Shown in pieces: positions 1 to 36,596 of a stretch of DNA of 36,596 nucleotides (within the stretch, counting starts at the first letter, position 1; every line of letters starts with the position of its first letter). Source of the DNA: Bacteroidales bacterium. Its GTDB lineage: Bacteria; Bacteroidota; Bacteroidia; Bacteroidales; Marinilabiliaceae. The notes under the pieces were generated by a model. The model was not told the origin of the DNA. It did no database searches and saw only the letters and a list, made by a program, of their open reading frames with translations. The position numbers and the translations under genes were made by a program. The DNA lies in NCBI GenBank assembly GCA_017417385.1, contig JAFPZF010000051.1:1-36596 (forward strand). The letters run 5' to 3'.

Positions 1-2
1 AG

Positions 3-116
3 TTTGGCATAGAAATACCGGAGAACTGCGCCCCTCAGTACGTGTCAAGAAAGAAATCTGCGACACCAAAAGTCGGTCGCCCAGCTAAGCCTAAAACCGT
101 CAACCAGGAATTCTAG
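3..116 (+). CDS. C-terminal end of an unknown protein, truncated by the window edge
   Basis: Frame 3 is open from the first base to a TAG at 114-116 and gives 37 residues. The tail is basic and proline-rich and contains VGRPAKPK, which looks like an AT-hook-type or disordered basic tail; nothing else can be recognised. The stop lies only 23 nt before the ATG of the reverse transcriptase gene, so the two may be co-transcribed and the product could be a partner of that system. The other two forward frames stop earlier (frame 1 at once, frame 2 at 86-88). The call is tentative because so little of the gene is present. Confidence 0.4.
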   Translation, partial: FGIEIPENCAPQYVSRKKSATPKVGRPAKPKTVNQEF

Positions 117-139
117 GTAAAAAGTGCGGGAAAACTCGG

Positions 140-3070
140 ATGAAGTTGAAGAGCTATTGCTACTATAGCTCTACGGACTTGTTTGTGAGTAGTAAGATAG
201 CAGAGAGGGAGACAAGTATACTTGGGCAACAATTGGAGAATATAGAAAAGGGAGATACAATCTTTAATAGTTTTGAGGAGCTCATTAAGAGTTTGGAGAA
301 AGGGGTTCTTAGTCGGAGCCTGAGACGGGATATAGGGTGTAAGGCAGTTATTAAGAAGCAGAAAGACAAGCGAGAGAATAATAAAGAAAATCAGAGCAAC
401 GGGACGTCTGCTATCGGAGACGACAATCAAACAGACAACTCAGTTAAAGCTTTAAGCAACGAGAGCGAAGCATACAAGAGCGAAGTAGAAGGAGAAGGGG
501 AATGGGAATGGGAATGGGAGTGCAACTTCATGATAGACGCTCCCGTCGAAGTGCACTTGATTGCAGTACTCTGGCTAATGTTCACAGGGAAAAAGATACA
601 AATCAAACTGAAAGAGAGAGGATTGCTCAAGCATAGCTACGTATACGAATTGAACTTATGCACTGTTGAGAAAGAAAATGGAGATGAAGAAGAAAGCTTT
701 GCAAGTAAACATCAGTTGTATAAGCCATATTTCTACGGATATAAGAAATGGCAAGACGACCCGATAGACGAGGTCAAACATGTGATAGACAAGGGGAACG
801 ACGCAACGATAGTGAGCATGGACATACGTCGATTCTTCTATTCCGTTGACATTGACGTGAAGACACTCGTTGTAGAAATTCTCGGAAATGAAGTTGACGA
901 TACGGACATAACACTCAGTAGCCTCCTGAATGATATACACAGTAAATACAAGGAGGCTGTAATGAATGATCAATATGCTAAATGTAGGGACACAGAGACT
1001 TTTGAGGGAAAGGTAGAAAGGCGATTCCTGCCCGTTGGACTTCTTTCGTCAGGACTGATTGCCAATGCATACATGTCTAAGTTTGATGACAAGGTAATGA
1101 AGGAGTTGCGTCCTGCATTCTATGGAAGGTATGTTGACGACATGGTGTTTGTATTGAAGGGATGCAACCGAGATGATACTATGAAAGTATTATCGGATGC
1201 AGGTATTATAGAGAAAGAGGATAATTTGTATAAGCTTAAAGGAGACTGGGGAAAGGGTGAAGTGAGAGTAAACGAAGACAAGGTAAAGGTAGCGTTTTTC
1301 AAGAATACAGAGTCGTTATCGTTGCTGACAGTGTTTCAGAAGAACATGAAGCATGCGAGCAGTGAGTTCAGGTTCCTGCCCGATTATGATGACGTGTTTA
1401 GAGACTATGACGAGAAAACATACAAGCTTAACTATAAGGACTCGGTAAACAAGCTTCAATGCGTTGAGGGAAGTCGTGTTGACAAGTATGGACTGTCAAA
1501 ATATTTGACGAAAACAATAATGGTGTCGAAGCTAACAGGAGTTATAGACAAGCAAATCAAAGAAAAATTCGAAGGGTTGTCAAAAGAGCTGTTGCTCATA
1601 TTCCAAGGGAAGCAGGCAATAGAGCTGTCGGCACTCTGGGGGAAGATGTTCACGTTGTTCTACATTTACGGACGACGAAGAGACATACAGAAACTAAGGA
1701 AGCAGATAGAAAAAGCCGTTGAGATGGCACCACCTGTTTTAGGTAATGACATAAGGGTGTTGAGAGTCCTGACAGAGGCTCGGGCCGCAGCATTGTGCCC
1801 CGAAGAGGTGAAAGACAAGGAAGTCAAGGAGAATGCAGTAGCGTACAGGGTATCCAATATGTTCAATCACAACTTGGTGTGTACGCCATGCCTAAATTAT
1901 AGCAAGGGACTTGTTAGCGGTGAAGGGTATCTAAATCTATTTAAGAACCATAATAACAAGGTAAAAGAACGGCTCATCGACGTTCTGCTTAAATTGAGTC
2001 CACGATTTATCTCACTCGACGAATTACAAGTATATGAATGGCTCAATGGGTGTAGCTTGTCTGGAGTAGATATGTACAAGAATCAATTCCCACAGGAGGA
2101 AAAAGATAGACATGAATGGAAACCTAAAAAGCACAATGGGGTTGAAGTCTTGACAATAAAAGACATTGGTGAGAATAGTAGTGATGGGAAAGAAGACTAC
2201 GGAAAGAAAATACGCGTAGCCATCAGCAATACAACTATCAAAGAAGGAGAGTTTTTTGCTCCATTGAAGAATGACAAACCGACAGGGGACAAGAAACGAT
2301 TTGAGGCCATAGTCAACATGGTCAACGAGGCGGCAAAATGGAATTGCAACATGATAGTCATGCCCGAGGTATATTTGCCGCACGAATGGTTAGAGTATGC
2401 AGCATATCTAAGCAAGACGAAGCAGATTGCGATAGTCACAGGGGTAACAATAAGGAAGACTGGGAACAATACGGCGCAAAACAGCATAGCGACAATATTG
2501 CCATATAAGGATAATGGCAGAAAGTCGAGCTTCGTGCATGTAAGATGCAAGAAATACTATTCTCCGAAAGAAATATTAAACATCGAGGATTTAGGTTATA
2601 GAGTTGACACAAATGAAAGTCAAGACATAACCATATTCCACTGGAGAGGCGTGTACTTTGCTGTATACTATTGTTTTGAGTTGGCGTCGGTAGAAGACAG
2701 AGCGAAGTGCAAATCTAAAGTAGACTTTGTAGTTGCCGTCGAACACAACAGCGACACGAACTATTTCAGCGACATAATAGGTTCATACTCAAGAGACATA
2801 CATGCGTACATTGTGCAAGTCAATGATGCAGCGTACGGAGACTCAAGGGTGATAAAGCCATCAAAGACAGAGATAAGGAACGACATCATTGTAAAAGGTG
2901 GCAAGAATGACTGCATTCTAGTGACGGATATGGAAATAGGAGAATTGCGTCGTTTTCAGCAACACAAGAATGGCAACGTTGTCGGACTAAAGGACTTCAA
3001 GCCGCTGCCACCAAACTTCAAACCCGAAGGCTTGATGGTGAGGATAAATGACAAGGATGAATTCAACTAG
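140..3070 (+). CDS. Reverse transcriptase-nitrilase fusion, DRT type 1 / UG1-like defence protein
   Basis: The 976-residue protein has an RT palm in the N-terminal half and a carbon-nitrogen hydrolase (nitrilase) domain at about 690-960. RT motif A is SMDIRRFF with Asp near 228, motif B is LPVGLLSSG near 297, and motif C is YVDD at 331-334. The nitrilase triad appears intact: Glu 743 in VMPEVYLP, Lys 804/805 in RCKKYY and Cys 845 in YYCFE. This architecture is that of the UG1 class of 'unknown group' RTs, known as defence-associated reverse transcriptases against phages; a related nitrilase-bearing UG group cannot be excluded. Residues 78-125 form an acidic low-complexity linker ending in WEWEWE, encoded by a GGGAAT-type hexamer repeat. 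Function in this host is inferred. Base composition looks more AT-rich than the housekeeping genes downstream, which suggests transfer. Confidence 0.88.
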   Translation: MKLKSYCYYSSTDLFVSSKIAERETSILGQQLENIEKGDTIFNSFEELIKSLEKGVLSRSLRRDIGCKAVIKKQKDKRENNKENQSNGTSAIGDDNQTDNSVKALSNESEAYKSEVEGEGEWEWEWECNFMIDAPVEVHLIAVLWLMFTGKKIQIKLKERGLLKHSYVYELNLCTVEKENGDEEESFASKHQLYKPYFYGYKKWQDDPIDEVKHVIDKGNDATIVSMDIRRFFYSVDIDVKTLVVEILGNEVDDTDITLSSLLNDIHSKYKEAVMNDQYAKCRDTETFEGKVERRFLPVGLLSSGLIANAYMSKFDDKVMKELRPAFYGRYVDDMVFVLKGCNRDDTMKVLSDAGIIEKEDNLYKLKGDWGKGEVRVNEDKVKVAFFKNTESLSLLTVFQKNMKHASSEFRFLPDYDDVFRDYDEKTYKLNYKDSVNKLQCVEGSRVDKYGLSKYLTKTIMVSKLTGVIDKQIKEKFEGLSKELLLIFQGKQAIELSALWGKMFTLFYIYGRRRDIQKLRKQIEKAVEMAPPVLGNDIRVLRVLTEARAAALCPEEVKDKEVKENAVAYRVSNMFNHNLVCTPCLNYSKGLVSGEGYLNLFKNHNNKVKERLIDVLLKLSPRFISLDELQVYEWLNGCSLSGVDMYKNQFPQEEKDRHEWKPKKHNGVEVLTIKDIGENSSDGKEDYGKKIRVAISNTTIKEGEFFAPLKNDKPTGDKKRFEAIVNMVNEAAKWNCNMIVMPEVYLPHEWLEYAAYLSKTKQIAIVTGVTIRKTGNNTAQNSIATILPYKDNGRKSSFVHVRCKKYYSPKEILNIEDLGYRVDTNESQDITIFHWRGVYFAVYYCFELASVEDRAKCKSKVDFVVAVEHNSDTNYFSDIIGSYSRDIHAYIVQVNDAAYGDSRVIKPSKTEIRNDIIVKGGKNDCILVTDMEIGELRRFQQHKNGNVVGLKDFKPLPPNFKPEGLMVRINDKDEFN

Positions 3071-3095
3071 AGTAATAACCAATAATACATAGATT

Positions 3096-5078
3096 ATGAA
3101 ACAGATACTGATGATGATTTTCTGCATGTTGATGGTGTCAGTGCAGGGAGAGGCGAATGTGGTGGCATCAGGCGATGGGTGGACCTTGAGCGATGATGGA
3201 ACGCTGACGGTGACTGGGAACAATGTGAGGGTTGCGTCCGACAATAGAGTCAAGAAAGTTGTAGTGAGTTCTTCTGTGACGAGTATAGGGGCGTATGCTT
3301 TTTCAGGTTGCTTCGGGTTGGCGAGCGTGGAGATCCCGAGTAGCGTGAAGAGTATCGGGGAACGAGCTTTTCAGGGTTGCGGGTTGACGGGGGAGTTGAA
3401 GATCCCGAGCGGCGTGACGAGCATAGGGGTGGCTGCTTTCTCAGGTTGCAGTGGGTTGGCGCGTGTGGAGATCCCGAGTAGCGTGAAGAGTATCGGGGAA
3501 ATAGCTTTTTCAGGTTGCAGCGGGTTGACGGGGGAGTTGAAGATCCCGAGCGGCGTGACAAGTATAGGGCACGATGCATTCTCTCGTTGCAGCGGATTGG
3601 CGAGCGTGGAGATACCGAATAGCGTGACGAGTATAGGGGCGTATGCTTTTTCAGGTTGCAGTAGGTTGGCGCGTGTGGCTATCCCGAGCAGCGTGACGAG
3701 CATAGGGAGCGGTGTTTTCTCTGGTTGCAGCGGATTGGAGAGCATAGAGGTTGATAAGGATAACACGAAGTATGATAGCAGAGGAGGTTGCAATGCTATC
3801 ATAGAGACGGAGGCAAACACACTTGTGGCTGGATGTAAGAACACTGTTATCCCGAGCAGCGTGACGAGCATAGGGGTGGTTGCTTTTTCAGATTGCAGTG
3901 GGTTGACGGGGGAGTTGAAGATCCCGAGCGGCGTGACGAGCATAGGGGGTCATGCATTCTCTGGTTGCAGCGGATTGGCGAGCGTGGAGATGCCGAATAG
4001 CGTGACGAGCATAGGGGATAATGCATTCTATGGTTGCAGCGGATTGGCGAGCGTGGAGATACCGAATAGCGTGAAGAGTATCGGGGAACAAGCTTTTTCA
4101 GGTTGTAGCGGGTTGGAGAGCATAGAGGTTGACAAGGATAACACGAAGTATGACAGCAGAGGAGATTGCAATGCTATCATAGAGACGGAGACAAACACAC
4201 TTGTGGCTGGATGTAAGAACACTGTTATCCCGAGCAGCGTGACGAGTATAGGGGATCATGCATTCTCTGGTTGCAGCGGATTGACGAGCGTGGAGATACC
4301 GAGTAGCGTGACGAGCATAGGGTACGAGGCTTTCTATGGTTGCAGCGGATTGGAGAGCGTGGAGATGCCGAATAGCGTGACGAGCATAGGGGAATGGGCT
4401 TTCTATGGTTGCAGCGGATTGGCGAACGTGGAGATACCGAATAGCGTGACGAGCATAGGGAGGTCTGCATTCTCTGGTTGCAGCGGATTGGCGAGCGTGG
4501 AGATACCGAATAGCGTGACGAACATAGGGAATAGTGCTTTCTCTGGTTGTAGCGGATTGAAGAGTATAATTAGCTGGATAGAGAAACCTCAGAAATGCAA
4601 TCTGGGGGTGAGTGGAATCACCATTTACGCGTACAATGGAACGCGACGGCAGTATAGGGCCGCATGGGGAAACAAAAATACTTACATCGGCGCCAAAAGT
4701 GAGGTATGTCTTGTCAACACAGACAATACGGTCATAATTAGCGATTTTGCCTCCGTCGTCCGTATCGAGTTTTCCGATGACGGTACGTCTTACCGCCTAG
4801 TTGCCCGCTCCGACGGCGGCACAATAGCCTCAGGCACTGTCGAATCTCTCCAACGTATCAGTTTCGTTGGCGATGACATAGAGCCAATTAACTCAACTGC
4901 CTTTTCTGTCGTCAAAGGCACAGTTCAAGGCAAGACAAACAGTTCTATTCGCATCTACACGATCTCTGGTCGGCTTGTGCGCTGCAGTTCTGCAGGCAGC
5001 ATCTTAACAACGGACCTCCCTGCTGGTCTCTACATCATCACAGATGGTGTCAACGCATCCAAAATGATAATCAAATAG
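3096..5078 (+). CDS. BspA-like leucine-rich-repeat surface protein with type IX-like C-terminus
   Basis: The 660-residue protein starts with a signal peptide (about residues 1-20). It then carries 16 LRR_5/BspA-type units of about 23 residues built on IPSSVTSIGxxAFSGCSGL. Units 7 and 11 are followed by nearly identical 33-residue inserts starting VDKDNTKYDSRG. The last 80 residues resemble a type IX secretion/Por sorting domain: IYTISGRLV, then LPAGLYIIT, ending KMIIK. BspA-like proteins are typically exposed and bind host proteins or other bacteria; that role is inferred here. The repeats are almost identical in DNA, so recent expansion or homogenisation is likely. The gene starts 25 nt after the RT-nitrilase gene and ends 6 nt before the next one. 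Confidence 0.9.
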   Translation: MKQILMMIFCMLMVSVQGEANVVASGDGWTLSDDGTLTVTGNNVRVASDNRVKKVVVSSSVTSIGAYAFSGCFGLASVEIPSSVKSIGERAFQGCGLTGELKIPSGVTSIGVAAFSGCSGLARVEIPSSVKSIGEIAFSGCSGLTGELKIPSGVTSIGHDAFSRCSGLASVEIPNSVTSIGAYAFSGCSRLARVAIPSSVTSIGSGVFSGCSGLESIEVDKDNTKYDSRGGCNAIIETEANTLVAGCKNTVIPSSVTSIGVVAFSDCSGLTGELKIPSGVTSIGGHAFSGCSGLASVEMPNSVTSIGDNAFYGCSGLASVEIPNSVKSIGEQAFSGCSGLESIEVDKDNTKYDSRGDCNAIIETETNTLVAGCKNTVIPSSVTSIGDHAFSGCSGLTSVEIPSSVTSIGYEAFYGCSGLESVEMPNSVTSIGEWAFYGCSGLANVEIPNSVTSIGRSAFSGCSGLASVEIPNSVTNIGNSAFSGCSGLKSIISWIEKPQKCNLGVSGITIYAYNGTRRQYRAAWGNKNTYIGAKSEVCLVNTDNTVIISDFASVVRIEFSDDGTSYRLVARSDGGTIASGTVESLQRISFVGDDIEPINSTAFSVVKGTVQGKTNSSIRIYTISGRLVRCSSAGSILTTDLPAGLYIITDGVNASKMIIK

Positions 5079-5084
5079 CAAGAT

Positions 5085-5846
5085 ATGAAAAGCAAAATAA
5101 CGCTATTCGCTTTCTCAGCGATATTAATCCTCTCCTTGTTCTCTTCCATAGCTGGAGCACAGGTGGCCTGTGGCTGGTACAACGGCCTACCTGTCTTCGC
5201 AGAGGAGATTGTCAAGTTAGACAGCATCTATTTTGATTCAGTTGAAGAATCCGTTGAAGAGCCTGCCGAAGATCAAGTCCGCGGCTGGTACAATGGCGAG
5301 CAACTATTCACCAAGGAGGTTGACAAGTTGGATAGTATTAGTTTACGATTACTCGGTCAGCATGTCGTAATCAACCTTCCTCACATCAAGGGCGACGCCT
5401 TCATTCAGTCCTTCTATCAGGCTTGCACAGACTGGGTATGGGACTATGTCGATACGAAGGCTGGCTTCACTATAAAAGGTCAGGGCTACGTCACGAGCTA
5501 CGGCAACAACGAGTACTACACGGGGAGTAGCGCCTACCAGAACGACGTTGACTGGAGGCCTGATAACGCCCGTCGGCAGTTTGCTTCTGGCTACGAGGGC
5601 ATGACAGACGAGCAGGTCGTAGAGCAGATGAAAAAGAACCTCATCGAGGCCTGGGCGGGAGCTCTCCTTCGTCTCTACCCCTACGCTAAACTTCTCTCCG
5701 GTTTCACATACACCATCAACTTTACAGCCTACTATATCGGCCTTATTACTGCTTCTGACCACGAATGGACTATTGACTACAAGATTGTTGATGGACGTTT
5801 CCAGTATGTTGAAGGCTCGTTGAAGGAAGTTCAATTATTCTATTGA
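5085..5846 (+). CDS. Secreted protein of unknown function with a duplicated GWYNG motif
   Basis: The 253-residue product has a clear signal peptide (hydrophobic core at residues 5-20, cleavage near AGA-QV). After it comes a unit GWYNGLPVFAEEIVKLDSI, repeated about 38 residues later as GWYNGEQLFTKEVDKLDSI, with an acidic Glu/Val spacer between. The remaining 160 residues are rich in aromatic residues and look globular; I do not recognise the fold. It begins 6 nt after the LRR gene stop, so the two are probably one transcript and may work together at the surface. A terminator follows. Confidence 0.75.
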   Translation: MKSKITLFAFSAILILSLFSSIAGAQVACGWYNGLPVFAEEIVKLDSIYFDSVEESVEEPAEDQVRGWYNGEQLFTKEVDKLDSISLRLLGQHVVINLPHIKGDAFIQSFYQACTDWVWDYVDTKAGFTIKGQGYVTSYGNNEYYTGSSAYQNDVDWRPDNARRQFASGYEGMTDEQVVEQMKKNLIEAWAGALLRLYPYAKLLSGFTYTINFTAYYIGLITASDHEWTIDYKIVDGRFQYVEGSLKEVQLFY

Positions 5847-5892
5847 ATAACTGGCAATTAGAAAGAGAACTCTAACATAAAACTATATCGAT

Positions 5893-5928
5893 ATCCCTCG
5901 CGTAGTGATATGCGGGGGGATTTTTTTT
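5893..5928 (+). terminator. Intrinsic terminator after the LRR/secreted protein pair
   Basis: ATCCCTCGC at 5893-5901 pairs with GCGGGGGGAT at 5912-5921 (one bulge and a wobble) and is followed by a run of eight T. It closes the accessory block. Confidence 0.75.
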
Positions 5929-5929
5929 A

Positions 5930-6190
5930 ATTAGGAATGAGGAATGAGGGGTCGGAGAGTATTTTAGCCTCACACAGAGAGCACAGAGGACACGGAGATT
6001 TTGATCACAGAGGCGAGCTGACGCTCGCTGGGAGAACACAGAGAAGGGGAGAGGGGGAAGAGAGAGAGGGAAGAGAAGAGACGGAGGAGGGACGGTAATA
6101 GAGAGGAGGAAAGAAGAGAGAGGAGGAAAGAAGGGAGAGATGGAAGGGAGAAGGAAGAGAAGGGAGAGAAAGATGCGAAAGGGAGCGAAA
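5930..6190. other. Gene-free purine-rich intergenic tract
   Basis: The stretch opens with short ATTAGGAATGAGG-type repeats and CACAGAG-rich sequence. It also contains a perfect 6-bp hairpin (GCGAGC TGAC GCTCGC, about 6013-6028). It then becomes almost purely A+G on the plus strand, including an uninterrupted purine run at 6040-6081. I see no credible gene; the reading frames through it are low-complexity. Confidence 0.7.
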
Positions 6191-6193
6191 GGC

Positions 6194-6243
6194 TTGGTGG
6201 AATAGACAAAAAGAGATAAATTTGATTGTCTGGAAAACCAGAC
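6194..6243 (+). promoter_or_regulatory. Bacteroidota-type promoter followed by a leader hairpin
   Basis: TTGG at 6194-6197 and TAAATTTG at 6217-6224 are separated by 19 nt and match the -33/-7 elements of Bacteroidota. Transcription should start near 6230. A perfect 6-bp stem with an AAAA loop (GTCTGG 6228-6233, CCAGAC 6238-6243) lies at the very start of the transcript and may protect the mRNA or act in regulation. The leader to the next ATG is about 100 nt. Confidence 0.65.
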
Positions 6244-6331
6244 ATCCCTAGAGCTCCCCTAGAGACAAGCGGAGGAGACGCGAAAAACGGACAAGCAAGA
6301 AAGAACCAACATAAACGAGAGGCGAAAAAAA

Positions 6332-6670
6332 ATGGCATATTGCAGAGAGTGCGGCAAAGAGATAAGCGGCTGGGCCACGGCGTGTCCTCACTGCGGGGCG
6401 CCAATCAAGGCGAGGCCACAGACCGGAGACGAGGAGTATTCAGTGGACACATTTGGAATCCTGGCGATAGTGCTGGGAGCAGTCGGGGCGCACTACTTCT
6501 ACATAGGGAAGACCGGAGCGGGGGTGCTACAGATATTATTCAACATCATAACACTGGGAATGGCGAACATAGTATCAGTGATATCTGGCGTAGTAGCGCT
6601 ATCGGGGACACAGGAAGAATTCGAGAACAGGTTCGTGTATACCGAAAAGACGTATCCACCACTATTCTAG
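6332..6670 (+). CDS. Zinc-ribbon plus TM2-domain small membrane protein
   Basis: The 112-residue protein begins with a zinc ribbon (CRECG near residue 4 and CPHCGAP near 20), followed after a short linker by two hydrophobic helices. The sequence between and around them, ILGAVGAHYFYIGKTGAGVLQ, is the TM2 signature (cf. GxxGxHxFYxG). TM2 proteins are inner-membrane proteins of unknown function. This is the first of five consecutive small membrane-protein genes, three of which share the zinc-ribbon head but carry a different membrane domain. The start is supported by the conserved zinc ribbon at the N-terminus. Confidence 0.88.
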   Translation: MAYCRECGKEISGWATACPHCGAPIKARPQTGDEEYSVDTFGILAIVLGAVGAHYFYIGKTGAGVLQILFNIITLGMANIVSVISGVVALSGTQEEFENRFVYTEKTYPPLF

Positions 6671-6755
6671 GGAATTTTTATAAATTGCTTTTTCTAAAAC
6701 TTTCCTCTAAGAGAGCAAATAAAGACAGGACACAAGAATAACACCGAGAAGAGAC

Positions 6756-7145
6756 ATGACACTAGTAAGATGCAGGGAGTGCGGACGAGAAGTATCGGAC
6801 ACCGCGACAGAGTGTCCTCACTGCGGGGCGAAGCTACAGAGCGGGAGCCAGCGGAGGGACAGTGAGCCGATGCCGGAGAGCTACCTGATATGGGGGATAG
6901 TAACGACAGTATGTTGCTGTCTGCCGTTTGGAATAGTTTCGATAGTCTATGCGAGCAAGGTCGAGGACTACTGGAGACAGGGGCTGCAAGACATGGCATA
7001 CGAGGCGGCAGCGAAAGCGAAGAAGTTTGCCATAATAGGGGCGGTAGCCGCACCACTTGTCGGAATCATACTGTTCATAGTAGCATCCATGATAATCGGC
7101 GACATGGGTATCATACAGGAGATACTGGAAGAGATAAACGACTAA
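6756..7145 (+). CDS. Zinc-ribbon plus CD225/dispanin-like membrane protein, copy 1
   Basis: The product is 129 residues. The N-terminal zinc ribbon has CRECG and CPHCG. The membrane part starts LIWGIVTTVCCCLPFGIVSIVYASKV, written here in parts as LIWGIVTTVCCCLP and FGIVSIVYASKV, which is the dispanin/CD225 re-entrant helix with its cysteine cluster and conserved basic end. A second transmembrane helix follows after the alpha-helical AYEAAAKAKK linker. Eukaryotic relatives (IFITM) alter membrane fusion; the bacterial role is unknown. Two tandem paralogues follow. Confidence 0.88.
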   Translation: MTLVRCRECGREVSDTATECPHCGAKLQSGSQRRDSEPMPESYLIWGIVTTVCCCLPFGIVSIVYASKVEDYWRQGLQDMAYEAAAKAKKFAIIGAVAAPLVGIILFIVASMIIGDMGIIQEILEEIND

Positions 7146-7207
7146 GAGGGAAGAAGGAGGAGAGAAGAGGGGAAGAAGGGAAAAGGGAAAAGGGAAGAAG
7201 GAGGAGA
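7144..7207 (+). repeat. 64-nt uninterrupted polypurine tract
   Basis: From the end of the first dispanin-like gene every base from 7144 to 7207 is A or G on the coding strand. It is one of several such tracts in this part of the window (6040-6081, 8455-8610, part of 13725-13757). Confidence 0.85.
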
Positions 7208-7253
7208 CACACCATAGAAGACATAAAACACACCAGATAAAACAAAGAAGGAA

Positions 7254-7616
7254 ATGACACTAATAAGATGCAGGGAGTGCGGACGAGAAGTATCTGACGC
7301 CGCAGCAAAGTGTCCGCATTGCGGAGCGCCGATAAAGGACGGAGGGCAGGTCAAGGGCAGAGAGCTCATGCCGGAGAGCAACCTGATATGGGGGGTAGTG
7401 ACGACAGTATGCTGCTGTCTGCCGTTTGGCATAGCGTCGATAATCCAGGCGAGCAAAGTCTCGAACTACTGGGATGGCGGGCAGTATGAGATGGCATACG
7501 AGGCGGCGGCGAAGGCGAAGAAGTACGCCATAATAGGGGCGGTAATCGCAGGTGTCGGAATCGCCGCGTACCTGATATTCTTATTTGTGTTCATCTATGT
7601 AATGAACAAACACTAA
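7254..7616 (+). CDS. Zinc-ribbon plus CD225/dispanin-like membrane protein, copy 2
   Basis: The 120-residue protein is a close paralogue of its upstream neighbour: the same zinc ribbon (CRECGREVSDAAAKCPHCGAP), the same NLIWGVVTTVCCCLPFG membrane helix with SKV at its end, the AYEAAAKAKK linker and a second hydrophobic helix at the C-terminus. It differs mainly in the linker after the zinc ribbon and in the shorter tail. The high identity with copy 1, including DNA, points to local tandem duplication. Gap to copy 3 is 15 nt. Confidence 0.88.
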   Translation: MTLIRCRECGREVSDAAAKCPHCGAPIKDGGQVKGRELMPESNLIWGVVTTVCCCLPFGIASIIQASKVSNYWDGGQYEMAYEAAAKAKKYAIIGAVIAGVGIAAYLIFLFVFIYVMNKH

Positions 7617-7631
7617 TAAAAACGAGAGAAT

Positions 7632-7976
7632 ATGGCAATAATCAGATGTCCGGAATGCGAGCGGGAAGTGTCTGACGAAGCAAGCACATGTCCGAACTGC
7701 GGAGCGCCGCTGAACAAGAAGAATGACAGAGCCATGTCGGAGATGCCGGAAAACCACATGGTATGGGCGATAGTGACGACAGTATGCTGCTGTCTGCCGT
7801 TTGGCATAATGTCGATAATCCAGGCGAGCAAAGTCTCGGGGTACTGGGAGAACGGAGAGTATGACGAGGCGATGGAGGCGAGCGAGAAGGCGAAGAAGTA
7901 TGCGCTGATAGGGACCGTAGTAGGTGCGCTCATAATCATAGTCCGCACAGCCATGGAAATAGTAGCAAGAAGATAG
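7632..7976 (+). CDS. Zinc-ribbon plus CD225/dispanin-like membrane protein, copy 3
   Basis: The 114-residue product has a zinc ribbon (CPECEREVSDEASTCPNCGAP) and the dispanin helix VTTVCCCLPFGIMSIIQASK, followed by EASEKAKKYA and a second hydrophobic helix. The second residue pair of the first zinc knuckle is CPEC rather than CREC, so this copy is the most diverged. It ends 15 nt before the TTG start of the DUF2752-like gene and probably shares its transcript. Confidence 0.88.
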   Translation: MAIIRCPECEREVSDEASTCPNCGAPLNKKNDRAMSEMPENHMVWAIVTTVCCCLPFGIMSIIQASKVSGYWENGEYDEAMEASEKAKKYALIGTVVGALIIIVRTAMEIVARR

Positions 7977-7991
7977 ACGGAGGAAGGGGCA

Positions 7992-8384
7992 TTGAAGACG
8001 TGGGAGAAGATAGTGTGGAGTGCAGTGGGCGTCGCCATAGCAATGGTGATGGTGTACATATACCGCACATACGACCCGGCGTCTGGGGGGGCGGTGATAC
8101 CATTCCCCAAGTGCCCCTTCAAAGTCCTGACGGGGCTGGACTGTCCGGGCTGCGGAAGTCAGCGGGCGATACACAGCCTATTGCACGGGGACATAGTCGG
8201 GGCATGGAGGATGAACGCCTTCATGATAGTCTCGATACCCTACATACTACTGCTACTGATCTCGAAGATGACAGCCAAGAGGAGTCCGAAGATATATAAC
8301 ATGCTGCGGAACAAGTACCTCATAAACACGTACCTAGTGTTCACAATAGCTTGGTGGATAGGGAGGAACGCTATTTGCAATTAG
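7992..8384 (+). CDS. DUF2752-like membrane protein
   Basis: The 130-residue protein carries the DUF2752 signature CPFKVLTGLDCPGCGSQRA followed by an AxxNAF-like segment (GAWRMNAFM) and three hydrophobic helices. I chose the TTG at 7992 because a GGAGG stretch lies about 10 nt upstream and the frame is open there with a full first membrane helix; an ATG at 8043 would remove part of that helix. DUF2752 proteins often neighbour TM2 and CD225 genes in Bacteroidota, as here; their function is unknown. The last codons (ATT TGC AAT TAG) come from an interspersed ATTAGCAAT-type repeat. Confidence 0.82.
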   Translation: MKTWEKIVWSAVGVAIAMVMVYIYRTYDPASGGAVIPFPKCPFKVLTGLDCPGCGSQRAIHSLLHGDIVGAWRMNAFMIVSIPYILLLLISKMTAKRSPKIYNMLRNKYLINTYLVFTIAWWIGRNAICN

Positions 8385-8630
8385 CAATGTGCAATGTGCC
8401 ATTAGCAATGAGGAGCCGGAGATGTCGGAAGGGAAGGGATAGAAAAAGATATGGAAGCAGGGACAATGGGGGAGAAAAGAGAAGTGGGAAGGGAGAGAGG
8501 GGGAAGGGAGAGAAGAGACGGAGGAAGGACGGGAAGAAAAGGGGGAGAGAAGGGAAGAAGGGAAGAAGGGAGGGACGGAAACGAGGCGGGGAGAGGGGAA
8601 AAGAAAGATTTTCGATATATTTTACAGAAA
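8385..8630. other. Gene-free region with ATTAGCAAT repeats and purine-rich sequence
   Basis: Short ATTAGCAATG repeats at 8380-8410 are followed by about 150 nt of almost pure A+G on the plus strand. Reading frames through it encode only Arg/Lys/Gly/Glu low-complexity and are not credible. Confidence 0.7.
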
Positions 8631-8633
8631 AAG

Positions 8634-8667
8634 TTGGCAGAAAGAAAATAAAGTAGTAATTTTGCAG
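8634..8667 (+). promoter_or_regulatory. Promoter of the initiator tRNA gene
   Basis: TTGG at 8634-8637 and TAATTTTGC at 8659-8667 are 21 nt apart and fit the Bacteroidota -33/-7 pattern. The tRNA begins about 40 nt downstream. Confidence 0.7.
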
Positions 8668-8705
8668 TGCGAAAGGGTAAGTGATACTCTTAAAGCGAAA
8701 TGGAT

Positions 8706-8777
<72 letters not shown>

Positions 8778-8786
8778 CAATCAAAA

Positions 8787-8821
8787 GGGATTGACAAGAT
8801 AATTGTCAGTCTCTTTTTTTT
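8787..8821 (+). terminator. Terminator of the tRNA transcript
   Basis: An 11-bp stem (8787-8797 with 8803-8813, two G.T pairs, loop GATAA) is followed by eight T. Confidence 0.88.
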
Positions 8822-8823
8822 CG

Positions 8824-8832
8824 TACCTTTGC
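8824..8832 (+). promoter_or_regulatory. -7 promoter element for the Dabb-mutL cluster
   Basis: TACCTTTGC matches the Bacteroidota -7 consensus exactly and directly follows the T run of the tRNA terminator. The -33 element is not clear. The next ATG is 70 nt downstream. Confidence 0.65.
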
Positions 8833-8902
8833 AAGACAGAGGGGTCGAGGAGGGCGAGGGAGTCCGAAGACCTCGAGGAAAGCTAAACAACAGAAAAGCA
8901 AG

Positions 8903-9202
8903 ATGATAAGGCACATAGTATTATTCAGCCTGAAGAAGGACATAGAGGAGAGCGAGAAGGCTAGTCAGCTAAAGGGATTCAAGAAAGAGTTCGAGGGACT
9001 AGTCGGCCAGATACCGAGCCTCAGGAGCCTCGAGATAGGGCTAAACGTCAACAGCAAGGAGAGCTATGACATGGCGCTCGTCGCGACGGCGGACGACATG
9101 GAGGGCCTCCAGGCGTATGCAGTGGATCCGCGACACCAGGCGATAGTAGCGAAGCTGAAGCCGCTGCTCGAGAGCAGGGCTTGCACCGACTATAAGTATT
9201 AG
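8903..9202 (+). CDS. Stress-responsive A/B-barrel (Dabb) domain protein
   Basis: The 99-residue protein starts MIRHIVLFSLK and contains the pattern typical of Dabb proteins: an initial strand with HIVLFxxK, a helix, PSLRSLEIGLN in the middle, and a C-terminal YAVDPRHQAIV near the end of the barrel. These are small dimeric ferredoxin-like barrels found in stress-related proteins and some enzymes; the substrate is unknown. It is the first gene after a promoter and lies 27 nt before the next gene. Confidence 0.88.
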   Translation: MIRHIVLFSLKKDIEESEKASQLKGFKKEFEGLVGQIPSLRSLEIGLNVNSKESYDMALVATADDMEGLQAYAVDPRHQAIVAKLKPLLESRACTDYKY

Positions 9203-9229
9203 ACAAGAGACAAAAAATCCCCGAGAGCC

Positions 9230-9550
9230 ATGAAATCGTTATTCTCACTACCGAAGCACAAAGTATTCGAGTACAAGCCAATGTATTACGATCCCGAGAA
9301 GGAGCGCATCGAGCAGAGGCGGAAGGAGCTAGGCCTGACAGCGGACACAGAGAAGCTGGCTGGGAGTGGCGCCATGATACGTCAGGGCTTCATGAGGGCG
9401 CGGCATGACGAGTTCATCCAGCAGATGGAGGACGACAGGCGTAAGCAGAGAGTCAGGACATTGACGCTTGCGATACTGCTAGGCGTCTTCATGTACCTAT
9501 TGCTAAGCGGGGCACTGAACAGCCTTGTCTCACTATTCATGAGGAGCTAG
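9230..9550 (+). CDS. Small single-pass membrane protein upstream of mutL
   Basis: The 106 residues form a charged, probably helical N-terminal part (YYDPEKERIEQRRKELG) and one transmembrane helix near residues 80-98 (LTLAILLGVFMYLLLSGAL). Proteins of this form commonly lie next to mutL in Bacteroidales; no function is known to me. It stops 11 nt before the mutL ATG, so the two are very likely co-transcribed. Confidence 0.75.
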   Translation: MKSLFSLPKHKVFEYKPMYYDPEKERIEQRRKELGLTADTEKLAGSGAMIRQGFMRARHDEFIQQMEDDRRKQRVRTLTLAILLGVFMYLLLSGALNSLVSLFMRS

Positions 9551-9561
9551 AGGGGGGGCTG

Positions 9562-11430
9562 ATGCAAGAGGGAGGCGTCATAAGACTGCTGCCGGACTCG
9601 GTAGCGAACCAGATAGCAGCCGGGGAGGTCATCCAGCGGCCTGCATCGGTCATCAAAGAGTTGATGGAGAACTCGATAGATGCCGGGGCGAAGGAAGTGA
9701 AAGTCGTCGTCCAGGATGCAGGTCGGACACTGATAATGGTGACAGACGACGGTTGTGGCATGACGGAGACGGACGCGAGGATGTCGTTTGAGCGACATGC
9801 GACGTCGAAGATACGGGAGGCGTCGGACCTGTACCACCTGAGCACGATGGGGTTCAGGGGAGAGGCGTTGGCGTCCATCACAGCTGTCGCGCAGGTCGAG
9901 ATGCAGACGCGAGTAGAGGGCGCGGAGCTCGGGACTCGAGTCGAGACGGCGGGGTGCGAGATAGGAGCAGTGGAGCCATGTGCGACGCCGAAAGGCACAC
10001 GCATATCCGTCAGAAACCTATTCTTCAACATACCGGCGCGGCGGAGATTTCTAAAGTCCGATGCGACAGAGATGAGGCAGGTGAGCCAGGAGTTCCTCAG
10101 AGTAGCCCTCGCGCACATAGACATAGACGTCAGCCTCGTATCGGACGGTCAGACAATATACAAGCTCAGCTCTGGGGGCATCAAGCAGAGGATAGCAGGC
10201 GTCGTCGGGACAGGCATGACGCAGCACCTGATACCCATAGAGGCGGAGACAGACCTCGTCAAGATAAAAGGCTTCATCGGGACGCCGGAGACAGCGAAGA
10301 AGAGAGGCGTCGAGCAGTTCTTCTTCGTGAACGACAGGTACATGAAGAGTGCGTCGTTCCACAAGGCGATAGTCGATGCATACAAAGGCATCATAGCAGT
10401 AGATGTCACGCCGTGCTACTTCGTATACATCGACGTAGATCCGCAGACCATAGACGTGAACGTCTCGCCGCAGAAGACAGAGATCAAGTTCGACGACGAG
10501 CAGTCGATATGGAAGATATTAAACTCGGCGGCACGGAAGAGCCTAAGTGACGGAGGCATAATGCCGTCGATAGACTTCGAGAGCAGCGAGCGGATAGAGA
10601 TCCCGACATTCGGGGTCGGGTCGAGAGACGGGGAGACAGAGACGTACAACCCATTTGCGAGGGAGCGGGAGCAGGCGCAGAGGTTTGCGAGCACAGTCAA
10701 CGGATGGGAGCGGCTGTACACCGGGCTGGAGAAGGCGGAGCGGACGTACAGTTCGTCCGTCGGGAGTTACAATCCGAACGTCGTCGAAAGATATGACCCG
10801 TTTGCGATGGAGGCGAGCACGGCGATACAGCGTGAGATGTTTCCGGAGGCGGAGCGGGGCGTGATAGAGATAGACAGCAGTCGATTCTGGCAGCACATAG
10901 GCAAGTATATCATCACGACAGTCCCGAACGGACTGATGATCATCGACCAGCACAGAGCTCACAACAGGATACTCTTCGACACATATAAGCAGATCATGCA
11001 GCACGGGAACATAAGCGGACAGATGCTATTATATCCCGAGCGGGTCAGCATGAGCCAGAACGACGCTTGCATAGTCTCGGAGCTACAGGGAGAGCTGGCG
11101 CAGGCCGGGATAGACGTGACAGTCGAGGGCAACGAAGTCGTCATCAGTTCGACGCCGACGCAGATAGAAATCTCGGCAGTCCGGGACATACTGGAGGAGC
11201 TCGTCTATGACTGCCAGCAGGGGGGTGCGGACGTCAGGAGCGGAATAGGGGACTACATCATCGGGAGACTGGCGGAGAAGGTGGCGATGCCATACGGGAG
11301 AGAGCTGACTGCGGAGGAGATGAAAGACATGTATGAGAAGCTGATGACGTCTGCAGAGCGTGGGTACACGCCACAGGGCAAGCCGACGTACAGAGTCGTC
11401 AGCAACAACGACATAGAGAGATTATTTTAG
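9562..11430 (+). CDS. mutL: DNA mismatch repair protein MutL
   Basis: The product is 622 residues. The N-terminal GHKL ATPase has its motifs in order: ENSIDAGA near 31, DDGCGM near 59, and GFRGEALASI near 95. The ATP-lid and transducer domain follow to about 330, then a variable linker and a C-terminal dimerisation domain. MutL couples MutS mismatch recognition to strand removal. The position of the metal-binding endonuclease motif DQHAxxExxxxE reads IDQHRAHNRILFD, so both acidic positions are altered (Asn, Asp), and the later CPHGRP-type motif reads MPYGRE. The nicking activity may therefore be lost or weakened. The gene uses ATA heavily for isoleucine, as do its neighbours. Confidence 0.96.
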   Translation: MQEGGVIRLLPDSVANQIAAGEVIQRPASVIKELMENSIDAGAKEVKVVVQDAGRTLIMVTDDGCGMTETDARMSFERHATSKIREASDLYHLSTMGFRGEALASITAVAQVEMQTRVEGAELGTRVETAGCEIGAVEPCATPKGTRISVRNLFFNIPARRRFLKSDATEMRQVSQEFLRVALAHIDIDVSLVSDGQTIYKLSSGGIKQRIAGVVGTGMTQHLIPIEAETDLVKIKGFIGTPETAKKRGVEQFFFVNDRYMKSASFHKAIVDAYKGIIAVDVTPCYFVYIDVDPQTIDVNVSPQKTEIKFDDEQSIWKILNSAARKSLSDGGIMPSIDFESSERIEIPTFGVGSRDGETETYNPFAREREQAQRFASTVNGWERLYTGLEKAERTYSSSVGSYNPNVVERYDPFAMEASTAIQREMFPEAERGVIEIDSSRFWQHIGKYIITTVPNGLMIIDQHRAHNRILFDTYKQIMQHGNISGQMLLYPERVSMSQNDACIVSELQGELAQAGIDVTVEGNEVVISSTPTQIEISAVRDILEELVYDCQQGGADVRSGIGDYIIGRLAEKVAMPYGRELTAEEMKDMYEKLMTSAERGYTPQGKPTYRVVSNNDIERLF

Positions 11431-11439
11431 AAAGCAAGA

Positions 11440-12264
11440 ATGGGATTCCTGAACAACCTGACGCCAGTCGTCAAGAACCTGCTACTCATCAACCTATTGT
11501 TCTTCGTCGGGCAGTGGGCGTTTGCGAGCGGGCTACGGATAGACCTTAACGAGTACCTGGCTCTCCACTACGTCACGTCGACACATTTCGGGGCGTGGCA
11601 GATAGTCAGCTACATGTTCATGCATGGGGGATTTTCTCACATATTCTTCAACATGTTCTCGCTGATGATCTTCGGTCCGCTGATAGAGCAGCGGATAGGG
11701 AGCAGCAAGTTCCTGATGTACTACATAGTATGCGGCATAGGGGCTGGGCTGACACAGATCGGGGCATACGCATACGAGATAAGCCAATACAGCGAGGCGA
11801 TCGACAAAGTCATGAACACGCCGACAGTCCCGGCGATACAGGAGTTCATCAACACGCAAGGTGCGTTCTCGATGGAATCGGGGATCAAGATGCAGGCGTT
11901 CATCAACACGTATAACGAGACGCTGACGAGCCAGGGACAAGCCAGTGCGGCGAGCATAGCGCGAACCTTCTTCCCGGAGCTGCAGCAGCTATACATAGAC
12001 AGCCATGCGACAGTCGGTGCGAGCGGAGCAGTGTTTGGGCTGTTGCTGGCGGTCGCGATGATATTCCCGAACCTGCCGATGTTCCTGATGTTCGTCCCGA
12101 TACCGATAAAGGCCAAGTACTTCGTAGCGATATACACAGTGATAGAGCTCGTGTTCGGAGTTGCTGACTTCAGCTTTGACAACATAGCGCACTGGGCGCA
12201 TCTCGGGGGAATGCTGTATGGGCTCGTAATACTGCTATACTGGAGAAGGAGGGGAGAGATATGA
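11440..12264 (+). CDS. Rhomboid family intramembrane serine protease 1
   Basis: The 274-residue membrane protein has the rhomboid core: MHGGFSHIFFNMFSL in helix 2, the nucleophile in GASGAVFGLL (Ser 195), and the catalytic His in HWAHLGGMLYG (His 254). Between helices there is an unusually long polar insertion of about 60 residues (roughly 110-175). Rhomboids cleave single-pass membrane proteins within the bilayer; the substrate is unknown. It overlaps the second rhomboid gene by 4 nt (ATGA), so translation is coupled. Confidence 0.95.
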   Translation: MGFLNNLTPVVKNLLLINLLFFVGQWAFASGLRIDLNEYLALHYVTSTHFGAWQIVSYMFMHGGFSHIFFNMFSLMIFGPLIEQRIGSSKFLMYYIVCGIGAGLTQIGAYAYEISQYSEAIDKVMNTPTVPAIQEFINTQGAFSMESGIKMQAFINTYNETLTSQGQASAASIARTFFPELQQLYIDSHATVGASGAVFGLLLAVAMIFPNLPMFLMFVPIPIKAKYFVAIYTVIELVFGVADFSFDNIAHWAHLGGMLYGLVILLYWRRRGEI

Positions 12265-13094
12265 GGAACTTGTGGAGCGAGAGCAGCACGACAGTGAAGC
12301 TCATAATAGTCAACGCGATAGTCTTCCTGATAGTAAGACTATCCGACATAGCGGCATGGGGAGGCACGTTGCGACCGGGGTGGATATTAGAGTGGGTAGC
12401 GATGCCGATGAATGCGGGAGTCGTCTATCGTCCGTGGACAATAATAAGCAGTTTCTTCACCCACTATGACATCGTGCACTTCTTCTGCAACGCGTTCACG
12501 CTGTACTGGTTCGGGAGACTATTCGAGGAGGAGTTCAGAAGCAAGGGGATGCTACTGAAGGCGTATTTCCTCGGAGGACTGGCGGGGAACGTGTTCGCGC
12601 TGGCAGTCACGATGCTGACAGGGTATAGCGAGCGAGTCGTGATGCCGATACTGCTGGGTGCGTCTGGGGCGATAGTGTGCCTGCTGGTAGCGGTAGCCGT
12701 CGCGACGCCGCGGAGACAGGTGTGGATGGCGTTCGTCGGGAACATAGAGTTGCGATGGATAGCGATAGTGACGCTACTAATCTTCGTCGTGCTCACGATA
12801 GGGATGCAGAACTTCGGGGGGAACCTGGCGCACATAGGAGGTGCGATAATGGGGTATTTCACAGCGAAGTACTGGAGAAAGATAGACCAGATCCCGCTGC
12901 CGCAGATAGGGAAGAGAAAAGTCAGGATGAGAGCGACGCCGGGGTACAACAAAGACTGGGAATATAACAAGCGGAAAGTAGATGACGAGAAGGAGCTGAA
13001 CAGGATACTCGACAAGATCAGGGAGAAAGGATATAACAGCCTGACAGACACGGAGAAGCGGACACTATTCGACATCAGCGGCAACAACAAGTAG
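12261..13094 (+). CDS. Rhomboid family intramembrane serine protease 2
   Basis: The 277-residue protein contains FFTHYDIVHFFCNAFTLYWFG (given here by its core HYDIVHFFCNAFTLYW), the nucleophile in GASGAI (Ser 135) and the His in GGNLAHIGGAIMG (His 191). After the membrane core there is a charged cytosolic C-terminal tail of about 75 residues ending in a helix of the form TDTEKRTLFDIS, common to Bacteroidota rhomboids next to mutL. Paralogue of the preceding gene, translationally coupled to it. Confidence 0.95.
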   Translation: MRNLWSESSTTVKLIIVNAIVFLIVRLSDIAAWGGTLRPGWILEWVAMPMNAGVVYRPWTIISSFFTHYDIVHFFCNAFTLYWFGRLFEEEFRSKGMLLKAYFLGGLAGNVFALAVTMLTGYSERVVMPILLGASGAIVCLLVAVAVATPRRQVWMAFVGNIELRWIAIVTLLIFVVLTIGMQNFGGNLAHIGGAIMGYFTAKYWRKIDQIPLPQIGKRKVRMRATPGYNKDWEYNKRKVDDEKELNRILDKIREKGYNSLTDTEKRTLFDISGNNK

Positions 13095-13119
13095 AGGAAG
13101 AGGAGGCGAAGAGAGCAAG

Positions 13120-14232
13120 ATGGTCGGCGTAATACTAAGACTGATAGGCATAGTAGTAAGCATAGTGACGACAGGCGTAGCGTTCTCGGTCAGTGTAGCG
13201 CCGTCGGAGCTGAGCAACCTGTGCATATTGTGGTTCGCGTACCCGTATCTCGTGATAGCATTAGCGTGCTGGACAGTCATACTATTCACGACAAACAACA
13301 TCAAGACAGGGTGTGCGTGTCTCATAGTGCTGGCTATCAACGGGAGTGACGCGCTGAACGTCATCGGGCTAAGAGGAGTCGACAAGGAAGAAGTCGCAAA
13401 GAAGGAGGGGGAACTACGGCTACTGACGTATAACGTCCGTTACTTCGCATACAACGGGGAGATGAAGATAGAGGAGATGAGGGAGAAGATGGCGGACTTC
13501 ATAGAGATGACAGACGCGGACATAGTATGCCTGCAGGAGGTCCCGTCGAAGGACTACGTCGCCAAGTACATAAAAGGGAGACTAAGCGAAGTACTCGGTC
13601 GGTACAGATACGTCGAGCACTTCAGCAGTTCGAACGGGGGAGAGCTACTCTTCTCGAAGTACAAGACAGAGGCGACAGGGTACACAGAAGAGAAGGGAAT
13701 ACAGGCGATAGACATAACCATAGGGGAGAGGGAAGAGAAGGGGGAGAAGGGGGAAGGTAAGTTAAGAGTCTACAACTGCCACCTCGCATCGCTCGGGCTA
13801 AGCGACGAGCAGATCAATGCAGTCTCGGTGAACGAGAAGATAGACACAGAGAGGCGGAGCCTATTGAGGGGTACATACGAGAGGATGATGGAGGCGTTCA
13901 GGAAGCGGGAGAAGGAAGTCGAATCGCTGAAGGGCGTAGTAGAGAAGACAGAGGGGGATGTCATCATCTGCGGGGACTTCAACGACACACCGATATCGTA
14001 TACATATTGGGCAGTCAGCCACATAAAGACTGGAGGAGGCGAAAAGATGACCGACAGGCATGAGTCACAACAGATCGGGCTACACAACACGTACAGGGGG
14101 AAGCTACCGCCGCTAAGGATAGACTTCGTATTCACGAACGAGAGCATGAAGGCAGAGAGATACAGAGAGTATGACCTACCCTACTCCGACCACAGGGCAG
14201 TCGTCGTAGACTTCAGGATGAGGGGTAGATAG
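13120..14232 (+). CDS. Membrane-anchored endonuclease/exonuclease/phosphatase (EEP) family protein
   Basis: The 370-residue product has two or three hydrophobic helices in the first 90 residues. The EEP catalytic domain follows: LTYNVRYF, the metal-binding Glu in IVCLQEVPS, GDFNDTP in the middle, and the terminal YSDHRAVVVDF with the catalytic His. Family members hydrolyse phosphodiesters in nucleic acids or lipids; which one applies here cannot be told. A short purine-only stretch at 13725-13757 inserts a GEREEKGEKGEGK loop into the domain, probably a surface expansion. It is the last gene of the mutL cluster. Confidence 0.9.
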   Translation: MVGVILRLIGIVVSIVTTGVAFSVSVAPSELSNLCILWFAYPYLVIALACWTVILFTTNNIKTGCACLIVLAINGSDALNVIGLRGVDKEEVAKKEGELRLLTYNVRYFAYNGEMKIEEMREKMADFIEMTDADIVCLQEVPSKDYVAKYIKGRLSEVLGRYRYVEHFSSSNGGELLFSKYKTEATGYTEEKGIQAIDITIGEREEKGEKGEGKLRVYNCHLASLGLSDEQINAVSVNEKIDTERRSLLRGTYERMMEAFRKREKEVESLKGVVEKTEGDVIICGDFNDTPISYTYWAVSHIKTGGGEKMTDRHESQQIGLHNTYRGKLPPLRIDFVFTNESMKAERYREYDLPYSDHRAVVVDFRMRGR

Positions 14233-14338
14233 GTAAGACACGTAAAAAGAGTGGGAGAAAAAGAGAAAGAAAAGCAGAATGTAGAGCTATGAGGAGCGAA
14301 AATTAACGGTTGGATGGATATAATTTTACAAAAAAGAT

Positions 14339-14347
14339 TACATTTGC
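14339..14347 (+). promoter_or_regulatory. -7 promoter element of the OmpA-family lipoprotein gene
   Basis: TACATTTGC is an exact Bacteroidota -7 box 28 nt before the ATG at 14376. A TTGG at 14310-14313 is a possible but distant -33 element. The box lies inside the longer open frame, which argues against starts upstream of 14376. Confidence 0.7.
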
Positions 14348-14375
14348 ATTCAGAACAATCAAAAAAACAAAGAAA

Positions 14376-15083
14376 ATGAAGATCAAGAGTCTCATTATTA
14401 TGGCAGGCCTGAGTGCCGGCATCGTTTTGACGGGCTGCAACGCAAGCAGCGCAACGAAGGGTGGCATCATCGGCGGCACATCAGGTGCAGTAGTAGGCGC
14501 AGGAGTAGGTGCGTTGGTAGCTAAGAAGAACAGGAAGAAGGGTGCACTGATTGGTGCAGCAGCAGGCGCAGCAGTAGGTACGACCGCAGGAATCATCATC
14601 GGCAAGAAGATGGACAAGAAGAAGAAGGAGCTCGCAGCTCTTGACAATGCTTCTGTCGAGGAGGTAGAGGATCAGAACGGCCTCAAGGCAATCCAGGTAA
14701 CGTTCGGTGAGGGCGGCATCAAGTTTGCAGTCGGCAAGAGCGATCTGAACGCAGCAGCGAAGGCAAACCTCGACAAGTTCGCAGCAACGATGACGAGCGG
14801 CGAGGATGTCAGCTCAGCAGATATCACGATCGAGGGCCATACGGACAGCACGGGATCTGATGCTAAGAACAGGGAGATCTCGCAGTCTCGTGCAAATGCT
14901 GTCAAGAGTTACTTGGTATCTAAGGGAGTACCAGCAAGCCGCATCACGACGAGGGGTCTTGCATCTGACTACCCAGTAGCAGACAACAGCACGAAGGCAG
15001 GTCAGGCACAGAACCGTCGTGTCGAGGTCTACATCACGGCATCTGACGACATGATCAAGCAGGCTGAGGCAGAGGCGAAGTAA
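14376..15083 (+). CDS. OmpA-family outer-membrane lipoprotein with glycine zipper
   Basis: From the ATG at 14376 the protein has 235 residues, with a lipoprotein signal ending in the lipobox LTGC (Cys 21). A glycine-zipper segment (GGIIGGTSGAVVGAGVGAL and the following AAAGAAVG repeats) covers about 28-80. The C-terminal OmpA peptidoglycan-binding domain shows IEGHTDSTGS, SRANAVKSYL and NRRVEVYI. It probably tethers the outer membrane to peptidoglycan. The open frame extends 22 codons further upstream to a TTG, but the promoter lies there. Codons are of a highly expressed type (ATC, GCA) in contrast to the ATA-rich mutL cluster. It forms a single-gene unit with its own terminator. Confidence 0.93.
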   Translation: MKIKSLIIMAGLSAGIVLTGCNASSATKGGIIGGTSGAVVGAGVGALVAKKNRKKGALIGAAAGAAVGTTAGIIIGKKMDKKKKELAALDNASVEEVEDQNGLKAIQVTFGEGGIKFAVGKSDLNAAAKANLDKFAATMTSGEDVSSADITIEGHTDSTGSDAKNREISQSRANAVKSYLVSKGVPASRITTRGLASDYPVADNSTKAGQAQNRRVEVYITASDDMIKQAEAEAK

Positions 15084-15110
15084 GCCAGAGGAATCAGTCA
15101 GAGAAGATAG

Positions 15111-15145
15111 CTGGGGGATGACAGAAGTCATCCTCCAGTTTTTTT
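15111..15145 (+). terminator. Terminator of the OmpA-family gene
   Basis: A 12-bp stem (15111-15122 with 15127-15138, one G.T pair, AGAA loop) is followed by seven T. Confidence 0.93.
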
Positions 15146-15156
15146 ATGTAAACTCC

Positions 15157-15575
15157 TATAAATTGCTTTTTCTGCGTTGACTTTGTCTTCATTCCTCACG
15201 CTCAGCAATTTGTGCAAGCACATTGCTTTCGCTTAATCGGAATGTTGGCGTTGCCTTCATTCCTCACGCTCGGCAATAGGAGCAAGCTCCATTGACTAGA
15301 GTCTTACTTTCTCACGCTCAGCATAACGAGCAAGCTCGTTCTGCATTCGCTTAATCGAAAGTATGCACTCGCTTAATCGGAATGTTGCACTTCGGACTTT
15401 GAAATCCTCATGTAGCTGCGCTGACCTTTCTCACGCTCGGCAATTGGAGCAAGCTCCATTGACTGGAGTCTTACTTTCTTACGCTCAGCATAACGAGCAA
15501 GCTCGTTCTGCATTCACTTAATCGAAAGTTTGCACTCGCTTAATCGCACAAGTGAAAAACCTAATTTCTAGAAGT
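15157..15575 (+). repeat. Array of CAAG-loop hairpin repeats
   Basis: At least five units carry a hairpin with constant CAAG loop and different but self-complementary stems: TGTG/CACA (15211-15222), GGAG/CTCC (15279-15290 and 15446-15457) and AACGAG/CTCGTT (15325-15340 and 15492-15507). Each is preceded by CTCACGCTCRGCA and most are followed by CGCTTAATCG. About 120 nt is directly duplicated with an offset near 167 nt. The left edge carries TATAAATTGCTTTTTCT (15157-15173), also found at 6679-6695. The right edge carries AAAAACCTAATTTCTAGA, also found at 35588 and 36299. An inverted copy of the array starts near 36297. No coding potential is visible. Confidence 0.88.
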
Positions 15576-15693
15576 TCCCTTATATGGAGTTGCGGAAAAA
15601 TCAGTAATTTAGGAGAGAGAAACAACAGGGGGCGGTCAGGGACAGGGCTAAATAGAAGGCTAACCAAGGGGCGCACCAAAAACAGAGAAGACG

Positions 15694-16416
15694 ATGGACA
15701 TGAAAGACATATTCGGGGCGATAGCGTCTGGGGTACTCGGGCAGACGGGGCAGGCGCAGGGAGGCTCTACGGGAGTGGCAAGTCAGACGATGACGTATGG
15801 GAGCCACGTGTATACAGTCAGCGGTGAGATAAACGTGAACGACAGCAGCACGGGGAAACGGGACAAGCCGACGGCGAGCGTCTCGTTTACGAACGTTCCG
15901 TCGAGCTATGAGGAGTTTGAAGCCGTATATAACGGGCTACTCGGGAAGAGCATACAAGGGTGTGCGGCGATGCTGCCGATGGCGTATGAGCTGTATGCGA
16001 GGGATGAGGCGACGGGAGAGAAGTGCCTCGGACTCCTGTGTAACAGCAACGTGACGAAGGTGAACATCACGAGGATATTGAAGACAAAGATAGTCGCATC
16101 GAAGTATTCGCCAGCGAACGACCCGTATATACAGAGATACATGCCGGCGGCGCTGCTGAAGGGGGCGAGCGCGGGGAACGGGTATAGACCAGCGAGGCCA
16201 TACACCGTCGAGATGTGCGCATCGGTGAACAGGCCGTATCAGATGGCACAGGGGACAGACTACTACATCTACATAATCGCAGACGGATGGGACACCAACC
16301 AGAGGCAGGTCGAGATATTGAAGAGCAACAGGAGCGAGATGTACAAAGTGTTCAACTGCACATCGACGTATACGCAGTGCAAGATATACAGCGGACAGTG
16401 GGACGGGCTGGAGTAG
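15694..16416 (+). CDS. Uncharacterised protein, possibly DUF6935-like
   Basis: The 240-residue protein has no signal peptide or membrane helix. It starts with a short helix and a Gly/Gln/Ser linker (about 15-30), then a domain of about 200 residues containing YTVSGEINVNDS, LCNSNVTKVNITRILKTKIV and DYYIYIIADGWDTNQRQVEI. It resembles an uncharacterised Bacteroidota family that I associate, without certainty, with DUF6935. It lies alone downstream of the hairpin array and upstream of a strong terminator. Confidence 0.7.
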   Translation: MDMKDIFGAIASGVLGQTGQAQGGSTGVASQTMTYGSHVYTVSGEINVNDSSTGKRDKPTASVSFTNVPSSYEEFEAVYNGLLGKSIQGCAAMLPMAYELYARDEATGEKCLGLLCNSNVTKVNITRILKTKIVASKYSPANDPYIQRYMPAALLKGASAGNGYRPARPYTVEMCASVNRPYQMAQGTDYYIYIIADGWDTNQRQVEILKSNRSEMYKVFNCTSTYTQCKIYSGQWDGLE

Positions 16417-16493
16417 AGAAGCGCACGGGGAGACAGAAAGGGGATAATCGGTCAAACAAAGAAGAGAAGACAAAAAATTGCCAGATATGGGGA

Positions 16494-16553
16494 AAAGATG
16501 TAAATTAGCAAAGGTAATATAGTACTATGGCGTTGTGAAACGCATACATCTTT
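16494..16553. other. 9-bp inverted repeat enclosing a small hairpin
   Basis: AAAGATGTA (16494-16502) and TACATCTTT (16545-16553) are perfect complements and enclose GCGTT/AACGC (16530-16534, 16539-16543). With the terminator at 16575 this could be the 3' structure of the preceding mRNA or a short RNA. Confidence 0.45.
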
Positions 16554-16574
16554 AATGATTTTAAGGTTTTACAG

Positions 16575-16605
16575 GTCTCCGTCGTGATGACGGGGGCTTT
16601 TTTTT
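16575..16605 (+). terminator. Terminator between the DUF gene and convergent polA
   Basis: A 9-bp stem (16575-16583 with 16589-16597, two G.T pairs) is followed by eight T. Confidence 0.88.
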
Positions 16606-16679
16606 GTATTATAGGGAGAAACAAAAGGGGCAGGTCGACGAGACCCACCCCGAGAGCAAAAATCCAATGACAAACACCC

Positions 16680-19436
16680 CTAGTGCGCCTCGAGCCAGTT
16701 GTCTCCAATGCCGACCTCGGCAGTCAGGGGGACAGAGAGGTGGGCGGCGTTCTCCATCTCGGACTTGAGGATAGCGCTAACCTCGTCGACCTCCTCAGCA
16801 GGGACGTCGAGAACAAGTTCGTCGTGGACCTGGAGGATAATCTTAGCGCGGAGGTTGTGGGCCATGAGAGCGTCGTGGACACGAATCATAGCAATCTTAA
16901 TAATATCTGCCGCAGTGCCCTGGATAGGGGCGTTGATAGCGTTGCGCTCGGCGATGCCGCGGATAGTAGCGTTGCGGCTGTTGATGTCCGGCAGTTCGCG
17001 GATGCGGCCCATGAGAGTACGGGCGATGCCGGACTCGCGGACGTCGGCGACAGCCTTGTCCATATAGACCTTGACAGCGGGGAAGGAGGCGAAGTAGCCG
17101 TCGATAAGTTCCTTAGCCTCGGCGCGGCTAATATCGAGACGCTCGGCAAGACCGAAGGCAGAGATGCCATAGATAATGCCGAAGTTGGCAGTCTTAGCCT
17201 TAGAACGCTGTTCGCGGGAGACGTCTTCCGGGGAGACATTGTAGACCTTAGCGGCCGTCGCACGGTGGACGTCCTCTCCATTGAGGAAGGCGTCGATAAG
17301 AGCCTTGTCGCCACTCAGATGCGCCATGAGACGTAGCTCGACCTGACTATAGTCCGCAGAGACAATCTTGTTGCCCGGGGAAGGAACGAAGCACTCGCGG
17401 ATACGCTTACCCTGCTCCTCACGGACGGGGATATTCTGGAGGTTAGGGTTAGAGCTACTGAGGCGGCCAGTGACGACGACAGCCTGATTGAAGCTCGTAT
17501 GGAGGCGGCCCGTCTTGCGGCTGACGAGCTTCGGGAGAGCCTCGGCGTAGGTGTTGAGAAGTTTGACGAGCCCGCGATAGTTGAGAATCTCGCCGACGAC
17601 AGGGTGCTTGTGGGCGAGCTTGGCGAGAGAAGCCTCGTCGGTCGAGTAGGCGCCCGTCTTAGTCTTCTTGGCCTTCTCGTCAATCTTGAGACGGTCGAAG
17701 AGGACGTCGCCAACCTGCTTAGGACTTGCGACATTGAAGTTGACGCCAGCGAGCTGCCAGATCTTCTGTTCGCTAGCTGAGATCTCCTTCTGAAGATAGT
17801 CAGCATAGCGGGCGAGGGCGTCAGTATCGATACGGACGCCAGTCATCTCCATATCGGCGAGGACAGGGATGAGGGGTGACTCAATCTCGCGGAAGATACG
17901 CCAGAGGTCAGGATTAGCCTCTAGGAGAGGGCGGAGGACATTGTAGAGGCGGAGCGTCACGTCGGCGTCCTCGGCAGCATAGTCCTTGACGCGGTTGACG
18001 TCCACCTTGTCCATAGTCAGCTGGAGAAGCCCTTTGCCGATAAGCTCGTCGATATGGACAGTCTTGTAGTGGAGGAGTGACTCCGCCATATCGTCCATAT
18101 TGTGCTTCTGGCTCGGGTGGAGGAGAAAGTGAGCAATCATAGTATCGAAAAGTTCGCCACGGACGTGGACACCGGCAGCGGCTAGCATCATCATATCGAA
18201 CTTAATGTTCTGGCCAATCTTCATGATAGAAGAGTTCTCGAAGACAGGGCGGAAGAACTCAAGACGTTCAGCCTTACCAAAGAGAGGGACATACCAGGCA
18301 GTCCCCTCCTCTATAGCAACACTAAGACCGACGAGGGAAGAGTCGAAGACATCGACGCCCGTCGTCTCTGTATCGAAGCAGAAAGCCGAGCAACCGGACA
18401 GCCTATCGGCGAGGGCGCGGATGTCGTCGTCAGTATCTGCAAGGATATAGTTGTGAGGACGTGAGGCGATAGACTCGAGCTCGACGTCGGGCTGAGGTGG
18501 TTGTGGAGCCTGAGGGGCAGCAGGGGTGAGATTGAAGAGGTTAGGCTCAGTAGGGGCGGAGACGCCATAGGCGCTGTGGAGGCGAGGGGTGAGAGCCTTG
18601 ACCTCGGTCTCCTTCATGATAGCGTCAACAGCAGACCAGTCCGGCTGACGGAGGAGGAGGTCGTCTGGGGAGAAGTCCAGAGGGGCGTCCGTCACGATAG
18701 TGGCGAGCTTCTTGCTGAGGAGGACGAGGTCCTTGTTCTCCTCGAAGCGCTCCTTCATCTTACCCTTGAGTTCAGAAATATGCTCGTAGATACCCTCGAT
18801 AGAGCCGTAGGCGGCGATAAGCTCCTTAGCACGCTTCTCGCCGATGCCCGGGCAGCCCGGGATATTATCCGAGGAGTCGCCCCAGAGCCCGAGGAGGTCG
18901 ATGACCTGAGAAGGATTCTGGACAGAGAACTTCTCGGCAACGCCGTTGACGTCGAGGAGCTCGGTAGCACCGCCGGAGCGAGGGCGGAGGAGAGAGATGC
19001 CGTCGGTCACGAGCTGGGCGTAGTCCTTGTCTGGGGAGACCATCGTGACAGGGATGCCAGCGGCGAGGAGACGACGTGCGGCAGTCCCGACAACGTCGTC
19101 GGCCTCGAAACCCTGGGCGGAGAGGCAGGGGATATTGAGAGCGGCGACGAGACGCTTGACGAGAGGGATAGCGAAGGTAATATCCTCGGGCTGGGCGTCG
19201 CGGTTAGCCTTGTAGTCGGGGAAGAGGTCGTGGCGGAAAGTCGGACCATGGAGGTCGAAAGCGACAGCGACGTGGGAGGGCTGCTGCTTGAGGACGAGGT
19301 CGATGAGCTGTGAGGCGAAGCCGAAGAATGCGCTGATATTCTGCCTCTTAGAGTTCATCATAGGGGACTTAATGAAGGCGAAGTAGGCTCGATAAACGAG
19401 TGCGTAGGCGTCGACCAGGAAAGCTCTATTTTGCAT
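16680..19436 (-). CDS. polA: DNA polymerase I
   Basis: The 918-residue protein has the three domains of Pol I. The 5'-nuclease domain covers about 1-300 and includes GIGEKRAKELI. The 3'-5' exonuclease has its DxE motif in CFDTETTGVD near 354 and looks intact. The polymerase domain shows motif A (SADYSQVELRLMAHLSGD), motif B (RSKAKTANFGIIYG) and motif C (QVHDELVLDV). It fills gaps in replication and repair. It is transcribed alone on the minus strand, convergent with the upstream hypothetical gene and divergent from the 19917 gene. Confidence 0.98.
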   Translation of the reverse strand: MQNRAFLVDAYALVYRAYFAFIKSPMMNSKRQNISAFFGFASQLIDLVLKQQPSHVAVAFDLHGPTFRHDLFPDYKANRDAQPEDITFAIPLVKRLVAALNIPCLSAQGFEADDVVGTAARRLLAAGIPVTMVSPDKDYAQLVTDGISLLRPRSGGATELLDVNGVAEKFSVQNPSQVIDLLGLWGDSSDNIPGCPGIGEKRAKELIAAYGSIEGIYEHISELKGKMKERFEENKDLVLLSKKLATIVTDAPLDFSPDDLLLRQPDWSAVDAIMKETEVKALTPRLHSAYGVSAPTEPNLFNLTPAAPQAPQPPQPDVELESIASRPHNYILADTDDDIRALADRLSGCSAFCFDTETTGVDVFDSSLVGLSVAIEEGTAWYVPLFGKAERLEFFRPVFENSSIMKIGQNIKFDMMMLAAAGVHVRGELFDTMIAHFLLHPSQKHNMDDMAESLLHYKTVHIDELIGKGLLQLTMDKVDVNRVKDYAAEDADVTLRLYNVLRPLLEANPDLWRIFREIESPLIPVLADMEMTGVRIDTDALARYADYLQKEISASEQKIWQLAGVNFNVASPKQVGDVLFDRLKIDEKAKKTKTGAYSTDEASLAKLAHKHPVVGEILNYRGLVKLLNTYAEALPKLVSRKTGRLHTSFNQAVVVTGRLSSSNPNLQNIPVREEQGKRIRECFVPSPGNKIVSADYSQVELRLMAHLSGDKALIDAFLNGEDVHRATAAKVYNVSPEDVSREQRSKAKTANFGIIYGISAFGLAERLDISRAEAKELIDGYFASFPAVKVYMDKAVADVRESGIARTLMGRIRELPDINSRNATIRGIAERNAINAPIQGTAADIIKIAMIRVHDALMAHNLRAKIILQVHDELVLDVPAEEVDEVSAILKSEMENAAHLSVPLTAEVGIGDNWLEAH

Positions 19437-19645
19437 GATAAATCCGTTTTAGTTTCTGTAAAAATAGTCATATCTTAAAAAATATCAGAATTTTTTCGTG
19501 GGGAATTGCAACCTTAGAAATATGGATGCGTAATAATAGACAGAAACAAGACAATAAGTAGGGCAGCACCGAGAGGTGGAGACCCGAACAAGAAATAGTT
19601 TTTTCGTTGATTAGTTGATAAGTGTGTTTGGTGATTAATTCACGG

Positions 19646-19678
19646 GTGGGCGATGTCGGGACGACACCGCCCACTTTT
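19646..19678 (+). terminator. Plus-strand terminator-like hairpin without an obvious upstream gene
   Basis: GTGGGCG (19646-19652) pairs with CGCCCAC (19668-19674). Inside, TGTCG pairs with CGACA around a GGA loop, and TTTT follows. It faces away from polA in a divergent region, so it suggests a short RNA transcribed on the plus strand from about 19.45-19.6 kb. Confidence 0.65.
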
Positions 19679-19679
19679 C

Positions 19680-19815
19680 ATTTATAGGTGTGAGGTGAGG
19701 AGAGAGATAGAGCGAGAGAGAAAAAGAGGCGGCAGAGGGGCGGCAGAGGCAATGAAAAGAGGAAAAAGGGGGGATAAAAAGCGAGAAATAGGGGATAAAA
19801 AGGCAAAGAAAGGGT
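19680..19815. other. Gene-free purine-rich stretch with a direct repeat
   Basis: The plus strand is again mostly A+G. GGGGATAAAAAG occurs twice, at 19770-19781 and 19791-19802, 21 nt apart, about 45 nt upstream of the promoter of the next gene. A spacing of two helical turns would suit a regulator, but this is only a suggestion. No gene is seen. Confidence 0.45.
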
Positions 19816-19823
19816 GTAAATAG

Positions 19824-19854
19824 TTGAATGCGTAAAAGTTAATAACTATCTTTG
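19824..19854 (+). promoter_or_regulatory. Promoter for the hypothetical gene and frr
   Basis: TTGA at 19824-19827 and TATCTTTG at 19847-19854 are 19 nt apart and match the Bacteroidota pattern. The next ATG is at 19917. Confidence 0.68.
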
Positions 19855-19916
19855 CGAAAAGAAAGCCATAAGAAGGGCGAAAGCGAGAAAAAAAGGTCGT
19901 AGAAGAGCGAGATAGT

Positions 19917-20657
19917 ATGCCATACAGAAGACTGCCAAATACGGATAGTGCGAGGCTGCGTGCGCTGAAAGCGGCGGCGCAACATGCGGAGGAGAACAAG
20001 GGTCTCGGTACGCTTGCGATGAGCGAGCGTAGTGCGATGAGTGTAGTCTCGTTCACGCCGATGTTTGAGCAGACGCTCGCACAGATGAACGACATCAAGA
20101 ACAAGCAGCTTGCGGCGAGCAAGGCCGTCAGTGACACGGGGAAGGTGGCGCGGCTGTACCTGTCGCACTTCGTACAGGTCCTGAACATGTGCATAGCGAG
20201 GGGGGAGATAAAGCCGGAGGTCAGGAATCTACTAGGGCTGGAGGAGGCTGCGGTCCCGGACATATCGGGAGACAGCCAGTTGATAGAATGGGGACACAAG
20301 ATAGTCGAGGGCGAGGAGAAGCGCATGTCGATGGGCGGAGGGAACAGGATATACAATCCGTCGATAGCACTCGTAAAGGTGAAGCTACAGATATTCGAGG
20401 AGAACTATAACAAGTATAAGGACTCCGTCGGGACGAGCATGAAGTATCATGACAAGATCGACGAGATGAGGGAGAAGGCGGACGCGCTGATACTGGAGCT
20501 ATGGAACGAGATAGAGGCGAAGTACTCGCCGGTGGACAGTGACGAGAAGCGCGAGGAGTGCCAGAAGTGCGGAGTCGTATATTTCTACAGGCCTGTGGAG
20601 CGACAGCGGGATTTCCTGGCGGGTCAGATGACAGACATCGACTCGAGCATGGAATAG
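19917..20657 (+). CDS. Conserved Bacteroidota hypothetical protein upstream of frr
   Basis: The 246-residue protein begins MPYRRLPNTDSARLRALKAA, a form I have seen in many Bacteroidota proteins of unknown function. It is largely helical without signal peptide or membrane helices. A helical region about 145-205 is rich in charged residues. Near the C-terminus is a single CQKCG knuckle (about 217-221), too small by itself for a zinc ribbon. It is 55 nt upstream of frr and has its own promoter. Confidence 0.72.
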   Translation: MPYRRLPNTDSARLRALKAAAQHAEENKGLGTLAMSERSAMSVVSFTPMFEQTLAQMNDIKNKQLAASKAVSDTGKVARLYLSHFVQVLNMCIARGEIKPEVRNLLGLEEAAVPDISGDSQLIEWGHKIVEGEEKRMSMGGGNRIYNPSIALVKVKLQIFEENYNKYKDSVGTSMKYHDKIDEMREKADALILELWNEIEAKYSPVDSDEKREECQKCGVVYFYRPVERQRDFLAGQMTDIDSSME

Positions 20658-20712
20658 GGGAAAGTCAAGAAAGGAAACCAACGAAAGACAATAAACAAAC
20701 TAACAGACAGAT

Positions 20713-21276
20713 ATGGAAGAAGAACTGGAACTGCTGCTCGAGGACGTCAAGGAGCAGATGGATAAGGCGACCCAGCACCTTGACTACGAGCTTGGCAAGA
20801 TCAGGGCAGGCAAGGCAAATCCTCACGTACTGGACGACGTGAAGGTCGAGTATTTCGGCACGCTTACCCCGCTTGCGCAGGTGGCGAGCGTGACAGTCCC
20901 TGACCCACGCACGATAGCGATAAAGCCGTGGGAGAAGAGCATGATAGCGCCGATAGAGAAGGCTATCATGGCGGCGAATCTCGGTCTGAATCCGGACAAC
21001 AATGGAGAGATGATAAGGATCATCATCCCGCCGTTGACAGAGGAGAGGCGCAAGGACCTGGCGAAGATGGCGAAGAAGACCTGCGAGGATGCGCGCATAG
21101 TAGTCCGCAACGCACGTCGCGACTCCATCGAGGAGCTGAAGAAGATGAAGAAGAACGGACTCGCCGAGGACCTCGAGAAGGACAAGGAGGCAGAGGTCCA
21201 GAAGATACACGACGGCTACATGAAGAAGATAGACGACATGTATGCTGCGAAGGAGAAGGACATCATGACCGTATAA
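20713..21276 (+). CDS. frr: Ribosome recycling factor
   Basis: The 187-residue length is exact for the family. The characteristic segments are present: LGKIRAGKANPHVLDDVKVEYFG, here identified by IRAGKANP and VEYFGTLTPL, then DPRTIAIKPWEKSMI, and LTEERRKDLAKMAKK. The protein splits post-termination ribosomes together with EF-G. A strong terminator follows within 35 nt. Confidence 0.98.
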   Translation: MEEELELLLEDVKEQMDKATQHLDYELGKIRAGKANPHVLDDVKVEYFGTLTPLAQVASVTVPDPRTIAIKPWEKSMIAPIEKAIMAANLGLNPDNNGEMIRIIIPPLTEERRKDLAKMAKKTCEDARIVVRNARRDSIEELKKMKKNGLAEDLEKDKEAEVQKIHDGYMKKIDDMYAAKEKDIMTV

Positions 21277-21306
21277 AGGGCTCTAAGAGAGGGCTGAGAG
21301 ATACCG

Positions 21307-21350
21307 AGTAGGAGGGGAATGCGAAGGCATTTCCCTCCTACTGTTGTTTT
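21307..21350 (+). terminator. Strong terminator of frr
   Basis: A 16-bp stem (21307-21322 with 21327-21342, one G.T pair, GAAG loop) is followed by GTTGTTTT. The same sequence design recurs at 23568. Confidence 0.95.
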
Positions 21351-21575
21351 ATTATGGGGAGATATTTAGGCGCGGGAAGTTAACATAAGAGTGGTCAAGG
21401 CTAATAGAAGGCTAACCCAGAGAGCGATTAGGAATGTGCAATTAGCAATTAGGGATGAGGCGGCGGGGAGGCAGAGAGGGGGGGAGGAGAAGAAGCGGAG
21501 AGGCTGTAGACAGTATATAGACTTGAGATGGCAAATTCTGTCAGCAAGGGAGAGAAGGATGAATAGATTTTTTTA

Positions 21576-21583
21576 TACATTTG
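21576..21583 (+). promoter_or_regulatory. -7 promoter element upstream of the structured RNA
   Basis: TACATTTG, followed by C, matches the consensus exactly. Transcription from here would start near 21590, about 60 nt before the first stem of the predicted RNA. Upstream, 21390-21425 shares TAGAAGGCTAACC with 15652-15665. Confidence 0.68.
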
Positions 21584-21647
21584 CGAAACGAACAAACAAA
21601 AACAAGACACAGACATAGGAAAAGAAATATAACTAAAATACTAACAA

Positions 21648-21837
21648 GGCATTAGCTATTATTCGCATTCAAAACAAAAGCGTCGGAAACTCTTGATTTT
21701 GAAAGAAGTCAGGTAATGCCATTCACGGAGGCGTAAGTGCTCCGTACCACCTTGTAGAGTTAATGCTCGCACCGAAAAAGTGTGAGCTGACTAAAGGTGG
21801 AACGGGGTTCATCCGACGCTCCCCGTGAATGCGATAG
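21648..21837 (+). ncRNA. Candidate structured RNA with a loop-loop pseudoknot
   Basis: The stems are: 21648-21654 with 21714-21720; 21668-21674 with 21697-21703; 21720-21728 with 21823-21831; 21747-21753 with 21794-21800; 21765-21772 with 21780-21787 (one G.T); 21725-21730 with 21740-21745; and 21803-21807 with 21821-21825. Some share bases and must compete. The loop of the second stem holds AGCGTCGGA (21679-21687), the perfect complement of TCCGACGCT (21812-21820) in the loop of the last hairpin, a 9-bp kissing interaction. TCGCATTCA (21663-21671) can alternatively pair with TGAATGCGA (21826-21834). The HTH gene ATG is 76 nt downstream and a promoter is upstream. I do not recognise a known riboswitch, tmRNA, RNase P or SRP RNA. 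Confidence 0.75.
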
Positions 21838-21912
21838 AGAGGCTCACACCTTTCTTATATATATACCAGGCGAAGAGTGACTGATAGGTGGTGCCGCTAT
21901 CGAGTCACGGAT

Positions 21913-22170
21913 ATGGGAGGAAAAACGATAGGGCTACATATAGGTAGAATAGTCGAGAAGGAGCTAAGGAGTCAGAGGAGGAGTGCGGCCTGGCTTGCGG
22001 AGCAATTGAGTTGCACACGCTCTAACATATACGGGATATTTGCAAGGGAGAACATAGACGTGGAACTACTTATACGCCTCTCGCTAGTCCTCCGTCATAA
22101 CTTTCTACAGGACGTCTCAATAATAGTACAGGACCACATATCCTCCTCTGACAGTTCAAGAAACCCTTGA
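21913..22170 (+). CDS. Small XRE-like helix-turn-helix DNA-binding protein
   Basis: From the ATG at 21913 the product is 85 residues. It contains HIGRIVEKELRSQRRSAAWL, then AEQLSCTRSNIYGIFARENI with the recognition helix, then DVELLIRLSLVLRHNFLQDVS. This is a form of HTH protein very common in Bacteroidota, usually an uncharacterised regulator. The open frame extends 12 codons upstream to a GTG at 21877, but the conserved part starts after the ATG. It follows the candidate structured RNA, which could be its leader. Confidence 0.85.
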   Translation: MGGKTIGLHIGRIVEKELRSQRRSAAWLAEQLSCTRSNIYGIFARENIDVELLIRLSLVLRHNFLQDVSIIVQDHISSSDSSRNP

Positions 22171-22225
22171 CATTTTGTCAAGTATCCCGATACAAGATAC
22201 TTCCAAAAGGACTGTTGGCTGTTGT

Positions 22226-22233
22226 TAAATTTG
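22226..22233 (+). promoter_or_regulatory. -7 promoter element for the two exported proteins
   Basis: TAAATTTG, followed by C, lies 22 nt before the ATG of the next gene; no convincing -33 box at the right distance. Confidence 0.6.
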
Positions 22234-22255
22234 CAGCAGTAAAAACAAAACAAGT

Positions 22256-23068
22256 ATGAAAAGAGTACTAACTGCTGCTATCGCCATAATCTATTCGGCT
22301 ATGGCACAAGCTCAATTTTCTAATCCGAAGGGCGTCAGCATGAATCAGATGCTCTCTGGCTTGAGCGTAGAGAAGATGTTCCAGTTTGTCAGAGTCGACA
22401 AGTCATCATTCGACATCAAGAATCCGAGTAAAGAATGGGTTACGGAGACGGTCTATTACCCTGACAATTCCGAGGAATGCACGATGGTCTCGTTCAACAA
22501 GCAGGGGAAGGTCGAGGCGTATTGGTGCTGGTGCCTGGGAGGCGAGACACCAGACCCGTACATCATAATGGACTACGACACGAAGGGTCAGTTGAAGAGC
22601 TACTGCGGTTTCGTTGATAAGTTGAACTTTGGCGGCTACTGCGTCGTCAACGAACAAGCGAACGAAGTTGTCTACTGTCATTCTTACTGGTCGGACAATA
22701 GAGGCAAAGAGGTCTTCAAGTTCAAGCGTGACCAATCAAAGCGCATTGTCTCGGTGACCGCTGAATTGGAGGAGGGGACAGCGTACAACTGCAGTCTCAA
22801 GTATGATGCTAAAGGCAGACTGATAGAGGAGAAGTCGACCATCAATGGTGTCATCCCATTTTTCAGCCGCCAATTGACATACAACCAGAAGGGACTCGTC
22901 GAGACAGAGACAATGACTTCGCCCAACGTAGGAACCGTGAACTATGCGTACTTATACACATACGGCAAGGATGGGGATTGGGTTAAGCGCATGTGCTATA
23001 ATGAAGGCAAGCTAGTCAACCGCACAGAACGGGAGTACGAACGGATAATGGGGGACCCTATCTACTAA
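22256..23068 (+). CDS. Secreted protein with RHS/YD-like strand repeats
   Basis: The 270-residue protein has a signal peptide ending near AQAQF (about residue 20). After a unique N-terminal part it contains several strand-turn units such as MDYDTKGQLKSYCGF, LKYDAKGRLIEEKS, LTYNQKGLVETETM and YTYGKDGDWVKRM, which resemble YD/RHS-type beta repeats or MORN-like antitoxin repeats. Such repeats form extended sheets; binding or surface roles are possible but unproven. It is followed at 13 nt by a second envelope gene. Confidence 0.78.
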   Translation: MKRVLTAAIAIIYSAMAQAQFSNPKGVSMNQMLSGLSVEKMFQFVRVDKSSFDIKNPSKEWVTETVYYPDNSEECTMVSFNKQGKVEAYWCWCLGGETPDPYIIMDYDTKGQLKSYCGFVDKLNFGGYCVVNEQANEVVYCHSYWSDNRGKEVFKFKRDQSKRIVSVTAELEEGTAYNCSLKYDAKGRLIEEKSTINGVIPFFSRQLTYNQKGLVETETMTSPNVGTVNYAYLYTYGKDGDWVKRMCYNEGKLVNRTEREYERIMGDPIY

Positions 23069-23080
23069 TCAAGAGATAAA

Positions 23081-23521
23081 ATGATCAAGAAGATACTGAA
23101 GTGGACAGGCATCATCGTAGGCGCCTTTGCCATCTTGATTGTTCTCGCTGCAATCTTCGACAGTGGTTCGTCATCGGACATTCAGCCACCCGACGTTGAT
23201 GAGTTAACGAATCCGACCCATTATGTCCGCTTGAACAACAATGAAATCTACCTAAAAGAGTCAAGCCTCTTGTTTGATGACCAGTATGCTCTCAGGGGTT
23301 CCATCAAAAACACAGCATGTTATTGCAAGCTGGACGATATACTCATACAGATTCGCTACTACTCCAAGAACGATGTTCTACTCGACACACAGCACTATTT
23401 AATAGATCTATCTCTCGAACCTTGGGAGGAGAAGACTTTCGACCTCAATGTCAAACGTCCTTCTGACACCAATGAATACAAAGTAGAAATACTCGACGCA
23501 AAAACGACGAAGGTAAGATGA
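23081..23521 (+). CDS. Membrane-anchored protein with a beta-sandwich-like domain
   Basis: The 146-residue protein has one N-terminal transmembrane helix (about 5-26). The rest is a soluble domain of about 110 residues with the strand pattern LRGSIKNTACYCKLDDILIQIRYYSKNDVLLDTQHY (seen from GSIKNTA to LLDTQHY), which resembles an FxLYD-type immunoglobulin-like fold. Its function is unknown. It is co-transcribed with the preceding gene and followed by a terminator. Confidence 0.75.
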   Translation: MIKKILKWTGIIVGAFAILIVLAAIFDSGSSSDIQPPDVDELTNPTHYVRLNNNEIYLKESSLLFDDQYALRGSIKNTACYCKLDDILIQIRYYSKNDVLLDTQHYLIDLSLEPWEEKTFDLNVKRPSDTNEYKVEILDAKTTKVR

Positions 23522-23567
23522 GGGTTAACATCATGAGTCTTCGATAAGACACAGGAGAGGAAGAACT

Positions 23568-23612
23568 AGTAGGAGGGGAACGCTGGGGCGTTTTCCTCCT
23601 ACTGTTGTTTTA
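23568..23612 (+). terminator. Strong terminator, second copy of the frr-type design
   Basis: A 16-bp stem (23568-23583 with 23588-23603, two G.T pairs) is followed by GTTGTTTTAT. The left arm starts with the same 13 nt as that of the frr terminator (AGTAGGAGGGGAA) and the tail CCTCCTACTGTTGTTTTAT is the same. Confidence 0.93.
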
Positions 23613-23634
23613 TGGGGAAGAGGGGGAAAGAGAA

Positions 23635-23669
23635 GAGAGGCTGTCGTCGGCGAGCGATGACAGCCTCTC
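23635..23669. terminator. Hairpin between convergent genes, likely dcuB terminator
   Basis: A 14-bp stem (23635-23648 with 23656-23669, one G.T pair, 7-nt loop) lies 25 nt after dcuB. The downstream sequence on the minus strand is pyrimidine-rich (TTCTCTTTCCCCC) rather than a clean T run. Confidence 0.7.
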
Positions 23670-23693
23670 GAAGCTTTTAACTATATAGGGAAA

Positions 23694-25154
23694 TCAGAAA
23701 AATATCAGAGAGAGCCCGTAGGCGACGAGCGTCGAGACCGTCACACAGACGAGACCTGGCATCATGAAGGAGTGGTTGAGGAGGTACTTGCCGATGACAG
23801 TAGTCCCGGAGCGGTCGAAGTTGACAGTCGCGATGTCGGACGGGTAGTTAGGAATGAAGAAGTAGCCATAGACGCTCGGGAGGACGCCGAGTAGGACAGG
23901 GCCCGGAATCCCGAGGGAGTAGGCGAGCGGCAACATAGAGACGACGACAGCACCCTGGGAGTTGATGAGGACCGACACGGCGAAGAAGACAAAGGCGATA
24001 GACCACTTGTAGTGGCTGACGATATCGCCGAGGGCAGCCTGCATCTCTGGCATATAGTTAGAGAAATACGTATCGGCGAGCCAAGCGATGCCGTAGATAG
24101 CGACGACGGCCACCATACCGCTCTGCCACACCGCACCGGCGACAGCCTTCTTAGGCTTAGCGTCGCAGAAGATGATCATAAGGGCAGCGGCAGCTATCAT
24201 GACAATCTGGATGACGAGGTTCATCGCGAGGGGCTTGGAGACAGACTCGGTGACGCCGGGGATGAGCATCTTAGCCTTGGCAAGAGCGTCTGGGGTCATA
24301 GAGGCGCCATTCTCGAGGAGGACTGGGCTGGCGCCCTTGACAGCACGAATCGTCTCGTAGGAGGGGAGGAAGTTCTGAAAGGCTGCGAAGAGGACGATGA
24401 CGCCGAGAGCGCAGAGGAAGATATAGACAGCGCGGCGAGCTGAGGCAGGTATCTCCTTGTCGAGAGTCGTCTCGCTACTGCCATACATATAACGGTTGAG
24501 CTCGGGGTCGGCAACCCTCTTCTGAAACTCCGGATCCTTGTCGAGGTCGAGACCACGGTGGTAGCTAAGAGCTGCGGCGGACATCAGACCGCAGAGACAG
24601 GCTGGGATAGAGACCATGAGGACTCCGGGGATAGTCACATCGAAGCCATTGGCGTTGGATATAGAGACGAAGGCAACGACGGCTGCGGCAATTGGCGAGC
24701 AAGTGATGCCGACCTGTGAGGCGATAGAGGCGACTCCGCAGGGGCGCTCGGGGCGGATACCCTTCTTGAGGGCGATGTCGCAGATGATAGGCATCAGAGT
24801 ATAAACGACGTGACCCGTTCCGACGAGGACCGTCAGGAAGAAAGTGCAGAGCGGGGCGTAGAATGTGATATGGTCCGGGTGACGGCGGAGCAGACGTTCG
24901 GCGACCTGGATAAGCCAGTCCATACCGCCGGAAGCCTGCATGACGCCTGCGCAAGTGACGGCTGCGATAATAATGTATATAACGTCAGTCGGAGGCGTGC
25001 CAGGCTTGAGACCGAAGCCGAAAACAAGGATAGCGAGACCGATACCGGAGATAGCACCGAGGGCGAGGCTACCATAGCGTGAGCCGACATAGAGGGCTCC
25101 GAGAACCACAAGGAGTTCGATAATCATTAGTGCCATAGAAAACAGATTTAACAT
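23694..25154 (-). CDS. dcuB: Anaerobic C4-dicarboxylate transporter, DcuB type
   Basis: The 486-residue protein has about ten or more hydrophobic helices and family segments such as GGMDWLIQVAERLLRRHP, LVGTGHVVYTLMPIICDIA, RPCGVASIASQVGI and IPNYPSDIATVNFDRSGT. DcuA/B carriers exchange fumarate, succinate, malate and aspartate across the inner membrane during anaerobic growth; in Bacteroidota it probably exports succinate or takes up aspartate. The central loop (about 200-235) is charged and longer than in E. coli DcuB as I recall it. It seems to be a single-gene unit. Confidence 0.94.
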   Translation of the reverse strand: MLNLFSMALMIIELLVVLGALYVGSRYGSLALGAISGIGLAILVFGFGLKPGTPPTDVIYIIIAAVTCAGVMQASGGMDWLIQVAERLLRRHPDHITFYAPLCTFFLTVLVGTGHVVYTLMPIICDIALKKGIRPERPCGVASIASQVGITCSPIAAAVVAFVSISNANGFDVTIPGVLMVSIPACLCGLMSAAALSYHRGLDLDKDPEFQKRVADPELNRYMYGSSETTLDKEIPASARRAVYIFLCALGVIVLFAAFQNFLPSYETIRAVKGASPVLLENGASMTPDALAKAKMLIPGVTESVSKPLAMNLVIQIVMIAAAALMIIFCDAKPKKAVAGAVWQSGMVAVVAIYGIAWLADTYFSNYMPEMQAALGDIVSHYKWSIAFVFFAVSVLINSQGAVVVSMLPLAYSLGIPGPVLLGVLPSVYGYFFIPNYPSDIATVNFDRSGTTVIGKYLLNHSFMMPGLVCVTVSTLVAYGLSLIFF

Positions 25155-25285
25155 GCGTAAAACACAAATGAAACGAATAGGAACGGGAAAAGCAAGAAAC
25201 GGGAATGTGTTCTATGGCAGAAAAATAGCAAGAATATCGGCAGAAAACGAGAGCCGAGGAGGGAGGAAACAGATGTCAGAAAGAG

Positions 25286-25609
25286 TCAGATAAAAGAGAA
25301 GAGACGGTGGTAGAGGCGACCTATGAAAGGCTGGAAGCGCATGACACCGCTAAGTGCGCCCTTGATGCCGACAAAAGTGAAGAACACGGCAACAGCGAGA
25401 GCGAACTGATTGATCATCCAGATGTCGACGACATGGACGAAGATGATATAGCCAAGAATCTCGAGGACACTAAGTCCGAGACCTTGACGGAGGTGGAAAG
25501 TCGTAAAGTCGTCACGTTTGTCAGCGAGTTCGCGAGCTATCATAGCGACAATCCAACCGATAGGAGTCACGTAGGCAGCGACAGCTATATCGTAGTTATT
25601 ATCATTCAT
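25286..25609 (-). CDS. DUF4870/Tic20-like small membrane protein
   Basis: I place the start at the ATG at 25609, giving 107 residues. A longer open frame upstream only overlaps lpxH in another frame and is a shadow. The protein has about three hydrophobic helices and contains FTTFHLRQGLGLSVLEI, close to the FHxRQ(A/G)L signature of the DUF4870 family. The start overlaps the last 8 nt of the lpxH-like gene, so translation is coupled. It is the last gene of the arg-lpxH cluster. Confidence 0.82.
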   Translation of the reverse strand: MNDNNYDIAVAAYVTPIGWIVAMIARELADKRDDFTTFHLRQGLGLSVLEILGYIIFVHVVDIWMINQFALAVAVFFTFVGIKGALSGVMRFQPFIGRLYHRLFSFI

Positions 25610-26357
25610 GGTCGTCGTGAATAATGGAGAATTCGCGCCCGTCGAAGACAGCGTAGGTGAAGTTGTAGAGCCAGTCGCCGATGACGAGGACACGGGCTGG
25701 GGAGTCTGGGATAGCGTAGTTGATAACCTTGTGGCGATGACCGAAGACAAAGAAGTCGACCTGCTCGCCCTTGGCGATCTGCTCGGTAGCGAAGCGGACA
25801 GAGAACTCGTCGGTGAGGCGGATGCGGGTAGGGTGCTTAGCGTGTGACATACGGCTACGGCGGCTCCAGGTTGTCGCAATGAGATTAGCGAGGTCCGGGT
25901 GGAGCCAACGATAGAGAGCCTGCAGGAACTTGTTGTGGAAGCACCACATGAGAAGGGAGTAGCCTCGGTCGTAGCCAAAGTCATCGCCATGCCCTACGAA
26001 GAAAGTCTTGCCGAAGGCCTCGAATCGGTAGGGCGACTCGTGGATAGTGCAGCGGAACTGGGAGGGGAGGTAGTCGAACATCCAGACGTCGTGGTTGCCC
26101 GTAAAGATATGTATATCCGTCCCGTTGTCGGCCATACGTGCGAGTTGACCGAGGAAGCGGATAAAGCCACGCGGAACGACCGAGCGGTATTCGAACCAAT
26201 AGTCGAAGACATCCCCGAGAAGATATAGCACCTTAGCCTCCGGCTCGATACTCTCGAGCCAGAGGACGATACGTTTCTCGTGGCGGATAGGGTCAGAGAA
26301 GTAAGGAGCACCGAGGTGGAGGTCCGAGGCGAAGAATATCTTGTCCCTGGCAGGCAT
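25602..26357 (-). CDS. lpxH: UDP-2,3-diacylglucosamine diphosphatase-like metallophosphoesterase
   Basis: The 251-residue protein has all the metal-binding motifs of the calcineurin-like family: ASDLHLGAPYF near 10, LGDVFDYWFEY near 46, FTGNHDVWMFDY near 84, HGDDFGYDRGY near 122, and FGHRHKV near 205. The combination DVFDYWFEY and GNHDVW is that of LpxH-type lipid A enzymes. It should hydrolyse UDP-2,3-diacylglucosamine to lipid X at the inner membrane. It lies 14 nt after the TlpA-like gene. Confidence 0.9.
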   Translation of the reverse strand: MPARDKIFFASDLHLGAPYFSDPIRHEKRIVLWLESIEPEAKVLYLLGDVFDYWFEYRSVVPRGFIRFLGQLARMADNGTDIHIFTGNHDVWMFDYLPSQFRCTIHESPYRFEAFGKTFFVGHGDDFGYDRGYSLLMWCFHNKFLQALYRWLHPDLANLIATTWSRRSRMSHAKHPTRIRLTDEFSVRFATEQIAKGEQVDFFVFGHRHKVINYAIPDSPARVLVIGDWLYNFTYAVFDGREFSIIHDDHE

Positions 26358-26371
26358 CTCGTCGGTCGGAA

Positions 26372-27499
26372 TTACTTGATAAGCTCGGCGATCTTCTCGT
26401 CGAGGCGAGTTCCGAAGAGGTCCTTACCGATAAGAGTACCGTCTGGGGAGAGGATGTAGTTGGAAGGGACAGTGCGGACGTTGTAGAGGCGGGCTGCGAC
26501 GCTATTCATACCGTTGAGGTCGCAGGTGTTGACCCACTTGATGCCGTCGTTGGTCGAGGCAGCCTCCCAGAGGATCTTGCTGACGTCGAAGGAGACAGAG
26601 AAGATCTCGAGGCCCTTGGCGTGGTACTTGTCATAGAGCTTGCGGAGCTGACGGTTCATAGCACGACTGTTCTGGTCGTCGGAGGCCCAGAAAGCGAGGA
26701 TTGTCGTCTTGCCGTGGAGTGAGGAGAGAGAGACCTCGTCGCCATTGATAGTTGGGAGGGTCAGGTCTGGGGAGTTAGCCTGGGTCGCAGTCATAAGGAG
26801 AGAGTCACGCTTAGCGGCTGCCCTCTGCTGGGCGCGAGCCTGGAGGACATAGTTGCAGAGGTACTGGACCTGTTCGCTCTGCGGGTAGGCTATATTGAGG
26901 GAAGTTGCTACGGCAGACATCAGCTGATGGTCCTGCTTGTCCATGACGTCGAAGACTCGGCTGCCCATGACTGTCTGGAGGACTGCGAAGTATCCGACCA
27001 TGCTCTGAGGGTAGGCGAAGACCTGAGAGCGGATAAGCTCCTTGTAGTCGGCGATAGCCTGACGGAGGGAGTCTGGAGCACCACCTCGCTTGATGCCAGC
27101 GAGGAGGGCCGAAGCGCCGAGCTGGAGGTCGCGCAAGTTCTCGTTGCGAGGTGATGCCGTGAAGGAAGCCGACTCGGCGAGGAGTGACTTGGAGTTGTCG
27201 AGAGTGAGGGAGAGAGTCTGTGCTGAGTCGAGGAGGACAGTGAGCGACTTGCCGTTAGCTGTACGGACGACATAGAAAGTCGGTTCTGTCTGGACTGAGC
27301 CCCTGAGGCGGAAAGAGCCGTCGGCAGCGACCTTGACAGAGTCGACAGTCGTGACTGCTGCTGAGAGTCCTAGCTGGTCGAGGTAAAGCATCTCGTCAGA
27401 GGCTGAGGATATCGAGCCTTCGACGGCCGAGCGTCCACCATCGCCAGAGCAAGCGGCACAGAGGAGGGGGAGGATATATAAGAGTTTCTTCGTTTTCAT
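26372..27499 (-). CDS. TlpA-like lipoprotein with a thioredoxin fold lacking the CxxC
   Basis: The 375-residue protein has a lipoprotein signal (lipobox CAAC, Cys 17). Residues about 25-120 resemble the DUF4369 domain found at the front of many Bacteroidota TlpA proteins, followed by helices to about 235. The C-terminal thioredoxin-like domain starts with LPTINGDEVSLSSLHGK and has the cis-proline loop VRTVPSNYILSPDG. At the usual redox site the sequence reads FWASDDQNSRAMN, so both cysteines are missing. It is therefore probably not a disulfide oxidoreductase. It sits between a second lipoprotein and lpxH, in the cluster led by argB. Confidence 0.9.
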   Translation of the reverse strand: MKTKKLLYILPLLCAACSGDGGRSAVEGSISSASDEMLYLDQLGLSAAVTTVDSVKVAADGSFRLRGSVQTEPTFYVVRTANGKSLTVLLDSAQTLSLTLDNSKSLLAESASFTASPRNENLRDLQLGASALLAGIKRGGAPDSLRQAIADYKELIRSQVFAYPQSMVGYFAVLQTVMGSRVFDVMDKQDHQLMSAVATSLNIAYPQSEQVQYLCNYVLQARAQQRAAAKRDSLLMTATQANSPDLTLPTINGDEVSLSSLHGKTTILAFWASDDQNSRAMNRQLRKLYDKYHAKGLEIFSVSFDVSKILWEAASTNDGIKWVNTCDLNGMNSVAARLYNVRTVPSNYILSPDGTLIGKDLFGTRLDEKIAELIK

Positions 27500-27524
27500 C
27501 GTAGTTTAAAGATATCGATATGAG

Positions 27525-28259
27525 TTATTTGGTTTCTAAAGATTTGCGAGAGGCGCGGAAGAAGCTATCGAGATAGGCATCCAAGCCTTCGGAGAGGAGG
27601 GATACGAAATCGTCGTCTGGGAATCGTCGATTGAGCTCCTCGACTGTCTTGCAGACGATGGCGCTATCGTGGCGGACGTTGTAGAGACCTGAGAGGAGGA
27701 GTGGTATTGCCGCCATAGTGGTGTCAGAGCCGTGGAGGAGTCTGTCTGCCTTGTGACGATAGATACGGCGGATAGTGGCAATGCTGTCGGCGAGGGCAGC
27801 ACGCCCCTTGACATCGGAGATATTGCGCCACGCCAAGACGCTGTCAATACACCGGGCATAGTCGGCCCTCAGCCTCTCGACCAAGACGCACTTTTCCGAC
27901 TCTGCGGAACTGAAGGACAGCTGAGACCACGCCTGCCAAGCACCACAGATCTTCTGGGGCTCGGAATGACGCAGAAAGAGCGGGAGCGTGTGGACGCTGT
28001 CCCATTCGGCCAGATAGAGGCCCGTCTCGAGACTGTCAGTCGACAGCACGTAGGCGCCGAGAGTGTTCACAGCGACGGAGTAGGCCTTGCCAGACGAAAG
28101 GTTGGTCAGCGACAAGACCTCCGTCGTAGTCCTGTTCAGGTCGACGATAAAGAGGTTGCCAGACGTCTGCTGATGGGAGCAGGCTGCCGACAGGAGTAGG
28201 CAGAGTACTATCACGACAACTGCCACTAAGGTGCGGAATATCTGAAGCCTGCGTCTCAC
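27525..28259 (-). CDS. Lipoprotein of unknown function between argH and the TlpA-like gene
   Basis: I choose the GTG at 28259, which overlaps the argH stop as GTGA; the 46 residues upstream in the same frame are inside argH and not credible. The product is 244 residues with a hydrophobic stretch and lipobox SAAC (Cys 28). The following region (LFIVDLNRTTTEVLSLTNLSSGKAYSV) resembles the strand pattern of DUF4369-like N-terminal domains, and the middle is helical. It lacks a thioredoxin domain. It may be a relative of the N-terminal half of the TlpA-like neighbour, 25 nt downstream. Confidence 0.78.
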   Translation of the reverse strand: MRRRLQIFRTLVAVVVIVLCLLLSAACSHQQTSGNLFIVDLNRTTTEVLSLTNLSSGKAYSVAVNTLGAYVLSTDSLETGLYLAEWDSVHTLPLFLRHSEPQKICGAWQAWSQLSFSSAESEKCVLVERLRADYARCIDSVLAWRNISDVKGRAALADSIATIRRIYRHKADRLLHGSDTTMAAIPLLLSGLYNVRHDSAIVCKTVEELNRRFPDDDFVSLLSEGLDAYLDSFFRASRKSLETK

Positions 28260-29599
28260 TTGAGCAATTCGTCTATAGCCTTGCTGACCTCGGCGAAGGA
28301 GAATCCGTTCATGACTTCGTCCATCTTGGATGCGATCTGAGCTGTGCAGAGGTTGCCGATAGAGCCTTCGTGGGAATGGTGGAGCTCGCCAGACCACTCG
28401 AACTGTCCCTTGTCAATCTCGATACCGACCTGACGATAGGCGTCGCGGAATGGTGTGCCAGCGAGGGTCCTGCGATTGACCTCCTCGACACTGAAGGCAT
28501 ATTTGTAGCGTGGGTCCTTCATGATGTCCTTCTCGACCTCGATGTTCTCGATTGCGTAGGCTGTGATGTCTATACAGTCGCGCATCTCGTCGAAGAGTGG
28601 GACGAAGACTTCCTTGATGATCTGCATGTCGCGGAAGTATCCAGAAGGCAGGTTGCCACTGATGAGGCGGATGGTGTTTGGCGCACCCTGTATCTTGTTG
28701 CAGTGTGCACGTATCAGCTCGAATACGTCTGGGTTCTTCTTGTGTGGCATGATGCTAGAGCCTGTCGTCATCTGCTTGGGGAGGTGGATAAAGCCGAAGT
28801 TCTGGCTCGTAAAGAGGCAACCGTCATAGGCGAGTCGAGATATGGTCTCGGCGAGTGACGCAAGGGCGAAGGTCACGATGCGCTCGGTCTTGCCTCGTCC
28901 CATCTGTGCATATACGACGTTGTAGGCCAAGTCCTTGAACCCAAGCAGCCGTGTCGTCATCGTCCTGTCAAGAGGGAAGGATGAGCCGTAGCCTGCTGCA
29001 GCACCAAGGGGGTTGAGGTTGCTGACGTCCCACGCTGCAAGGAGCATCCTCATGTCGTCGGTGAGGCTCTCGGCGTATGCGCCAAACCACAGTCCGAAGG
29101 AGGATGGCATGGCGACCTGAAGGTGTGTATACCCTGGGAGAAGCACATCCTTGTACTTCTCGCTCTGGCACTGGAGGGTGTCGAAGAGTCGACGGACTCT
29201 CGTCGCTATATCTTCAATCTGGCTTCTGATGAAGAGCTTCAGGTCGAGCAGCACCTGGTCGTTGCGAGAGCGACCACTATGCACCTTCTTGCCCATGTCG
29301 CCAAGTGAGCGCGTCAGCATCAGCTCGACCTGCGAGTGTACATCCTCGACGTCGTCCTCGATCTTGAATGTGCCATCCTGGGTCTGAGCATATATCTTTT
29401 TCAACTCTGCCGTCAGCGTCTTGAGCTCGTCCTTTTCGAGGAGGCCGATGGTCTCGAGCATACGGATGTGTGCCATGGTGCCGAGCACGTCGAATGGCGC
29501 AAGGTACATGTCAAGCTCACGGTCACGACCGACTGTGAAACGGTCGATACGCTCGTCCTCGTTGTAGCCCTTGTCCCAGAGTTTTAGGTTCTTAGCCAT
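28256..29599 (-). CDS. argH: Argininosuccinate lyase
   Basis: The 447-residue protein has the fumarase/ASL signature GSSIMPHKKNPD, the N-terminal DVHSQVELML and the HSGRSRNDQV segment that binds the substrate. It cleaves argininosuccinate to arginine and fumarate, the final step of arginine synthesis. It starts inside the stop of the argE-like gene (TAATG) and is overlapped by the next lipoprotein gene, so it is part of a tight operon. Confidence 0.97.
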   Translation of the reverse strand: MAKNLKLWDKGYNEDERIDRFTVGRDRELDMYLAPFDVLGTMAHIRMLETIGLLEKDELKTLTAELKKIYAQTQDGTFKIEDDVEDVHSQVELMLTRSLGDMGKKVHSGRSRNDQVLLDLKLFIRSQIEDIATRVRRLFDTLQCQSEKYKDVLLPGYTHLQVAMPSSFGLWFGAYAESLTDDMRMLLAAWDVSNLNPLGAAAGYGSSFPLDRTMTTRLLGFKDLAYNVVYAQMGRGKTERIVTFALASLAETISRLAYDGCLFTSQNFGFIHLPKQMTTGSSIMPHKKNPDVFELIRAHCNKIQGAPNTIRLISGNLPSGYFRDMQIIKEVFVPLFDEMRDCIDITAYAIENIEVEKDIMKDPRYKYAFSVEEVNRRTLAGTPFRDAYRQVGIEIDKGQFEWSGELHHSHEGSIGNLCTAQIASKMDEVMNGFSFAEVSKAIDELLK

Positions 29600-30684
29600 T
29601 ATATTGATGTATTGAAGTCCTTTATGTTCAAGTTGTTGAGAAGGGAGATATAGGTGCTGACGCCGTCTTCGATTTCTCGTATTTCGATATATTCGTCGGC
29701 AGTATGCGAGCGCGACGACTGTCCCGGACCGATCTTGACGGTCGGGAAGCGCATGAGCGCCTGGTCGCTCATCGTCGGAGAGCCGAAGAGGGTCATCCCC
29801 AACTCCTTTGCCTTCAGGACGACGGGGTGGTCGAGCTGTATGCGGGAACTGGAGAGGCGCGTCGAACGCTCCTGGACGGAGACGCCGACAGCATTCTTTA
29901 TCTCGGCAAGTAGCTCCTCGTTGCTATACATCTCGTTGACTCTGACGTCGACGACAAAGCGGCAGGTGTCCGGAACGACGTTGTGCTGTGTCCCAGCTGT
30001 GATCTGCGTGACGGACATCTTGACGGGACCGAGGAAGTCGCTGACCCTCTCAAAACGATGCGTGCGAAACCACTCGACAGCTGGCAGTGCCACATAGATG
30101 GCGTTGACTCCCTCGTTGCGCGCAGCATGTCCGCTCTTGCCGAAGGCTGTGCAGTCGAGGACCATGAGGCCCTTCTCTGCAACCGCCGCCTGCATACCGG
30201 TAGGCTCACCGACTATCCCGAGGTCTATCTTGCCAAGCTCCGGTAGTAGGGACTCGATACCGTTCTTGCCACTGACCTCCTCCTCTGCCGAAGCAGCGAA
30301 GATTAGGTTATACGGCTGCTGCCCAGTCGTCAAGTAACGATAGGCTGCGAGCAGCGCGACGACACCACCACCGGCATCGTTGCTCCCGAGGCCATAGAGG
30401 CACCCGTCCTCGACTGTCGGGGCAAATGGGTCCCGAGTGTAGCCCGCCGCAGGCTTGACTGTGTCGATATGGGAGTTGAGAAGGATTGTCGGCGCATCTG
30501 GCACGTGTGTGTCATGACGCACCCAGACGTTATTCCCTTTCCGCATAGGAGCAAGCCCCATATCGGAGAGGGCGGAGTATAGCAGGTCGGCAACCGCACC
30601 TTCTTCACGACTGGGCGAGGGGGTTGCGATCATGCGCTGCAGAAGTGCGACAGACTCGTGGGTCAGCTCGTCGACGCGTGTCAT
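29599..30684 (-). CDS. argE: M20 family deacylase, acetyl- or succinyl-ornithine deacetylase
   Basis: The 361-residue protein has the M20 zinc-site motifs: LNSHIDTV with the first His and Asp, LGSNDAGGG, AASAEEEVSGKNG with the catalytic Glu pair, and SSRSHTADEYIEI with the last His. Its place between argB and argH fits removal of the N-acyl group. In some Bacteroides species arginine intermediates are succinylated rather than acetylated, so the natural substrate could be N-succinyl-citrulline or N-succinyl-ornithine. It overlaps argB by 4 nt. Confidence 0.92.
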   Translation of the reverse strand: MTRVDELTHESVALLQRMIATPSPSREEGAVADLLYSALSDMGLAPMRKGNNVWVRHDTHVPDAPTILLNSHIDTVKPAAGYTRDPFAPTVEDGCLYGLGSNDAGGGVVALLAAYRYLTTGQQPYNLIFAASAEEEVSGKNGIESLLPELGKIDLGIVGEPTGMQAAVAEKGLMVLDCTAFGKSGHAARNEGVNAIYVALPAVEWFRTHRFERVSDFLGPVKMSVTQITAGTQHNVVPDTCRFVVDVRVNEMYSNEELLAEIKNAVGVSVQERSTRLSSSRIQLDHPVVLKAKELGMTLFGSPTMSDQALMRFPTVKIGPGQSSRSHTADEYIEIREIEDGVSTYISLLNNLNIKDFNTSI

Positions 30685-31475
30685 AGTGCGAGGTTTGTTC
30701 CCGTCAGCGTGGACAGCCCGTCTGTATTGGTGATCCTGACTGCCGAGACGCCCGAGCGGAGCGCCTCGAAGCCGTTGTCGAGCTTCGGTATCATGCCGGC
30801 CGAGACTGTCCCGTCTGCCTGGAGCGCCTTGAACTCGGCGTGTGTCATGGTCCCGATGACTGAGGCATCGTCGTCAGCATCGCGGAGGACGCCTGCCTTC
30901 TCGAAGCAGTAGGTCAGTCGGACTGTGTCGTCCGCCGAACGCGCAGCGAGGGCGATGGCGACCTGTGTCGCTATGGTGTCGGCATTGGTGTTGAGGAGGT
31001 TGCCCTGCCCGTCGTGTGTGATGGGGCAGATGACTGGCGTGACACCAGCTGAGATGAGGCTGATGAGCATGTCGGCATCGACGCTCTTGACGTCACCGAC
31101 GAAGCCGAAATCGACGGTCTCTCCAGACGCCACCTTGATAGGCGGGCGCTTTGCTGAGCAGATGACGTTCATGTCGGCCCCCGAGAGGGAGATGGCGTTG
31201 CAGCCTCGTGCCTGGAGCTTAGCGGCGATATTCTTGCCGACGAGTCCGGCATAGACCATCGTGACGACACCTATCGTGTCGGCATCAGTGACCCTCCGCC
31301 CGTCTATCATCTGGGGCTCGATGCCGAGGCTCTTGCTGATCTTGGATGCCGTACGGCCGCCACCGTGAACCAGCACCTTGGGTGTCTTTATGCCGACAAA
31401 GCTATCAAGCAGCGTGGACAATGACTTCTCGTCCTCGACGACTGCTCCTCCTACTTTGATGACTGCTATCTCCAT
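30681..31475 (-). CDS. argB: Acetylglutamate (or succinylglutamate) kinase
   Basis: From the ATG at 31475 the product is 264 residues. It starts MEIAVIKVGGAVV, the start of the kinase fold, with VLVHGGGRTASKISKSLG as the substrate/ATP glycine loop and ITNTDGLSTLTG at the end. The 28-codon upstream extension runs across the promoter and is not used. It phosphorylates N-acylglutamate, the second step of arginine synthesis. It heads the arg cluster. Confidence 0.95.
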   Translation of the reverse strand: MEIAVIKVGGAVVEDEKSLSTLLDSFVGIKTPKVLVHGGGRTASKISKSLGIEPQMIDGRRVTDADTIGVVTMVYAGLVGKNIAAKLQARGCNAISLSGADMNVICSAKRPPIKVASGETVDFGFVGDVKSVDADMLISLISAGVTPVICPITHDGQGNLLNTNADTIATQVAIALAARSADDTVRLTYCFEKAGVLRDADDDASVIGTMTHAEFKALQADGTVSAGMIPKLDNGFEALRSGVSAVRITNTDGLSTLTGTNLAL

Positions 31476-31502
31476 TTCGCTCCTTGTTCTGTTGTTTACC
31501 GA

Positions 31503-31510
31503 CAAAGTTA
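31503..31510 (-). promoter_or_regulatory. -7 promoter element of the argB cluster
   Basis: On the minus strand TAACTTTG fits the Bacteroidota -7 consensus about 30 nt before argB. No good -33 box is seen. Confidence 0.6.
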
Positions 31511-31629
31511 AGCAAAATTTCAATGTCGTTTCTACGTCTCTTTGTAAAACCGAGCACACGATGAGAAGTTGGCTCAGAGGCTTTCTTCTCGAGCCTACGA
31601 CGCACTCTTGGCTGTTTATCTTACTACGA

Positions 31630-31668
31630 CTAGCGCCCCCGGTCGAACTTCCCGACCGAGGGCGCTAG
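31630..31668 (-). terminator. Hairpin after the TonB receptor gene
   Basis: CTAGCGCCC (31630-31638) pairs with GGGCGCTAG (31660-31668), with an inner GGTCG/CGACC stem. It lies 20 nt past the receptor stop; a T run is lacking, so termination is likely but not certain. Confidence 0.7.
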
Positions 31669-31687
31669 CGTGTGTCGCTATTCTCTC

Positions 31688-34441
31688 CTAGAAGTTGAAA
31701 TCGACGCCAAAGGTGTACGTGCCACCAATCTTGTCTGCATAGGCAAACTCCTGCGCCTCTGTATTGAAGAGGTTATGCGCATTCGCGAAGATCTCTATCC
31801 GTGAGTCTGGCTTGTAGCCGACCTTGAGGTTCAGCGTGAAGCGGTTGTCGAGCTCCTTCTCGCCATACGAGAATCGGAATGTGCGCTTGCCTAGGAAGTT
31901 GGCAAAACCAGAGACTGACAGATTTGGCATCGGCTTGAAGATGAGGCCGAGCATCCCGTAGAACGATGGCGACGCCTTGTGCTCATAGCCGTTCTCTCGC
32001 TCCGGCTCGGTGAAGACCGACGAGCCGAAGAAGAAGTCTGAATTGGACTTCTGTATGTCGTACGCCTCAGCATACTTGGTCAGGAAGCCCGGCGTCTGCA
32101 TGAAATACGCGGCTGCCTGAGTCGCATCCATGCCATTCTCCGCTGCGTATGCGTTGACGTCGTCGAGGAAGTCCTTGACGGCCGCTCCACTGATGATGCC
32201 TTTGTAGAGGGCCTGCGTCGCCGCTCCAAGCTGGGTCGCCAAACTTGCGTTTCGGTTGTACATGAAGTAGTTGTCTATCTTGGTCTTCTGGAAGTTGATG
32301 TTGACCTTCGCTATGAGCTTCGCCGAGACGATGTAGTCCATGTTCATCGAGAGGCCCATCTGCTTGACCTGGAACGGCAGGTTGTTGTACTTCAGGTACG
32401 CCCTGGTCTCCATCTTGGGATATACGAGGCCTCCTCCTATCTGTGCCGGCGTGAGCTTGCCCTGCATCGCTGCTCCCGTCACGAGCGCCTGAGCAAGGTC
32501 GTTGCCATCGATGGCGAACATGGACCTGTCCGACATCAGCGCTCCATAGTCCTCAGAGTACGAGTAGAATACCTCGGCATCGAGGAGGAGATTCGAGGTC
32601 GGACGCCAGCGATAGCCGAGCTCTACATTGTCGATATGGACGAGGTCTGCATCTCCATTACCCTGGAACACTATGCGTGCTGGGAGCATGTTGGTGCGGA
32701 GCCACTGATACTTGGCGGTGGTGTTGATGAGGCAACCACTGCGGTTCGCACGCCCATACACGAGACGTATGAAGTTGTTGTCGTTGATGTTGTAGTTGAT
32801 GGCAAACTGCCACGACGGATTCCACTTGTCTGGCATTCGCGTCTTGTCACTACGGAACGCTCCGATGACTCGGAAGTTGTCTGTCTTGTAGTCAAGGCGG
32901 AGGCTCGGTCCGACGCTGTAGATGTGTGCAGACATGTCAAAGAAGCCATACAACCTACCCTTGTCCTCCGGGACTGCCGAGCCCGGCTTCTCGTAGTGCC
33001 AACTATAGGCCTCGTAGATGTTGGCGGCCGAGTGGGTCGGGTCGTTGAACACGGGCACGTAGTTCTCGAACTTTATCCACTCATAGCTTATGCCCGGCTT
33101 GACGCTCAGGTTCCCCGCCTTGATGGTGTACTCTGCGTTCCCGTTCAGCGTCCGCTCGTAAACCTTGAAACCCGGAAATCCCTTGACATAGTCCTGACTG
33201 CCAGCACAATAACCGACGTTGACCTGAAGGTCCGAGATGCTCCCCTGCATGTTGACGTACGACTTCTTCCCGATTCGCGACGAATAGGGATACACATCCT
33301 CCTGCACGTCAGAGATGAGAGCCGAGGAGTTGACGTAGCCGCCCGTGAGGTCAAATCGGACGTCTGCAGACGGGGTGATGCTGATGTAACCGTTGATGCC
33401 GACATTCTTGCGAGAGAAATTGAGGTCGTCGAACTGCTCTGATATCTTCGTGATCGGCTCCGTGGTGTTGAACATGTTGCCAGACTTCACCGTCCTGAAG
33501 CGCTCCATCTCTTCGGTGCTCATCCACTCCTCCCCCTGAGAGAGGCGTATCTTGCCCTCCTGGAGCCACTGCTGTATCTGCGCGTCGGTGACGCTTGTGC
33601 TGCGCGTCGTGTTGAGCAGCTCGTCGTCGATGACGTAATACCGGTCGTCAAAGGTCGGCGTCGTCGGCAGGAGGAATGTCTCACGCCCGCGAGTCTGGAC
33701 GTTGAAGGTGAGCCCCGTGGCGAACTTGCCGTCTTTCCATGTCTTGCGGAGGCCAATGTCTCCGACCATCGTGCGGTTGTTGCCCATCTGTATGTTACCA
33801 GATACGTTGGTCGTGCCGAGGTCTGGCTTATGCGTGATGATATTTATGACGCCCGTCACTGCGTTCGAGCCGTAGAGCGCCCCGCAGGCTCCACGCACGA
33901 CCTCTATCCTCTCGACATCCTCTATGGAGATAGGCAACAGGTCGGTCGTAAGCGCTGCTATACTGTACGCATACATCGGACGACCATCGAGGAGTAGCAA
34001 TGTATTGGAGTTCTCTGAGTAGAGAATCATGTTGTTGTCCGGGATGTTGTTTAGTCCTCGGATCTGTACGTCGAAGTTGCCCGGTGTCTTCTCTGAGACT
34101 ATCATGCCTGGTATCAGTCGGAACGCCTCTTCAATAGAAAGTATTCCGTAAGTCCGCATCTCGTCCTTCGTTATGACCGTTGTCGACAGTGGCGAGCGGA
34201 ACGCATCCTCCTCTGTCTTCGAGGCCGAAGACACGTTTTTGTTCATTATGAGAGCAAAAAGGTCATTGACGCTGGAGACGCCGAGCAGCTCGACGGCCGC
34301 CATGATGTCCTCCAGCGGCAGCTCGGAGAGCTCTTCCGTGCTCATGTTCAATATCTGCTCTCGGGTGAGATTGCTTTGGGCATTCGCATCGAAGCATAGC
34401 ACCGCGGCGAGCAACATTGAGATAATTGGCTTGGTTTTCAT
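31688..34441 (-). CDS. TonB-dependent outer-membrane receptor
   Basis: The 917-residue protein has a signal peptide (about 1-22). A short helical segment with TREQILNMSTEELSELP comes next. The plug domain shows EEAFRLIPGMIV, VQIRGLNN, LLLLDGRPMYAYS, VERIEVVRGACGALYGSNA and VTGVINIITHK. The rest is a 22-stranded barrel ending in the aromatic GVDFNF. It imports a substrate with TonB energy; the plug resembles CirA/BtuB-like receptors, and there is no SusD partner, so a siderophore, cobamide or similar small ligand is more likely than a glycan. The substrate cannot be told from sequence. Confidence 0.95.
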   Translation of the reverse strand: MKTKPIISMLLAAVLCFDANAQSNLTREQILNMSTEELSELPLEDIMAAVELLGVSSVNDLFALIMNKNVSSASKTEEDAFRSPLSTTVITKDEMRTYGILSIEEAFRLIPGMIVSEKTPGNFDVQIRGLNNIPDNNMILYSENSNTLLLLDGRPMYAYSIAALTTDLLPISIEDVERIEVVRGACGALYGSNAVTGVINIITHKPDLGTTNVSGNIQMGNNRTMVGDIGLRKTWKDGKFATGLTFNVQTRGRETFLLPTTPTFDDRYYVIDDELLNTTRSTSVTDAQIQQWLQEGKIRLSQGEEWMSTEEMERFRTVKSGNMFNTTEPITKISEQFDDLNFSRKNVGINGYISITPSADVRFDLTGGYVNSSALISDVQEDVYPYSSRIGKKSYVNMQGSISDLQVNVGYCAGSQDYVKGFPGFKVYERTLNGNAEYTIKAGNLSVKPGISYEWIKFENYVPVFNDPTHSAANIYEAYSWHYEKPGSAVPEDKGRLYGFFDMSAHIYSVGPSLRLDYKTDNFRVIGAFRSDKTRMPDKWNPSWQFAINYNINDNNFIRLVYGRANRSGCLINTTAKYQWLRTNMLPARIVFQGNGDADLVHIDNVELGYRWRPTSNLLLDAEVFYSYSEDYGALMSDRSMFAIDGNDLAQALVTGAAMQGKLTPAQIGGGLVYPKMETRAYLKYNNLPFQVKQMGLSMNMDYIVSAKLIAKVNINFQKTKIDNYFMYNRNASLATQLGAATQALYKGIISGAAVKDFLDDVNAYAAENGMDATQAAAYFMQTPGFLTKYAEAYDIQKSNSDFFFGSSVFTEPERENGYEHKASPSFYGMLGLIFKPMPNLSVSGFANFLGKRTFRFSYGEKELDNRFTLNLKVGYKPDSRIEIFANAHNLFNTEAQEFAYADKIGGTYTFGVDFNF

Positions 34442-34566
34442 GTCAGTTAACTGATTATTTGTTAGCTTCTTCTCACCGATATGCTTTTTCGTTTTCGCTC
34501 TGGCTGCTTCTCATGTCTGGCAGCGGAGGCGTAGCTCATACGTATCGCGACCACATCGGTAGTCCC

Positions 34567-34598
34567 CAAAGGTAAGGCGTTTATATCAGAAATACAAA
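34567..34598 (-). promoter_or_regulatory. Promoter of the TonB receptor gene
   Basis: On the minus strand TTTG (34598-34595) and TACCTTTG (34574-34567) are 20 nt apart and match both elements exactly. The leader to the ATG at 34441 is about 120 nt and contains no riboswitch that I recognise. Confidence 0.82.
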
Positions 34599-34754
34599 TA
34601 ATACTTGATATTTATAGACACCTTTAAACACAATACGTTGTCTTGCGCTAAAATCACCCCTTGGGTTAGACCTGTATTAGCCCTGTTATAGTCCAAACTG
34701 CCTTTTCGACACCTCCGACCCACTAATTCCTCATTTGTTCCTCCTCTCTGCACC

Positions 34755-34785
34755 AAAAAAAAGCCCCAGCCTTCCGACTGGAATC
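34755..34785 (-). terminator. Terminator of the minus-strand gene ending at 34949
   Basis: On the minus strand CCAGTC pairs with GGCTGG around GGAA (34781-34766), extended by G.T pairs, and is followed by eight T (34762-34755). Confidence 0.85.
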
Positions 34786-34799
34786 CCTCTATTTCTATT

Positions 34800-34948
34800 C
34801 ACCATTAAACGAGGCTCCTAATCCCTCATTCCTAACTCCGTTGAGCGGGATTTGCAATCCCGCTCCATGGAGTATAAGCATCTGTGATGCGCTTTTCTTC
34901 AAATTCATCCGATCCCTCCGACATCCCCTAATTGCCAATTGCCAATTC
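34800..34948. repeat. Intergenic repeats: AATTCCTAAT-type units and a perfect 10-bp inverted repeat
   Basis: GAGCGGGATT (34843-34852) and AATCCCGCTC (34856-34865) form a perfect stem with loop TGC. Units of the AATTGCCAATT/CCTAATTCC type occur at 34813-34835 and 34928-34962, the latter reaching into the end of the next gene. No gene is seen in 34442-34948. Confidence 0.6.
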
Positions 34949-35539
34949 CTAATTCCTAATTGTTTTGTCTCTCATCCCATACAGACTGGTAAACGAGCTC
35001 ACCGCAAACAGCAGGACGAATATCACTATGTTCCACACTACATACATCCCGCCGTCCAGGTTCGCGATGTCATAAAGGTCTTCACAGCACTTCTGCCCCG
35101 CCTTCTGGAAGTTCATCCCCCCGTAGTGCATCAAGACCCAGACACATAGTGCTCCGCATAGAGACGCATTCACTATGTTCGCTATGTTCCTCCGCCTCAC
35201 TGTAGCTATTATCGATAGTACCAGCAATATCCCCGGCTGCACGTACAGGTTCAACATTGTGCTCGTCTCGAGATACCTCAACCCCAACGGGACAGCCACG
35301 TCGCATATCATCGCACAGCATAGATTGAACGCCCCCTGTAATACAGAGGTCTGTGGCATGAATAACGCCGTGAGGAACAGTATCGGGATGCACAGCAACG
35401 GACTGTACCACCTCCTCAGCGCTACTATGCAGATTATGCTCAGCGCCACCGCTACGACCGAGCCGTAAAAGAAATACACTCCGACCGCCGGCTCTATACC
35501 CTCCGATGCCTTTAGCATCTTGCAAATCTCTTCTATCAT
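34949..35539 (-). CDS. Polytopic membrane protein of unknown function
   Basis: The 196-residue protein has about five hydrophobic helices (near 20-40, 47-65, 70-95, 100-115, 160-185), with CNL and CxxMICDV cysteines in the middle. I do not recognise a family. Its last codons (ATT AGG AAT TAG) are made by an interspersed repeat unit, as in the DUF2752-like gene. A copy of the CTAATTTCTAGAA motif lies about 50 nt before its start. Confidence 0.72.
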   Translation of the reverse strand: MIEEICKMLKASEGIEPAVGVYFFYGSVVAVALSIICIVALRRWYSPLLCIPILFLTALFMPQTSVLQGAFNLCCAMICDVAVPLGLRYLETSTMLNLYVQPGILLVLSIIATVRRRNIANIVNASLCGALCVWVLMHYGGMNFQKAGQKCCEDLYDIANLDGGMYVVWNIVIFVLLFAVSSFTSLYGMRDKTIRN

Positions 35540-35584
35540 GTCTCTGTCTTTTATGCTGTTATGGAATTATCTTGAAATTAAGGG

Positions 35585-35607
35585 GAGTTCTAGAAATTAG
35601 GTTTTCC
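35585..35607. repeat. Solo copy of the hairpin-array end motif
   Basis: Read on the minus strand this is GGGAAAACCTAATTTCTAGAA, given here by its core AAAACCTAATTTCTAGAA. The same core ends the hairpin arrays at 15556-15573 and near 36299-36315, but here no hairpin units follow. Confidence 0.75.
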
Positions 35608-35608
35608 C

Positions 35609-36220
35609 TTAATAGATCCTCCTGACCTTGCTACTCTCCATCAGATCCACCGGCGCCACCATCGGGTCGTCCATCTTCATCCCCCTCTTCTTTATCTCGT
35701 TCTTTATCTTGTCCGATACGTGTGTCAGGAGGTACGACTTCATCGGCTTCGGCTCGCTCAGCTCCTCGCCCGTGATGTCCTTGTATATCAGCCACGCCAG
35801 CTCCGAGCAGTACACCTTCCCGTTGTTGAATCTGAACTGCAGGTCGTATGGTTTCCCGAGGTACTTGCTGTAGTTGACCTTTATCTTCTTCCCCTCGAAC
35901 GCCTTCGGTCTGACTATCGCATACACGCCTTTGTCCCTCGCTATCCAGTCCTTCATCGGTATCACCTGGCACGTCTTCCACGCCTCCACTACGTGTGGCT
36001 TCCCGTCCTTCATCACGACGACTCCGCAGTGTGTCCACCTGCTCATCGTCGCCGCCTTGATCATTGGCGACTGCCGCCCGTGTGTCTCCTGGAATATTAT
36101 GTCTCCCTCCTTCGGCTCGTAGCTCCCCGCATAGTTCACGACTGGACCGAAGAGTGCGAACGCCTTTACCCCGACGAGGACTGCTATCACTATCGCTGCT
36201 ATTACCAATACCCTTTTCAT
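35609..36220 (-). CDS. YiiX-like NlpC/P60 (permuted papain-fold) cysteine hydrolase
   Basis: The 203-residue protein has a hydrophobic N-terminal helix (about 3-23), so it is exported or membrane-anchored. It contains EGDIIFQETHG, RWTHCGVVV with the catalytic His, and VYCSELAWLIYK with the catalytic Cys, the order typical of the circularly permuted YiiX/YebB (DUF830) group. These enzymes act on amide or ester bonds in lipids or peptidoglycan; the substrate is unknown. The hairpin array ends about 75 nt upstream of its start. Confidence 0.88.
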   Translation of the reverse strand: MKRVLVIAAIVIAVLVGVKAFALFGPVVNYAGSYEPKEGDIIFQETHGRQSPMIKAATMSRWTHCGVVVMKDGKPHVVEAWKTCQVIPMKDWIARDKGVYAIVRPKAFEGKKIKVNYSKYLGKPYDLQFRFNNGKVYCSELAWLIYKDITGEELSEPKPMKSYLLTHVSDKIKNEIKKRGMKMDDPMVAPVDLMESSKVRRIY

Positions 36221-36296
36221 ATTCTCTAGCTTTATATTGTTTATGTTCTTGTTGTTTCTTCTTGTTTCCGAGGCTTCTACATCTGCTTTAGGGGGT

Positions 36297-36596
36297 CTCT
36301 AGAAATTAGGTTTTTCACTTGTGCGATTAAGCGAGCGCAATGAGCTTGCTCATATTGCCGAGCGTGAGCACATGAGGCGAAGCCAACATTCCGATTAAGC
36401 GAGAGCAATGTGCTTGCACAAATTGCCGAGCGTGAGGAATGAAGACAAAGTCAAGGCGCATGAGACTTTGAATACCTGAGTGTACTGGAGGAGACCTTTC
36501 GAGCAAGCGAGTGCATACTTTCGATTAAGCGAATGCAGAACGAGCTTGCTCGTTATGCTGAGCGTAAGAAAGTAAGACGCTAGTCAATGGAGCTTG
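36297..36596 (-). repeat. Second hairpin-repeat array, inverted copy, runs off the window
   Basis: Read on the minus strand it ends with CTCGCTTAATCGCACAAGTG and AAAAACCTAATTTCTAGA like the array at 15.2-15.6 kb. The units seen are ATGAG/CTCAT, TGTG/CACA, AACGAG/CTCGTT and the beginning of GGAG/CTCC, all with the CAAG loop. The unit order differs from the first array, so modules have been shuffled. Confidence 0.88.

Follow-up and report, generated by a model that had tools for sequence, protein, structure and literature searches.

A conserved, probable leader RNA with a hypervariable stem, apparently a gene switch of a kind not yet described, precedes restriction-modification and other genes in Bacteroidales

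Restriction-modification genes need timing, so that the cell's own enzyme does not cut the cell, and such timing is provided by controller (C) proteins and by promoter methylation, which act on the DNA through protein. To our knowledge, the timing of restriction-modification outside a few protein-controlled systems is an open question. The family described here would share with these systems the timing control of restriction-modification genes and differs from them in being an RNA leader. Closer in layout are the transcription attenuators and the expression platforms of riboswitches, in which the 5' leader likewise forms helices that exclude each other and a T-run precedes the gene; however, the leader family has a hypervariable three-letter stem, is common to unrelated defence genes, and no ligand, leader peptide or regulator is known for it. 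We know of no other leader RNA that has a hypervariable three-letter stem. In the antisense and attenuator RNAs of plasmid copy control, a variable stem-loop is thought to set the identity among otherwise alike RNAs, whereas in the leader family the varying part is a stem, no antisense transcript is known, and the operons are chromosomal.

Structured RNAs have also been described from Bacteroidetes, and the motifs Bacteroidales-1, Bacteroid-trp and Bacteroides-1 have Rfam numbers (PMC2864571). These are likewise structured RNAs, and no Rfam 15 family matches the leader. When searching Rfam with the entire stretch of DNA that was analysed (36,596 nt, hereafter the window), only a tRNA elsewhere is found and no family for the element. 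With Rfam 15 and 501 nt round the element (E up to 10), there are two matches far below the gathering scores; 11 loci at which a divergent leader or an HTH gene is present (E up to 1) give one unrelated sub-threshold match, and 20 leader loci at gathering score give only a tRNA. A candidate motif named for HTH-XRE genes, which the initial annotation of this DNA had tentatively mentioned, appears in none of the Rfam results for the element, and no motif is so named in the accessible text of a report of 100 candidate RNAs near HTH-XRE genes (PMC8040213). A literature search, the scope of which left most subscription papers and bioRxiv outside, found no recognised description of the leader family, which is weak evidence.

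The initial annotation had proposed a structured RNA with a loop-loop interaction at 21648-21837. This is borne out by the stability of the fold (z -7.1) and by compensatory change across 59 homologues, and the conserved unit is found to extend beyond 21837, to about 21861 (Table 1). The minimum free energy of the segment 21640-21845 is -81.1 kcal/mol, compared with a mean of -51.2 +/- 4.2 kcal/mol for shuffled sequences (z -7.14; 0 of 200 shuffles as good). The two 9-nt complements that had been pointed out in the letters, here named P2 (21679-21687 with 21812-21820) and P1 (21663-21671 with 21826-21834), are both without mismatch. The innermost pair of P6 in the window, 21773-21779, is a non-standard C-A pair. 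The gene upstream of the leader, at 20713-21276, is presumably that of a ribosome recycling factor.

Table 1. Coordinates of the leader RNA and of the adjoining features in the window
Feature	Position	Strand	Remarks
-7 box TACATTTG, Bacteroidales-type promoter	21576..21583	+	TAnnTTTG family feature
Conserved leader RNA	21648..21861	+	cmsearch with model R1, 200.4 bits (model contains the window sequence); fold z -7.1
P1, 5' strand	21663..21671	+	pairs with 21826-21834; 99.8% of cells paired; double changes in 5/8 pairs
P3 hairpin, loop holding the P2 5' strand	21670..21701	+	columns 33-53 covary, z 12.8, 98% canonical
P2 loop-loop helix, 5' strand	21679..21687	+	98.5-100% paired; double changes in 6/9 pairs
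PK, 5' strand	21722..21728	+	alternative partner of 21823-21829; 90.4% paired
Pvar (hypervariable stem), 5' arm	21747..21753	+	G scarce family-wide
P6 hairpin	21765..21787	+	21765-21773 with 21779-21787; family pairing 98.4%
Pvar (hypervariable stem), 3' arm	21794..21800	+	C scarce family-wide
P7 hairpin	21803..21825	+	21803-21807 with 21821-21825; 93.4% paired
P2 loop-loop helix, 3' strand, within the P7 loop	21812..21820	+	covariation
P1, 3' strand	21826..21834	+	overlaps the PK 3' strand
Terminator-like hairpin T	21837..21854	+	21841-21849 is also the ALT tail, able to pair with the P6 3' strand 21780-21788; ALT 96.4% paired
Bulged remnant or variant of the relatives' pre-start-codon hairpin	21877..21908	+	comparison of motif GATTGATAG
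Gene of the 85-aa small HTH protein	21913..22170	+	ATG at 21913; stop ends at 22170

By blastn, a 206-nt query has relatives in 11 of the 198 related genomes, one of which is the source genome itself, and 19 of these homologues were used for building the covariance model R1. In the 393 genomes of the order, R1 has matches in 35 (E 0.001), 22 of which have E < 1e-10; this search used stricter filters and scored only five candidates per genome, and its weak matches are doubtful. R1 also has matches in 7 of 15 genomes of the same genus (E 0.01) and in 7/26, 15/18 and 5/7 genomes of three other genera (E 1e-6). The positive genomes yielded between 1 and 6 copies each. A class-wide sample of 395 genomes, some of them from the order, gives at E 1e-5 nothing beyond the own genome and a single weak match (E 6.7e-7), and the leader RNA seems to be confined to Bacteroidales. 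R1 undercounts the family, because divergent leaders exist, for example before an EcoRI-type methylase gene in the own genome (contig C32, upstream of the methylase at 13563), where a leader missed by R1 is seen. The analysis concerns 94 elements, including that of the window; two antisense R1 matches overlapping true ones were handled apart in the counts. A phage-borne origin was considered and dropped: R1 finds no homologue in 38 viral contigs sharing an exact 16-mer with the leader, and blastn of phage and plasmid records finds none either.

The core helices are strongly conserved by covariation. Alignment A3 contains 59 of the 94 elements, all of them matched at E 1e-20 or better (58 distinct rows), leaving out the weaker-scoring elements and L143, a near copy of L078. 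When considering P1, P2, P6 and P7 together, 98.1% of 1778 cells are paired and 18 of 31 pairs have changed on both sides, values which are reached by 0 of 500 shuffles, and sliding these helices by 1-3 columns lowers the pairing to 35-51%. As the fit of A3 used P1, P2 and P6, the counts are biased in favour of these three; P7, PK, ALT and Pvar are outside the model. In the mutual information, which is blind to structure, three P2 pairs (z 18.9-20.5) and two P1 pairs rank at the top, followed by P3, Pvar and P7 (columns 205-229, z 12.1). Taken by single columns, A3 supports the P3 hairpin in part only, as the register of its outer pairs shifts between copies. P2 is a loop-loop helix joining the hairpins P3 and P7, both of which covary, in agreement with the kissing loop that had been proposed for the window. 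A covariance model from homologues was among the checks that the initial annotation had suggested, and compensatory change proves to be strong in P1, P2, P6 and P7. No conserved peptide is seen when considering the frame from an internal ATG or GTG near P6, the length of which is scattered from 3 to 441 codons; a leader peptide in this frame was rejected on this ground.

Two further helices, PK and ALT, compete with the core. PK (21722-21728 with 21823-21829) takes part of the 3' strand of P1, and ALT (21780-21788 with 21841-21849) takes the 3' strand of P6, so that P1 (99.8%) and PK (90.4%), as well as P6 (98.4%) and ALT (96.4%), are pairs of conserved helices that share strands and exclude each other. 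The pairing of PK and ALT, when both are slid together, drops to 35-47%. Considered jointly, their percentage paired, number of double-change cells and covariation score beat all 500 shuffles; their number of double-change pairs is reached by 35 of 500 shuffles and that of further pair types by 57 of 500, so two of the five measures are not exceptional. Column 236 covaries both with column 25 (P1) and with column 92 (PK), and at columns 92-236 of PK a C-G pair replaces U-A in seven sequences. By eye, the divergent leader L003 keeps the ALT pairing with a quite different sequence, having GCGTAGTGC as its P6 strand and GCACTACGC as its tail. These two conserved strand competitions, of P1 with PK and of P6 with the tail before the T-run, suggest an attenuator, and attenuation by the leader RNA is plausible. 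The two-fold switch of the initial annotation is thereby upheld as far as alternative folds are concerned, although the conserved competition is that of P1 with PK, and P2 could form alongside P1. In the nested partition function ALT does not form (mean probability about 1e-9), and P6 and hairpin T have probabilities of 0.98 and 0.72; with ALT unpopulated at nested equilibrium, the exchange from P6 to ALT would need a helper or co-transcriptional kinetics.

In the flanks of the element, TAnnTTTG occurs within 150 nt upstream of 69 of the 91 elements that have enough flank, mostly 40-100 nt upstream of the element, compared with 9.85 expected from 200 first-order Markov shuffles (maximum 17); the -7 box noticed in the window, TACATTTG at 21576-21583, is thus a feature of the family. 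A T-run of at least four T is present in 83 of the 94 elements, being interrupted in the window (TTTCTTATATA), and the probability of hairpin T is 0.99 in the window for a mean of 0.72. With one mismatch allowed, 49 of 58 leaders have the motif GATTGATAG between the T-run and the ATG. Ahead of the ATG, 56 of 58 leaders have a hairpin of at least 8 bp (one mismatch), the exceptions being L089 and the window, where it is bulged; this test is weak because the shuffles give 8.45/20 (42%), and RNAalifold on the alignment of the start-codon hairpin gives no structure. A first ORF of at least 60 aa starts within 150 nt downstream in 81 of the 94 elements according to the script. Of the remaining 13, 12 proved on re-examination to have a gene start as well, the last one, L138, being at a contig end. 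Overall, a gene start is located just downstream, within about 150 nt, of 93 of the 94 elements, as had been observed for the window with its HTH gene, and the element is probably the 5' leader of the downstream gene, as judged from these positions. In L095 and L128 the first gene 3' of the leader looks broken near its start.

The initial annotation had linked the element with HTH genes, which does not hold for the family, as the downstream gene is an HTH gene in only 7 of the 94 elements (five of the 81 script-called genes, together with L079 and L119), most of the others being restriction-modification genes. By Pfam and reading of the proteins, 69 of the 94 are classed as restriction-modification or DNA-methylase/helicase genes, and 43 of these are EcoRI-type, two of them cut by a contig end. 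Three of the assignments (L113, L116 and L095) were made from methylase-like motifs read by eye, L113 and L116 having no Pfam match, and L083 is counted as restriction-modification, its first called ORF being a spurious 63-aa frame before a methylase. The other downstream genes are the seven small HTH genes, eight small ATPases (a class that rests on weak Pfam matches), four sulfatases, five others (FRG, SPFH, acyltransferase, GDSL lipase and one of no known class) and one unseen. Among the 81 script-called genes, Pfam finds EcoRI_methylase in 36, and the further domains include Eco57I, N6_Mtase, MmeI, N6_N4_Mtase, D12, ResIII, Tsp45I and HsdM; PADLOC reports 36 type II methylases and at least six of type III. 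The gene that often follows the EcoRI-type methylase (38 elements) has the motif DGQQR, and we take it to be DUF262/GmrSD-like. The leader is not obligatory, because an EcoRI-type methylase gene of the same-genus genomes G007 and G012 has no such leader. Sulfatase-family genes, at L100, L078, L108 and L143, share the leader type with the restriction-modification genes. The small ATPase-like genes (MKLIVLYGPE...) with a leader are those of L154, L155, L159, L160, L166-L168 and L085; except at L085, genes of long proteins that look secreted come next, and together these may be a system.

The leader can be combined with different genes. L081 and L163 have leaders that are 99.3% identical outside the hypervariable stem and unrelated genes downstream, and at L100 and L105, in two species, the same site with the same upstream DNA and leader is followed by a sulfatase in one and by a methylase pair in the other. 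The leader is therefore a module, since near-identical leaders (outside the stem) precede unrelated genes. The same cassette is also seen in different places (L099 and L149). A shared right end of such cassettes was looked for after the last gene and none was seen.

The hypervariable stem Pvar encloses P6. Outside the stem, defined as the first 80 nt plus everything 3' of the stem, 23 pairs of leaders are at least 96% identical, and in 18 of these the stems are less than 0.90 identical (down to 0.36), and in five the same (at least 0.95); the pairs are not independent, and L079/L119 and L147/L148, among the 18, share the stem core. The partial L090, elements of less than 190 nt and stems with low scores do not enter these stem statistics. 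At L088 and L118 the genes are 98.3% identical over the first 360 nt and the stems are wholly different, and at L099 and L149 the stems differ and the methylases are 99.5% identical. The pairing of Pvar is nevertheless kept, as its covariation score is 0.69 versus 0.22 when shuffled and 73.5% of the cells are paired, with columns that are imperfectly aligned. Its central columns use three letters, G being at 2-5% at columns 129-133 of the 5' arm and C at 2-3% at columns 194-197 of the 3' arm, whereas the other three are common; at the end columns the bias is weaker (G 9-22% at columns 128, 134 and 135). Of 78 distinct 5' arms, 59 have more C than G and five more G than C. When all subfamilies are pooled (84 distinct stems), G makes up 9% of the 5' arm and C 6% of the 3' arm. 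P1 and P6 show a milder version of this skew. It could be a matter of folding hygiene, as an arm free of G is unable to pair prematurely with the C-rich strand of P6 behind it, but this leaves unexplained why the stem changes faster than its surroundings.

The identity of Pvar slightly follows that of the remainder of the leader (rho 0.26) and not that of the C-terminal part of the methylase (partial rank correlation -0.04, permutation p 0.69) when considering 33 EcoRI-type methylases; the other genes of the 43 are incomplete, truncated or absent from the ORF calls. Pairing of Pvar with its own gene was rejected, since the longest matches with the own 2.6 kb downstream average 7.1-7.4 nt versus 7.0-7.4 nt with other loci, and so was a relation with the upstream flank, with 4.44 nt for the own and 4.42 nt for the other flanks (80 leaders, 12 random others each). 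The 9-nt stem core is identical in 0 of 80 within-genome pairs and within one change in 23 of 4198 between-genome pairs, and the within-genome distinctness proves nothing, because near-matches between genomes are rare as well. In the MmeI-like proteins of L088 and L118, from two species, the C-terminal target-recognition part is replaced and the N-terminal half is nearly identical.

The RNA is real, and it seems to be a kind of gene switch that has not been described. The element is best explained as a cis-acting 5' leader RNA family, spread over Bacteroidales, that controls restriction-modification genes and some regulators and other proteins; we give this reading a probability of about 0.6, and regulation in cis is likely, judging from sequence. 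Transcription would start at the promoter some 60 nt upstream, as the -7 box implies. As the covariation shows, P1 closes the domain, the kissing helix P2 between P3 and P7 holds it together, and Pvar with P6 forms a protruding arm. Two conserved strand exchanges, from P1 to PK and from P6 to ALT, could switch the leader. With ALT followed by the T-run just before the gene, the output is likely conditional termination, which the start-codon hairpin might assist. A single RNA leader before defence genes of types I, II, IIG and III and other defence genes would mean a common layer of defence control in Bacteroidales. The three-letter Pvar may give each leader a private sequence, perhaps preventing confusion among copies or partner RNAs in one cell, and it can be speculated that the leaders are address-bearing RNA switches, in which a cognate RNA (a leader copy, an antisense RNA or a phage RNA) invades the private stem, frees the P6 strand and flips between read-through and termination. 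This extension is doubtful; no trans partner is seen in the own genome, where the 206-nt query at E <= 1 finds three further places, two of which lie within other leaders, the third being a match of 19 nt. If it were true, the diversification of the stems would prevent mutual silencing between defence systems already present and those coming in, much like plasmid incompatibility.

It is also conceivable that the element is an independent, trans-acting small RNA that ends at the T-run, the downstream genes being reached by leak-through. The own promoter, the T-run in most copies and the stability of hairpin T (mean 0.72, window 0.99) are in agreement with this, but the nearness of a gene start (within about 150 nt in 93 of the 94) and the retention of GATTGATAG between the T-run and the ATG (49 of 58) make it unlikely. 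A riboswitch for a small molecule, for example S-adenosylmethionine, the cofactor of the methylases, would account for the compact pseudoknotted core, the strongly conserved sequence and the alternative folds, with a peripheral stem that is free to vary. However, no metabolite is obviously common to methylases, HTH proteins, sulfatases and ATPases, there is no match with an Rfam riboswitch, and a free stem explains neither the differences where the genes are 98-100% identical at their start (L088/L118, L099/L149) nor the three-letter bias; this reading is thus regarded as improbable.

Other explanations start from the enzymes or from the DNA. The stem might copy the recognition sequence of the downstream enzyme, which would bind its own message; restriction enzymes can be inhibited by artificial RNAs (PMC4551934), and at L088/L118 the stem and the MmeI-like target-recognition part are both replaced, the first approximately 480 residues being nearly identical. 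This is contradicted by L099/L149, having 99.5% identical methylases with different stems, and by the lack of correlation over 33 methylases, and we consider it highly unlikely. That the leader guides the methylase or nuclease encoded downstream, by way of the stem arm, would fit a hypervariable segment inside a constant RNA adjoining DNA-modifying enzymes, but the same leader precedes sulfatases, ATPases and HTH genes, and the arms match their own flanks and genes no better than those of others, so that we give this next to no credence. A DNA-level element, such as the end of a mobile cassette or a recombination site, is suggested by the similarity between loci, which sets in at the RNA or a little upstream of it and can stop at or near a stop codon (L099/L149, L078/L143), the same left end being seen in L081/L165. 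Against it, there is no common right end after the last gene, the promoter is conserved, no homologue is found by R1 in the 38 viral contigs or by blastn in the phage and plasmid records, and the G-U pairs that are frequent in P6, P7 and ALT are RNA-like; a DNA element is very unlikely.

The small HTH gene noticed downstream of the window element encodes an 85-aa protein that is predicted by AlphaFold with a mean pLDDT of 85 and has five helices. It matches no Pfam family, its relatives weakly match HTH_26, HTH_3 or HTH_35, and the solved structures nearest in sequence are XRE-family regulators, with weak E-values of 0.0035 to 0.0085. It is one of 33 matches in 10 of the 15 same-genus genomes. 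This HTH family as a general trans-regulator of the leaders was rejected, as the 10 HTH-positive genomes do not match the seven leader-positive ones; G001 has leaders without an HTH match, and G006, G009, G011 and G013 have an HTH match without an R1 leader. A Prevotella relative of the HTH gene (L005, 2700-2960), which has no R1 match, has a potential long hairpin upstream when inspected by eye. Several HTH relatives have long structured leaders of other sequence and similar layout, also by eye; strongly folding leaders are seen at L225, L226, L229, L230, L248 and L251, several of which end with a short GC-rich segment and a T-run before the ATG.
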